Source of the DNA: Meiothermus luteus
Lineage (GTDB): Bacteria; Deinococcota; Deinococci; Deinococcales; Thermaceae
Direction: 5' to 3'
NCBI RefSeq assembly: GCF_003574085.1
Contig: NZ_QWKZ01000004.1
Coordinates: forward strand, 1 to 50,641
DNA length: 50,641 bases
In this document: piece by piece, positions 1-50,641 of the stretch
How positions within the stretch are numbered: position 1 is the stretch's first letter
Layout: each line of letters opens with the position of its first letter
Program-made: the position numbers and the translations under genes
Notes under the pieces: generated by a model
Seen by the model: only the letters and a program-made list of their open reading frames with translations
Databases searched by the model: none
Told to the model about the DNA's origin: nothing

Positions 1-409
1 CCGCTAGCCCGTCCACCAGTATTTTGAGGGGGGCGCGCTTTTGGGGGTTGGCCTCGAGCCGGGGCGGGCGGAACATCAAGTAGGCCGCGAGGAGCATTAC
101 CACCGCGAAGAGGCCGAGCTGCCAGACCCCCGGCACCCACTTGGACAGGTAGGCCCCCAAGTAGGTGCCCACCATCCCCGGAAGGCCGAACCAGACCACG
201 TTCCGCCAGTCAATCAGCCCTTTGCGGGCGTAGGGTATGGCCCCTACCAGCGCGATTAGGCCCACAATGGCCAGGGACTCGGCGATGGCCAGCTTGTCGG
301 GTTCGCCCACCAGGTAGACCAGGATGGGCACAGTGAGGATGGAGCCCCCCGAGCCCAGCATGCCCAGGGCCAGCCCAATCAGGACCGCGCCGGTGAGGGC
401 TAGGAGCAC
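1..409 (-). CDS. TauE/SafE family sulfite/anion exporter (partial, C-terminus off window)
   Basis: Last visible gene of the minus-strand sulfur operon; only the first 136 codons are inside the window. It starts at GTG 409 and overlaps the end of the preceding rhodanese gene by about 10 bases, so translation is probably coupled. The protein opens with a hydrophobic helix and a glycine pattern (GLALGMLGSGGSILTVPIL) typical of the TauE/SafE (TSUP) membrane family, followed by at least three more hydrophobic segments. Members of this family export sulfite, sulfoacetate or other small sulfur anions. In the Staphylococcus cst operon a tauE gene also accompanies persulfide dioxygenase genes, so export of sulfite or thiosulfate formed by the upstream enzymes is the likely job. 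Substrate is inferred from context only. Confidence 0.85.
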   Translation of the reverse strand, partial: MLLALTGAVLIGLALGMLGSGGSILTVPILVYLVGEPDKLAIAESLAIVGLIALVGAIPYARKGLIDWRNVVWFGLPGMVGTYLGAYLSKWVPGVWQLGLFAVVMLLAAYLMFRPPRLEANPQKRAPLKILVDGLA

Positions 410-747
410 AGGGCCTCCTCGGGTCTGTGGGGGGCTAGGGGGCCAGAGGTTCGCTCGAGGGGGTACCCCTGGGCGGCGTAGCCCTGGATGCCCCCCACCA
501 GCCGGCCCACCTCAAAGCCCTCGTAGGCCAGCACCTCGGCGGCCAGGCCCGCCCGGCTTCCCGTGGCGCAGAGGGTTACGATGGGGCTTCTTAGCTCGCC
601 CAGGTGCTCAAGAAGCCTCTCCAGGGGGAGGTTGCGCGAGCCTGGGATGTGCCCTAGGGCGTACTCCTCCGGCGAGCGCACATCCAGGAGCAGAGCGCCC
701 CGCTTCTGCCAAAGGGAAAGCTCGGTAGGGAAGATGTCCTGCATCAT
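400..747 (-). CDS. Single-domain rhodanese (sulfurtransferase)
   Basis: A 115-residue single rhodanese domain. I start it at ATG 747, whose ATGA overlaps the TGA of the upstream gene; the open frame extends further upstream but that part runs antisense-like inside the neighbour. The CH2A-type motif LLLDVRSPEEYALGHIPGS and the active-site loop with cysteine (LCATGSRAG) are present, so it should form a cysteine persulfide. The loop differs from the CRSG type of its neighbours, which suggests a different partner or substrate. Fifth gene of the operon, ahead of the TauE-like exporter. Role: relay of sulfane sulfur from persulfide or thiosulfate; exact acceptor unknown. Confidence 0.85.
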   Translation of the reverse strand: MMQDIFPTELSLWQKRGALLLDVRSPEEYALGHIPGSRNLPLERLLEHLGELRSPIVTLCATGSRAGLAAEVLAYEGFEVGRLVGGIQGYAAQGYPLERTSGPLAPHRPEEALCS

Positions 748-1085
748 TTCACCGGTAGCTTCGCCCGCTTCCAGGCCTCCAGGCCGCCCGCCAGGTTGTA
801 CGCCCGGTAGCCTTTCTCGGCCAAAAAGCGGGCGGCCTGGGCGCTGCGGGCCCCACTGCGGCACTGGCAGATGATTTCCTTGTCCCTAGGAAGCCGCTCC
901 CACTCACTGGGGAGCCTGTCCAGCGGCAGGCCCAAGGAGCCTGGGATTTTCTCCTCCTTGCGCTCTAAGGGGGTGCGCACATCCAGGATGATGGCCCCGG
1001 CCTTGGCCCTCTGGTGGGCTTCTTCTGGGCTTAGGCGGCCCACCTTGGGTCCTCCCCCGAGCAGGTTTTTGAGCCAGCCAATCAA
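744..1085 (-). CDS. Single-domain rhodanese with N-terminal amphipathic stretch
   Basis: A 113-residue protein with one rhodanese domain. The N-terminus (MIGWLKNLLGG) is a short amphipathic segment that may attach it to the membrane. The motif AIILDVRTPLER is followed by an active loop CRSGARS containing the catalytic cysteine; a second cysteine sits two residues before it (CQCRSG), so an internal disulfide or persulfide exchange is possible. It overlaps the upstream tandem rhodanese gene by 4 bases (ATG 1085 inside that gene's last codons) and the downstream rhodanese gene by ATGA. Sulfur carrier/transferase of the persulfide operon; the specific substrate cannot be read from sequence. Confidence 0.87.
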   Translation of the reverse strand: MIGWLKNLLGGGPKVGRLSPEEAHQRAKAGAIILDVRTPLERKEEKIPGSLGLPLDRLPSEWERLPRDKEIICQCRSGARSAQAARFLAEKGYRAYNLAGGLEAWKRAKLPVK

Positions 1086-1741
1086 CGCTCCACCTCTAGC
1101 CCTGCAGCCATCCAGCCGTAGGTGCCGCCCTCGAGGTTCCCCACCTGGTTTCCCTCAAAGCCCTGCCCCATCAGGTACTCCGCGGCCTGGGAGGAGCGGT
1201 TGCCCGAGGCGCAAACCAAAAGCAGCCTGCGGTCCTTGGGGAGTTGGCTGGCCTCGGCGACGAAGCGGCTTAGAGGAATGTTGACCGCCCCCGGAATGTG
1301 CCCCATAGCGTACTCGTAGGGCTCCCGCACATCCACCACATAGGCCCCTTCCCGAATCCAGGCCTGGGCCTCTTGGGGGGTGAGCTCGGTGAAGGCGGTG
1401 TGTTGGTAGACGGCCTCTTGTGGCTCGGTGTCCAGCGGCAACCCAGCCTGGTACCAGGCCAGGATGCCCCCGTCCAGGTTCAGGACGTTTGGATGCCCCT
1501 TGGCCGAGAGCCAGGCCGCAGCCTGGGCGCTGCGGGCCCCGCTGCGGCAGTAAAGCACCACCGGCGCGTCCTTGGGAATCTCCTGGTACCGCGCAGCGAA
1601 CTCCGAAAGGGGGATGAGCCGGGCACCCTCAATGCGTGCCTGGGCGAACTCCTCGGGTTCCCGCACATCTACGAAAAGCGCTTTCTGTTCCTGTAACCTG
1701 CGGGCTTCGGTAGGGCTGATGTCTTTGTATAGGGTGAGCAT
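1082..1741 (-). CDS. Tandem rhodanese, both domains with active-site cysteine
   Basis: A 219-residue protein made of two rhodanese domains (about 1-105 and 112-219). Domain 1 has ALFVDVREPEEFA and loop YCRSGARSAQ; domain 2 has YVVDVREPYEYAMGHIPGA and loop VCASGNRSSQ. In most two-domain thiosulfate sulfurtransferases only the C-terminal domain keeps the cysteine; here both do, which suggests two working persulfide sites. The gene lies 12 bases after the preceding rhodanese gene and overlaps the next by 4 bases. No signal peptide is seen, so cytoplasmic. Sulfane-sulfur transfer is inferred from family and context. Confidence 0.88.
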   Translation of the reverse strand: MLTLYKDISPTEARRLQEQKALFVDVREPEEFAQARIEGARLIPLSEFAARYQEIPKDAPVVLYCRSGARSAQAAAWLSAKGHPNVLNLDGGILAWYQAGLPLDTEPQEAVYQHTAFTELTPQEAQAWIREGAYVVDVREPYEYAMGHIPGAVNIPLSRFVAEASQLPKDRRLLLVCASGNRSSQAAEYLMGQGFEGNQVGNLEGGTYGWMAAGLEVER

Positions 1742-1753
1742 CTTCTTCCTCTC

Positions 1754-2062
1754 CTAAACGGGGCTTGCACAGGGAATTCCAGCCTCGCGCCAGGCCTTTA
1801 TCCCTCCCTCGAGCTGCCAGACCCTCTTGTAGCCCAGCTTCTGCAAGGTTTTGAGGGCTTCCTGGGAGCGGTTGCCGCTGCGGCAGTAAAGCAGGGTGGG
1901 CGCCTCGCGCTCGAGGTACAAGGGGGCCAGCTTCTCCAGCTTGGATAAGGGCAGCCTTATCGCCCCTGGTAGGACGCCTTCGGCCCACTCATGGGGCTCA
2001 CGGATGTCTACCACCCGGTAGCGCTCTAGGGTCTGGTAAGCAACCCGCACATCCAGGTTCAC
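1754..2062 (-). CDS. Single-domain rhodanese
   Basis: A 102-residue rhodanese domain immediately downstream (22-base gap) of the persulfide dioxygenase gene. It shows RVVDIREPHEWAEGVLPGA near the N-terminus and the active loop YCRSGNRSQEA with the catalytic cysteine near residue 60. An AGGAGG-like ribosome site precedes ATG 2062. Cytoplasmic by lack of signal peptide. As the first gene after the dioxygenase it is a good candidate to deliver persulfide to that enzyme or to take thiosulfate sulfur from it. This direction of flow is inference. Confidence 0.87.
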   Translation of the reverse strand: MNLDVRVAYQTLERYRVVDIREPHEWAEGVLPGAIRLPLSKLEKLAPLYLEREAPTLLYCRSGNRSQEALKTLQKLGYKRVWQLEGGIKAWREAGIPCASPV

Positions 2063-2084
2063 AATCCACCTCCTAGACCGGGGC

Positions 2085-3527
2085 TTAGGCGCCCACCAGG
2101 GCCAGGGCAGGGCTTTTTTCTATGGGGAAGCCCTCCTGTTGCCAGGCCCGGATACCTCCAGTCAAGTTGATGAGGTTGGTGAAGCCGGCCCCCATCAGGG
2201 CGCTGATGGCGGTAGAGGAGCGGTCACCGCCCAGGCAGTGCACCACCACCGGTTTGTCCTTGGGTATCTGGCTCAGGTGCCGCATTACCCGACCGGCATG
2301 GATGTTCAGGGCCCCTGGGATGTGGCCGGATTTGTACTCGTCGGCCCCACGCACGTCCAGGATGAACACCTCACCCTTCTCCCAGCGGGCCTTGGCCTCG
2401 GCTGCGGTGATTTGGGGGACGGTTCTTAGCTCCCCCTCGGCATAGCCTTCCAGGGTTGGGATGAACCCCACCACCCGGTCCAGCCCAATGCGGACGAGCT
2501 GCTTGACCAGCTCCGGCACCCGCTCGGCTGAGGCCAGCAAGACCAGGTCACGTTCGTAGGGCAGCAGCCAGCCTGCCCAGGTGGAGAAGTTCTTGCCCGC
2601 GGGGATGTTGATGGCCCCCTCGAGGTGCCCCCCAGCAAAGGCCAGCTTGTCCCGGGTGTCTACCAGCAGGGCCCCTTCGGCCAGCCGCCGGCGGAAGGCC
2701 TCAGGGGTGAGCTGGGGAGGCTCGGGAAGCCTGCCCAGGATGGGCATCCCGTCCCGGTTGAGCTGCTTCATCTGGGCGAAGTAGTAGGGGGCCTCAGGCT
2801 GGCCCGAGAGCAGGGCCTTTACAAAGCCTTCCTCGTCGTTCCTACGCAGGTAGTCGGCCCACCAGGCGAAGCGGCGCTCATAGCCCACGGTGGTGCTGGC
2901 CACCGCGCCCAACCCCTTGCCGCAGGCGCTGCCGGCTCCGTGCCCGGGCCATACCTGTACGTAGTCGGGGAGGGTGAGGAACTTTTCCTTGAGGCTTCGG
3001 AACAGCCGGCGGGCCCCCGGCTCGGCGGTGCCTTGGATTCCGGCCGCCTCCTCTAGGAGGTCGGGGCGGCCCACATCCCCTACGAACACGAAATCGCCGG
3101 TCAGGAAGTAGCCCGGCTCGCTGGCCACTGCGCCGTCCTGCACCAGGAAGCTCAGGTGCTCGGGGGTGTGCCCGGGGGTGTGCACCGCGGTGAGGGTAAG
3201 GTTGCCGATTTTAATCTGGTCCCCGTCCTTGAGGAGCTGGTGGTCAAAGCCCTCTAGGCCATTGTACTTCCAGTTTTCGTCCCCCTCGTCGCTTAGGTAG
3301 AGCCTGGCCCCAGTGGCCTTGGCCAGTTCGCGCGCCCCGGAGAGGTAGTCGGCGTGGATGTGGGTCTCGGCAACGGCCACAATCCGCATCCCGTTCTTTT
3401 GTGCCTCGTTCAGGTAAACCTGGATGTCCCGGCGAGGGTCCACCACCACCGCCACCCCCGCGGCCTGACAGCCGATGAAGTAGCTCCCTTGAGCCAAGCC
3501 TTCCTCGTAGATGTGCTTGAAGAGCAT
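2085..3527 (-). CDS. CstB-like persulfide dioxygenase with pseudo-rhodanese and rhodanese domains
   Basis: A 480-residue first gene of the sulfur operon. Residues 1-250 are a metallo-beta-lactamase fold of the ETHE1/persulfide dioxygenase branch: metal motif THIHADYLSG, then HTPGHTPEH, the aspartate in LTGDFVFVGDVGRPDL and the late histidine in VWPGHGAGSACG. Residues about 275-365 form a rhodanese-like domain whose loop (LLASAERVPE) has no cysteine and is therefore inactive; residues about 375-470 form an active rhodanese domain with VHCLGGDRSS. This three-part order matches Staphylococcus aureus CstB, which oxidises low-molecular-weight persulfides and yields thiosulfate. Start ATG 3527 has a strong AGGAGG 8 bases upstream (3535-3540). 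Expression is probably controlled by the twin operators at 3553-3594. Confidence 0.9.
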   Translation of the reverse strand: MLFKHIYEEGLAQGSYFIGCQAAGVAVVVDPRRDIQVYLNEAQKNGMRIVAVAETHIHADYLSGARELAKATGARLYLSDEGDENWKYNGLEGFDHQLLKDGDQIKIGNLTLTAVHTPGHTPEHLSFLVQDGAVASEPGYFLTGDFVFVGDVGRPDLLEEAAGIQGTAEPGARRLFRSLKEKFLTLPDYVQVWPGHGAGSACGKGLGAVASTTVGYERRFAWWADYLRRNDEEGFVKALLSGQPEAPYYFAQMKQLNRDGMPILGRLPEPPQLTPEAFRRRLAEGALLVDTRDKLAFAGGHLEGAINIPAGKNFSTWAGWLLPYERDLVLLASAERVPELVKQLVRIGLDRVVGFIPTLEGYAEGELRTVPQITAAEAKARWEKGEVFILDVRGADEYKSGHIPGALNIHAGRVMRHLSQIPKDKPVVVHCLGGDRSSTAISALMGAGFTNLINLTGGIRAWQQEGFPIEKSPALALVGA

Positions 3528-3549
3528 AGGCGATCCTCCTGCTCCATAC

Positions 3550-3577
3550 GATATATCCCTATGGGGTATATTGTCAA
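3550..3577 (-). promoter_or_regulatory. Promoter of the sulfur operon
   Basis: On the minus strand a perfect -35 box TTGACA (3572-3577) is followed after 16 bases by TATATC (3550-3555). Transcription would start near 3543, leaving a leader of about 16 bases that contains AGGAGG before ATG 3527. The palindrome at 3553-3569 fills the -35/-10 spacer and a second palindrome touches the upstream side of the -35 box, so a bound repressor would block RNA polymerase. Confidence 0.75.
3553..3569. promoter_or_regulatory. CsoR/CstR-type operator 1
   Basis: 17-bp inverted repeat ATATCCC-TAT-GGGGTAT, seven bases each side of a 3-base centre. It sits between the -35 and -10 boxes of the sulfur operon. The form AT-rich flank, C-run, short centre, G-run, AT-rich flank is that of operators bound by CsoR-family repressors; the persulfide sensor CstR of this family controls homologous operons in Firmicutes. 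No csoR/cstR gene lies in this window. Confidence 0.7.
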
Positions 3578-3594
3578 ATACCCCCCTGGGATAT
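3578..3594. promoter_or_regulatory. CsoR/CstR-type operator 2
   Basis: Second 17-bp copy, ATACCCC-CCT-GGGATAT, same arm lengths and centre length as operator 1. Its centre is 25 bp from that of operator 1 and it abuts the -35 box on the upstream side. Both copies fit ATAYCCC-N3-GGGRTAT. Two sites of the same design at one promoter argue against chance. Confidence 0.7.
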
Positions 3595-3650
3595 TAAGCC
3601 CTTTCCCTGAGCATAAGGCTCCAGCCTCCTCGCGCGTAACCCCAGGGTAG

Positions 3651-3689
3651 GCATAACCTTTCATCTGAGCAAATAGCAAAAGGTTATGC
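3651..3689. promoter_or_regulatory. Inverted repeat upstream of lysR-type gene, probable LTTR operator
   Basis: Perfect 11-bp arms GCATAACCTTT (3651-3661) and AAAGGTTATGC (3679-3689) separated by 17 bases. The repeat ends 38 bases before the LysR-type start codon and is separate from the CsoR-like operators. LysR-type regulators usually bind interrupted dyads next to their own gene, so autoregulation is the simplest reading. A weak -10 (TATGAT, 3708-3713) follows it. Confidence 0.55.
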
Positions 3690-3727
3690 ACCTCTTCACG
3701 TTTGGGGTATGATGGCGGTGGCCGAGT

Positions 3728-4633
3728 ATGCGCCTAAATCCCCGCTACCTGGTGGTTTTCTGTGTGGTGGCCGAGCTGCGCAGCTTGAGCCGGGCTGCCG
3801 AGGTCCTGAACCTCAGCCAGCCTGCGGTGAGCAAGACCCTAAAAGCGCTGGAGAGCGTATTGCGGCAGTCCCTTTACGAGCGCACCCCACAGGGCATCGT
3901 CCTCACCGAAGCAGGTAAGGCTCTTTTGCCTTACGCCTGCGCGGTCAACCGCAGCCTGGCCCACGCCGCCCGCTTCATTCAGGAGCGGCGCTACCGGCGC
4001 GTTCCCAGGCTGGAGGTGGGCCTGGCCTGGAGCCTAATTCCCCGCTACCAAAGCCGGCTTCTCCTTTGGGCCAAGGCGCATCTGAATCGCTGCGAGCTTC
4101 ACCTAACCAACGGCACAACGTTGGAGCTGATAGAGAAGGTCTACCAGCGCGACTTGGAGGCGGCGCTGGTTTTGGGGGGCACGGACGACCTTCCCGAGCC
4201 CTTGCTGGCCCGCCGTCTTACCTCGGACGAGGTGGTGCTGGTGGTGGCCCCGGGCCATCCCTGGGCGGACCTAGGGGGGGCCGCGCTGGGGCAGCTCGAG
4301 GGCGCGGTGCTCCTGGTGCCCCAGCGCAACTCCCGTCTGCGCCTGCGCCTAGAGCAGTTCCTTGAGCGGCACGGAATTGTGCCGCAACAGGTACTGGAGT
4401 GCGGCAGCCTCTATGGGGTCAAAACCGCAGCGGCCGCCGGGTTGGGTGTGGGGCTGGCCTGCCGCTCGTTTGTGGAGCCGGAGGTCGCGGCCGGTGCGCT
4501 GCGGGCCTTGCTCATTGAGGACGCGGGCTTTTCGCTGGGGGTACACTGGGTAGCCTACCCCGAGTCGTCGGTGGACCTGGCGGCTCGAGAGCTGCTCGAG
4601 CACCTGCGGGGCTACCTAGAGGCTCCTGCCTGA
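3728..4633 (+). CDS. LysR-type transcriptional regulator
   Basis: A 301-residue regulator of normal LTTR length. The N-terminal winged helix-turn-helix spans about residues 5-65, with the recognition region SLSRAAEVLNLSQPAVSKTL and the wing YERTPQGIVLTEAGKAL. Residues about 90-295 form the periplasmic-binding-type effector domain. Start ATG 3728 is chosen because the LTTR pattern begins immediately (MRLNPRYLVVF). It is divergent from the sulfur operon, with 200 bases between the start codons, and ends inside the 3' end of trmL on the other strand (22-base overlap). Control of the sulfur operon, of itself, or of a distant sulfur gene are all possible; the effector is unknown. Confidence 0.85.
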   Translation: MRLNPRYLVVFCVVAELRSLSRAAEVLNLSQPAVSKTLKALESVLRQSLYERTPQGIVLTEAGKALLPYACAVNRSLAHAARFIQERRYRRVPRLEVGLAWSLIPRYQSRLLLWAKAHLNRCELHLTNGTTLELIEKVYQRDLEAALVLGGTDDLPEPLLARRLTSDEVVLVVAPGHPWADLGGAALGQLEGAVLLVPQRNSRLRLRLEQFLERHGIVPQQVLECGSLYGVKTAAAAGLGVGLACRSFVEPEVAAGALRALLIEDAGFSLGVHWVAYPESSVDLAARELLEHLRGYLEAPA

Positions 4634-5085
4634 CCCCAGCCGTAAATCTGCCGCAGCGCCTCGTACACCCCCACGCCCACCGCGACCGCCAGGTTGAGCG
4701 AGCGGGTCCCTTTCCCAGGCATGGGGATGCACACCGCGGGGAACGCCTCCAGCACCTCTGGGGGAAGCCCCCGGCTCTCCGGGCCGAACAGCAGGTAGTC
4801 GCCGGGGCGGTAGTGGGCTGCGGTGTGGGGGCAAGAGGCCTTGCTGCTAAAAGCCCAAAGCCGGGCGTCCTGAGGCAAAGAGCGCAAGAAGGCCTCCCAG
4901 GAGTCGTGCAGGGCGATGTCTGCCTCCGGCCAGTAGTCCAACCCGGCCCGTTTGAGCTTGGGGCTTCCCCGGCGGAAGCCGAGCGGGCGGATTAGGTGCA
5001 GCTCTGCTCCCGTAACCGCGCAGGTTCGGGCGATGTTGCCGGTGTTCTGGGGAATTTCGGGTTGGTAGAGCACGACCTTTACCAT
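4612..5085 (-). CDS. trmL: tRNA (cytidine/uridine-2'-O-)-methyltransferase TrmL
   Basis: A 157-residue single-domain SPOUT methyltransferase. It has the N-terminal motif NTGNIARTCAVTGAELHLI, motif 2 LFGPESRGLP and motif 3 IPMPGKGTRSLNLAVAVGV that together form the knotted AdoMet site. TrmL methylates the ribose of wobble base 34 in certain leucine tRNAs. The length and motifs match the short TrmL group rather than the longer SpoU/TrmH proteins. The 3' end overlaps the convergent lysR-type gene by 22 bases. The start ATG 5085 lies 5 bases downstream, in transcription order, of the DUF190 stop, so the two may be co-transcribed with crcB. Confidence 0.92.
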   Translation of the reverse strand: MVKVVLYQPEIPQNTGNIARTCAVTGAELHLIRPLGFRRGSPKLKRAGLDYWPEADIALHDSWEAFLRSLPQDARLWAFSSKASCPHTAAHYRPGDYLLFGPESRGLPPEVLEAFPAVCIPMPGKGTRSLNLAVAVGVGVYEALRQIYGWGQAGASR

Positions 5086-5089
5086 GGGC

Positions 5090-5420
5090 TCAGTCGCGGG
5101 AGCGGTACTGGATGACCTCCACCTTCTCCATGGTCACAAGCCCCTCTGCACCATTCGCTCGAGGGTGGGCAGGAAGGCCCGAATTTTCTCCTCGGTGTCC
5201 ACAATCTCAATGCAGATTGGGAGGTCCTCGCAGAGCTGCAGAATCTTGGCGGTGTGGATGCGGGAATGAGCCCCAAAGCCCATCCCTTTAAAACGGTGGC
5301 CCCCGCCAGGCCGGTCTTCTTGGCCTCTAGGACGATGGCCTCGTAGAGAGGCTGCCCCTGCCACTTGTCGGATTCCCCCAGAAAGATTCGCAACAGCTCG
5401 GCTTCTCCCTCGAGCTTCAC
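5090..5420 (-). pseudogene. DUF190 family protein, two single-base frameshifts
   Basis: A DUF190 coding region that can only be read by changing frame twice. It begins at GTG 5420 with GGGAGGTGGCT before it, reading KLEGEAELLRIFLGESDKW and LAGATVLKG. One base is missing in the G-run at 5284-5286; after it the frame reads MGFGAHSRIHTAKILQL and IVDTEEKIRAFLPTLERMV. A second base is missing in the G-run at 5141-5144, after which the frame ends VTMEKVEVIQYRSRD and TGA at 5090. With both bases restored the protein is 110 residues, the normal DUF190 length. The gene overlaps the crcB stop codon, the usual crcB-DUF190 pairing. Either a recent pseudogene or homopolymer sequencing errors; I favour errors because everything else is conserved. 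Confidence 0.8.
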
Positions 5421-5839
5421 AGCCACCTCCCGGCTAGGCGATAGGCAAGAAGGACCAGCAAGAATCCCAGAACCACGCTGCCCAGCACGTACAAGGAGGC
5501 CTTGAACCACTCCCCTTGCTGCACCAGCGCAAGGGTTTCCCAGCTAAAGGTGGAGAAGGTGGTGTAGCCCCCCAGCACCCCCACCGCCAAAAGCAGCCGC
5601 CACTCAGGGCTGAGGGCCCCCTCCAGGCTGAGCCGCAGCACAACACCGATAAAGAAGCTTCCGGTGATGTTGATTAAGAATGTGCTCCAAGGGAACCCGG
5701 GCCCGCTCAGGGCCTGTACCCAGGCCCCCAGTCCGTAGCGCAGGAGCGCCCCGATGGCCCCGCCCAGCGCCACCAATAAGTACCGCTCCACGCCGATAAG
5801 TATTCTTCTAAAGCCCTCCTTAATCCAGGCCCCTGTCAT
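5417..5839 (-). CDS. crcB: Fluoride ion channel/exporter CrcB (Fluc)
   Basis: A 140-residue membrane protein with four hydrophobic helices. Signature stretches are VALGGAIGALLRYGLG, INITGSFFIGV (the polar-track Asn/Gly helix) and GGYTTFSTFSWET (the Phe/Thr/Ser fluoride pathway). Fluc channels export fluoride as antiparallel dimers. ATG 5839 is the far start; a GTG at 5791 (beginning VERYLLVALGG) would fit the usual family N-terminus better, so the first 16 residues are doubtful. The stop overlaps the DUF190 start (GTGA). It is divergent from the lipoprotein gene at 5871 with only 31 bases between; I see no fluoride riboswitch in that space. Confidence 0.92.
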   Translation of the reverse strand: MTGAWIKEGFRRILIGVERYLLVALGGAIGALLRYGLGAWVQALSGPGFPWSTFLINITGSFFIGVVLRLSLEGALSPEWRLLLAVGVLGGYTTFSTFSWETLALVQQGEWFKASLYVLGSVVLGFLLVLLAYRLAGRWL

Positions 5840-5858
5840 CCTCTAAGAAAACCTAAGC

Positions 5859-5864
5859 TAGACT
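5859..5864 (+). promoter_or_regulatory. -10 box of a leaderless transcript
   Basis: TAGACT lies exactly 6 bases before ATG 5871. In Deinococcus and Thermus such a -10 close to the start codon marks leaderless mRNAs. No ribosome-binding site is present, which agrees. No clear -35 box is seen. Confidence 0.55.
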
Positions 5865-5870
5865 TTAGGG

Positions 5871-6367
5871 ATGAGATTTCTGGGCTTTTTCTTGCTCTTG
5901 CTGGTGGGCTGCGCACCGCAGGTAGGGTTTGGCGATAAGGAGCGGCGTGAGTGGGGCTTGCAACCTGTCATCAGCGATTTTGCCCCCGACCGGGGTGAGG
6001 GGGCCAAGTATAGGCTGCGCGAGCGGGTGTTTTTCAGCTTTACCCTAAGCCAGCCAGGCTACGTGACCCTGGTTACCATGGACCCCGATGGAACCACGGT
6101 GGTCCTCGAGCGCAACGTGCAATTGCCCGCAGGAAAGCACACCTTTCCCTTGGCCGCCGACCGCAACGCCCAGGGCCAGGCCGCCTACTTGGTGGTGCCC
6201 CCCCTAGGGCCTTCCCGCTTTAGGCTCCTGTACACCAGCACCCCAGCCCCCAGCCGCGAGTTGTTTCGGGGCAAGCTGAGCAACGAAGAGTTCAACCGCC
6301 ATACCCGGGCCTACCTGGGCGAAGCCCCGGTCCGCGATGTGGCCGAGACCTGGATGGAGGCGGTGCC

Positions 6368-6371
<4 letters not shown>
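5871..6371 (+). CDS. Lipoprotein with DUF4384-like domain
   Basis: A 166-residue protein with a short lipoprotein signal peptide ending in the lipobox LLVGC (Cys about residue 14), so it is lipid-anchored outside the inner membrane. The mature part contains the pattern VFFSFTLSQPGYVTLVTMDPDG followed by strands and LPAGKHTFPL, which resembles the DUF4384 beta-sandwich found in bacterial surface and kinase-associated proteins. Expressed from a probable leaderless start. The next lipoprotein gene begins 4 bases before this stop codon, so the two are translated together. Function unknown; an envelope role is inferred from the signal. Confidence 0.75.
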
Positions 6372-8736
<2,365 letters not shown>

Positions 8737-8742
8737 GGCTCC

Positions 8743-9033
8743 TCACGAGGGCTCCAGCAGGCCCAGTAGGGTCTCTCGGTAGCTTTGGTAGGCCCTCAGG
8801 CCCTCAGGGGTCAGGCCGACCCAGGTTCTGGGCCTTCTGCCCACAAACCCCTTCTCTACCGCTACATACCCTGCTTCCTCGAGCTTCTGTAGATGGCTGG
8901 ACAGGTTGCCCTCTGTGAGGCCCAGGGCCCCTTTCAACCAGGAGAACTCTGCCTTGGCCCCCTCCCCAAGCCCGGCCAGCAGCGCCATCAGGCGAAGGCG
9001 GGTCTCCTGGTGGATCAGCGGGTCCAGCGCCAT
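8743..9033 (-). CDS. Winged-helix transcriptional regulator (HTH_34 / ArsR-like)
   Basis: A 96-residue DNA-binding protein of the small winged-helix type that often pairs with membrane proteins. The helix-turn-helix reads FSWLKGALGLTEGNLSSHL and the wing is YVAVEKGFVGRRPRTW followed by LTPEGLRAYQSY. No ligand domain or metal-binding cysteines are present. The start ATG 9033 lies inside the 3' end of the upstream membrane-protein gene (19-base overlap), so the two are translationally linked. Probably a local repressor of the three-gene unit 9988-8743; the signal is unknown. Confidence 0.8.
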   Translation of the reverse strand: MALDPLIHQETRLRLMALLAGLGEGAKAEFSWLKGALGLTEGNLSSHLQKLEEAGYVAVEKGFVGRRPRTWVGLTPEGLRAYQSYRETLLGLLEPS

Positions 9034-9563
9034 AGGAGCTGTGTTCCGTAGAGGAAGGCCCCGAAGCCGGCCAGGGCCATGCCCCAGGGGAAGGCCTGAG
9101 GAAGGAGGTGGTAGAGGAGGGCATCCAGAAGGAAAAGGCCAAGCCCGGCAGACAGAAGCCCGCGCACCTGCCAGATGCGCCCTGTAAGGGCCAGCCCCAG
9201 GGCCACCAGGCTTACCAGCAAGCCCTGGCCGGCTAATCCCTTGGGGGAGAGTAGGGAGGACCAGTAAAGGTAAAAGAGGGTGAGCAGACCCCAAAGGGCG
9301 AAGGTGAGGTGCCCCCGTTCACTTTGCACCCACCTGCCTTGCCTTATGCCCAGGAAGAAGGAGACGAGGATGCCCAAAGGGGCAGCCAGAACCCAGAACA
9401 ACCCCGCCCATGCTGGGGCCAGTGCAGCGAGGCCGTAGCCTAGGGTCCAAATCCCACCCCAGAGGACCAGGCTCCATCCCCCCAAAAGGGAGAGGCGCAG
9501 CCGCCCCTCTGCCTCCGCTGCTTCGGCTATATTCAGGAGCTTATGGGCTTCTTCCGGCTTCAC
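9015..9563 (-). CDS. Six-helix integral membrane protein of unknown function
   Basis: 182 residues from GTG 9563, chosen because GGAGG stands six bases before it and the GTG overlaps the upstream stop (GTGA). After a charged N-terminal segment (VKPEEAHKLLNIAEAAEAEG) six hydrophobic helices follow, at about residues 23-45, 52-72, 83-103, 110-130, 136-158 and 162-180. This layout (short acidic amphipathic helix, then membrane helices, gene joined to a small winged-helix regulator) recurs in many bacteria, but I cannot name a transported substrate. Confidence 0.75.
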   Translation of the reverse strand: MKPEEAHKLLNIAEAAEAEGRLRLSLLGGWSLVLWGGIWTLGYGLAALAPAWAGLFWVLAAPLGILVSFFLGIRQGRWVQSERGHLTFALWGLLTLFYLYWSSLLSPKGLAGQGLLVSLVALGLALTGRIWQVRGLLSAGLGLFLLDALLYHLLPQAFPWGMALAGFGAFLYGTQLLWRWTR

Positions 9564-9988
9564 GGGGTTCCTCCGCCGATAAGGAGCCGCAGGTAGGCGC
9601 CCCCTCCCGGGAAGCCCAGGGGGAAGGCGTACCCTACCCCAAGGCCTATTGCCCACCCGGGGCTAGAGGAGAAGAAGAAGGCCCTGAGGCCCAGGTCCAG
9701 AAGGAAACCTCTATTTCCGGCCCGCTCCTCCCCGCCCAAACCCACCGCCGGGAGCAGATAGACCTGTTGGAGCGGGAACAAGGGACCCGTGAGGAAGACT
9801 CCGCCGCTCAGGCTCGCTCCCCCGTAGCTTTCCCCGCCAAAGACCCAGGAAACCTCCCCGAAGGTTGCTGTGCCAAAACCGCCACCTCCCCCATGGGGAC
9901 CACCTTGGTAGCCTAGGAAGCCGTAGCCCAGGCCCCCTGCTAGGGCAGAGGAGAGCAAAAGGCCCGCTAGAAAGCTAAGCCCACGCAT
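9560..9988 (-). CDS. Small exported glycine/aromatic-rich protein
   Basis: 142 residues with a Sec signal peptide (MRGLSFLAGLLLSSALAGG). The mature part is very rich in Gly, Phe and Tyr with alternating hydrophobic residues (for example VSWVFGGESYGGASLSGGVFL and FLLDLGLRAFFFSS), as in small outer-membrane beta-barrels; it ends without the usual terminal aromatic. A GGAGGTG ribosome site stands at 9993-9999. First gene of a unit with the membrane protein and winged-helix regulator. Outer-envelope location is inference. Confidence 0.65.
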   Translation of the reverse strand: MRGLSFLAGLLLSSALAGGLGYGFLGYQGGPHGGGGGFGTATFGEVSWVFGGESYGGASLSGGVFLTGPLFPLQQVYLLPAVGLGGEERAGNRGFLLDLGLRAFFFSSSPGWAIGLGVGYAFPLGFPGGGAYLRLLIGGGTP

Positions 9989-10008
9989 TTAGCACCTCCG
10001 CAAATAAC

Positions 10009-10038
10009 TTTGTACCACAAATAAAATTTGGAACGCAA
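10009..10038 (-). promoter_or_regulatory. Putative promoter of the exported-protein operon
   Basis: Minus-strand TTGCGT (10033-10038), 18-base spacer, TACAAA (10009-10014). It lies about 20 bases before a GGAGGTG site and ATG 9988. The area is AT-rich compared with its surroundings. The -10 match is moderate. Confidence 0.4.
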
Positions 10039-10102
10039 CAGCGCCAAAAAACTACTGCCCCCATGCCGGCCCGCTGCTCAAAGGCGTTGGCTACTCCGCG
10101 CG

Positions 10103-10178
10103 TGGTGGGCGACGAGGGACTCGAACCCCCGACTTCATCCTTGTAAGGGATGCACTCTACCAGCTGAGTTAGTCGCCC
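10103..10178 (-). tRNA. tRNA-Val (anticodon TAC)
   Basis: Cloverleaf with acceptor GGGCGAC/GTCGCCC, D-arm with AGCTGGTAGAG, anticodon stem GCATCC and GGATG around loop CTTACAA (anticodon TAC), and T-loop GTTCGAGTC. Discriminator A and an encoded CCA (10103-10105) are present. It follows tRNA-Glu by two bases and is co-transcribed with it. Confidence 0.95.
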
Positions 10179-10180
10179 GT

Positions 10181-10256
10181 TGGTGACCCCAAGGGGATTC
10201 GAACCCCTGTTACCGCCGTGAGAGGGCGGCGTCCTAGGCCACTAGACGATGGGGCC
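10181..10256 (-). tRNA. tRNA-Glu (anticodon CTC)
   Basis: Acceptor GGCCCCA pairs with TGGGGTC (one G-T pair), D-arm TCGTCTAGTGGCCTAGGA, anticodon stem CCGCC/GGCGG with loop CTCTCAC (anticodon CTC), T-arm AGGGG-TTCGAAT-CCCCT. Discriminator A and encoded CCA (10181-10183). The body is close to bacterial tRNA-Glu generally. Confidence 0.95.
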
Positions 10257-10299
10257 CCGCTTGCTGGAGGCGGGCCGGCCCTGCTCCAGGCCGCCCACT

Positions 10300-10328
10300 A
10301 GCTTAGCATAGAGGCCTCAATTCGTAAA
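10300..10328 (-). promoter_or_regulatory. Promoter of tRNA-Glu/tRNA-Val
   Basis: Minus-strand TTTACG (10323-10328), 17-base spacer, TAAGCT (10300-10305). The tRNA-Glu 5' end is 44 bases downstream of the -10 box, which suits a short processed 5' leader. Confidence 0.55.
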
Positions 10329-10462
10329 GGCTTGTCTGCGTTGCCGCTAGCTCCTGCCTGATAAGACCTTGGGTGGCCATCTCCAGTCAGGTCCTGCTGG
10401 GATAGTGCAACGGATTTAGAGGCTTCTGCCATCGGGGCTTGGCGCTGCTTTTAACAAGGTGA

Positions 10463-10497
10463 ATCGGTTTTTTGTGACACTTTGTAAATATACCGAT
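10463..10497. promoter_or_regulatory. Spaced inverted repeat upstream of the nitrate operon
   Basis: Arms ATCGGT (10463-10468) and ACCGAT (10492-10497) around 23 AT-rich bases, centred about 126 bases before the predicted transcription start. The spacer contains TTGTGACA, resembling half of a CRP/FNR-family site. A possible activator site for nitrate or nitrogen control; the arms are short, so this is tentative. Confidence 0.3.
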
Positions 10498-10569
10498 GAT
10501 AATTTGTTTATTTATTCTGTTTATTTTGCCTACTGTTAAATCTTAAATAGACAAAAGTCAAAAATTCCA

Positions 10570-10599
10570 TTGACAAATTGCAAAGGACTTAAATATACT
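10570..10599 (+). promoter_or_regulatory. Promoter of the nitrate assimilation operon
   Basis: Perfect TTGACA (10570-10575), 18-base spacer, TATACT (10594-10599). Predicted start near 10606, giving a leader of about 40 bases to ATG 10645. Confidence 0.7.
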
Positions 10600-10606
10600 C
10601 CCTGGC

Positions 10607-10627
10607 ATGGGAGACCCGGTTTCCCAT
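10607..10627 (+). promoter_or_regulatory. Leader hairpin at the 5' end of the nitrate operon mRNA
   Basis: ATGGGAGA and TTTCCCAT pair (one G-T pair) around loop CCCGG, right at the predicted 5' end of the transcript. No T-tract follows, so it is not a terminator; mRNA protection or a protein target are possible. The ribosome site AAGAGGT follows at about 10631. Confidence 0.4.
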
Positions 10628-10644
10628 CCCAAGAGGTCAGCCTT

Positions 10645-12720
10645 ATGGAAGCGATTTGCAGCATCCCAACCCACTGCTGTTTCTGTGCCATGCAGTGCGC
10701 AATGCAGTTGCACGCCGACGGCACGGTCAAACCCCTGCCCCACCCCATCAACGGGGGCAAGCTCTGCGTGCTGGGCCTGACCTCGGGCGAGTTGCTGGGG
10801 CACACCGAACGCCTGAGAACCCCTCTGGTCCGCAAGGGTGGGCGGCTCGAGCCCACAAGCTGGGAAGAGGCCCTGGAGGTGGCCGTGCAGGGCTTCCAGC
10901 GCATCGCCGCCGAACACGGCAGGAGCGCCAACGCGGTGTACGGCGGGGCCAGCCTGAGCAACGAAAAGGCCTACCTGCTGGGCAAGTTCGCCCGGTTGGC
11001 CCTACAAACGCCGCACGTGGACTACAACGGGCGCTACTGCATGTCGGCGGCGGCAGCGGCCCAGAACCTAGCGTTTGGGCTGGACCGGGGGCTCAACCGT
11101 CCCCTCGCCGACCTTCCCCAACACGATGTGATCCTGCTGGTAGGCTCCAACGCCGCCGAGTGCCTGCCCATGCTGATGCCCCACCTGCAGCGGGCCAAGG
11201 AGGGCGGAACCCGCTTTATCGTGGTAGACCCCCGGCGCACCACCACCGCCAACCTCGCCGCTTTGCACCTGGCCGTGCGCCCCAGCACCGACCTCGCGCT
11301 GGCCAACAGCCTGCTCTACCTGCTCGCCAGGGAGCAGCGGCTCGACCACAGCTTCATCGCCGAGCGCACCCAGGGGTTTAGGGAGGCCCTGAGGGCTGTG
11401 CAGGGGTGTACGGCGGCCTGGGCCTCGGAGGTCTGCGGGCTCATGCCTTACGAGGTCGAACAGGCCGCCCTTCTACTGGCCAGCGCCCGCAAGGCCCTCA
11501 TCCTCACCGGGCGCGGGGCCGACCAGAACTCCCGCGGCGTCGCCACCAGCCTGGCTTTCATCAACCTGGCGCTGGCACTGGGGGCTGAGTTTGGCACCCT
11601 CACCGGCCAGGCCAACGGCCAGGGGGGACGCGAGATGGGCCAGAAGGCCGACCAGCTACCGGGCTACCGCAGCATCGAAGACCCTGCCGACCGCCAGGCC
11701 GTCGCCCGGGTATGGGGAGTCGAGCCCGAGCAACTCCCTGGCAAGGGGTACTCGGCCTTCGAGATACTGCAGGCCGTCGCTCGAGGGGAAATCCGGGGGA
11801 TGCTGGTGATGGGTTCGAACCCCATCCCCTCTTCCCCGCGCTCAGACTGGGTGCGCGAGAGCCTCGAGCGCATGGAACACCTGGTGGTGATCGACTCCTT
11901 CCTCTCCGAGACCGCCCGCCACGCCAGGGTGGTGCTGCCTGGGGCGCTGTGGAGCGAGGAGGACGGCACCACGACCAACCTCGAGGGTCGGGTGGTGCTG
12001 CGCCGGGCGGTGCGCCTTCCCCCCGCTGGGGCCAGGAGCGACCTGGAGATCCTCTGTGACCTGGCTACCAGGCTGGGAGCGGGACAATACTTCAGCTACA
12101 GCGGCCCCAAAGAGGTCTACGACGAGCTGCGCCGGGCCACCCGCGGCGCTAAAGCCGATTACTACGGCATCACCTGGGAGCGCCTCGAGGCCGGAGAAGA
12201 GCTGTTTTGGCCCTGCCCGTCCGAAGACCACCCCGGCACGCCCCGGCCCTTCGCCCAGCGCTTCGCCCACGCCGACGGGCGTGCCCGCTTCAGCCCCACC
12301 CCCTTCCGGCCCAGCGCCGAGGAGCCCGCCGCTGCCTACCCGCTCTACCTCACCACCGGGCGGGTGCTCTACCACTACCTCACCGGCAACCACACCCGCC
12401 GCTTGGGGCGCCTCTTTAGGAAGTGCCCCGAGCCACTGCTGGAGGTCCATCCCGAAACCGCCCAGCGCCTGGGGCTCGCCGAGGGCGAGTTGGCCGAGGT
12501 CAGCAGCCCGCGTGCCAGCGCTCGCTACCGGGTCAAGCACAATCCCAAGATTCGCCCCGACACCCTCTTCGTGCCCTTCCATTGGGACGGACAGCAGGCC
12601 GTCAACCGGCTGATGAACCCAGCGCTCGACCCCATCTGCCAGATGCCCGAGTTCAAGGTGGCCGCCGTGAGCCTTACCCCAGTCGCCCATTCCGAAGCCA
12701 TTGCGGTAGCCGCCGATTAG
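10645..12720 (+). CDS. nasA: Assimilatory nitrate reductase, molybdopterin catalytic subunit
   Basis: A 691-residue member of the Mo-bisMGD oxidoreductases. I start at ATG 10645 (MEAICSIPTHCC), preceded by AAGAGGT and downstream of the promoter. A [4Fe-4S] site is formed by C-x2-C-x3-C (HCCFCAMQC) and a fourth Cys in GGKLCVLG. NGRYCMSAAAAA holds the Cys expected to ligate molybdenum, as in NapA/NasA/NarB. Further MGD-binding stretches are LLVGSNAAECLP, MVMGSNPIPSS and the C-terminal dinucleotide-binding domain with LTTGRVLYHYLTGNHTRR. It reduces nitrate to nitrite in the cytoplasm. It lacks the extra [2Fe-2S] tail of some NasA proteins and no dedicated NADH or flavin subunit is encoded nearby, so ferredoxin or flavodoxin is the probable donor. 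Confidence 0.9.
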   Translation: MEAICSIPTHCCFCAMQCAMQLHADGTVKPLPHPINGGKLCVLGLTSGELLGHTERLRTPLVRKGGRLEPTSWEEALEVAVQGFQRIAAEHGRSANAVYGGASLSNEKAYLLGKFARLALQTPHVDYNGRYCMSAAAAAQNLAFGLDRGLNRPLADLPQHDVILLVGSNAAECLPMLMPHLQRAKEGGTRFIVVDPRRTTTANLAALHLAVRPSTDLALANSLLYLLAREQRLDHSFIAERTQGFREALRAVQGCTAAWASEVCGLMPYEVEQAALLLASARKALILTGRGADQNSRGVATSLAFINLALALGAEFGTLTGQANGQGGREMGQKADQLPGYRSIEDPADRQAVARVWGVEPEQLPGKGYSAFEILQAVARGEIRGMLVMGSNPIPSSPRSDWVRESLERMEHLVVIDSFLSETARHARVVLPGALWSEEDGTTTNLEGRVVLRRAVRLPPAGARSDLEILCDLATRLGAGQYFSYSGPKEVYDELRRATRGAKADYYGITWERLEAGEELFWPCPSEDHPGTPRPFAQRFAHADGRARFSPTPFRPSAEEPAAAYPLYLTTGRVLYHYLTGNHTRRLGRLFRKCPEPLLEVHPETAQRLGLAEGELAEVSSPRASARYRVKHNPKIRPDTLFVPFHWDGQQAVNRLMNPALDPICQMPEFKVAAVSLTPVAHSEAIAVAAD

Positions 12721-12733
12721 GAGGAGCCCAGAC

Positions 12734-13426
12734 ATGTACTACCCCGTGATGCTGAACCTGCGCGAGAGGAAGGTGCTGTTCGTGGGTGGGGGCTGGGAGA
12801 CGGAGGCCAAGGTCAAGGGGCTCTTGGCGGTGGGGGCCAGGGTGACGCTGCTCTCCCCCCACGAGCACCCTGGCCTCGAGCCCCTCCACCGCGAGGATCG
12901 GCTGGCCTGGCTGCGGCGGGGATATCAGCGGGGCGACCTGGCGGGCTTCTCCCTGGTGTTCTCGCACCCCAGCGACAAATCGCTCAACGCCCTCGTCGCC
13001 CAGGAGGCCCGTGAGCGCGGCATCTGGCTCAATGCGGTAGACGACCCCGCCCACTGCGACTTCATCCTGCCCGCGGTGCACCGCCAGGGGGAGTTGGTCA
13101 TCGCCGTCTCCACCGGCGGGGCGGCCCCTGCGTTGGGGGTGCGGATCAGGCAGAAGCTGGCCCGGGAGTTCGGGCCGGAGTACGCTCCCTACCTCGAGCT
13201 GCTGCGCTCCTTCCGCCCTATCGTCGCCGCGACGTTCCCTGACGACTTCGAAGCCCGCAAGGCCGCCTGGTACCGCATGGTCGACAGCCCTGCGCTGGAG
13301 TTGGTGGCTCTAGGGGAGATGGAGGCGGCACGGGAGGTGCTCCTGGCGGCTTTGCACCACAACCCCAACCACGGCCACGACCATGACCATGACCGCAACG
13401 CATCGGAGTTGGAGGTGCCGTCGTGA
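12734..13426 (+). CDS. sirC: Precorrin-2 dehydrogenase (siroheme synthase N-domain) with His-rich tail
   Basis: A 230-residue protein with an N-terminal Rossmann fold (LNLRERKVLFVGGGWETEAKV) and the family motifs VFSHPSDKSLNA, LNAVDDPAHCDFILPAV and VIAVSTGGAAPALGVRIRQ. It oxidises precorrin-2 to sirohydrochlorin with NAD. The C-terminus carries HHNPNHGHDHDHD, unusual for this family, which may bind Fe2+ for the chelation step (no separate sirohydrochlorin chelatase is in the operon) or may merely store metal. GAGGAG precedes ATG 12734; the 3' end overlaps the next gene by GTGA. Role: provides siroheme for NirB. Confidence 0.88.
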   Translation: MYYPVMLNLRERKVLFVGGGWETEAKVKGLLAVGARVTLLSPHEHPGLEPLHREDRLAWLRRGYQRGDLAGFSLVFSHPSDKSLNALVAQEARERGIWLNAVDDPAHCDFILPAVHRQGELVIAVSTGGAAPALGVRIRQKLAREFGPEYAPYLELLRSFRPIVAATFPDDFEARKAAWYRMVDSPALELVALGEMEAAREVLLAALHHNPNHGHDHDHDRNASELEVPS

Positions 13427-14244
13427 GTATAAGCCGCAAGGGTGAGGGCGAGAGAGAGCAGAGGGGCAAGGTCTACCTGGTGGGGGCGGGTCCGGGCGAC
13501 CCCGAGCTGCTGACCCTCAAGGCCCTGCGGGTGTTGCAGGAGGCCGAGGTGGTGCTCTACGACCGGCTGGTCGGCCCCGCGGTGCTGGAGCTGTTGGAGC
13601 GGGTCAACCCCCTGGCCGAGCTGATCTACGTGGGCAAGGAGCAAGGGGAGCAGGAGCGGGTGCAGGGCGAGATCTTCGGGCAGATGCTCTTCCACGCCCG
13701 CTCCGGGCGCAAGGTGGTGCGGCTGAAGGGGGGCGACCCCATGGTCTATGGCCGGGGGGGAGAGGAGTGGGCCTTTTTGGCCCAGCAGGGCATCGCGGTG
13801 GAGCTGGTGCCCGGCATCAGCTCCGCCCTGGCCCTGCCCGGCCTGGCCGGTATCCCCCTGACCCTGCGCGGGGTGGCAGGTGGCTTCGCGGTGCTCTCGG
13901 GGCATACCCAGGGGGGGAGGATACCCGACCTTGCCCCTTACGCCCGCATTGACACCTTGGTGATCCTGATGGGGGTCAAAGCCCGGGCTCAGCTCGCTCG
14001 AGCCCTGCTTGCGGCGGGCAGATCGCCGGACGAACCGGTGGCCTTCGTGGAGAACGGCAGTACCCCCCAGGAGCGGTTGGTGCTTTGCTCACTCGGGAGG
14101 GTGGCGGAAGGAGGAGTTCAGGTTTCACCCCCAGCGCTTTGGATTGTCGGCGAGGTGGTGCGGGCTCGAGAAGTTCTCAAAACGGGCTGCTCCACAGCGC
14201 CGGGGACGCTCGAGAAATCCAAGGTGGGGGCATCAAGGAGCTAG
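13423..14244 (+). CDS. cobA: Uroporphyrinogen-III C-methyltransferase
   Basis: A 273-residue SUMT. After a charged 15-residue leader it shows the family motifs VYLVGAGPGDPELLTLKA, LYDRLVG, LKGGDPMVYGRGGEE and VELVPGISSA that bind AdoMet and the tetrapyrrole. It methylates uroporphyrinogen III twice to precorrin-2, the substrate of the gene before it. GTG start inside the upstream stop (GTGA) means translational coupling. The C-terminal 40 residues are poorly conserved. Acts in siroheme supply to NirB; a role in cobalamin synthesis is also possible but no cobalamin genes lie here. Confidence 0.93.
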   Translation: MSISRKGEGEREQRGKVYLVGAGPGDPELLTLKALRVLQEAEVVLYDRLVGPAVLELLERVNPLAELIYVGKEQGEQERVQGEIFGQMLFHARSGRKVVRLKGGDPMVYGRGGEEWAFLAQQGIAVELVPGISSALALPGLAGIPLTLRGVAGGFAVLSGHTQGGRIPDLAPYARIDTLVILMGVKARAQLARALLAAGRSPDEPVAFVENGSTPQERLVLCSLGRVAEGGVQVSPPALWIVGEVVRAREVLKTGCSTAPGTLEKSKVGASRS

Positions 14245-14246
14245 GT

Positions 14247-15482
14247 ATGAAAATCACGCGCAGACAGGTGCTCAAAAAGGGCGTTGCGGGGCTTGCTGGC
14301 GGTGGGCTGACCGGCCTTATGCGGGGTTTTGCCCGGGGCAGGAGGCTCAAGATTGGCTTTATCGCCCTCACCGATGCTGCCCCGGTCATCATGGCGGGAG
14401 AGCTGGGTTTGTTCAAGAGGTATGGGTTGGATGTAGAGGTTACCAAGGAAGCAAGCTGGGCCACTACCCGTGATCATCTCCTGAATGGCGAGCTCACCGC
14501 GGCCCACTGCCTATTCGGAATGCCCTTTTCGGTCTACGCCGGGATTGGCGGACCGGCAGGGAGGATCATGCCTATAGGAATGGTGTTGAACGCGAATGGG
14601 CAGGGCATCACCCTCTCACAGAAAGACTTTGGGGGCAAGGTGGGCTTCAAAGACCTCAGGGGGATCGGCAGACTCATTCAGGCCAAAAAGACCGAGGGCA
14701 AGCCGCTCACCTTCGCCATGACCTTTCCGGGTGGAACACATGACCTATGGTTGCGCTATTTCTTGGGGGCCTGCGGGGTTAACCCCGTGAGGGACGTCAA
14801 GGTCATCACCATTCCTCCACCCCAGATGGTTGCCAACATGGGGGTAGGCAACATGGACGGCTTTTGTGTGGGTGAGCCTTGGAATGGGGTAGCGGTCAAA
14901 CAGGGCGTTGGCTTTACCGTGGTCGCCTCGCAGGATGTGTGGAAGCACCACCCCGAAAAGGCCCTGGTTTTCAACAACGAATTTTTCAGGGGCGATCCTG
15001 ACCAGGCAAAGGCCCTTACCAAGGCCATCCTTGAGGCCTGCAGGTGGCTTGACAACTCCACCAACCGTCGTGAGGCAGCTCGAGTTATCGCCCGACGCCA
15101 ATACATCAATGCTCCTTCGGATGTGGTGGATGGGCGCCTGCAGGGCATATACGAGATGGGCGGCGGCCTTGGGCGCAGAAATTACCCCGAGGATATGATG
15201 TGGTTTCATCGCAACGGCCTAGTGAATTTTCCCCGTAAGTCTCACGCCATTTGGTTTTTAGCCCAGTACCGGCGCTGGGGGATGCTCAAGGAGAAGCCGG
15301 ACTACGAAAAGATTGCCGAGGCAATCCTCGCTCAGGAGTTTTACGCTTCTGTAGCTAAAGAACTCAAGGTGGTGGTGCCCAATGACGATATGCAGCCCCT
15401 GAGTGGCTTCATTGATGAGGTAACCTTTGACCCCAGAAACCCCGAGGCTGCAATCAGGCAATACGAGATCAAGGAGCTGTAA
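14247..15482 (+). CDS. nrtA: Nitrate ABC transporter substrate-binding protein, Tat-type signal
   Basis: A 411-residue protein starting at ATG 14247. The N-terminus MKITRRQVLKKGVAGLAGGG is a twin-arginine signal, so it is exported folded; no lipobox follows, unlike cyanobacterial NrtA. The mature part has the NrtA/CmpA pattern IGFIALTDAAPVIMAGELG, KEASWATTRDHLLNGELTAAH and FPGGTHDLWLRYFLGACG. The ligand could be nitrate or nitrite, and bicarbonate (CmpA) is the alternative by homology, but the operon supports nitrate. Three bases after cobA. Confidence 0.88.
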   Translation: MKITRRQVLKKGVAGLAGGGLTGLMRGFARGRRLKIGFIALTDAAPVIMAGELGLFKRYGLDVEVTKEASWATTRDHLLNGELTAAHCLFGMPFSVYAGIGGPAGRIMPIGMVLNANGQGITLSQKDFGGKVGFKDLRGIGRLIQAKKTEGKPLTFAMTFPGGTHDLWLRYFLGACGVNPVRDVKVITIPPPQMVANMGVGNMDGFCVGEPWNGVAVKQGVGFTVVASQDVWKHHPEKALVFNNEFFRGDPDQAKALTKAILEACRWLDNSTNRREAARVIARRQYINAPSDVVDGRLQGIYEMGGGLGRRNYPEDMMWFHRNGLVNFPRKSHAIWFLAQYRRWGMLKEKPDYEKIAEAILAQEFYASVAKELKVVVPNDDMQPLSGFIDEVTFDPRNPEAAIRQYEIKEL

Positions 15483-15528
15483 AGGGGTGGATGTAGGTCT
15501 TTTCCCGGTTCTTGTGCTGGAGGTGCCC

Positions 15529-16341
15529 ATGCAACGAGCTGCTCTGTTCGGCAGGTCCACGCGCAAGAAGCTCAAGGCTCCCAGATGGATTTGGAGCTCT
15601 CTTAGCGTGGTGGTGGGTTTTTTGCTCTTTGGGGCCGTCTGGTATCTCCTAAGCCACACTGTGGCCCCTAGGGTTCCCGATCCTTTGGCTACTTTGCAGA
15701 CTTTTTTGGAGCTGATTCGCAATCCCTTTTACGACAATGGCCCCAACGACAAGGGTATTGCCATCCAGCTTGGGGTATCCTTGCTGCGGGTATTCGCGGG
15801 GTTTCTCCTAGGGGTCTTGATTGCCCTGCCTTTGGGGGTACTTGTTGGCTCAAGCGAGCTGTTGCGCGGCGCACTGAACCCGGTTATCCAATTGTTGCGC
15901 CCAGTCTCGCCCTTGGCCTGGTTTCCGGTGGGCTTGGCCGCCTTCGCGGCCTCGGAAAAAGCCGCTGTGTTCGTGATTGCCATTTGCTCCTTATGGCCTA
16001 CCCTGATTAACACGGCAGCCGGCATCGCTTCGGTTCCCGAGGACTACAAAAATGTCGCTCGAGTCTTCCGCTTCTCGCCCTGGAAATACCTCACCCGCGT
16101 TCTTTTGCCCTATGCCCTTGTCTACATCCTGACTGGGTTTCGCTTGGGATTGGGCATTGCCTGGATGGTGATTGTTGCTGCGGAGATGTTGTCGGGTGGC
16201 ACGGGTGTGGGCTTTTTCATCTGGGATAGCTACAACGCCCTTGACCTAAACCGGGTGATGGCCGCCATTCTCCTGGTGGGCTTGGTGGGTTGGGTCCTAG
16301 ACTCGGTTCTGGGGTATGCGCTGAGGAAGGTCCGTGTTTGA
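15529..16341 (+). CDS. nrtB: Nitrate ABC transporter permease
   Basis: A 270-residue inner-membrane permease starting at ATG 15529, chosen because CTGGAGGTGCCC stands before it; upstream in-frame codons overlap nrtA and look non-coding. Six hydrophobic helices are visible, with the ATPase-coupling EAA-type loop around NVARVFRFSPWKYLTRVLLP and the family-typical GLGIAWMVIVAAEMLSG and GVGFFIWDSYN. It belongs to the NrtB/SsuC/TauC group. With the ATPase and the Tat-exported binding protein it forms a nitrate importer. Confidence 0.9.
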   Translation: MQRAALFGRSTRKKLKAPRWIWSSLSVVVGFLLFGAVWYLLSHTVAPRVPDPLATLQTFLELIRNPFYDNGPNDKGIAIQLGVSLLRVFAGFLLGVLIALPLGVLVGSSELLRGALNPVIQLLRPVSPLAWFPVGLAAFAASEKAAVFVIAICSLWPTLINTAAGIASVPEDYKNVARVFRFSPWKYLTRVLLPYALVYILTGFRLGLGIAWMVIVAAEMLSGGTGVGFFIWDSYNALDLNRVMAAILLVGLVGWVLDSVLGYALRKVRV

Positions 16342-16361
16342 CGGGGAGTGGGGAGGACCAG

Positions 16362-17180
16362 ATGGGTGGTTACCTTCTTCTCTCTGAGGTGAGTAAGCGC
16401 TTCGGCAGCTACGTGGCGGTTGAGAAGTTTAGCCTACGGGTGGAGCAGGGCGAGGTGGTCTCGCTTATCGGCCACTCGGGTTGTGGAAAGTCCACGGTGC
16501 TTTCAATGGTCGCGGGGCTTTCAAGGCCTACCAGCGGTCGGATTACCCTCGAGGGCCGGGAGCTAGACGGCCCCGGGCCTGACCGAGGGGTGGTGTTCCA
16601 GAACTATTCGCTGCTGCCTTGGCTGACGGTCTACCAGAACGTCTACGAAGCAGTGGACTCGGTGCACCGCGACCTTACCGCCGAGGACAAGGCCCGCGTT
16701 GCTGAGAAGTTCTTGAGGATTGTCAGGATGTGGGAGCATCGTTACAAGCGGCCCGGTGAAGTTTCCGGTGGGATGAAACAGCGCACTGCCCTCGCTCGAG
16801 CGCTCGCTATCAATCCCAAGCTCCTTTTGCTGGACGAGCCTTTTGGAGCCCTTGACGCGCTCACTCGTACAACCCTACAGGACCAACTTCTGAATATCTG
16901 GAACGCCGCCTTTGAGGATGCGTTCTTGCGGGCGCTTTGGGGTGAGGAGCAAAAAACCATCCTGCTGGTGACCCACGACATTGACGAGGCTATCTACCTT
17001 TCAGATCGAATCGTGGTGATGACAAATGGCCCTCGAGCCACCGTGGGGGAGGTGGTAGAGGTTGGTCTGGAGCGTCCACGTGACCGGAAGCGGGTGCTTG
17101 AGCATCGAACCTATGTGGAGCTCAAGGAGTACTTGTTGTACTTGCTCACCGAGAAGTATGGACGCCAGGAGGTGGCGTGA
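16362..17180 (+). CDS. nrtD: Nitrate ABC transporter ATPase
   Basis: A 272-residue ABC ATPase starting at ATG 16362 (GGGGAGGACCAG upstream). Walker A is IGHSGCGKST, Q-loop VVFQNYSLLPWLTVY, signature VSGGMKQRTALARALA, Walker B LLLLDEPFGALD, and the switch His lies in LLVTHDIDEAIYLSDRI. The C-terminus adds a short tail ending TEKYGRQEVA. It lacks the extra substrate-binding-like domain of NrtC, so it corresponds to the NrtD type working as a homodimer. Followed by an 85-base gap before nirB. Confidence 0.9.
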   Translation: MGGYLLLSEVSKRFGSYVAVEKFSLRVEQGEVVSLIGHSGCGKSTVLSMVAGLSRPTSGRITLEGRELDGPGPDRGVVFQNYSLLPWLTVYQNVYEAVDSVHRDLTAEDKARVAEKFLRIVRMWEHRYKRPGEVSGGMKQRTALARALAINPKLLLLDEPFGALDALTRTTLQDQLLNIWNAAFEDAFLRALWGEEQKTILLVTHDIDEAIYLSDRIVVMTNGPRATVGEVVEVGLERPRDRKRVLEHRTYVELKEYLLYLLTEKYGRQEVA

Positions 17181-17265
17181 AGGTGCGTGGAGACCAACGA
17201 CCAAGAGGTCAGGGGAAAAGCGCGGGCCTAGAGCAGTGCGCCTACTTTCCACCTAGGAGGTTGCT

Positions 17266-19782
17266 ATGCTTCGCCGGATAGTGGTGGTCGGCAACGGCAT
17301 GGTGGGGCATAAATTTTTGGAAACCTTGCGTTCTAGGACCTCTGATTACGAGCTCACGGTAATCGCCGAGGAGCCGTGTTTAGCTTACGACCGGGTGCGC
17401 CTGAGCGCGTTTTTTGAGCAGCCGCGCCCCGATTTATCCCTCGGCACATACCAGCAGTACCAGGCCTGGGGGGTGCGGGTTATAAACGCCAAGGCCACCG
17501 GTATTGACCGGGAGCGCAGGGTGGTGCAGGCCGAGGACCTCGAGGTAGGGTACGACATCTTGGTGCTGGCCACGGGCTCTTATCCCTTCGTGCCGCCCAT
17601 CGAGGGGCGCGACCTCCAGGGCTGCTTCACCTACCGCACCCTCGAGGACCTCACCCGCATCGAGGCCTGGGCCAGGCACAGCCGGAAGGGTGTGGTGATC
17701 GGGGGTGGCCTGCTGGGGCTGGAGGCCGCCGGGGCGCTTTTGAAGCTGGGTTTGGAAACCCACGTGGTTGAGCTGGCCTCCCACTTGATGCCTCTGCAAC
17801 TTGACGAGCTAGGGGGTCGGCTGCTGCGGAGGAAGCTCGAGGCCATGGGGATCGGGGTGCACGTCTCCAAGTCCACCCAGCGAATCGAGGCCAGAGGCGA
17901 TCGCGTAGCAGCGCTGCGCTTCGCCGACGGGAGCAGCCTCGAGGCCGACTTGGTAATCTTCTCGGCGGGGATTCGCCCACGCGACGAGCTGGCCCGTCAA
18001 AGCGGCCTGAAGGTGGGTGAGCGTGGCGGCATCGTCATCGACGAGCACTGCCGTACCTCCGACCCCCACATCTACGCCATCGGGGAGTGCGCGCTCTACC
18101 AGGGTCGCATCTACGGACTGGTGGCCCCCGGCTACGAGATGGCCCGCGTCCTGGCCGAGCACCTCACGGGCGGCGAGCGGACCTTCAGCGGTGCGGACCT
18201 GTCCACCAAGCTCAAGCTGTTGGGCGTGGAGGTGGGCAGCTTCGGCGACGCCTTCGCCCAGACGCCGGGCGCGCGGGAGGTGCTCTACAGCGACTTCGGC
18301 AAGGGCGTTTACAAGAAGCTGGTGCTCAGCGAGGAGGGCAGGCGGCTTCTGGGGGGCATCCTGGTGGGCGATGCCTCCGACTACGCCAACCTGCACAACC
18401 TGACCCTCAACGCTGTGGAGCTCGACAACCCCGAACATCTGCTCATTCCCCCCGTTGAGGGGCGTGCCATGAGGGCCAGCCTGCCCATGACGGCGCGGGT
18501 GTGCTCGTGTGAGAACGTGACCAAAGGGGCCATCTGCGAGGCGATCCGCTCGGGCTGCCGCGATATTGCCTCGCTGAAGAAGGCCACCCGTGCCGGCACC
18601 GGCTGTGGCGGCTGCGTGGCCATGATGGGCGACGTCCTCAAAGAGGAGCTGCTGCGGCTGGGTGAAAAGGTCAGCGACCACCTCTGCGAGCACTTCCCCT
18701 ACAGCCGCCGCGAGCTCTTTGACATCGTGCGGGTCAGGGGCTACAAGACCTTTGAGGCTTTGCTACGGGACTATGGCAAGGGATACGGTTGCGAGGTCTG
18801 CAAGCCGGCGGTGGCCTCAATCCTGGCCTCGCTCTACAACGAGCACGTGCTCGAGGAGGCCCACGTACCCTTGCAAGACACCAACGACCGCTTCCTGGCC
18901 AACATGCAGCGCGACGGCACCTACTCGGTGGTGCCCCGCATCCCCGGCGGGGAAATCACCCCCGATAAGCTCATCGCCATCGGCCAGGTGGCGAAGAAGT
19001 ACGGGCTTTACACCAAGATCACCGGCGGGCAGCGGGTGGACCTGTTCGGGGCGCGACTCGAGCAGCTCCCGCACATCTGGGCCGACCTCATCGCCGCCGG
19101 CTTCGAGTCGGGCCACGCCTACGGCAAGGCCTTGCGCACCGTCAAGAGCTGCGTGGGCGACACCTGGTGCCGCTACGGAGTACAGGACTCGGTGGGGCTG
19201 GCCATTCGCCTGGAGAATCGCTACAAGGGCCTCAGGGCCCCGCACAAGATCAAGATGGCGGTCTCGGGCTGTACCCGTGAGTGCGCCGAAGCCCAGAGCA
19301 AGGACGTGGGGGTGATCGCCACCGAGCGGGGCTGGAACCTCTACGTCTGCGGCAACGGCGGCATGAAGCCCCGCCACGCCGACCTGCTGGCCGCCGACCT
19401 CGACGAGGAGACCCTGGTGCGCTACATCGACCGCTTCCTCATGTTCTACATCCGCACCGCCGACCGGCTCCAGCGCACGAGCGTGTGGCTGGAGAAGCTC
19501 GAGGGCGGCCTCGAGTACCTGCGCGAGGTGATCGTGGAGGACAAGCTGGGTCTGGCGGCGGAGCTCGAGGCCCAGATGGCCCACCACATCCAGACCTACC
19601 GCTGCGAGTGGAAGGCCACGCTGGAGAGCCCCGAGAAGCTCAAGCACTTCCGCCACTTCATCAACTCCGACGCCCCCGACGACAATATTGTCATGGTGGA
19701 ACAGCGCGGCCAGCACCGCCCGGCCTACGACTTCGAGCGCGAAACCCTGCCGCTGCCGCTGGCGACGGGGGTGAAACCGTGA
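17266..19782 (+). CDS. nirB: Nitrite reductase [NAD(P)H], large subunit
   Basis: An 838-residue siroheme enzyme that reduces nitrite to ammonia. ATG 17266 has AGGAGG seven bases before. Domain order: FAD-binding oxidoreductase (about 1-280; VVVGNGMVGHKFLETL, GVVIGGGLLGLEAAGAL), a linker to 400, a BFD-type [2Fe-2S] domain (about 408-460; CSCENVTKG and GTGCGGC), a second Cys pair in YGCEVCKPAV, and the nitrite/sulfite reductase half (about 540-760) with the siroheme/[4Fe-4S] ligands SCVGDTWC and SGCTRECAEA followed by VCGNGG. All expected cofactor ligands are present. The C-terminus overlaps nirD by GTGA. Confidence 0.95.
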   Translation: MLRRIVVVGNGMVGHKFLETLRSRTSDYELTVIAEEPCLAYDRVRLSAFFEQPRPDLSLGTYQQYQAWGVRVINAKATGIDRERRVVQAEDLEVGYDILVLATGSYPFVPPIEGRDLQGCFTYRTLEDLTRIEAWARHSRKGVVIGGGLLGLEAAGALLKLGLETHVVELASHLMPLQLDELGGRLLRRKLEAMGIGVHVSKSTQRIEARGDRVAALRFADGSSLEADLVIFSAGIRPRDELARQSGLKVGERGGIVIDEHCRTSDPHIYAIGECALYQGRIYGLVAPGYEMARVLAEHLTGGERTFSGADLSTKLKLLGVEVGSFGDAFAQTPGAREVLYSDFGKGVYKKLVLSEEGRRLLGGILVGDASDYANLHNLTLNAVELDNPEHLLIPPVEGRAMRASLPMTARVCSCENVTKGAICEAIRSGCRDIASLKKATRAGTGCGGCVAMMGDVLKEELLRLGEKVSDHLCEHFPYSRRELFDIVRVRGYKTFEALLRDYGKGYGCEVCKPAVASILASLYNEHVLEEAHVPLQDTNDRFLANMQRDGTYSVVPRIPGGEITPDKLIAIGQVAKKYGLYTKITGGQRVDLFGARLEQLPHIWADLIAAGFESGHAYGKALRTVKSCVGDTWCRYGVQDSVGLAIRLENRYKGLRAPHKIKMAVSGCTRECAEAQSKDVGVIATERGWNLYVCGNGGMKPRHADLLAADLDEETLVRYIDRFLMFYIRTADRLQRTSVWLEKLEGGLEYLREVIVEDKLGLAAELEAQMAHHIQTYRCEWKATLESPEKLKHFRHFINSDAPDDNIVMVEQRGQHRPAYDFERETLPLPLATGVKP

Positions 19783-20126
19783 AGTGGGTGCGGGTCTGCC
19801 GGATGGAGGACATCCTGCCCGGACTCGGGGTCTGCGCCCTGGTCGAGGGGAGGCAGGTGGCCATCTTCCGTGTGGGCCAGCGGCTGTTCGCCCTCTCCAA
19901 CTTCGACCCCTTCACCCGCGCCAACGTGCTCAGCCGCGGCCTGGTGGGCAGCAAGGGGGAGCGGCTGTACGTGGCCTCGCCGCTCTTGAAGCACCGCTTC
20001 GACCTCGAGAGCGGCGAGTACCTCGACGACCCCTCGGTCCGCGTTCCGGTCTACGCGGTGAAGCTGGAGGAGGGAGACGTCTGGGTGGGCGTTCCCGTCA
20101 GCGAGGCGGCGAAGGTGGGCACATGA
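19779..20126 (+). CDS. nirD: Nitrite reductase small subunit
   Basis: A 115-residue Rieske-fold protein without Rieske cysteine or histidine ligands, as is normal for NirD. GTG 19779 overlaps the nirB stop. Recognisable parts are VCRMEDILPGLGVCALVEG, ALSNFDPFTRANVLSRGLVG and ASPLLKHRFDLESGEYLDD. It binds NirB and is needed for activity. Its own stop overlaps the start of hemD (ATGA). Confidence 0.92.
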   Translation: MKWVRVCRMEDILPGLGVCALVEGRQVAIFRVGQRLFALSNFDPFTRANVLSRGLVGSKGERLYVASPLLKHRFDLESGEYLDDPSVRVPVYAVKLEEGDVWVGVPVSEAAKVGT

Positions 20127-20932
20127 AGCTCTTGGGGATGCGCTTTGCCTTATGCGGCCCCCGTCGGGCGGAGGATCTGGCGCTGATCCTGAAAAAGCAG
20201 GGAGCCATCCCCCTCTTCCGCCCCACCATCCAGACTGTGCTGGCCGAGCCCCACACGCTCGAGGCCCAGCTCCGCAAGTTCGCCCAGGAGGGCGCGGACT
20301 GGGTCATCTTCACCACCGGGGTGGGGCTTGAGGAGTTGCACAAGCAGGCCGAGGTCCTGGGGTTGTGGGAGGAGGTGCGGTCCCAGCTCCAGCGCAGCAA
20401 GGTCGCCCTGCGCGGCTACAAGGCCGAGCGGGCCCTCAGGCGGCACGGCCTCGAGGCCCTCGCCAAGGACGAAGACGGCACCGTCGAGGGCCTAATTGAA
20501 GCCCTGCAGGCGCATTCCTTCGCGGGCCAACGGGTCTTCCTTCAACTCTACGGCCAACCTGCACCCAGGCTCGTGCGTTTCCTCCGCGAGCAGGGGGCGG
20601 AGCTCGAGGAACTCCTGCCCTACCGCCACGTTTGCGCTCCCGAGGCTGACCTCGAGCGGCTGCTGGAGGAAATCCTCACCCGCCAGGTAGATGCCGTGGT
20701 CTTCACCAGCGTGCCCCAGGTGGAGTGCCTGCTGAGCTACGCCCGGGAGCAGGGGCGGCTGGAGATCCTTAAGGAGGCTTTCGAGGAGGTTTGGGCGCTG
20801 GCCATTGGGCGGGTGACCGCCAGGCCCTTGCAAGAGGCGGGAATCCGGGTGTGGCACCCCCAGACCGAGCGCATCGGGGCCTTGGTAACGGAGTTCGCCG
20901 CCCTCGAGGGACCCAAGGCGGCAGGGCCTTAG
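20123..20932 (+). CDS. hemD: Uroporphyrinogen-III synthase
   Basis: A 269-residue two-lobed enzyme that closes and inverts hydroxymethylbilane to uroporphyrinogen III. Patterns: DWVIFTTGVGLEEL, ALRGYKAERALRRHGLEAL, LQLYGQPAPRLVRFLREQG, DAVVFTSVPQVECLLSYA and LAIGRVTARPLQEAGI, the last being the usual family end motif. ATG 20123 overlaps nirD. As last gene of the nitrate operon it makes the substrate of CobA, so the operon encodes siroheme synthesis from the uroporphyrinogen-III branch point. It may be an operon-specific second copy beside a housekeeping hemD elsewhere. Confidence 0.9.
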   Translation: MKLLGMRFALCGPRRAEDLALILKKQGAIPLFRPTIQTVLAEPHTLEAQLRKFAQEGADWVIFTTGVGLEELHKQAEVLGLWEEVRSQLQRSKVALRGYKAERALRRHGLEALAKDEDGTVEGLIEALQAHSFAGQRVFLQLYGQPAPRLVRFLREQGAELEELLPYRHVCAPEADLERLLEEILTRQVDAVVFTSVPQVECLLSYAREQGRLEILKEAFEEVWALAIGRVTARPLQEAGIRVWHPQTERIGALVTEFAALEGPKAAGP

Positions 20933-20941
20933 GGTTTGTGG

Positions 20942-20947
20942 TAGACT
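20942..20947 (+). promoter_or_regulatory. -10 box upstream of rplY
   Basis: TAGACT 57 bases before ATG 21004, 10 bases after the hemD stop. The same hexamer stands before several other genes of this window. No convincing -35 box is seen. Confidence 0.4.
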
Positions 20948-21003
20948 TGAAAGGCTTGTGTCTTGACCGCAGGCTGCGGTTCCTAAAATCCTGGAGGAAG
21001 GCG

Positions 21004-21624
21004 ATGGAATACCGTATCAAGGCCCAGACCCGTGGAAACGAGAGGCCAGAAGCCCTGCGCAACGCGGGCAAGCTGCCCGGGGTGGTCTACAACCGCCACG
21101 AGAACTACAAGGTGGTGGTAGACCTAAAGGAGTTCAACAAGGTTTTCCTCTCGGCTGGCATTCACCATGTGATTACCCTCGAGTTTGAGGGGGGTAAGAA
21201 GGTGGACACCCTGGTGCGCCAGGTAAACCTGGACAAGCGCCGCCGTCGTCCGGAGCATGTGGACTTCTATGCTCTTTCCGACGAGCCGGTACAGATGTGG
21301 GTGCCGGTCAAGGTGGTGGGCACCGCCCAAGGGGTGCGGGAAGGGGGAGTACTCCAGCTCGTCAACAGCGATATTCAAGTGCGCGTGTCCCCTAAGGCGA
21401 TTCCCGAGTTCATTGAGGTGGACGTGAGCCACCTGCGCATCGGGGACAGCATCCACGCCGACGAGGTAAGCCTGCCCCCGGGGGTGAAGCTGGCCATGAA
21501 CCCCCGCGATACCATTGTGGCCATCGTTCCACCTGAGGACGCCGAAAAGCTGGCCGCAGAAGCTGCGGAGGCCCCTACCGAGGTGGAGGTCATCAAGAAG
21601 GGCAAGGCGGAAGAGGAGAAGTAA
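21004..21624 (+). CDS. rplY: Ribosomal protein bL25, CTC family
   Basis: A 206-residue 5S-rRNA-binding protein of the long (Ctc/TL5) type found in Thermus. ATG 21004 has CTGGAGGAAGGCG before it. The N-terminal domain (1-95) carries the L25 features RIKAQTRGNERPEALRNAG and LPGVVYNRHENYKVVV; the C-terminal beta domain (95-185) contains VPVKVVGTAQGVREGG. It ends in an acidic/lysine tail (about 20 residues). A strong terminator follows at 21640. Confidence 0.93.
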   Translation: MEYRIKAQTRGNERPEALRNAGKLPGVVYNRHENYKVVVDLKEFNKVFLSAGIHHVITLEFEGGKKVDTLVRQVNLDKRRRRPEHVDFYALSDEPVQMWVPVKVVGTAQGVREGGVLQLVNSDIQVRVSPKAIPEFIEVDVSHLRIGDSIHADEVSLPPGVKLAMNPRDTIVAIVPPEDAEKLAAEAAEAPTEVEVIKKGKAEEEK

Positions 21625-21639
21625 CGTCCTTTGCTCTTG

Positions 21640-21677
21640 GGGCCGAAGAAAGCGCTGCGCTGATCGGCCCTTTTTTT
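21640..21677 (+). terminator. Rho-independent terminator between rplY and pth
   Basis: Stem GGGCCGA (21640-21646) with TCGGCCC (21664-21670), inner pairing AGCG/CGCT, followed by seven T residues (21671-21677). It ends transcription of rplY. It lies only 5 bases before the pth start codon, so pth mRNA must either read through it or use a promoter inside it. Confidence 0.85.
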
Positions 21678-21681
21678 GGTT

Positions 21682-22239
21682 ATGTTCCTGATTGTGGGGC
21701 TGGGCAACCCGGGCCTGCAGTACGCCCGCACCAAGCACAACGTGGGGTTTTGGGTGCTTGACCTGCTGGGCTCGAGGTTCCGCCTACGGGGTAAGGCCTG
21801 GGTGGCCGAGGCCGGGTTTGGGGGCTCAGCGGGCCTGCTGATTAAGCCCGCCACCTTCTACAACGCCAGTGGGGAGGCGGTGGCCCCTCTGGCCCGCTTC
21901 TACAGGGTTCCACCCGAACACATCCTGGTGGTCCACGACGAGCTGGACCTGCCCCCGGGCCGGCTCCGGTTCAAGGCCGGGGGAAGTGCGGCGGGCAACT
22001 ACGGGGTGGCCTCCATCGCCCAGCACCTGGGCAGCCCCGGGTTTCACCGCCTGCGCATCGGCATTGGGAAACCCCCCAGTCCCGAAGAGGGGGCTGGCTG
22101 GGTGCTTTCAGGGTTTTCCCCCGAGCTGCAGCCTCGTATGGAGCGGGTGGTGCGGGTGGCCGCCGAGGCCGCCCAGATCTGGGCCACCGAGGGGCTAGAC
22201 GCCTGCCAGAAGCGCTACAACGGCCTTTGGGTGGCTTAG
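21682..22239 (+). CDS. pth: Peptidyl-tRNA hydrolase
   Basis: A 185-residue Pth that frees tRNA from stalled peptidyl-tRNA. ATG 21682 matches the conserved start FLIVGLGNPGLQYARTKHN, with active-site Asn in GNPG and the catalytic His in KHNVGF. Asn of FYNASG and Asp of VVHDELDLPPG are present. The GGSAAGNYGVASI loop keeps the Asn but has Gly where Escherichia coli Pth has His113. No ribosome site is seen: a terminator T-run directly precedes the start. The stop overlaps the convergent acylase gene by 3 bases. Confidence 0.93.
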   Translation: MFLIVGLGNPGLQYARTKHNVGFWVLDLLGSRFRLRGKAWVAEAGFGGSAGLLIKPATFYNASGEAVAPLARFYRVPPEHILVVHDELDLPPGRLRFKAGGSAAGNYGVASIAQHLGSPGFHRLRIGIGKPPSPEEGAGWVLSGFSPELQPRMERVVRVAAEAAQIWATEGLDACQKRYNGLWVA

Positions 22240-24569
22240 GGGGCGGGCTCCAGGGTCTGCCGGGCAGCAAAGCGGGTTTCTCCCATCCGCATCGGGAGAT
22301 AGCCGCCCTGGGCCCACTGGGCCAGGAGGCGGTCGTACTGGGCGGAGAGCAGGTGGCCTGACTGGCCCATGGGGTGGATGAATAAGGAGCGCTCCAGGTC
22401 CGCGAAGTCCAGAATCTGCCGGTAGCTGCTGCCTACGGTCATGCGGAAGGTGGCAGGGTCGTAGGAGGCGCGGTTTAGGGTGTAGCGGTCCCCCCCATGG
22501 GGCAGGCTGCGGTCGGAAAAGCGCCTGAGGAAGGGAACGTTGGTCAAGACAGGATGGGCAAAGGTGGCCCGGTGGACCTGGCCCCAGGGGGGTGGGTTGC
22601 TGCCCCAGCGGTCTAGGGCTTTGTCCAGGGCCAACGCGGCGTACTCCAAGCAGGTCTGCGTATCGGGTGTTCGGCAGGCTGGGTCATCCTCCCGCATGGC
22701 CGCGAGCAGGTAGCGGGGTTCCTCCCAAAAGGGCTGCCCCACCTCCTGGCTGGGCAGCCGGCTGAGCTCGGTGTACCAGGTTTGGAAGACGGTGGGCTCG
22801 GTCTGCTCTGCCCGCATCACCCCATCCCAGGCCAGCAGGCGGGTCTTCCAGCGGCGCGCACTTTCCGAAAGGGGATTGAGGGCTTCCAGCACCGGCCTGA
22901 ACTCCCGGTAGAGCAGGCTTTTTATGTCCTGCTGCATGGCCACCATGTCCTCTAGGGTGAGCTTGTCCTTGCTCAAGATAAGCTCGCGGATGCGCTCTGC
23001 CCGGTAGGGTTCCTCCCACTCCAAGGAGATGGTGTGGGGGTAGCCTGGGGCGGTGACCTTGTTGTTGGCGGTGACGATGAAGCCCTCCTTGGGGTTGTAG
23101 ACCTGGGGCCACTCCTCTTGCGGCAGGTAGCCCTGCCAGTCCCAGTTTCCATCCCCTGGAACCGGCATCAGCCCGCTGTGGCCTGGCCGACGGATGGGGA
23201 AGCGGGCCGGGGCCATGTAGCCGATGTTTCCCTTCACGTCGGCGTAGACGAAGTTCTGGCTGGGGGCGTTGTAGAGGGAGAGGGCAGCCTTGAACTCCTG
23301 CCAGTTGCGGGCTCGAGCGATGCCCAAAAAGGCCTCCAGGGTGCGGTCGGTAGGGTCCAGGCTGGTCCAGCGCAGGGCCAGGGGACGGGCCCCAGGGTTG
23401 TTCACCACGTCGTTGATGACCGGACCATAGCGGCTTTCCCGGATCCTGAGGACAACCTCGGGCTCGCCCTTGACCCGTATGACCTCGGTGCGGATGCGCC
23501 AGGGCTCCACCCGGCCTTTGTACCGGTAGCCGCCCGGGGCCTCTTCCAGGATGTAGAGGTCCTGCACATCCGCCCCCACGGTGGTCACCCCCCAGCCGAT
23601 GTGCTCATTGCGGCCAATGACCACCGCCGGAAGCCCGGGAAAGCTGCTTCCAATGGCCTTGTAGCCGGGGGCTTCCATGTGCACCAGGTACCAGATGGAG
23701 GGGGCCCCAAGCCCCAGGTGCGGGTCGTTGGCCAGTAGGGGCTTGCCGGTGGCGCTCCGGGCGGGGCCGATGACCCAGTTGTTGGAGGCCCACATCTCCC
23801 CCGGTAGGTGTAGGACTTTGGGCAGGCGGTCCGCTAGGCTCAGCAGGCTGCGGGCCGACTCGCCGTCGGGCCTGGGGGGAGGGGGCTGGCGCAGGTCTTC
23901 GGACTGCAACACGGTCGGGGCATCCTCGGGGTAGGGGGGCCTAAGCCGGCGCATCCGCTCGGGGCTCATGCCCTTAGCCGCCCACTGCAGCCGCTCGAGC
24001 TCGTTGCGCCAGTTGCCCGAGAGGTCGTAGGCCATCATCTTGGCCCAGACCAAGACGTCGGCGGGCTTCCAGGGTTCTGGCTGAAAGCCCAGCAGGCGGA
24101 ACTCCAAGGGCAGGGGCGGGCGGATGGAGAGGTAGGCGTTGATGCCGGCCACATACGCGTCCACCACTGCCCTTCCTTCGGGCGAGAGGCTGAGGTAAGC
24201 CTGCTCGGCGGCACGATAAAAGCCCCAGGTGCGCAGAAAGCGGTCTTGATCCAAGGTGGCGCGGCCCAGCACCTCGGAGAGCCGTCCGGCCCCAATTCGC
24301 CGCTGAAACTCCATCTGCCAAAGCCGGTCCTGGGCGTGGGCCACCCCCAGCGCAAAGAAAACGTCGTGGTCGGTCTGGGCCTTGATGTGGAGCACCCCCT
24401 CGGGGGTCCGGTACATCTCCACCGGGGCCAGGAGCCCTTTTAGGGCCAGCCGGCCGGTGTGCTGGGGGAGGGTGGCACCCCGGAGCCAGAAGAGGCCCAC
24501 TACCCCAGCCGCTAACCCCAGGCCTGCCAAGACCAGCACCAGCCTTGCCAAGAAGCCCAATAGACGCAT
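22236..24569 (-). CDS. Penicillin-acylase-type Ntn hydrolase (amidase)
   Basis: A 777-residue secreted or membrane-anchored hydrolase of the penicillin G/acyl-homoserine-lactone acylase family. A hydrophobic N-terminal helix (residues 5-30) is followed by the alpha chain (GVAHAQDRLWQMEFQRR), a spacer, and the new N-terminal nucleophile Ser in WASNNWVIGP at about 265, where autoprocessing would occur. The beta chain contains LLANDPHLGLGAPSIWYLVH, GWGVTTVGADVQDLY and NFVYADVKGNIGYMAP. Substrate cannot be assigned: lactone quenching, peptide or antibiotic side chains are possible. ATG 24569 has a GAAGGAGGG site. Confidence 0.9.
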   Translation of the reverse strand: MRLLGFLARLVLVLAGLGLAAGVVGLFWLRGATLPQHTGRLALKGLLAPVEMYRTPEGVLHIKAQTDHDVFFALGVAHAQDRLWQMEFQRRIGAGRLSEVLGRATLDQDRFLRTWGFYRAAEQAYLSLSPEGRAVVDAYVAGINAYLSIRPPLPLEFRLLGFQPEPWKPADVLVWAKMMAYDLSGNWRNELERLQWAAKGMSPERMRRLRPPYPEDAPTVLQSEDLRQPPPPRPDGESARSLLSLADRLPKVLHLPGEMWASNNWVIGPARSATGKPLLANDPHLGLGAPSIWYLVHMEAPGYKAIGSSFPGLPAVVIGRNEHIGWGVTTVGADVQDLYILEEAPGGYRYKGRVEPWRIRTEVIRVKGEPEVVLRIRESRYGPVINDVVNNPGARPLALRWTSLDPTDRTLEAFLGIARARNWQEFKAALSLYNAPSQNFVYADVKGNIGYMAPARFPIRRPGHSGLMPVPGDGNWDWQGYLPQEEWPQVYNPKEGFIVTANNKVTAPGYPHTISLEWEEPYRAERIRELILSKDKLTLEDMVAMQQDIKSLLYREFRPVLEALNPLSESARRWKTRLLAWDGVMRAEQTEPTVFQTWYTELSRLPSQEVGQPFWEEPRYLLAAMREDDPACRTPDTQTCLEYAALALDKALDRWGSNPPPWGQVHRATFAHPVLTNVPFLRRFSDRSLPHGGDRYTLNRASYDPATFRMTVGSSYRQILDFADLERSLFIHPMGQSGHLLSAQYDRLLAQWAQGGYLPMRMGETRFAARQTLEPAP

Positions 24570-24580
24570 TTTCCCTCCTT

Positions 24581-24985
24581 CTATTCCCCTTGAACCCGGC
24601 CTTCCCCTCGCCAGAACTTCCTCCCTCCGGATTGGCGCCGGTCCAGGAAGAGCTCAATGGTGTTGCCGTCGGGGTCTTTCAGGCAGAGGACCCAGGTGAT
24701 GCCGCGATCCTCCTTGCGGAAGGGCACCCCCTCGAGCCGGAGAAACTCCTGGGCGGCTTGGAACTCCGCTTCACTGGGCAGTGCAAAACCCAGGGCCACC
24801 GGCCCGGAGGGCTCTCCTTGGCTCAGGGCCAGCTCAAAGTGGGCCGGGTTTTCTGAGGAGACCAGCAGCGAGGTTTGCTCAAACCGCTCAACCACCTGCA
24901 GGTCAAGGAAGCGGGTGTAGAAGGTGACGGAGGCCTCGAGGTGCCGCACGTACAGGTGCACATAGGCAAGGCGGGTGGCGTACAT
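24581..24985 (-). CDS. Glyoxalase/dioxygenase-fold (VOC) protein
   Basis: A 134-residue VOC-superfamily protein, starting at ATG 24985 (MYATRLAYVHLYVRHLEAS). Two beta-alpha-beta-beta-beta modules are visible, with metal-ligand candidates His in YVHLYV and Glu in GNTIELFLD and the typical CLKDPDGNTIELF. It ends 12 bases before the acylase gene and probably shares its transcript. Specific activity (glyoxalase, fosfomycin or dioxygenase) cannot be decided. Confidence 0.82.
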   Translation of the reverse strand: MYATRLAYVHLYVRHLEASVTFYTRFLDLQVVERFEQTSLLVSSENPAHFELALSQGEPSGPVALGFALPSEAEFQAAQEFLRLEGVPFRKEDRGITWVLCLKDPDGNTIELFLDRRQSGGRKFWRGEGRVQGE

Positions 24986-25039
24986 CCAAGAGGTATTCTC
25001 CGCCGCAAGCGGCCAAAGGTCAAAGCCCTGGTTTTCCGG

Positions 25040-25045
25040 TAAACT
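25040..25045 (+). promoter_or_regulatory. -10 box of a probable leaderless CDGSH gene
   Basis: TAAACT seven bases before ATG 25053, with no ribosome-binding site between. Same arrangement as at 5859 and 39135. Confidence 0.45.
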
Positions 25046-25052
25046 CAGGGGT

Positions 25053-25265
25053 ATGAGGATTGAGTTCAGGGAGAATGGTTCTATTGGCATTGAAACTGGC
25101 GGCAGACTTGTTTTGCGCCAAGGCGACCAGGAGCAGGTCATTGAGAAGCCACGGGTTTCCCTGTGCCGCTGTGGCCACTCCAACAATAAGCCCTTCTGCG
25201 ATGGCACGCACAAGGCGATAGGCTTTACCGCCCCGGCTGCGGTGATTGAGCTGGAGGAGCGCTAA
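25053..25265 (+). CDS. CDGSH iron-sulfur domain protein
   Basis: A 70-residue protein with the [2Fe-2S] signature CRCGHSNNKPFCDGTH, that is C-x-C-x2-S-x3-P-x-C-D-G-T-H, giving three Cys and one His ligand. The N-terminal part (MRIEFRENGSIGIETGG) forms the strands that pair in mitoNEET-like dimers. Start at ATG 25053 rather than an upstream in-frame codon because the match to the domain begins here and a -10 box precedes it. Divergent from the VOC gene by 67 bases; it is followed after 58 bases by the aldo-keto reductase gene. Redox or Fe-S transfer role is inferred. Confidence 0.88.
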   Translation: MRIEFRENGSIGIETGGRLVLRQGDQEQVIEKPRVSLCRCGHSNNKPFCDGTHKAIGFTAPAAVIELEER

Positions 25266-25323
25266 GGGAGAAAAGCCACATTGTGCTGGCCTGAAGGCAA
25301 TAAGATGGCGGGCGGAGGAAAGT

Positions 25324-26280
25324 ATGCCGATGCGCTATCGCAAGCTGGGCCAGTGGGGCCTCAAGGTTTCGGAGATATCCTTGGGCGCTTGGGTTACCTA
25401 CGGCGATGCGGTCAAGGACCTGGAGCGGATTAAGGAGATCACCCGAATCGCCTATGAGGGGGGCGTAAATTTCTTTGACAACGCGGATGTGTACGCCAAG
25501 GGGCTGGCCGAGGAGCTGATGACCAAGGCGCTGCTGGAGCAGTTTCCTCGCCATGAGCTGGTGCTCTCGAGCAAAGTTTTCTGGCCGACCAGCGAGGATG
25601 CCAACGGGCGGGGGCTTTCCCGCAAACATGTGCGGGAGAGCCTCGAGCGTAGCCTCAAGCGAATGGGCACCGATTACCTTGACCTTTACTTCTGCCACCG
25701 CTACGACCCCGAGGTGCCCATGGAGGAAATCGTGACCACCATGAGCAACCTGGTGGACCGTGGTCTGGTGCTCTACTGGGGGACCTCCGAGTGGCCGGCG
25801 GCCCGGATTGTGGAAGCGGTGCAGTTTGCCCGGGCCAACGGCCTACACCCCCCGGCGGTGGAGCAGCCCCAGTACTCCATGCTCTACCGGGAGCGGGTAG
25901 AGCAGGAGATTCTTCCCGAAACGGAGCGGTTTGGCCTGGGGGTGGTGGTCTGGAGTCCCCTAGCGATGGGCATGCTGACCGGTCGCTACGATGAAGGCAT
26001 CCCCAAGGACAGCCGGTTTGAGCGCTACCCTCAGTTTGCCAGCCGTTTTCTCAACGAGGAGAACGTCAAGAAGGTTAAGGAACTCAAAAAGGTGGCCGAG
26101 GAGGTGGGTCTGACCCGCACCCAGCTTGCCCTGGCCTGGGTCCTGCGCCAAAAGGGAGTTACGAGCGCCATCACCGGGGCCACGCAGCCCGAGCAGATTA
26201 AGGAGAGCCTGGGGGCAGCGGGCGTGGACCTGCCCCCGGAGGTCGTAGAGCGGATAGACCAGATACTGGGCAAGGCTTGA
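25324..26280 (+). CDS. Aldo-keto reductase (potassium channel beta-subunit type)
   Basis: A 318-residue TIM-barrel NADPH oxidoreductase starting at ATG 25324 with GGAGGAAAGT before it. Catalytic tetrad: Asp and Tyr in FFDNADVYAKG, Lys in VLSSKVFW, and His in LYFCHRYDP. NADP-binding residues are expected in SPLAMGMLTGRYD and AITGATQPEQIKESLGA. The pattern YWGTSEWPAARI places it near the Kv-beta/YghZ group (AKR6/14). Substrate unknown, probably detoxification of aldehydes. Convergent with the glycosyltransferase gene 10 bases downstream. Confidence 0.9.
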   Translation: MPMRYRKLGQWGLKVSEISLGAWVTYGDAVKDLERIKEITRIAYEGGVNFFDNADVYAKGLAEELMTKALLEQFPRHELVLSSKVFWPTSEDANGRGLSRKHVRESLERSLKRMGTDYLDLYFCHRYDPEVPMEEIVTTMSNLVDRGLVLYWGTSEWPAARIVEAVQFARANGLHPPAVEQPQYSMLYRERVEQEILPETERFGLGVVVWSPLAMGMLTGRYDEGIPKDSRFERYPQFASRFLNEENVKKVKELKKVAEEVGLTRTQLALAWVLRQKGVTSAITGATQPEQIKESLGAAGVDLPPEVVERIDQILGKA

Positions 26281-26289
26281 GTAGGTGTC

Positions 26290-27387
26290 TCAGAGCTTGA
26301 GGATATACTCGGCCAGCCGCACTATTTCGTTCTTGAGCTCGAGGCCCCTTTGTTCTGGGGGGCGTGACTTGAGTTCCAGGATTTTCGCAGCAATCTTCTT
26401 GGGGTGGCGGATATAGTAGCCTAGCTTCTCATGGCGGATTAGCTCCACGTTGCCGTGCTCTTGGGGCCAGACATAGTCGCAGACGATGAGGTTTTTGCGC
26501 AGCGAGAGCACCTCGGCGATGGTGGCGGGCCCCGCTTTGGAGACCACCACGTCGGCCAGGTTGATGAGCTCGTACATCTGTTGGGTGAAGCCGAAGAGCA
26601 CCAGGTTTTTCAGCCCTTGTTGCTCCTTGAAGCCCAGGAGTTGGTGGTAGAGCCTTTGGTTGTAGCCACAGACCACCACCACGTTGATGCCGGGGATTTT
26701 CACCAGCTCCCGCACTAGCTTGAAGCTAATCTTCAGCCCCGCCCCACCCCCGGTCACCAGCACCGTGTAGGGTTCCTCTAGGCCCCACTCCTTGCGCAAC
26801 CGCTCGGCCTCGCTTTGCGGCAAGGGCTGATTGAACTTGGGGTCTATAAGGGTCTGGAAGTAGTGGAGGTTCTCCGGGGGTACCCGGTGCCGCCGGGCGA
26901 TGCTGTAGGCCTCGGGGCTGGCCACCACGTACTGGTCTTTGGGGTCCACAAACCAGTAGAGGTGGGGGCTGAAGATGTCGGTGACCACGGTGAGGGTCTT
27001 GGGTTTGCGCCTGCGCACGTAGGGCAGCCGGCGGAAGCCGTGGTTCACCGGGTAGCAGTAGATGATTTTGTCGGGCTGAAAGGCTTCTAGGTACTCGTTG
27101 ATGGCTGGGGCCAGGCGCATGCCCAGCACGCGGGCGAAGGTCTGGATGGCCGGGCGGGTCTGGTAAAAGGCCTGAAAGACAGTAAAGAGCCAGCGCTGTT
27201 TGTTTACCGCGAAGTTGTAGCCGTCCTGGATGGCCTGAGCAATCCAGCGAGGACCCACGTCAAAGAAGTTGAAGAGGCGCACCTCCGCGTCGGGCTCGAG
27301 CTCCTTGAGGAGCTTGTACAGGGTCTGCGCCATAGCGTAGTGGCCGCCTCCGGCTTTGGTGTAGACCAGAAGGATGCGTTGCGGCAT
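26290..27387 (-). CDS. GT28-like glycolipid glycosyltransferase (MGDG/diacylglycerol glucosyltransferase type)
   Basis: A 365-residue GT-B enzyme. The acceptor-side N-terminal motif KAGGGHYAMAQTLYKLL and the C-terminal donor motif VVSKAGPATIAEVLSL with PQEHGNVELI match the monogalactosyl- or glucosyl-diacylglycerol synthases and MurG relatives. TVLVTGGGAGLKISFKLV marks the domain junction. Thermus/Meiothermus membranes are rich in glycolipids, so membrane glycolipid synthesis is the likely role. No signal peptide; peripheral membrane action expected. ATG 27387; a GC-rich inverted repeat (GCAGCC/GGCTGC) lies just before the start, but no good ribosome site is evident. Confidence 0.85.
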   Translation of the reverse strand: MPQRILLVYTKAGGGHYAMAQTLYKLLKELEPDAEVRLFNFFDVGPRWIAQAIQDGYNFAVNKQRWLFTVFQAFYQTRPAIQTFARVLGMRLAPAINEYLEAFQPDKIIYCYPVNHGFRRLPYVRRRKPKTLTVVTDIFSPHLYWFVDPKDQYVVASPEAYSIARRHRVPPENLHYFQTLIDPKFNQPLPQSEAERLRKEWGLEEPYTVLVTGGGAGLKISFKLVRELVKIPGINVVVVCGYNQRLYHQLLGFKEQQGLKNLVLFGFTQQMYELINLADVVVSKAGPATIAEVLSLRKNLIVCDYVWPQEHGNVELIRHEKLGYYIRHPKKIAAKILELKSRPPEQRGLELKNEIVRLAEYILKL

Positions 27388-27490
27388 AGGAGGCAGCCGC
27401 CCTGGGCTGCGCTTTTAGCCTAAGCGGCCACTCATCAATCTTCCAGCCTCCGGGGGGCTGCCCCTGCCTCCCCCGTTGGTTTGGGGGCCC

Positions 27491-27892
27491 TCAGCCTACG
27501 AGTGGCTGGTGGCAGAGCCAGACCCCGCTGCGGGCCCGCCAGCCCTCCGGCAGCTTGGTGGCCTTGCTGGGTGGGGGCACCGTCAGCACCTTGTGCCCCA
27601 CGATGCTGAACTCAATAGTGGTGAAGAGCTGATCTAGGGCCCGGGCCAGGAAGCGGGTTTCCAGGGGGCTGAAGCGCAGGCGGGGTAGCCTGGCCTCCAG
27701 GCTCTTGCAGCCCGCATAGGGCAGCAGCTCGGCGGGGTCGCGCCAGTGGCGCGGCGGGCCGATGAGCAGCTCAGCCAGCACCAAGGAGAGCCCGGGATGG
27801 CGTTTTGAGAAGGCCTCGGGGTCAAACTCCAGGGAAAGCTCCAGGTTGACCTCCACGTCCTGCCAGACTTCCTTCCTCATGGCGGTTGCCAT
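27491..27892 (-). CDS. Hypothetical protein
   Basis: 133 residues, not recognised. It is read from ATG 27892, or from a second Met at 27880 (MRKEVWQDVEV). Composition is that of a soluble globular protein, beginning with an acidic beta-like segment (VEVNLELSLEFDPEAF), then a helical middle rich in Leu/Arg and ending VLTVPPPSKATKLPEGW. No signal, membrane segment or motif. It follows the DUF72 gene by 100 bases; a hairpin stands between them. Confidence 0.55.
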   Translation of the reverse strand: MATAMRKEVWQDVEVNLELSLEFDPEAFSKRHPGLSLVLAELLIGPPRHWRDPAELLPYAGCKSLEARLPRLRFSPLETRFLARALDQLFTTIEFSIVGHKVLTVPPPSKATKLPEGWRARSGVWLCHQPLVG

Positions 27893-27979
27893 ACTTCAGG
27901 TTGCTACAAAGGACCCGTCGGGTCAAGCGCAAACAACCCGTTTGGGACGGGAAAAACCGACGTTTTGGGTTGACGCTCG

Positions 27980-28002
27980 GGGGTGCTGGGTGTCAGCACC
28001 CC
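27980..28002 (-). terminator. Hairpin overlapping the DUF72 stop codon
   Basis: Nine-base perfect stem GGGGTGCTG/CAGCACCCC with a 5-base loop (27989-27993) that contains part of the TGA stop of the DUF72 gene. It would act on the minus-strand polysaccharide operon mRNA as a terminator or as 3' end protection, but no T-run follows. Confidence 0.35.
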
Positions 28003-28796
28003 GCTTCTTCCAAGAGCGTTTTGAGCGTTGCGAGGTTGGCCAGGGCATGGCCCTTGGTGGTGTTGTTGAAGATGAACCAGGCCTGGACGATGGTCTCCTG
28101 CTCTGCAGCGGCCTGCAGAGCGCGCACCCAAAGGCGCAACTCTCCCTCGTTGTAGCGGTAGTCGTGCCGCTCAGACTGGTCTTTCCCTTCGTACCACTTG
28201 GCTCGGTTGCGGCCCGAAAGACGGATGTAGGCAGTTTCGGTAGTAACGTGGAGGGCGCTTTTGGGTAGCCCGGGCAGGTCGGGGTAGTCCGGGCTGACCC
28301 AGATGAGCCCGTTCTGCCGGAAAGCCTGCCGGACATCCTCAGCGTCCCAGGAGGCGTGGCGGAATTCCACCGCCAGGCCGCCGGGGGCCAGTGTGGGGTC
28401 GGCAAAGCGCTGGGCCAGGCTGGCCAGGTACCGGCGGTTTTCGGGGGTGCGGTGGAAGCTTTGGGGAAACTGGGCCAGAAAGGGCCCCAGCACCCCGGCC
28501 TCCCGCAGGGGGGCTACCGACTCAAAAAGCCGTTGGTAGTCAGCCTCGGTGGCATCGCGCTGGTGGGTCATGCTCTGGTGGAGCTTGATGGCCCAGCGCA
28601 CCCGCCCCTGGCTGCGCCGGAGCATGCCGGCGAAGGCCTTGACCCCGGGAATGTGGTAGAACGAGGCGTTTAGCTCTACTGCGTTGTGGTGTTGGGCGTA
28701 GATGGAGAGCCAGTCTTCCTTTTTTGCCTCCGGGGGGTAGAGGAGGCCCACCCAGTCCTCATGGGTGTAGCCCCCGGTGCCCAGATAGAGTTCCAT
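27993..28796 (-). CDS. DUF72 domain protein
   Basis: A 267-residue TIM-barrel-like protein of the conserved DUF72 family (YecE type). It begins YLGTGGYTHEDWVGLLYPPEAKK and carries the recurrent NAVELNASFYHIP, FLAQFPQSFHRTPENRRYL, GGLAVEFRHASW and AYIRLSGRNRAKWYEGK. Its reaction is unknown; the family has been proposed to act on nucleic acids or sugars. It begins one base after the damaged wecA-type gene and is probably co-transcribed with the polysaccharide genes. Confidence 0.88.
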   Translation of the reverse strand: MELYLGTGGYTHEDWVGLLYPPEAKKEDWLSIYAQHHNAVELNASFYHIPGVKAFAGMLRRSQGRVRWAIKLHQSMTHQRDATEADYQRLFESVAPLREAGVLGPFLAQFPQSFHRTPENRRYLASLAQRFADPTLAPGGLAVEFRHASWDAEDVRQAFRQNGLIWVSPDYPDLPGLPKSALHVTTETAYIRLSGRNRAKWYEGKDQSERHDYRYNEGELRLWVRALQAAAEQETIVQAWFIFNNTTKGHALANLATLKTLLEEAGC

Positions 28797-28797
28797 C

Positions 28798-29546
28798 CTA
28801 AAGAGAGCCTAGCCGATAGGCTCCCCAAAGCAGAAGCGCTAGGGACAGGCCCAGGCCGGCCAGACCCCAGGGAAGGGGGCTTTGGTTGACCCACAGGCCG
28901 AGCAGCACCAGCAGTCCGCTGAGCAACCAGACCACCAGGACGGTCTTGGAGGGGTTTTGGATGTAAAGCTGGTCCAGGCGGTCGTAGGTGTGGTCCCGAT
29001 CCCCGTCAAAAATGGGCTTTCCCCGCCGCCAGCGGCGGACGATGCCGGCTAGTGTGTCGTAGAGGGGGAAGGCCAGCATGGCCCCCGCTGCCAGGAAGGT
29101 CTGCCCGCCGTGGGTAGTGGCCGCTATCCAGAGCATCGCCAGCATGTACCCGGTGGAGAGACTGCCCACGTCCCCCATGAAGGTTTTGGCCTGGGGATAG
29201 TTCCAGACCAGAAAGCCCAGAAGGCTGGCCGCGGCCAGCAGGGCCAGCGTGGCCTGGGGGGTCCCCCAAAGGAGAACGGCGACTCCCAAAGCGGAGATTA
29301 TAGCGTTGCCCGAGGCCAGGCCGTTCATGCCGTCAATCAGGTTGACCGCGTTGGCCATGGTGGGCACCAGCCCCACAGCCCAAAGGCCACCACGATGCCC
29401 ACCCCGCCAAAGCGGGGGGTAGGTAGGGTGTGGATTTTGATGGCCCCGGGCCGGTCTACAATCCCCAAAGCCCTGGCCAAGGGAATGGACAAGCCTACTG
29501 TCGCGACAGCGGTTAGAAAGGTGAGGATAAGCAGCGATCCTTCCAT
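28798..29546 (-). pseudogene. WecA/TagO-type undecaprenyl-phosphate sugar-1-phosphate transferase, internal deletion
   Basis: The N-terminal part (ATG 29546) reads ALGIVDRPGAIKIHTLPTPRFGG, the family entry motif, then stops in frame after a short stretch. The C-terminal part, one base out of frame, begins NAVNLIDGMNGLASG and continues with the helix and KTFMGDVGSLSTGY, the polyprenyl-sugar motif, to SLALLLWGAYRLGSL. The whole middle (about 90 residues, with the DD-x-x-G/D motif and several helices of a normal 330-residue enzyme) is missing at about 29365-29390. The two halves therefore cannot give a working transferase. It would normally start the polysaccharide made by the operon; another copy may exist elsewhere. 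Confidence 0.8.
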
Positions 29547-29558
29547 CGTGGAGTTTCC

Positions 29559-30710
29559 TTAGACCCTTTGGGGAATGGGCTTGGGTTGCAAAGCGCGGTG
29601 GTAGAGCTCTTCGTGCAGGTGCAGGAGGTTGCGCAGGTCGTAGGCCTTGACCCGCTCCTGTCCTGTTTGGCCCATCTGTCGGCTTTCCTGGGGGTGCTCC
29701 AACACGAACTGCATGGCCCGGGCCAGGGCTTGCACATCCCCCACCGGGTGCAGCAGCCCGGCTCCCTCCCGCAGCAGTTCATGGATACCTCGCACGTCGG
29801 CCCCGATGGCCGGAACCCCCAGGCAGAAAGACTCCATGATGGCCCTGGGCAGGCCCTCCTGTTCGGAAGGGAGCAGGGTGGCCACCGCCCCTTGAATGAG
29901 GGTGGGAATATCCCGGCGGAAGCCCAGGAAGTGCACCCTCTTGGCAATGCCCAGCCGGGCTGCTAAGGCCTTCATCTCTTCCAGCAAGGGGCCTTGGCCG
30001 GCAAGGACCAGGTGGGCCTCTTGGCGGGGCAGCAGGCTGAAGGCCCTCAGGGCGTCGCGGTGGCGTTTACGAGGGATGAACTCGGCAATCATCAGGAAAT
30101 AGGGCTGCTCAGGCTCCAGCCCCAAGGAGGCCCTGAACCGGGCCACCGCTTCGAGGGGTGTGGGACGCCCGTAGAAGTCCAGGTCCACCCCAATGCCGGG
30201 CATGTAGACAGTTCGCGCCGGTCCTACCAGCCTCTCTGCTGCCCGGCGGTCGGCTTCGTTCATCACCACCAAATAGTCGGTAAAGGGGCTTGCCAGCCGC
30301 TCGAGGCTGTAGAACAGGGCGTTTTTGACTGGGTGGCCTCGAGGGTGGAAGTGAAAACCGTGGGCGGTGTAGATGAGCCGGCCCTGCCCCTGGGCCTGCC
30401 ATCTGCGCAGGGCCATTCGGGTCACGAAGGCTGCGATGGGGGTGTGCACGTGAACGATGTCGTAACCCTCCCGCTCCACCAAGGCCCTGAGCGTGCGCAT
30501 CCCCAGGGGTAGGTTGCGGGGGTCTAGGGGGCTGCGGGACATGGGCACGTGGAAGAGCCGGTCAAAGGCCGCTTGGGCCTCCTTGCAGTCGGGAGCCCCC
30601 GCTGCGGCCCCGTCCACCCTCCAGCCCAGCCGCCGGAAGTGGGTGGCGTAGGGCAGCAGGAACTCGGTGAAGAATAGGGCAGTGGTGGCCACGATGAGCA
30701 GCTTGGGCAT
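29559..30710 (-). CDS. Glycosyltransferase family 4 protein
   Basis: A 383-residue GT-B glycosyltransferase. The N-terminal acceptor domain shows DIVHVHTPIAAFVTRMALRR and YTAHGFHFHPRG, and the donor domain shows MIAEFIPRKRHRDALRAF and SEQEGLPRAIMESFCLGVPAI with the E-x7-E motif. ATG 30710 overlaps the upstream GT stop by a base (TGATG). It belongs to the surface polysaccharide operon. Sugar and linkage cannot be assigned. Confidence 0.88.
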   Translation of the reverse strand: MPKLLIVATTALFFTEFLLPYATHFRRLGWRVDGAAAGAPDCKEAQAAFDRLFHVPMSRSPLDPRNLPLGMRTLRALVEREGYDIVHVHTPIAAFVTRMALRRWQAQGQGRLIYTAHGFHFHPRGHPVKNALFYSLERLASPFTDYLVVMNEADRRAAERLVGPARTVYMPGIGVDLDFYGRPTPLEAVARFRASLGLEPEQPYFLMIAEFIPRKRHRDALRAFSLLPRQEAHLVLAGQGPLLEEMKALAARLGIAKRVHFLGFRRDIPTLIQGAVATLLPSEQEGLPRAIMESFCLGVPAIGADVRGIHELLREGAGLLHPVGDVQALARAMQFVLEHPQESRQMGQTGQERVKAYDLRNLLHLHEELYHRALQPKPIPQRV

Positions 30711-31846
30711 CAGCGTTCTCCTATGGGTTTGAGGGTTTTTTGGCTCAGCAACTCCTGGTAGAGGTCCTCCCAGCGCTGGATGATGCGTTGAAGGTCATAG
30801 CGTTGCAGCACCAAGGCCCGCCCGGCCTGGCCCATTCGGGTCCGTTCCTCGGCTGGCCTTTCCATGAGTGCGCGCATGGCCATGGCCAGCCTGGAGCTGT
30901 CCTTCGGGGATACCAGGAGGCCGTTTTCCCCCTGCTCAACCACCTCGCGGTTGCCCCCCACGTCGGTGGCCACGATGGGCAGCCCCACCGCCGCAGCCTC
31001 CAGCAGCACCATGGGCATCCCCTCCCAGGCGGAGGACATCACGTAGGCGTCGGCGGCGTTCATAAGGCCGGGTACGTCCCCGCGGGCCCCCAGGAAGCGG
31101 ACCTTGTCCTCTAGCCCCATAGACTGGGCCAGCCCCTTCATGGGCTCGAGCAGCGGTCCTTGGCCCACCAGCCAAAGCCGGGCTGCGGGGTGTGCCTGGG
31201 ATACTTCACGGAAGGCCTGGAGCAGGTTGGGGTAGTCCTTGGCCGGAGCGAAGCGGCCCACGGCCAGCCAGATGAACTCCTCCTGCACCCCCATCTCCCG
31301 GCGCAGGGCCAAGCGGGCCTCGGGGTCAGGAGCGAAGCGCCTGGTGTCCACGCCGTTGGGGATGTAGAGGCCCCGGCCCTTCGGAATGGCCCCCACCTTG
31401 AGGTAGCGCTCTAGCCCGGCTTGGCTCACCTGGGTGGTGAGGTCGCAAAGGGGATCGGTCAAGCGGTAGGCCAGCTCGCGCCAGCGCCCCCCCTCAATGA
31501 TGTTGTGGGCCGTGCAGAGCACCACCGGTACCCGGACCAGCGGGCGTACCAGCCGGGCCAGTAGGTTGGCGTGGACCATGTGGGCATGCAGCACCTGGGG
31601 TTGGAATTCGCGCACCAGCCGCACCATGCGGACAAAACCCTTTAGGCTGGGGCGGCCTGGCCGCATTCCCAGCGAGTCTACCGGAATCCCCGCCTGGGCC
31701 AGGTCCTGGGCCTTGGGGCCTAGAGGGGTCATGCAGACCACCTGTACTCCCCAGCCCGTTTGGGCCAGCCCGCGGGCCAGCTCCACCACCTGGGTTTCGG
31801 CCCCGCCGTGCCCTAGGGAGGTGATCAGGAGGAGGATTCGCCTCAT
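30710..31846 (-). CDS. Glycosyltransferase family 4 protein
   Basis: A 378-residue GT4-like protein from ATG 31846 (AAGGAGGCTGGC before it). N-terminus LLLITSLGHGGAETQVVELA is the typical glycine-rich opening; NGVDTRRFAPDP, AVGRFAPAKDYPNLLQAF and SSAWEGMPMVLLEAAAVGLPIV are the donor-site motifs. Overlaps the wzy-type gene by 4 bases. One of four GT4 enzymes assembling the same repeat unit. Confidence 0.88.
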   Translation of the reverse strand: MRRILLLITSLGHGGAETQVVELARGLAQTGWGVQVVCMTPLGPKAQDLAQAGIPVDSLGMRPGRPSLKGFVRMVRLVREFQPQVLHAHMVHANLLARLVRPLVRVPVVLCTAHNIIEGGRWRELAYRLTDPLCDLTTQVSQAGLERYLKVGAIPKGRGLYIPNGVDTRRFAPDPEARLALRREMGVQEEFIWLAVGRFAPAKDYPNLLQAFREVSQAHPAARLWLVGQGPLLEPMKGLAQSMGLEDKVRFLGARGDVPGLMNAADAYVMSSAWEGMPMVLLEAAAVGLPIVATDVGGNREVVEQGENGLLVSPKDSSRLAMAMRALMERPAEERTRMGQAGRALVLQRYDLQRIIQRWEDLYQELLSQKTLKPIGER

Positions 31847-33021
31847 GCCAGCCTCCTTAGCGCGTTGCTTGTGGGGCTCCAAAGCCGCAGGGCGCTGTAG
31901 TGGGCCAGAATCATGCCCAGCACGAACCAGGTCTGCTTGCGCCACTCCCAGTTCTGGGCCATACAGGCCAGCAGCAGGATCAGGAACACCGAGCCCCACA
32001 GGAGCCGCTCGAGGGGGGGCATGGAGAGGAGGCAGGCCACCACCCCCCCCAGCAGCAAAAGCATCCCGGCCAGTCCCACCACCCCCATCTCGGCAGCAAT
32101 GGCCACGAAGAGGTTGTGTGGGGCCACCCACTGGCGGAACCAGGGGTGGGCCTCCAGGGTGGCCCCAAAGGTGCCGGCCCCGGTGCCCAAGACGGGGTGC
32201 TCGCCAAAGACCTGCCAGCCGGCTGCCCAGATGTTGGTGCGGTCGTTGAGGGTTCCGCTGCTGACCTCGTCAAAAAGGGTGGCCAGCCGGGAGAAGCTCT
32301 CCGGAGGGATGAGGCTGGGAATAAGGCTCAGGGCCAGCGCGGCCAGCACCCCCACCAGCGCCTTGAGCCTCCAGGAGGCCCGGGGGAGAGTCAGCACCAC
32401 GAAAAGGAGCCCCACCGCCACCCCCAGAAGCCCGGCTCGAGCCGCGGTGAGGAAGACCACCCCTAGGGCCAGCAGGGGGTAGAGGCGGTAGAGCCAGACC
32501 AGCCGGCTCTTTTCGTCGCACAGGGCCAGGTACCAGGCCAGGGGGATGCCTATGGAGAGCACAAAGGAGAGGTCGCCGGGGTCAAAGTTGGCTGCGGCGT
32601 AGCGTTGGTAGACCACCTCGCTTCCGCTGAGGAAGTTGTAGATGGTGTTGCCAGCGGCCACATAGGCCCCAAGCACGTAGGCGCTCAGAATTTGCCGCAC
32701 CGCCAGATCGTCCTCCAACACCACGAAAAGGGCCCAGAAGAACATCCACAAGAGGCCGTACTGGAGGATTCGCTCCAGGGTGTCTTGCGGTGCGATGCTC
32801 CAGAAGTAGCTCAGCACCGCCAGCAGCACGAACCCCAGCCCGCTCAGGTGTACCCAGTGTAGCCGGAGGCGGCCGGAGGTCAGCACGTAGGCTAAAGTTG
32901 TCAGGGCCGCTAGGATGCCCACATAGCGGCTTAGGGTGCCCAGCCCAGGGATGAGCAGGATGTTTTCCCAGGGGAGGGTAAAAACGTACAGCCAGAGCAG
33001 CCCGTAGGCCAGCCGTGCCAT
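31843..33021 (-). CDS. O-antigen ligase/polymerase family membrane protein
   Basis: A 392-residue polytopic protein with about 10 hydrophobic helices. Between later helices it has the large external loop with the Wzy_C-type motif NDRTNIWAAGWQVFGEHPVLG and APHNLFVAIAAEMGV (conserved His). This family includes O-antigen ligases (WaaL) and polymerases (Wzy); the two cannot be told apart by sequence. In this cluster with a Wzx flippase either joins repeat units or attaches the chain to its carrier. Starts one base before the next GT stop. Confidence 0.88.
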   Translation of the reverse strand: MARLAYGLLWLYVFTLPWENILLIPGLGTLSRYVGILAALTTLAYVLTSGRLRLHWVHLSGLGFVLLAVLSYFWSIAPQDTLERILQYGLLWMFFWALFVVLEDDLAVRQILSAYVLGAYVAAGNTIYNFLSGSEVVYQRYAAANFDPGDLSFVLSIGIPLAWYLALCDEKSRLVWLYRLYPLLALGVVFLTAARAGLLGVAVGLLFVVLTLPRASWRLKALVGVLAALALSLIPSLIPPESFSRLATLFDEVSSGTLNDRTNIWAAGWQVFGEHPVLGTGAGTFGATLEAHPWFRQWVAPHNLFVAIAAEMGVVGLAGMLLLLGGVVACLLSMPPLERLLWGSVFLILLLACMAQNWEWRKQTWFVLGMILAHYSALRLWSPTSNALRRLA

Positions 33022-33022
33022 G

Positions 33023-34120
33023 TCACACCCCCTCCAGGAGTTCCAAGTACCTCCGGACCACTTCGGCTTGGGTGTAGGGGTGGTAGGCCTCCTCGGGAGA
33101 CGCGGTCCGGCCCTCAGCCAGGGTGGCCTCGAGGGCCTGGGCCAGGGCCGTAGGGTTGTTCACCGGGACCAGTCGGCCCCAGCGTCCGCCCTGGAGGATT
33201 TCCCGCGGGCCGCTGGGGCAGTCGGTGGCCACCACCGGGGTGCCGAGGGCCAACGCCTCAATAAGCACCGTGGGCAGCCCCTCCCAGTCCGAGGACAAGA
33301 CGAACGCCGCCGCCCTTTTCATGTAGGGGTAGGGGTTTTGCACGAAGCCTGGCAGCCCCACCTCGCCTTCTAGCCCAAAGGAGCGCACGAGGTCTTCCAG
33401 CGAGGCCCGCTCTTCCCCCTCTCCTAGAATGAGCAGCCGAACCGGCCGGCGCTTGCGCACCTCGGCGAAGGCCCGGATCAGGTTGGGAAAGTTTTTCTGT
33501 CGGGTTAGGCGGCCTACCCCGAGCAACACCGGGGGCTCTTTGGGCTGGAACCAGGGGTGCTCGAGCGGCTCCTCGGCCCGCTGGAGGAGTTCGGGGGTGA
33601 CCACCGGGTTGTGGATGACCTGCACCTTTTGGCGGATGCCGGTAAGGCGAATGAAGTCCTCCACCACGCCTTGCGAGACGCCTACGATGCCGTCCGCCCA
33701 AGGGTAGAAAAACCGCATGGCCAACGGCAGCAGCCGGCCCCGCAGGGAAGGGGCATGCCGAGCGTCTTGGCTGGGGGTGTTCTGCATGCAGACCGCTACC
33801 CGGGTGGGCACCCGGGCCAGGCGGCGGGCCCACAGGGCCACCACGTTGGCGTGGTCAAGCGCCGAGACCAGCCCCAAGGGTTTTTCCTGGCGCAAGTAGC
33901 GCACCAGGCCCGGTAGGCTTTGGAGTACCCGGCGGGCCCTCAGGTCTACCAGCCGCACCTCAGGTGGAACCAACGGTAGGTAAGGGCCTGTGGCCTCGGC
34001 CAGCACCAGGTCCACAAGGAGGCCTTGCCGGGCCATGCCGACGGCCAGGTTGAGCATGGAGCGCTCGGCCCCGCCCCCCAGCAAGGAGGGTAGGTAGATG
34101 GCGAATCGTCTATCGGGCAT
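33023..34120 (-). CDS. Glycosyltransferase family 4 protein
   Basis: A 365-residue GT4-type enzyme. N-terminus IYLPSLLGGGAERSMLNLA, then VGRLTRQKNFPNLIRAFAE and SSDWEGLPTVLIEALALGTPVV with the E-x7-E donor motif. It overlaps none of its neighbours; 8 bases from the next GT gene. Member of the polysaccharide operon, sugar unknown. Confidence 0.88.
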   Translation of the reverse strand: MPDRRFAIYLPSLLGGGAERSMLNLAVGMARQGLLVDLVLAEATGPYLPLVPPEVRLVDLRARRVLQSLPGLVRYLRQEKPLGLVSALDHANVVALWARRLARVPTRVAVCMQNTPSQDARHAPSLRGRLLPLAMRFFYPWADGIVGVSQGVVEDFIRLTGIRQKVQVIHNPVVTPELLQRAEEPLEHPWFQPKEPPVLLGVGRLTRQKNFPNLIRAFAEVRKRRPVRLLILGEGEERASLEDLVRSFGLEGEVGLPGFVQNPYPYMKRAAAFVLSSDWEGLPTVLIEALALGTPVVATDCPSGPREILQGGRWGRLVPVNNPTALAQALEATLAEGRTASPEEAYHPYTQAEVVRRYLELLEGV

Positions 34121-34128
34121 GCTTCCCC

Positions 34129-35277
34129 CTAGGCGCTTTCTATCAGCTCTTCAAACAGCGTCGCGTAGTTCCTTACCGCCTGTTCAACGGAGAACCGAGC
34201 TTGTGCCTTGGTGCGGGCTTGGGCACCCAGGCGCTTTTGCAGCCCCGGGTCTTGCAGCACCCGCACCAGCCCTTGAGCTAGGGCCTCGGGGTTGCCGACC
34301 TCCACCAGCAGCCCATCCTGTTCGGGGTCCACAAACTCCAGGGCGGTAGCGAACCGGGTGAGGACCACCGGTTTGCCTAGGTACATAGCCTCGCTCAGCA
34401 CCAGGGGCGAGGCCTCCCCGTAGGCCGAGGACAGGGTGAAAACCGTGGCCCGGGCCATGTACCGGTAGGGGTTGGGGTCAAAGCCGGGCATCCAGACTTT
34501 GTCCTGCAGGCCCAGCCCCTCGGCCAGGGCCTCGAGCTCCTTTCGCAGCACCCCCTCCCCCAGGATGACCAGCCGGGCCTCAGGCACCCGCTCCAGCACC
34601 AGGCGGAAGGCCTGGAGGAGGGTAGGGAAGTCCTTCATGGCCTCCAGGCGGCCTACCGAGAGCACCACCGGTGTTTGGCCTTGAAACCAGGGATGGGCCA
34701 CGGGTTCCTGGGCTTTTTGCTCGAGCTCAGGGGTGATGGCGGGGTTGTAGATGACCCGAAAGCGGGCCTTGGGGTAGACGGCCCCAGAGAGCTGGGCGAC
34801 CTTTTGGGAGACCGCTACATAGGCGTCGGCTCGGTGGGTCCAGCGCTGGAGTAGCCAAGCCTTAAGCGCCGCCCGCCAGCCTCTTCCCAGGTAGCCTTGG
34901 ATTTCGTTGTGCTCGGTGAGCACCCAGCGGGGTCGTTGAGGGCTGGGTAAGAGCCGGTAGGCCAGGCCCACGGTGAGGTGGACCCGCGGCCAGGCCGACA
35001 CCAGAAGGTGGGGCCGATGGCGCTGGATGAGCCTGACCAGCCGCAAGGCCTGGGTGGGGATGGCCCGGTGTTTCATCGCCGCGCGCTGGGTGGGTGCGGG
35101 CAAAAGGGTCACGTTTGGGGGTAGGGGGGCCTGGGCGAGGAGGTGGTTGGGCTCTGCGCCTTGGCCGGCGATGAGGATGTCGTATCGGTCGGCCAAGCCT
35201 TGGGCTAGGTGCTGGGTGACCCGCTCCACCCCGCCGTAGCCCAGGACAGGAAGGTAGAAGAGAATCCGCCGCCTCAT
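34129..35277 (-). CDS. Glycosyltransferase family 4 protein
   Basis: A 382-residue GT4-type enzyme, starting at ATG 35277, which overlaps the flippase stop (TTTTATGAGG). FYLPVLGYGGVERVTQHLA, VLTEHNEIQGYLGRGW, VGRLEAMKDFPTLLQAFR and SSAYGEASPLVLSEAMYLGKPVV mark the two GT-B lobes. The donor-loop sequence differs (SSAYGEASPL) from its three relatives in the operon, so it probably uses a different sugar nucleotide. Confidence 0.87.
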   Translation of the reverse strand: MRRRILFYLPVLGYGGVERVTQHLAQGLADRYDILIAGQGAEPNHLLAQAPLPPNVTLLPAPTQRAAMKHRAIPTQALRLVRLIQRHRPHLLVSAWPRVHLTVGLAYRLLPSPQRPRWVLTEHNEIQGYLGRGWRAALKAWLLQRWTHRADAYVAVSQKVAQLSGAVYPKARFRVIYNPAITPELEQKAQEPVAHPWFQGQTPVVLSVGRLEAMKDFPTLLQAFRLVLERVPEARLVILGEGVLRKELEALAEGLGLQDKVWMPGFDPNPYRYMARATVFTLSSAYGEASPLVLSEAMYLGKPVVLTRFATALEFVDPEQDGLLVEVGNPEALAQGLVRVLQDPGLQKRLGAQARTKAQARFSVEQAVRNYATLFEELIESA

Positions 35278-36527
35278 AAAACCCCTCGCAGCTTGAGTAC
35301 GGAGAAGCGGAACAGGGCCGCCCAAGCCTCCGCCAGGACCACCGCGATGGCCATACCCAAAGCCCCCAGACGGGGGGCCAGCAGCACGGCCAGGAGCAGG
35401 TTGAGCAGGCCCGCGCTGGCCACCGAGTACATCACCTCCTGGTCCATCTGCCGAGGGAACATATACTGCATGGAGAGGGAGTAGCCAAAGGCCACCACCG
35501 GTAGGAGCAGCGCCAGCACCTGAAGAACCCGTGCCGAGGCCTCGTAGGCTTTTCCGAAGAGCAGCTCAACCAGAAAAGGGGCTGCCAGGGCCAGCAGCCC
35601 TCCCCCCACCAGGCCGATGCCCAGGGTGGCCCATAGGGCTAGCTGGCTCAGCCGCATGGCGGCCGCCGCGTCCCGGCGCATCAGGTGGTTGATGCGGGGG
35701 TAGATGGCCTGGGCCAGCGGCCAGAGGATGGAGAGTCCGGGTCGAACCAGGCGGTTGCCGGTTTCAAAAATGCCCACCTGCAAAGGCGTGCTGAGGAGGC
35801 CCAGGATAAGCCCGTTCGCCGAGGTATAGAGGCTGTCGGAGGCCCGGGAGAGAAAGAGGCTCCAGCTGACCCGCAAGGCCACCCAGCTCAAGGGCAGGCT
35901 AGGGAGCCTCAGGGGGACCTCGCGGTACATCAAGTAAAGCTCGAGCCCCGCTATCATCCCCGTGGCGATGGCCTGTGCAGCCAGGGCCACCCAGGCGTCC
36001 TGGGGGCCACGCACGAAGGTAAAGATGCCCACCAGGTGCCCTACCCGGATCAGGCCCTCCATCAGCGCCACCACCCAGGCCCGCTCCACCGCCTGGAAGT
36101 ACCAGGTGGGCCTCAAAGCGATGGCAACAGCCACCAGCAGGGCCCAAAAGGCGAGGTCGGCATGGCTGCGGAAGGTTTCTATAAGAAGCCCTGCCGCCAG
36201 GGTGATGGCCGCCATGGCCATAGCCAGCAGCAGCTTGGCCCCCATGACCGAGGCCACGATGCCGCTTACCGCGTCGGTGCGCTCCCGCTGGCGGGCCAAG
36301 GAGCGGGTGGCCGAGTAGTTAAAGCCGTACTCCCCCACCACCGCCAGCCAGTTGGCGAAGCTCTGGGCAAAGGCCACCAGGCCGAAGTGGTGCGGCTCGA
36401 GCGTCCGCGCCAGGTAGGGTAGGGAAACAAGGGGCAGTAGGTAGGCTAAGAACTGCACCGCATACAGCGCGGCCGCGTTTTGAGCGATGCGGCTCCTGAA
36501 TACCTGGAAGACCCTCGTTTTTGCCAT
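35274..36527 (-). CDS. Wzx-type polysaccharide flippase (MOP superfamily)
   Basis: A 417-residue inner-membrane protein with about 12 hydrophobic helices. The typical N-terminal pattern FLAYLLPLVSLPYLARTLEP and FGLVAFAQSFANWLAVVGEYGF identify the polysaccharide-transport branch (RfbX/Wzx). ATG 36527 follows AAGGTCT; an in-frame codon 15 residues upstream is possible. First gene of the operon and the place where the promoter should lie (36530-36645). It flips lipid-linked repeat units to the periplasmic face. Confidence 0.9.
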   Translation of the reverse strand: MAKTRVFQVFRSRIAQNAAALYAVQFLAYLLPLVSLPYLARTLEPHHFGLVAFAQSFANWLAVVGEYGFNYSATRSLARQRERTDAVSGIVASVMGAKLLLAMAMAAITLAAGLLIETFRSHADLAFWALLVAVAIALRPTWYFQAVERAWVVALMEGLIRVGHLVGIFTFVRGPQDAWVALAAQAIATGMIAGLELYLMYREVPLRLPSLPLSWVALRVSWSLFLSRASDSLYTSANGLILGLLSTPLQVGIFETGNRLVRPGLSILWPLAQAIYPRINHLMRRDAAAAMRLSQLALWATLGIGLVGGGLLALAAPFLVELLFGKAYEASARVLQVLALLLPVVAFGYSLSMQYMFPRQMDQEVMYSVASAGLLNLLLAVLLAPRLGALGMAIAVVLAEAWAALFRFSVLKLRGVL

Positions 36528-36647
36528 AGACCTTGGTGGCTGCCGCGTCCTGGCGCCTGTTGCTCGATTCAAGGGTAAGGGTTGTTTGAGAGCCGGTCAC
36601 ATTCTTAACGCTACAAACGTTCAAATAACGGCTAGGGTGTCGGTCTA

Positions 36648-37754
36648 TTAGGGGCGCCGCGGAGACGTTGGGGCTTGGGGGGTGCCGAGCGCTCCGGCCA
36701 GCCGGGCGAATTCCTTTGGGTCTATTGCCCGAGAGAGGCCCATATCGTAGCTGATCAGTTTGCGCTTGTAGAGGTCGGCCAAGCAGGCGTCCATGGTGAT
36801 CATCTCGTGCTGGCCGCCGGTCTGGATTACGCTCACGAGCTGGTGGCTTTTGCCCTCGCGGATCAGGGCCCGCACCGCAGGGGTGGCTATCATCAGCTCA
36901 TAGGCCAGCACCCGTCCTGTGCCAAAGGCCTTGGGCAAGAGCTGCTGGGTAAGCACCGCCACCAGGTTGTTGGAGAGCTGCACCCGTACCTGCTCCTGCT
37001 GGGCTTCCGGGAAAACGTCAATGATGCGGTCAATGGTTTCGGGGGCGCTGTTGGTGTGCAGGGTGCCCATCACCAGGTGGCCGGTTTCGGCGGCGGTGAT
37101 GGCCGCGGAGATGGTCTCGTAGTCGCGCATTTCGCCCACCAGAATGACATCGGGGGCCTGGCGCAGCACCGCGCGCAGCGCCTTGGCGAAGCTGTGGGTG
37201 TCGGAACCGATTTCTCTCTGGTTGATGATGGCCTTCTTGTGGCGATGGAAGAACTCAATGGGGTCTTCAATGGTTACGATGTGGACGGCCTTGTGCTCGT
37301 TGATGTAGTCGATCATGGAGGCCAGGGTGGTGGACTTGCCCGAGCCGGTGGGGCCCGTCACCAGCACCAAGCCACGGGGGCTTAGCGCGATTTCAGCGAT
37401 CTTCTTGGGTAGCCCCAGCTCCTCAAAGCTTTTGACGTTGGAGGGCACCACCCGCAAGACTGCCCCCACGCTGCCCCGCTGGAGGAAGACGTTGACCCGG
37501 AAGCGCCCCTTGCCCGGAAGGCTGAAGGAGAAGTCGAGCTCCTTTTCCTCCTCAAACACCCGCTGCTGCTTTTCATCCATAAGCGCGTAGGTGAGGCGAC
37601 GGGTCTCCTGGGGGGTGAGGGGCTCGTGCTCGGTGCGGTGGAACACCCCGTCCAGCTTAATCATGGGGGGAAGGCCTACCGTGATGACCAGGTCGCTGGC
37701 GCCCCGTTCCACGGCCAAGTTGAGCAGGTCTACGATGTCCAGAGCTTTGCTCAT
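36648..37754 (-). CDS. pilT: Type IV pilus retraction ATPase PilT
   Basis: A 368-residue hexameric AAA+-like motor. ATG 37754 has GGAGAG nearby. Domains: N-terminal PAS-like region, Walker A VTGPTGSGKSTTL, Asp box IVTIEDPIEFFH, Walker B VILVGEMRD, His box GHLVMGTLHTNSA, and the PilT-typical AVRALIREGKSHQL. It powers pilus retraction, twitching motility and DNA uptake. The C-terminus is short and basic. Transcribed toward the wzx gene, with 120 bases between. Confidence 0.95.
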   Translation of the reverse strand: MSKALDIVDLLNLAVERGASDLVITVGLPPMIKLDGVFHRTEHEPLTPQETRRLTYALMDEKQQRVFEEEKELDFSFSLPGKGRFRVNVFLQRGSVGAVLRVVPSNVKSFEELGLPKKIAEIALSPRGLVLVTGPTGSGKSTTLASMIDYINEHKAVHIVTIEDPIEFFHRHKKAIINQREIGSDTHSFAKALRAVLRQAPDVILVGEMRDYETISAAITAAETGHLVMGTLHTNSAPETIDRIIDVFPEAQQEQVRVQLSNNLVAVLTQQLLPKAFGTGRVLAYELMIATPAVRALIREGKSHQLVSVIQTGGQHEMITMDACLADLYKRKLISYDMGLSRAIDPKEFARLAGALGTPQAPTSPRRP

Positions 37755-37824
37755 GGGTCTCTCCAAATCCTAACACCTTGAGCATAAGCCAGAGGAAGGG
37801 CCGGCTTGGGTTATTTGGACAGAC

Positions 37825-38364
37825 CTACGGGGCCCCCAGGTACTTGAAGTAGCGCTCGCGGGTGATCATGCCGTGGATGTTGTTGCCGTCAGCCACGAAG
37901 ACGATCTGGTGTTGGCGGAACAAGGAGCCTAGCTCGCTGGCCGCGGTGTCCCCCGGGACCACCGGGGCCTCGTCCCAGGGCACCAGGGAGTCGGCGATGC
38001 CGATGACCCCCACCGGCTGGCCGCCTTCTAGGAGGACCGCGATGTTTCCCTCAAAGGACTGCAGCGCGTTGATGACCGGCACCGGCCGCGCCAGTTTGCG
38101 GGCCGAGGTGGGGGCGAAAAGGCCGGCGGAAAGCAGGGTGGTGGTGGTTACCCGCACGGCTCGCTTGGCCAGCCATAGGGTAAGAGTGAAGACCATCAAA
38201 AAGGCCAGCCCCTCCAGGAGGCCCAGGAGGTTGAAGCCCTCCCAGCCAAACTGGCCCCGCCCGCCGAAGGCCAGGTGCAGCAGCCCCGATACCATAAGCC
38301 CTGAAACCAAAGCGGCCAGGTAGGCGATAAGGCCCGCCAAACGTAATTCACGAACCGTTCGCAT
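37825..38364 (-). CDS. Membrane protein with CBS domain pair
   Basis: A 179-residue protein with two transmembrane helices (about 10-32 and 45-65) and a C-terminal CBS pair (about 95-175: INALQSFEGNIAVLLEGGQPVGVIG and IVFVADGNNIHGMITRERYFKYL). CBS pairs bind adenosyl nucleotides and regulate partner proteins. The membrane segments suggest a nucleotide-sensing transport or protease regulator, but no partner is encoded next to it. Six bases before the MobA-like gene stop. Confidence 0.8.
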   Translation of the reverse strand: MRTVRELRLAGLIAYLAALVSGLMVSGLLHLAFGGRGQFGWEGFNLLGLLEGLAFLMVFTLTLWLAKRAVRVTTTTLLSAGLFAPTSARKLARPVPVINALQSFEGNIAVLLEGGQPVGVIGIADSLVPWDEAPVVPGDTAASELGSLFRQHQIVFVADGNNIHGMITRERYFKYLGAP

Positions 38365-38370
38365 CTGGGC

Positions 38371-39084
38371 TTAGTCTACACCGAGCCAGCGCAGGTCCTC
38401 CTCCCTATCTAGGTCCACCCCCACCTCTGCGTAGGGGGTGAGGAGGGCTCGAGCCGGCAGGCCTAGGATTTGCGAGACCCGCCGCTCGAGCTCGGGGATA
38501 CCGGCCTGGCCCAGGAGCACCCGCAGCAGGGTGCCCAGGCCGATCATCCGGGCCAGGGCTAAGGGCCGCTTGCGCAGCGCCAGGGCCCGCTGAATGAGGG
38601 GCAAGGCGCTCTGGAAAAGGCTTTTGTCCAGCAAAGCGATGTTCCCCCCGGTGAAAACCCCCTCCCGTACCCTGGCGTAGGTGCGCCGCATTCCCGGGAA
38701 GCGGGCCTCAATGGTTGAACGGGTCACAATGGTGTAGACGAAGCCTGCGGCGGGGGCATTCTGCAGGACCCAGCGCACCGCCTCTGCGCTGAGGAAGGGC
38801 ATGTCGCCGGTGGACACCAGCACCCTCTTTCCCTGAGCGGCCTGCAGGCCCGCCTCGAGGTTGGCCAGGAGGCTGCCCCGGTCGGCCAGGTGCGCCTTTG
38901 GCGAGGGGTGCAAGGGGGCCGGGGGGCCCACCAGCACCACCTCCAGACCAGCCTGGTGAAGCGCTGCTAGGGTCTGCTCCACCAGCGGGCGGCCCCGGTA
39001 GGGCAGGAGGGCCTTGCTGGCCACGCCGAATTTTTTCGCCAGGGGGTCTTCTGGGCTACCCCCGGCCAGCACGATGGCTTCCAC
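38371..39084 (-). CDS. MobA-like nucleotidyltransferase
   Basis: A 237-residue protein starting at GTG 39084 with a -10 box 6 bases upstream. MEAIVLAGGSPEDPLAKKFG is the NTP-transferase start with the glycine-rich loop, and STGDMPFLSAEAVRWVL the metal-binding Asp motif; GGNIALLDKSLF is the later loop. It may activate a sugar phosphate or attach GMP to the molybdenum cofactor; MobA proper is usually shorter (about 200 residues) and the C-terminal extension does not match. Candidate for cofactor supply to NasA is only a guess. Confidence 0.75.
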   Translation of the reverse strand: MEAIVLAGGSPEDPLAKKFGVASKALLPYRGRPLVEQTLAALHQAGLEVVLVGPPAPLHPSPKAHLADRGSLLANLEAGLQAAQGKRVLVSTGDMPFLSAEAVRWVLQNAPAAGFVYTIVTRSTIEARFPGMRRTYARVREGVFTGGNIALLDKSLFQSALPLIQRALALRKRPLALARMIGLGTLLRVLLGQAGIPELERRVSQILGLPARALLTPYAEVGVDLDREEDLRWLGVD

Positions 39085-39090
39085 GGGCCA

Positions 39091-39096
39091 AGTCTA
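39091..39096 (-). promoter_or_regulatory. -10 box of a probable leaderless transcript
   Basis: TAGACT on the minus strand, six bases (TGGCCC) before GTG 39084. No ribosome-binding site exists in that space. Mirror of the divergent TAGGCT at 39135. Confidence 0.5.
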
Positions 39097-39134
39097 CTGC
39101 GGTGGGCGCTCTTTACCCAGCCTTCCTCACCGGG

Positions 39135-39140
39135 TAGGCT
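39135..39140 (+). promoter_or_regulatory. -10 box of a probable leaderless transcript
   Basis: TAGGCT six bases (TAGGGT) before ATG 39147. Divergent from the minus-strand TAGACT at 39091; no ribosome-binding site is present. Confidence 0.5.
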
Positions 39141-39146
39141 TAGGGT

Positions 39147-39350
39147 ATGAACGACCTGCTCGAGCGGCTCGGCAACTACCTGGTCTGGCGCATTGGGAAG
39201 GCCGAGGGCGAGGAGGTGCTGGTGGTGCGGGTGGGTCTGGCCTCGGCAACCCCGGAATTTTCCCAGCTTTCTCGCTTGCGCAACGTCACCGACGAGGAGA
39301 TTGAACGGCTGGCCCAGGCCGGGCGGGTGCGGGTGGAGTGGGTGAGCTAA
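39147..39350 (+). CDS. Small hypothetical protein
   Basis: 67 residues, not recognised. It begins with an amphipathic helix (MNDLLERLGNYLVWRIG), contains a hydrophobic strand VLVVRVGL and ends DEEIERLAQAGRVRVEWVS. No signal peptide. Probably leaderless. It precedes the DUF3809 gene by 23 bases and is likely co-transcribed; the coding look (Glu/Leu/Val pattern, GC-rich third positions) supports a real gene. Confidence 0.6.
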   Translation: MNDLLERLGNYLVWRIGKAEGEEVLVVRVGLASATPEFSQLSRLRNVTDEEIERLAQAGRVRVEWVS

Positions 39351-39373
39351 GCGCCGCCTCGGGACGGGAGTAT

Positions 39374-39808
39374 ATGCTGCTGGAAAAGTCCTTTTGTCTG
39401 CGCATTGCCGGGCCTCCGGCCAACCTGTGGGCTCCTGAGCGGGTGTTTGCGGGAAAGCCGCCCTTTGGGGCGCTGGGCCGCCGGGGCAGCCTGGTGGAGG
39501 GCCACCTGCTGGCCGAGGCCCCCTTCCTGGGCCAAATCCAGCTCCCCTTCCGCAGCCGTATAGAAACCCGGGGGCCGGTGGCCCGCCTGGTGGCCTTGTC
39601 CTTGCCAGAGCAACCCAGGTTCTGGGCCGAGCTCGAGGGGGAGGGCCATGCGGTGGAGGGAGAACTAGTCTACCGGCTTACCCTGCGCATCCACGCCGAG
39701 CTGCCCGAGGGAGAGAAATGGGGTGGGCGGGCCTTGCGGCGGATGGCCGAGGTGGCCTTTGATCGCAGCGTGGAGCGGGTGCTCCAGCGGCTGGCTGAGG
39801 GGGGGTAA
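39374..39808 (+). CDS. DUF3809 family protein
   Basis: A 144-residue protein of DUF3809, known to me only from Deinococcus-Thermus. I start it at ATG 39374 (GGGAG before it). Key stretches: ERVFAGKPPFGALGRRGSL, EGHLLAEAPFLGQIQLPF and WGGRALRRMAEVAFDRSVERV. No signal peptide or membrane segment. It looks like a START/SRPBCC-like small beta protein, with a C-terminal helix of the kind seen in ligand-binding domains; this is inference. Function unknown. Confidence 0.75.
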   Translation: MLLEKSFCLRIAGPPANLWAPERVFAGKPPFGALGRRGSLVEGHLLAEAPFLGQIQLPFRSRIETRGPVARLVALSLPEQPRFWAELEGEGHAVEGELVYRLTLRIHAELPEGEKWGGRALRRMAEVAFDRSVERVLQRLAEGG

Positions 39809-39860
39809 ACCCCTTTTTGGGCGGTGGGCCTATACTGGGTAGGCGTCAGGAGGTGGTACT

Positions 39861-40538
39861 GTGCTCGAGGTTCAGTATCTGGGACACTCGGCCCTTTTCA
39901 TAAGCGATGGCAGCACCCGCGTTGTGGTGGACCCCTTCCTCACCGGAAACCCCAAGGCGGCCCTGGCGGCCGAGCAAGTGGAGGCCGACTTGATCGTGCT
40001 GACCCACGCCCACGGCGACCACTACGGCGACAGCGTGACCATAAGCCGGCGTACCGGGGCCCCTATCGTTTCCAACTACGAGATTGTGGCCTACGCCGAG
40101 CGGCAGGGGGCCAAGGGGGTGGGGATGAACCTGGGCGGCACCTACCGCTTTGCGGGGGGCTGGCTCAAGTGGGTGCCGGCCTGGCACTCCTCCTCCTTTC
40201 CCGATGGCACGTATGGGGGGCTAGCCCAGGGGTGCGTGCTCGAGCTGGCCGGCAAGCGCCTATATATTGCGGGCGACACGGCCTTGTTCAGCGATATGGC
40301 CCTGCTGTCCTCCTATTCCATTGACCTGGCTGTGCTGCCCATCGGCGACCACTTCACCATGGGCCCCGAGGATGCCCTAAAGGCTTTGGAGCTCGTCCGA
40401 GCCAAGCAGGTTCTGCCGGTTCACTACAACACCTTCCCCCCCATTGCCCAAGACGGGGTGGCCTTTGTCCACCGAGCGGGGCTGCTTGGGGTTGGGGGGG
40501 CGGCTTTGGCGCCGGGAGAGCGCCTAACCCTCTCCTAA
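39861..40538 (+). CDS. UPF0173 metal-dependent hydrolase
   Basis: A 225-residue metallo-beta-lactamase-fold protein of the UPF0173 (YtkL-like) group, starting at GTG 39861 with CAGGAGGTGGTACT before it. The metal motif THAHGDHYGD is followed by His in VPAWHSSSF, Asp in YIAGDTALFSDM and His in VLPVHYNTFPP. Its substrate is unknown for the whole family. A TATACT -10 box lies at about 39831. Confidence 0.9.
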   Translation: MLEVQYLGHSALFISDGSTRVVVDPFLTGNPKAALAAEQVEADLIVLTHAHGDHYGDSVTISRRTGAPIVSNYEIVAYAERQGAKGVGMNLGGTYRFAGGWLKWVPAWHSSSFPDGTYGGLAQGCVLELAGKRLYIAGDTALFSDMALLSSYSIDLAVLPIGDHFTMGPEDALKALELVRAKQVLPVHYNTFPPIAQDGVAFVHRAGLLGVGGAALAPGERLTLS

Positions 40539-40569
40539 TAAAGGTTGTGGTCTAATAGCCGCGGACGCC

Positions 40570-41433
40570 ATGGACTACCGTCGCCTCACCCGCCAAGACT
40601 TCAAGCTGGAGATGCTGCTGGGCCTAGGCCGTTCCTCCCAGGTCTACCTGGCCCGCGCCCCTGACGGTACCCAGGTGGCCCTTAAGGTGCCGCGCCGCGA
40701 GGTGCGCACGGACCGGACCCTAACCGAACGCTTCGCTCAGGAGGTAGCCCTTTCCCTTACCTTGCACCACCCCAACCTGGTGCGGGGCCTCTCCGGTAGG
40801 CCTGAAGGGGAGGGAGCCTTCTTGGCCCTGGAGTATTTCCCGGAGGGGACGCTGGAGGACCTCCTCAAGAAGGGCCCGCTAAGCCGGGAGGCGGCCTTGG
40901 AGTGCTTGACCCAGGTGGCCCAGGCCCTTTTGTACTTGCACGAGCGGGGGGTCGTGCACCAGGACGTGAAACCCTCCAATATCTTTGTGGATGGGGCCCG
41001 CTTCAAGCTGGGCGACTTCGGGGTGGCCAAAACCCGGGAGAACCCCAAACCCCTAGAGCGGGCGGGGAGCCCTTTTTACATGGCTCCCGAGCTGTTCTTG
41101 GGAGAGCCCGCCACCCCTGCTTCCGACGCCTACTCCTTCGGGGTGATGGCCTTTGAACTCCTGGTGGGGAAAAGACCCTTTTTGGGAGAGAGCCTAGAGG
41201 AGCTCACCTACGCCCACCTGCACAAGCTTCCCCCGCCTACCCACCTTCCACCCCACCTGGACCGAATCGTGCGCAACCTGCTGGCCAAAGATCCGGCCAT
41301 CCGGGCAACCCTGAAGGCCTTCTTGCAGACGGTTCAGCCGCCCCCTGCGCCTCCCGCTCAGTCGAACAAGCCTGAAAAAGGGGAGAAACCCCAGCGAGGC
41401 CGGGGAATTTTCAGGTTGTTTCGCAAGCGCTGA
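40570..41433 (+). CDS. Serine/threonine protein kinase (non-RD, soluble)
   Basis: A 287-residue eukaryote-like kinase. Glycine loop LGLGRSSQVYLA, catalytic Lys in VALKVPRRE, HQDVKPSNIF (Gln instead of the usual Arg, so non-RD), DFG in LGDFGVAK, APE in YMAPELFLG. After the kinase core (to about residue 250) a short proline-rich linker leads to a basic tail (GRGIFRLFRKR) that could attach to membrane or ribosome. There is no transmembrane helix or sensor domain. Not an operon with a phosphatase. A -10-like TAATAG lies 11 bases before the start. Confidence 0.9.
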   Translation: MDYRRLTRQDFKLEMLLGLGRSSQVYLARAPDGTQVALKVPRREVRTDRTLTERFAQEVALSLTLHHPNLVRGLSGRPEGEGAFLALEYFPEGTLEDLLKKGPLSREAALECLTQVAQALLYLHERGVVHQDVKPSNIFVDGARFKLGDFGVAKTRENPKPLERAGSPFYMAPELFLGEPATPASDAYSFGVMAFELLVGKRPFLGESLEELTYAHLHKLPPPTHLPPHLDRIVRNLLAKDPAIRATLKAFLQTVQPPPAPPAQSNKPEKGEKPQRGRGIFRLFRKR

Positions 41434-41496
41434 GGCTGTGGGCGTATCCAGGGGACCTCAGGGTAGACTAAGCCCAAGCTAAACGCGAGGCCATCC

Positions 41497-43422
41497 ATGA
41501 ACAAGCCCATCTGGTTTCCCTCCGAAGCCTACACCCGTGGCAGCCACATTGAGGCCCTGTTGCAGCACTTTGGGTTAGATGGCTACGAAGCGCTCTACCG
41601 GCTTAGCATCGAGGAAACGGAGCGCTTTTGGCAGGCTACTTTGGAGCTTTTGGACCTGCGGTGGTCTGTGCCCTACGAACGGGTGCTGGACCTTTCCCAA
41701 GGGCCCCAGTGGCCCAACTGGTTTGTGGGGGGTCGGCTCAACCTGGCCCAAAACGCCCTTCGCCATGCCGAGGAGCGCCCGAATGAGCCGGCCCTTCTTT
41801 GGGAAGGCGAGGACGGGGCGGTGCGGCAGCTCACCTACCAGGAGTTGGAGGTGGCCGTAGCCCAGGCCGCCCATGCGCTTAGGGCTTTGGGGGTTGGGAA
41901 GGGGGACCGGGTGGGCCTTTTCCTGCCGATGCTCCCAGAGACCGCGGTTGCGGCTTTGGCTGTGGCCCGGATTGGGGCCATCTTCGTGCCCATTTTCTCC
42001 GGCTACGCCCCCGAGGCCGCGGCCACCCGGTTGCAAGACGCTGAGGCCTGCCTTCTCATCGCGGCGGATGGGTTCCTTCGCAGGGGTGGTCGGGTGGCCT
42101 TGTTGGAGAACGCTCGAGCCGCGGCTAGGCTTTCGCCCAGCGTAAAGCAGCTTTTGGTGGTGCGTCGCTTCGGCGATGTCCCCCTGGCCTCAGGCGAGGT
42201 GGCCTGGGACGAGCTGGTCCCTGCTCAGCCCAAGGAAGCCCCCTACCTACCGGTGGAGAGCATGGAACCCTTCATGCTCATCTACACCTCCGGAACCACC
42301 GGCCGGCCCAAAGGCACCGTGCACTACCACGCGGGGTTCCCCCTGAAAGCGGCCCAGGACATGGCCCACCTCTTTGACCTGCGAAAGGGAGAGACCCTCT
42401 TCTGGTTTACCGATATGGGCTGGATGATGGGCCCTTGGGCCATTCTGGGGGCCCTCACCTTGGGGGCCCGGGTGCTTCTGTACGAGGGGGCTCCGGACTA
42501 CCCCGATGCGGGTCGGCTTTGGGCGCTGTGCGCGCGTCATGGGGTGACCCACCTGGGCCTCTCGCCCACCTTGGTGCGGGCGTTGATGCCCCTAGGGGAT
42601 GCCCCGGTGCAGGAACACGACCTCTCCAGGCTGCGGGTGCTGGGCTCCACCGGGGAGCCTTGGAACCTGGAGCCTTACTTGTGGTTCTTCCATACTGTGG
42701 GCCGCGGCCGGCTGCCCATCATCAACTATTCCGGGGGTACCGAGGTCGGGGGGGGCATTCTGGGCTGCACCGTCTGGCGGCCTATAAAGCCCATGGGCTT
42801 CAACACCGCGGCCCCGGGCATCCACGCCGAGGTGCTGGACGCCTCGGGCCGTCCGGTGCGTGGTGAGGTGGGAGAACTCGCGGTTCTGAAGCCTTGGCCG
42901 GGGCAGACCAAGGGCTTTTGGAACGCTCCTGAGCGTTATTTGAGTACCTACTGGGGCCGATTTGAGAACGTATGGGTGCACGGGGACTGGGCCTTGCTGG
43001 ATGAGGAGGGCCACTGGTTCATCCAAGGGCGCAGCGACGATACCCTCAAGGTGGCCGGAAAGCGGGTGGGGCCTGCGGAGTACGAGAGCGCTGCGGTGGA
43101 GCATCCAGCGGTGAAGGAGGCCGCGGCCATAGGCGTGCCCCACGAGGTGAAAGGGGAGGTGGCGGTGGTCTTTGTGGTGCTGCGCCCAGGGTACCTGGAG
43201 GGGCCTGAGCTGGCCCAAGCCATCGCCGAAACCATTGCGGCCCGGTTGGGCAAAGCTCTAAAGCCGGAGCGGGTCCTGTTTGTGAGTGATCTGCCCAAAA
43301 CCCGCAACGCCAAAGTGATGCGGCGGGTCATTCGGGCCGCCTATCTGGGGCAGAACCCGGGGGACCTCTCGGCCTTGGAGAACCCTCAGGCGGTGGAGGC
43401 CATCCGGCAGGTGGGCCTATAG
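41497..43422 (+). CDS. AMP-forming acyl-CoA synthetase (acetyl/propionyl-CoA synthetase-like)
   Basis: A 641-residue ANL ligase. The P-loop is YTSGTTGRPKGTVHYHAG; the motif SGGTEVGGGILGCTV, the hinge region RSDDTLKVAGKRVGPAEYES and the catalytic Lys in TRNAKVMRRVIRA are all present. Size and flavour (COG0365) fit acetyl- or acetoacetyl-CoA synthetases; the substrate cannot be decided. It acts in acetate or short-chain acid assimilation. The 3' end overlaps the convergent gltX by 6 bases; -10 TAGACT at 41464-41469. Confidence 0.88.
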   Translation: MNKPIWFPSEAYTRGSHIEALLQHFGLDGYEALYRLSIEETERFWQATLELLDLRWSVPYERVLDLSQGPQWPNWFVGGRLNLAQNALRHAEERPNEPALLWEGEDGAVRQLTYQELEVAVAQAAHALRALGVGKGDRVGLFLPMLPETAVAALAVARIGAIFVPIFSGYAPEAAATRLQDAEACLLIAADGFLRRGGRVALLENARAAARLSPSVKQLLVVRRFGDVPLASGEVAWDELVPAQPKEAPYLPVESMEPFMLIYTSGTTGRPKGTVHYHAGFPLKAAQDMAHLFDLRKGETLFWFTDMGWMMGPWAILGALTLGARVLLYEGAPDYPDAGRLWALCARHGVTHLGLSPTLVRALMPLGDAPVQEHDLSRLRVLGSTGEPWNLEPYLWFFHTVGRGRLPIINYSGGTEVGGGILGCTVWRPIKPMGFNTAAPGIHAEVLDASGRPVRGEVGELAVLKPWPGQTKGFWNAPERYLSTYWGRFENVWVHGDWALLDEEGHWFIQGRSDDTLKVAGKRVGPAEYESAAVEHPAVKEAAAIGVPHEVKGEVAVVFVVLRPGYLEGPELAQAIAETIAARLGKALKPERVLFVSDLPKTRNAKVMRRVIRAAYLGQNPGDLSALENPQAVEAIRQVGL

Positions 43423-44859
43423 GGCCTTGATCCGCTCCATGGCCCGCTCGAGCCGCCGCAGCACCCGTTCCTTGCCCAGGATGTCCAGGAGCTCAAACAT
43501 CCCTGGGGTCTCCAGCGAGCCGGTGAGGGCCGCTCGGAGGGGCTGCATTACCTGGGCCGCTTTGACCCCTTTGGCCTCGGCGTAGCCCCTCAAGAGGGGC
43601 TCGGTGGTTTCGGGAAGCGTATCTGGGGCCTTCTGGAGCCGCTCGTGCAGCTCCGGCAAGAACGGGGCCCCTTCCCTTAGCTTGGCCAGGGCCTTCTCCT
43701 GCATGGGGTAGGCCTCGCTGAAGAAGTACATGGACTTGTCCACGAACTCCTGCAGGGTTTCAAAGCGGGCTCGCATGGCCTCAACCACCCGCTTCAGGTA
43801 GTCCTCGGAGGGGTAGGTGAGGCCGGCCCGTTCCAGGAAGGGCTTGACCCGCTCGGTCAGGTCCTCCAGGCTTAGCACCTCGCGGATGTACTTCCCGTTC
43901 ATCCAGCGGAGCTTCTCCAGGTCAAAGACCGGGGCCCCCAGCCGGATGCGCTCCAGCCGGAAGTGAGCCATCATCTCCTCGAGGCTAAAGATTTCCCGTC
44001 CATCGGGCATGCTCCAGGCCATGGTGCCGAGGTAGTTGAGCAGGGCCTCAGGCAGGATGCCCTGGGCGCGGTAGCTGTCCACGCTGGTGTCCATCTTGCG
44101 CTTGGAGAGTTTGGACTTGTCCGGGTTGCGCAGGAGAGGGGTGTGGCACCAGACGGGTTCTTTCCAGCCGAAAGCCCGCAGGATGTGGATGTGGAAGGGG
44201 GTGCTGGTGAGCCACTCCTCGGCCCGTATCACGTGGGTCACGCCCATCAGGTGGTCGTCCACCATGGCCGCCAGGTGGTAGGTGGGGTATCCGTCGGCCT
44301 TCAGGATGACCTTGTCGTCTAGGGTGGCGTTGTCAAACTCCACCGGCCCCCGCAGGAGGTCGTGCACGATGGTTTTTCCCTCCAGCGGCACCTTGAGCCG
44401 GACCACATGGGGCTCCCCCGCGGCAGCCCGCCGCTCGGCCTCCTCAGGAGGGTAGTCGCGGTAGCGCCGGTTGTAGCCCATCTCCTGCTTGCCCGCCCGG
44501 AGGGCCTCCTCCCGGGCTTTGGCCAGCTCCTCGGGGGTATCAAAGGCCCGGTAGGCCGCGCCTTTGGCCAACAGCATCTGCACGTGCTGGTGGTAGATGG
44601 GCAGGCGTTGGGACTGCACGTAGGGGCCATTGGGCCCCCCTTTGAGTGGAGACTCGTCAGGGGAGAGCCCCAGCCACTCCAGCATCTCCAGGATGCGCCG
44701 CTCGGAGGTGGGGTTGTAGCGGGAGCGGTCGGTGTCCTCTATCCGGACGATGAACTTGCCGCCGTGCTGCTTGGCAAAGACGTAGTTGAACAGCGCCTGA
44801 TAAGCGGTGCCCACGTGAGGGTCGCCTGTAGGGCTGGGCGCGATGCGGGTCACGACCAT
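43417..44859 (-). CDS. gltX: Glutamyl-tRNA synthetase
   Basis: A 480-residue class I synthetase. HIGH-type motif in SPTGDPHVGTAYQALFNYV, KMSKS-type motif KSKLSKRKMDTS, and the charged region RIEDTDRSRYNPTSE. ATG 44859 begins MVVTRIAPSPTG, the family start. Attaches Glu to tRNA-Glu; a tRNA-Glu gene also lies in this window at 10181. The anticodon-binding domain runs from about residue 310 to the end. Convergent with the acyl-CoA synthetase gene. Confidence 0.95.
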   Translation of the reverse strand: MVVTRIAPSPTGDPHVGTAYQALFNYVFAKQHGGKFIVRIEDTDRSRYNPTSERRILEMLEWLGLSPDESPLKGGPNGPYVQSQRLPIYHQHVQMLLAKGAAYRAFDTPEELAKAREEALRAGKQEMGYNRRYRDYPPEEAERRAAAGEPHVVRLKVPLEGKTIVHDLLRGPVEFDNATLDDKVILKADGYPTYHLAAMVDDHLMGVTHVIRAEEWLTSTPFHIHILRAFGWKEPVWCHTPLLRNPDKSKLSKRKMDTSVDSYRAQGILPEALLNYLGTMAWSMPDGREIFSLEEMMAHFRLERIRLGAPVFDLEKLRWMNGKYIREVLSLEDLTERVKPFLERAGLTYPSEDYLKRVVEAMRARFETLQEFVDKSMYFFSEAYPMQEKALAKLREGAPFLPELHERLQKAPDTLPETTEPLLRGYAEAKGVKAAQVMQPLRAALTGSLETPGMFELLDILGKERVLRRLERAMERIKAL

Positions 44860-44958
44860 AGGCAAAAGGATAGCAGGGTCGGGGGCTGGCAAGGAACCCA
44901 TGGCTTTGGGTCATATCTCTCACAGCCGGCTTAGCCGGGGGTGCTACCCTGGGGGTAG

Positions 44959-45726
44959 ATGGAAGCGGTAGTGCCAGTGGTCCCAGAAAAGCCCTCCTCC
45001 ATTGCCCGTTTGGAGGCCAGCGGCCTGGTCAAGCGCTACGGCCGGCGGGAGGTGGTGCGGGGGGTAAGCCTAGAGCTTACCCGGGGCGAGATTGTGGCCC
45101 TTTTTGGCCCCAACGGCGCCGGCAAGACGACCACCTTTTACATGCTGGTGGGGTTCATAGAGCCCAATGCGGGCCAGATTCGCCTGGGTGGGCGGGATGT
45201 GACCCGTCTTCCCATGTACAAGCGGGCCCGGCTGGGCTTGGGGTATTTGCCCCAGGAGCCCTCGGCCTTCCGGCGCATGACCGCTTTGGAAAACCTTCTG
45301 GCGGTGCTGGAGTTCCAGCCCCTGGCCAGGAAGGAGCGGCTCGAGCGGGCCCTGGCCCTCTTAGAGGAGCTGGGCATCGCCCACCTCAAGGACAAATACG
45401 CCTATACCCTCTCGGGTGGGGAGAGGCGGCGGCTGGAGATCGCCCGGGCGCTTTGCACCAACCCCGACTTTATCCTGCTGGACGAGCCCTTTACCGGGGT
45501 GGACCCCAAGAATGTCCGCGATATTCAAAAGCTTATCTCCGAGCTGCGCGAGCGGCGGGGGGTGGGCATCTTCATCACCGACCACGCTGTGCGGGAGACT
45601 TTGGCCATTGCCGACCGCATCTACCTTATGTACGACGGGCAGATGGCCTTCCACGGGACCCCCGAGGCCTTCGCCCGCGACTCGGGGGTGCGCACCCACT
45701 ATCTGGGCGACGAGTACGAGCTGTGA
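44959..45726 (+). CDS. lptB: LPS export ABC transporter ATPase LptB
   Basis: A 255-residue ABC ATPase with an N-terminal extension of about 18 residues ([11 protein letters not shown]). Walker [35 protein letters not shown] signature, Walker [14 protein letters not shown], His switch [17 protein letters not shown], and the LptB end [10 protein letters not shown]. LptB drives LPS or related glycolipid export with LptFG (not in this window). A TACCCT box lies 8 bases before ATG 44959, so leaderless expression is possible. Confidence 0.93.
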
Positions 45727-45763
45727 GCCCCCGTGGAGCTTGGCCGTGCGACCGTGAAGCGCT

Positions 45764-47239
45764 ATGACCTTCTGGGCCATTCTGATTTTGCTGGTGCTGG
45801 TGGCGGGCCTGGTGGCCTATGTGGGCGATCTGGTAGCCAAGCGGGTTGGCAAGCGCCACTGGCGTTTCCTGGGTTTGCGGCCCCGCGCCACGGCCACTTT
45901 GGTGGCTGTGGCCACCGGGGTGCTCATTGCCCTGGGGGCTTTTGGGGCTTTCTTCCTGTTGGTGCGGGAGGCCCGGGAGACCATCCTTCGGGCAGAGGCG
46001 GTGCGGCAGGAGCGCGACCGGTTGCGGGCTGAGGTGGGGCGGCTGGAGAGCCGAGCGGCCACCATCTTTAGCCAGTACGAACAGCTCAAGGCTGAGCGCG
46101 ATGAGTTTGAGCGGAGCCTCACCCTTTTGGCCCGGCAGCTTAGCCAAAACGTAGAGCTCCAGCGCCAGACCCGTCAGGACCTGGAAGAGGTGCTTGTGGA
46201 GCGGGAGCGGCTTCGGCAGGAGCTGGAAAGGTTGCAGGCCGAGGGCCAGGCCCAGCGGGTGGCCTTGGAGGAGCTGAAGCAGGCTCGAGCCGACCTTTTG
46301 CAGGAGCGGGAGCGCCTGGAGAGAGAGAAGACCCTGCTGCAGACCGAGAACAGCCGTCTCTTGTCGGATCGAGAGACGCTCAGGGTGCAGGCCCAGCGGG
46401 CTGAGCAGCAGCTTCGCCGGTTCGAACAGGCCCGCCAGGAGGCCCAGAAGCGGCTTGGGGAGCTGCGGCGCCGGACCCAGGTGCTCGAGGCCCGGCTGCG
46501 CCAGCTGGAACAGGAGAAGCGCAACCTGGAGGGGGATATCGCGGTGTTGGGAAGGGCGTCGGTGGCCCCAGCGCTGGACGAGGGCCTTGGACGCCAGCTT
46601 GAAAGCCTACAACGGGAAAACGCCGATTTGTGGGCCAGGCTTTTGGAGGCCCAGCGGGAGCTACAGCAGGTAAAAGAGCGCAACCGGGTTATCGCGGCTG
46701 GTCTGGAGAGGGCCTTGCGGATGAGCCTACTGGCGGAGGAGGTGGTGCTGCCTGGGAGGGAGCAGATGGCCTTGCTCGAGGTTGTCCGGCGGGCCGAGAA
46801 CCGCGTGCGCCTGCTCGGGCTTCGGGGGATGGAGGTGGCGGAGCTGCCTGAGCTGTTAAACCTGGGGTCAGGGCTGCTTTTGGCCAGGGTGCGGGGTGTG
46901 GACCCGGAGGGCCGGGTGCAGGTAGTGATTGAGTACCGGGCCCGGGAGCAGGTCTTTGCCGAGGGCGAGGTGCTGGCCTCCACCACCCTGCTGCTTCCGG
47001 CCAGCTCGGGGGAGCTCCGGCGGAAGTTTAACGCCCTGACCCAGGTGGTTGAGAGCCGCTTGAGTGGGGCCGGATGGATTCCCGAGAAGCTGGCCCAGGG
47101 GGGGATTCCCCTGGAGGAGTTCGCCAGCCTGGCTGCCCAGCTCAGCGGCCGGCGTGGGGGGACCCGGGTGGGGGTGGTGGCCCTGAAGGACCTCTACCCC
47201 ACCGAACCGCCCCGCCTGGGGCTGCGCATACTTCCTTAG
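45764..47239 (+). CDS. DUF3084 membrane-anchored coiled-coil protein
   Basis: A 491-residue protein with two N-terminal membrane helices (about 4-22 and 45-68) and a long coiled coil (about 75-330) rich in Glu, Arg, Gln and Leu (for example RQDLEEVLVERERLRQELE). The C-terminal 150 residues form a compact domain (LLGLRGMEVAELPELLNL and QVVIEYRAREQVFAEGEVL). DUF3084 proteins occur in cyanobacteria and Deinococcota and their function is unknown; next to lptB an envelope role is plausible. Starts 37 bases after lptB and is likely co-transcribed. Confidence 0.85.
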   Translation: MTFWAILILLVLVAGLVAYVGDLVAKRVGKRHWRFLGLRPRATATLVAVATGVLIALGAFGAFFLLVREARETILRAEAVRQERDRLRAEVGRLESRAATIFSQYEQLKAERDEFERSLTLLARQLSQNVELQRQTRQDLEEVLVERERLRQELERLQAEGQAQRVALEELKQARADLLQERERLEREKTLLQTENSRLLSDRETLRVQAQRAEQQLRRFEQARQEAQKRLGELRRRTQVLEARLRQLEQEKRNLEGDIAVLGRASVAPALDEGLGRQLESLQRENADLWARLLEAQRELQQVKERNRVIAAGLERALRMSLLAEEVVLPGREQMALLEVVRRAENRVRLLGLRGMEVAELPELLNLGSGLLLARVRGVDPEGRVQVVIEYRAREQVFAEGEVLASTTLLLPASSGELRRKFNALTQVVESRLSGAGWIPEKLAQGGIPLEEFASLAAQLSGRRGGTRVGVVALKDLYPTEPPRLGLRILP

Positions 47240-47240
47240 C

Positions 47241-48197
47241 CTACGCCGGGGCCCGGTAGCCGTAGCGGGCAATGCGCTCCTGCAGCTCGGTGTCCGCCGG
47301 GGGGCGGGCGCCAAAGCGGGCGATGACCCAGCCCGCCACCTGGACCGCGAGCTGCCCTGCGGCCAAGGGATCGTAGGAGCGCAGGTAATGGCCCAAGAAG
47401 GCACCGCAGAAGGAGTCTCCAGCGCCGGTGGCGTCTACCGGTTGGTCCTGGGTGGCCTCCAGCCGGATAAGCCGCTCTCCGTCCAGGATGAGGGCCCCCT
47501 TATCGGCCAGCTTGAGCAGGACCATGGCCTTTGGGTAGAGTCCCCGCAGGGCCTCCAACACGTCTTCAGGGTGGCGGGCCCCGGTTAGGGCCTGACCCTC
47601 ATCCAGGTTAGGGAGGACGAAGTCAGGGGAAAGCCCACGGGTCAGCCGACGGAACTCCTCCCGGCCGATCTCGCGGATCATCTGGAACGAGGCCGGGTCA
47701 AAGGAGACGCTAAGCCCCGCTTCCTGTGCTGTCCCCACCGCCCTGAGGGCGGCTGCCCGGGGGGGGTCGGTAAAAAGCGACCAGGCGGTTATGTGCAGGT
47801 GCCCGGCCTGCTGGATGGTCTGGCTGGGCAGCTCCTCCGGGCGTAGCTCAAAGTCGGCCCCCTGGGAGGTAAGCATGGAGCGCTGCCCGGCCGCGTCAAT
47901 CAGCACCAGGATTACCCCGGTGGGGGTGTGGGGTTTCCAGACGATGTGGGAGGATACCCCCTCGGCCTCCAGCTCCTGCACAGCGAACTCGCCGAAGCGG
48001 TCGCGGCCTACCGCCCCCAGGAAGGCACTGGGGTAACCCACCCGCGCTGCCCAAACCGCCACGTTGGCGGCGCTGCCTCCCCCCATCAGCAAAACCCGTC
48101 CGGTGGTGTCGCCCCCAGGCAGGAGCAGGGTGTCGGGTTTGGCCAGCACGTCCCAGGTGAGGTCGCCTAGGGCCAGAAGGGGCCTGGGGTTGCTCAT
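47241..48197 (-). CDS. PfkB-family carbohydrate kinase
   Basis: A 318-residue ribokinase-type sugar kinase. ATG 48197 (MSNPRPLLALGDLTWDVLAKPD), the di-Gly motif GGGSAANVAVWAARVG, and the catalytic Asp in VDATGAGDSFCGAFLGHYL. Substrate is open: fructose, ribose, adenosine or 2-dehydro-3-deoxygluconate types share these motifs. Divergent from rel with about 105 bases between; convergent end with the DUF3084 gene. Confidence 0.9.
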   Translation of the reverse strand: MSNPRPLLALGDLTWDVLAKPDTLLLPGGDTTGRVLLMGGGSAANVAVWAARVGYPSAFLGAVGRDRFGEFAVQELEAEGVSSHIVWKPHTPTGVILVLIDAAGQRSMLTSQGADFELRPEELPSQTIQQAGHLHITAWSLFTDPPRAAALRAVGTAQEAGLSVSFDPASFQMIREIGREEFRRLTRGLSPDFVLPNLDEGQALTGARHPEDVLEALRGLYPKAMVLLKLADKGALILDGERLIRLEATQDQPVDATGAGDSFCGAFLGHYLRSYDPLAAGQLAVQVAGWVIARFGARPPADTELQERIARYGYRAPA

Positions 48198-48270
48198 GGG
48201 GCCGATTTTAACCCTGGGTTTAGGGCGGTCAAGGAGGCTGAGGTGGTAGACTGAGGGAGGCCAACCTGGG

Positions 48271-48290
48271 GGCCCGACGGAAGACGGGCC
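48271..48290 (+). promoter_or_regulatory. Hairpin in the rel leader
   Basis: GGCCCG and CGGGCC pair around an 8-base loop, 12 bases before the rel start codon. A TAGACT box lies upstream at 48247-48252, so the hairpin is in the 5' leader. It is followed by GAGTTTCTT rather than a clean T-tract; attenuation is possible but weak. Confidence 0.3.
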
Positions 48291-48302
48291 GAGTTTCTTG
48301 CC

Positions 48303-50558
48303 ATGACCCCACATACCCCCGAACCGGTTTCTACCCCTGCTCCCCAGTCTGAGTCCCTGTCTGTAGAGGCCCTTTGGGAGAGCTTGGCCCCCTACCTCCA
48401 CTACCTCTCGCCCGATGCGCAGGCTGGGGTGCAAAAGGCCTTGCAGTTTGCCTATCTGGCCCACCAAGGGCAAAAGCGCAGAAGCGGGGAGCCCTACATC
48501 ACCCACCCCGTGGCTGTGGCGCAGATTCTGGCCGAGCTGAAGCTGGACGCCGAGACCATAATGGCCGGCCTTCTGCACGACACCATTGAGGATACCGAGG
48601 TGCGGCCGGAGGAGCTAGAAGAGCGCTTTGGCCCAGCGGTGCGCAGAATTGTGGAGGGCGAGACCAAGGTTTCCAAGCTCTACAAGCTGGCCCACGCCGC
48701 CCAGGAGGATAAGCCCGCTGAGGAAAAGCACGCCGAAGACCTGCGGCAGATGTTTATCGCCATGGCCGAGGACGTGCGGATTATCGTGGTCAAACTGGCC
48801 GACCGGCTGCACAACCTGCGCACCCTGGAGTACATGCCCCCTGAGAAACAACAGCGCATCGCCCGCGAAACTTTGGAAATTTACGCACCCCTGGCCCACC
48901 GGTTGGGGATTGGGCAGGTCAAGCTCGAGCTGGAGGACCTCTCCTTCCGCTACCTCGAGCCCGAGGCTTTCGCCAACCTGGAAGCCCGACTCAGGAGCCA
49001 CCGGGCGGAGCGGGAGGCGGCGGTGCAGGCGGCCCGGGAGAAGTTGGAACAGGCCCTCTCGCGCGACTTCATCTTGCGCCAATCGGTTCAGCGCTTTGAG
49101 GTCGCGGGCCGCACCAAGCACCTTTTCTCCATCTGGAAGAAGATGCAGCGGGAGGGAAAAGCGCTGGAGCAGATTTACGACCTTCTGGCCCTTCGGGTCA
49201 TCCTGGAGCCCAGGAAGAGCCCCAACACCGAGGAGAACGCGTTGCGGGAGAAGCAGGTCTGCTACCACGTGCTGGGCCTGGTGCACGCCCTGTGGCAGCC
49301 CATTCCGGGCCGGGTCAAGGACTACATTGCCGTGCCCAAGCCCAACGGCTACCAGTCGTTGCACACTACCGTTATAGCGGTGAACGGCCTGCCCCTGGAG
49401 GTGCAGATTCGTACCAAGGAGATGCACCAGGTGGCCGAGTTCGGCATCGCCGCGCACTGGTTGTACAAGGAGGGCCTGACCGACCCCGAGGAGCTGAAGC
49501 GGCGGGTGGGCTGGCTCAAGAACATCCAGGACTGGCAGCAGGAGTTCAGCAGCTCGCGCGATTTTGTGGAGGCGGTGACCAAGGAGCTCCTAGGGGGGCG
49601 GGTCTTCGTCTTCACCCCTAAGGGCAAGATCATCAACCTGCCCAAAGGCTCGACCCCCGTGGATTTCGCCTACCACATTCATACCGAGGTGGGGCACCAC
49701 ATGGTGGGGGCCAAGGTCAACGGGCGCATCGTGCCCCTTAGCTATGAGCTGCAAAACGGCGAGATCGTGGAGATTCTCACCGCCAAGACCGCGCATCCCT
49801 CCAAGGACTGGATGGAGTATGCCAAGACCCGCTCGGCCAAGCAGAAAATCCGCATGTTCTTCCGCGCCTTTGAGCGGGCCGAGACCCTGGAGAAGGGGAT
49901 GCGCATGCTGGAGAAATACTTCAAGCGGCGGGGGCTGCCCAAGCCCTTGGAAAGCCAGCTCGAGGAGGTAGGGCGCAAGCTCATCAAAAGCCCAGCCCCC
50001 GAGGACCTCTACGCGGCCATCGCGGGAGGTCGGGTAGCCCCCCAGCAGGTGGCCCGCCTGCTGCTGCCCCGGTCCGAGCCGCCCCCTCCTCGGCCTCGGC
50101 CCCTTAGGAATGGCCTTGGCATCCGCCTGGAGCCGGATTTGCAGGCCCCCATCAAGCTGGCAAGCTGCTGCGAGCCAGCCAAGGGGGATGCCATTTTGGG
50201 CTACATCACCCGGGGGCGGGGGGTTACCATCCACAAGATGGGCTGCCCCAACATGCGCCGCCTGATGGAGCAGGATGCGGCCCGGGTGGTGCCGGCCTAC
50301 TGGGAGGGGCTGGGGCGGGTGATGCAGCTCGAGGTGCTGGCCGACGACCGGGCTGGGCTCCTTCGGGACATCATGGACGCCATCGCCTCGTTGGGGAAGA
50401 GCGCCATGGGGGTGACCTCGAGCCCCACCTCTCCGTTGTCCTCCCTCTTCCGCATCAGCACCCGGGTAGATCTGAGCGAGGCCGAGCAGAGGCTTTTGGA
50501 TGAGCGATTGCGCAACGTGCCCAGCGTGCGGGCGGTGAACTGGTCCCAGGTGCTCTAG
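48303..50558 (+). CDS. rel: Bifunctional (p)ppGpp synthetase/hydrolase Rel
   Basis: A 751-residue RelA/SpoT homologue. The HD hydrolase domain (about 40-200) keeps HPVAVAQILAEL, LLHDTIEDT and VKLADRLHNLRTL, so hydrolysis should work. The synthetase domain (about 240-370) has RVKDYIAVPKPNGYQSLHT and QIRTKEMHQVAEFGIAAHW. A TGS domain (VFTPKGKIINLPKGSTPVD), helical/zinc-finger-like region (ASCCEPAKGD, HKMGCPNMR) and a C-terminal ACT domain follow. It controls the stringent response. ATG 48303 is the family start; an atypical Pro/Thr-rich N-terminal leader of about 20 residues precedes the HD domain. Confidence 0.95.
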   Translation: MTPHTPEPVSTPAPQSESLSVEALWESLAPYLHYLSPDAQAGVQKALQFAYLAHQGQKRRSGEPYITHPVAVAQILAELKLDAETIMAGLLHDTIEDTEVRPEELEERFGPAVRRIVEGETKVSKLYKLAHAAQEDKPAEEKHAEDLRQMFIAMAEDVRIIVVKLADRLHNLRTLEYMPPEKQQRIARETLEIYAPLAHRLGIGQVKLELEDLSFRYLEPEAFANLEARLRSHRAEREAAVQAAREKLEQALSRDFILRQSVQRFEVAGRTKHLFSIWKKMQREGKALEQIYDLLALRVILEPRKSPNTEENALREKQVCYHVLGLVHALWQPIPGRVKDYIAVPKPNGYQSLHTTVIAVNGLPLEVQIRTKEMHQVAEFGIAAHWLYKEGLTDPEELKRRVGWLKNIQDWQQEFSSSRDFVEAVTKELLGGRVFVFTPKGKIINLPKGSTPVDFAYHIHTEVGHHMVGAKVNGRIVPLSYELQNGEIVEILTAKTAHPSKDWMEYAKTRSAKQKIRMFFRAFERAETLEKGMRMLEKYFKRRGLPKPLESQLEEVGRKLIKSPAPEDLYAAIAGGRVAPQQVARLLLPRSEPPPPRPRPLRNGLGIRLEPDLQAPIKLASCCEPAKGDAILGYITRGRGVTIHKMGCPNMRRLMEQDAARVVPAYWEGLGRVMQLEVLADDRAGLLRDIMDAIASLGKSAMGVTSSPTSPLSSLFRISTRVDLSEAEQRLLDERLRNVPSVRAVNWSQVL

Positions 50559-50641
50559 GTGGGCGGCCTTGTCCTGGCCTTGGGGGTGGCCTTTGGGGTG
50601 GGCCTCCTGGCCGAGCGGGTGGGCTGGCTTCGGCCCAAGGC
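50559..50641 (+). CDS. Start of a hydrophobic (membrane) protein, cut by window end
   Basis: A GTG start immediately after the rel stop opens a frame reading GGLVLALGVAFGVGLLAER and then WLRPK. It is a strongly hydrophobic N-terminal helix. Too short to identify; DUF92-type and other small membrane proteins would fit. Confidence 0.5.
   Translation, partial: MGGLVLALGVAFGVGLLAERVGWLRPK

What the first reader, a model, noticed from the sequence alone, without database searches (positions are those of the whole stretch)
3550..3594. Twin CsoR/CstR-type operators around a perfect -35 box
Two 17-bp palindromes of form ATAYCCC-N3-GGGRTAT, centres 25 bp apart, sit one in the -35/-10 spacer and one just upstream of TTGACA. 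Firmicute CstR, a CsoR-family persulfide sensor, binds sites of this design in front of cst operons. If a CstR-like protein binds here, persulfide-responsive control extends to Deinococcota. No CsoR-type gene is in the window, so it must lie elsewhere.
Basis: partly seen in the sequence, partly recalled or inferred. Interest (0 to 1): 0.7.

Follow-up and report, generated by a model that had tools for sequence, protein, structure and literature searches.

The report
CstR-type operators controlling persulfide detoxification operon
Two DNA docking sites in the promoter of a sulfur-detoxification operon in a Meiothermus bacterium belong to a small, strongly conserved network that a persulfide-sensor-like repressor, found elsewhere in the same genome, very probably switches off until sulfur stress appears; it is a clear new example of a known kind of control.

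Summary
Two exact ATAYCCC-N3-GGGRTAT palindromes (3553-3569, 3578-3594) flank a TTGACA box on the minus strand, 25 bp from the start of a cst-like operon: CstB-like persulfide dioxygenase-rhodanese, five further rhodanese domains, a TauE exporter. The own genome holds only five exact sites, all in sulfur or thiol-redox promoters. One lies upstream of an operon that ends in a CsoR-family gene with the two CstR cysteines and Tyr instead of the copper His. In 22 related genomes 74 of 75 exact sites lie upstream of four recurring gene sets. The site follows the CstR clade across 111 Deinococcota genomes (44/53 with, 4/58 without) and is absent from nearly all Thermus genomes, which lack that clade. 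Copper CsoR is unlikely: own copper operons carry the different Thermus copper operator. Limits: the operator design is shared by copper CsoRs elsewhere, persulfide sensing itself is untested, and a CstR-like Sox repressor (TTHA1953) was already described in Thermus. Verdict: real, well supported, a new member of a known kind.

The parts
3553..3569 (.). Operator 1 (ATATCCCTATGGGGTAT), in the -35/-10 spacer, overlapping the -10
   Evidence: exact pattern match; same position in 21 PDO promoters examined
3578..3594 (.). Operator 2 (ATACCCCCCTGGGATAT), abutting the -35 box, 25 bp from operator 1
   Evidence: exact match; a second site with 0-2 mismatches 24-25 bp upstream in 20 of 21 PDO promoters
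3572..3577 (-). -35 box TTGACA
   Evidence: conserved across the genus
3550..3555 (-). probable -10 box TATATC (16-bp spacer)
   Evidence: sequence reading; inferred
2085..3527 (-). CstB-like persulfide dioxygenase (MBL fold) fused to two rhodanese domains, 480 aa; first gene of the operon
   Evidence: Pfam Lactamase_B + 2 Rhodanese; full-length match to PDB 3tp9 (1e-138) and 3r2u (5e-106)
1754..2062 (-). single-domain rhodanese
   Evidence: PF00581
1082..1741 (-). double-domain rhodanese
   Evidence: PF00581, two stretches
744..1085 (-). single-domain rhodanese
   Evidence: PF00581
400..747 (-). single-domain rhodanese
   Evidence: PF00581
2..409 (-). TauE/SafE-type sulfite exporter, cut by the contig end
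   Evidence: PF01925; open 3' end

Best explanation
The two palindromes are operators of a CstR-type repressor (own genome C157:2308-2580, 90 aa, Cys40/Cys69, Tyr65 at the copper-His position). Reduced CstR sits on the sites, covers the -35/-10 region and keeps RNA polymerase off the operon. When persulfides or polysulfides rise, the two cysteines are joined or persulfidated across protomers, the repressor lets go, and the dioxygenase, rhodaneses and sulfite exporter are made. The same switch controls the repressor's own operon (disulfide oxidoreductase-rhodanese-cstR), a thioredoxin reductase-SLAC1 exporter operon and a TlpA-like redoxin gene. Shown here: sites, promoter overlap, target genes, regulator with the CstR fingerprint, conservation. 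Inferred: DNA binding by this protein, persulfide as effector, direction of control.
For: Five exact sites in the genome, at four loci, all upstream of sulfur or thiol-redox genes. One site is 21 bp upstream of the operon that ends in the CstR gene. 74 of 75 exact sites in 22 genomes lie upstream of the same gene sets, mostly inside TTGACA/TTGCNN...TATAAT spacers. Twin sites in 20 of 21 dioxygenase promoters. Site and CstR clade co-occur, 44/53 against 4/58, Fisher p 4e-17. Both Cys and the Tyr are invariant in a 10-sequence CstR set, a group apart from copper CsoR and TTHA1953 in the tree order. Target protein is full-length CstB-like. In 12 related loci a sulfide:quinone oxidoreductase lies next to it, as in cst operons.
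Against: No binding or expression data. The operator design is not specific to CstR; Streptomyces copper CsoR binds nearly the same sequence (PMC3902906). The own genome lacks the neighbouring SQR gene. Nine genomes have the CstR clade without an exact site. Many Meiothermus genomes carry two CstR paralogs, so which one reads which site is open. The groups were defined by profile score and residue fingerprint; tree supports were not assessed.
Confidence: 0.85

Rival explanations
1. A copper CsoR binds the sites and the operon is copper-controlled.
For: Copper CsoR sites in Streptomyces have the same 17-bp design (ATACCCCTGGTGGGTAT). Two copper-type CsoRs (Cys-His-His) are in the genome. Of the exact 17-bp hits in the named loci outside Deinococcota, those whose protein was checked are Cys-His-Cys, copper-type.
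Against: The own copper operons carry a near-copy of the Thermus copper operator (CCCCACTCCACCTGGGGTGGGA, 2 mismatches; CCCCACCCCTCCCTGGGTGGGG, 3) and no ATAYCCC site with fewer than 2 mismatches. No exact site of the own genome is at a copper gene. Thermus genomes have copper CsoR but almost no such sites.
Confidence: 0.05
2. The TTHA1953 ortholog (own C57 protein, Cys38/Cys67, Phe at the copper-His position) binds the sites.
For: It is a two-Cys CsoR-like protein; its Thermus counterpart represses sulfur genes and is thiol-sensitive (PMC10318464).
Against: TTHA1953 selects TACNNTACNNNNGTANNGTA and does not bind the G-tract copper site tested. Thermus genomes have this protein, but only three of those searched have even one exact site. 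Trueperaceae have the site and the CstR clade without a listed TTHA1953-type match.
Confidence: 0.07
3. The divergent LysR regulator, or another unrelated protein, is the main controller, and the palindromes are minor.
For: A LysR gene starts 133 bp from operator 2, and a 39-bp palindrome (3651-3689) lies between.
Against: The 17-bp sites recur at promoters with no LysR neighbour (GrxPDO, TrxR, TlpA), and the LysR palindrome is outside the core promoter.
Confidence: 0.03

Closest known systems
CstR and the cst operon of Staphylococcus aureus (also Enterococcus faecalis CstR; Bacillus licheniformis YrkD)
   Same: Two-Cys CsoR-family repressor without the copper His; persulfide dioxygenase-rhodanese (CstB), rhodaneses, TauE and, in sister genomes, SQR as targets; more than one operator at the promoter.
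   Different: In Meiothermus the regulator is not next to this operon. The regulon is spread over four loci and includes thioredoxin reductase, a glutaredoxin-like disulfide oxidoreductase, a TlpA-like redoxin and a SLAC1/TDT exporter; S. aureus CstR was inferred to control one operon (PMC5480029).
TTHA1953 of Thermus thermophilus HB8 (PMC10318464)
   Same: Deinococcota, CsoR-family, two Cys (C39, C68), represses sulfur oxidation genes, thiol-controlled.
   Different: Different group (Phe at the copper-His position), different motif (TACNNTACNNNNGTANNGTA, no G tract), different targets (Sox). An ortholog is present in the own genome as a separate protein (C57).
ScCsoR of Streptomyces coelicolor (PMC7533328)
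   Same: Two-Cys CsoR-like repressor of persulfide dioxygenase, rhodanese and exporter, with two sites in the dioxygenase promoter; releases DNA with polysulfide.
   Different: Site reported as ATACC-N6-GGTAT (16 bp); Actinomycetota; compact gene cluster.
Copper CsoR, type 2 operators (PMC3902906) and TtCsoR
   Same: Same TAC-N9-GTA pseudopalindrome with G tracts (S. lividans).
   Different: Copper ligands Cys-His-Cys/His present; in Thermaceae the copper operator is CCCCACCCCACCTGGGGTGGGG, near-copies of which are at the own copper operons.

Membership tests
CstR subfamily (regulator C157:2308-2580) | CsoR-family domain (PF02583) | tested here: met
   84.6 bits, cut-off 22.8
CstR subfamily (regulator C157:2308-2580) | Two conserved Cys at the CstR positions | tested here: met
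   Cys40 and Cys69 align with both Cys of E. faecalis CstR chain 7mq1; invariant in 10 group members
CstR subfamily (regulator C157:2308-2580) | No His at the copper-ligand position | tested here: met
   Tyr65; copper paralogs have His, EfCstR has Asn
CstR subfamily (regulator C157:2308-2580) | G-tract inverted-repeat operator over sulfur-gene promoters, including its own operon | tested here: met
CstR subfamily (regulator C157:2308-2580) | Loss of DNA binding on reaction with per/polysulfide | not testable with these tools
   needs purified protein
cst-type operon (window 2-3527) | CstB-like dioxygenase-rhodanese | tested here: met
   3r2u and 3tp9 full length; Lactamase_B + 2 Rhodanese
cst-type operon (window 2-3527) | TauE-type exporter | tested here: met
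   PF01925, partial gene at contig end
cst-type operon (window 2-3527) | SQR in or next to the operon | tested here: not met
   absent here; best own match 27% identity on another contig; present in 12 sister loci
Copper CsoR control | Site at copper efflux genes | tested here: not met
   own copper loci carry the TtCsoR-type operator instead
TTHA1953-type operator | TACNNTACNNNNGTANNGTA | tested here: not met
   no exact match in the own genome; the same search found none in Thermus either, so it is a weak test

The most novel reading that the evidence does not exclude
Meiothermus splits thiol-based sulfur sensing between two CsoR-family proteins with different fingerprints and motifs: a CstR-type (Cys-Tyr-Cys, G-tract operator) for persulfide removal plus thioredoxin/disulfide-oxidoreductase repair, and a TTHA1953-type (Cys-Phe-Cys) for Sox energy metabolism. 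Thermus kept only the second.
Probability: 0.35. Interest if true: 0.6.

Novelty: new member of a known kind. Interest (0 to 1): 0.42.

Why it matters
It gives a compact, strongly conserved regulon (four promoters) and names its likely repressor in a thermophile lineage where only the Sox repressor TTHA1953 had been described in the papers found. It joins persulfide sensing to thioredoxin reductase and disulfide oxidoreductase genes, and gives a clean natural contrast (Meiothermus against Thermus) for how CsoR paralogs divide metal, persulfide and Sox control. All steps can be tested with small purified proteins.

Tried and rejected
The TTHA1953 consensus was searched in 61 genomes: almost no exact matches, none in Thermus, so it cannot be used to map that regulon. 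The motif alone as proof of CstR was rejected, because the same design serves copper CsoRs. The weaker own-genome matches (1-2 mismatches) were not counted as sites: 25 of them stand against 15 for the reversed control. Exact sites in three Thermus genomes and one other CstR-lacking genome showed no sulfur-gene pattern; treated as chance or unexplained. No curated NCBIfam CstR model matched. The original S. aureus CstR operator papers are not held, so the Firmicute operator sequence was not compared letter by letter.

Full report
OBSERVATION. The two sites are real and exact: 3553-3569 and 3578-3594, centres 25 bp apart. On the minus strand TTGACA is at 3577-3572, site 2 abuts it upstream, and site 1 fills the spacer and overlaps a weak -10 (TATATC, 3555-3550, or TATCGT with an 18-bp spacer). 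The first gene starts at 3527, 25 bp from site 1, behind an AGGAGG-type ribosome site.

TARGET. The minus-strand operon encodes a 480-aa metallo-beta-lactamase-fold persulfide dioxygenase with two rhodanese domains, then single, double, single and single rhodaneses and a TauE exporter cut by the contig end (the window is the whole contig C159). The first protein matches PDB 3tp9 and 3r2u over its full length. From my own knowledge, 3r2u is the S. aureus protein later named CstB; the table only calls it a metallo-beta-lactamase family protein.

GENOME. Only five exact sites exist in the 2.87-Mb genome: the two here, C157:1227, C201:384 and C216:552; the reversed-pattern control gives none. C157:1227 lies 21 bp before a gene for a glutaredoxin-like protein disulfide oxidoreductase, followed by a rhodanese and a CsoR-family gene, and also faces a divergent rhodanese. 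C216:552 precedes thioredoxin reductase and a SLAC1/TDT-type exporter. C201:384 precedes a gene cut by the contig end, which in sister genomes is a membrane-anchored TlpA-like redoxin followed by a second CstR-type gene.

REGULATOR. The genome has five PF02583 matches: two copper types next to CopZ/CopA (Cys-His-His), one ortholog of Thermus TTHA1953 (C57; the Thermus members have Cys39 and Cys68 as in the paper), a Cys-less partial copy near CcdA, and the C157 protein. The C157 protein has Cys40 and Cys69, aligned with both cysteines of E. faecalis CstR, and Tyr65 where copper CsoRs have His. In a FastTree ordering the Deinococcota proteins fall into copper, TTHA1953 and CstR groups (supports not assessed). 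Both Cys and the Tyr are invariant in ten diverse CstR-group sequences.

CONSERVATION. All 18 genomes of the genus have 2-6 exact sites; one of them also has a control match. Of 75 exact sites fetched from 22 genomes, 74 lie within 288 bp upstream of a sulfur or thiol gene, in repeating sets: dioxygenase-rhodanese, disulfide oxidoreductase-rhodanese-CstR, thioredoxin reductase-SLAC1, and TlpA-like redoxin. The gene sets were named from the own genome's sites, so the independent part of this test is the other 21 genomes. The sites usually sit between -35 and -10, and their right arm supplies the first bases of the -10. In the dioxygenase promoter a second site with at most 2 mismatches lies 24-25 bp upstream in 20 of 21 cases, so the twin arrangement is a conserved feature.

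CO-OCCURRENCE. Over 111 Deinococcota genomes, 44 of 53 with a CstR-group protein (profile E at most 2.2e-33) have an exact site, against 4 of 58 without (Fisher p 4e-17; counts read from the two tables by hand; genomes are related, so the p-value overstates independence). Thermus (genus g5) has copper CsoR and TTHA1953 but not CstR, and only three of its genomes have an exact site. Trueperaceae have the CstR group, and several of their sites are also at dioxygenase, SQR-like or disulfide oxidoreductase-CstR promoters. This points to CstR, not TTHA1953 or copper CsoR, as the protein that reads the site.

COPPER RIVAL. The 17-bp TAC-N9-GTA design is general for the family (PMC3902906). Among 80 CsoR-family loci from many phyla only the N5 spacing (ATAYCC-N5-GGRTAT) occurs, 15 times, with none at other spacings, and those of the loci outside Deinococcota whose protein was checked are copper-type. 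The motif alone therefore did not prove CstR. The own copper operons, however, carry near-copies of the Thermus copper operator, which separates the two systems here.

MECHANISM. Most likely reduced CstR represses by covering the promoter, and persulfide or polysulfide releases it, as reported for S. aureus CstR (PMC5480029), B. licheniformis YrkD (PMC9918477) and Streptomyces ScCsoR (PMC7533328). Here binding and effector are inferred.

NOVELTY. CstR-type control is known in Firmicutes and Actinomycetota, and a CstR-like Sox repressor with another motif is known in Thermus (PMC10318464; NaHS did not reduce its binding). No paper on a Meiothermus CstR regulon was found in the held library, which covers only open-licence papers. 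The new points are the four-locus regulon with thiol-repair genes and the Meiothermus/Thermus contrast.

Noticed in passing
window 3651-3689 and 3728-4633: A divergent LysR-family gene with a near-perfect 39-bp palindrome (GCATAACCTTT...AAAGGTTATGC) upstream; nearly the same palindrome is in G011 (L108) and related forms in G001 and G013. It may be the LysR's own site.
   Followed up: partly
L095, L089, L108, L121 and other PDO loci; absent at window 3595-3727: In 12 sister loci an SQR gene lies between LysR and the operator; here it is missing and no close SQR is in the genome, so the sulfide input may come from another enzyme.
   Followed up: partly
L268:1501-1517 and L304:1501-1517: Exact operator right at the start of mnmG (tRNA U34 modification) next to dnaA in two Trueperaceae genomes; chance or a link to tRNA modification is open.
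   Followed up: no
L005:1441-1707 (own C157:9409-9675): A CsoR-like gene without the usual cysteines, between CcdA and a phosphatase-like gene near sox-type genes; it looks degenerate or frameshifted.
   Followed up: no
L022:1-252 (own C201): The contig breaks inside the TlpA-like redoxin gene; the second CstR paralog that follows it in sister genomes was not found in this assembly.
   Followed up: partly
L132:1916-1932: The one exact site not near the listed sulfur genes precedes a DUF302 protein gene.
   Followed up: no
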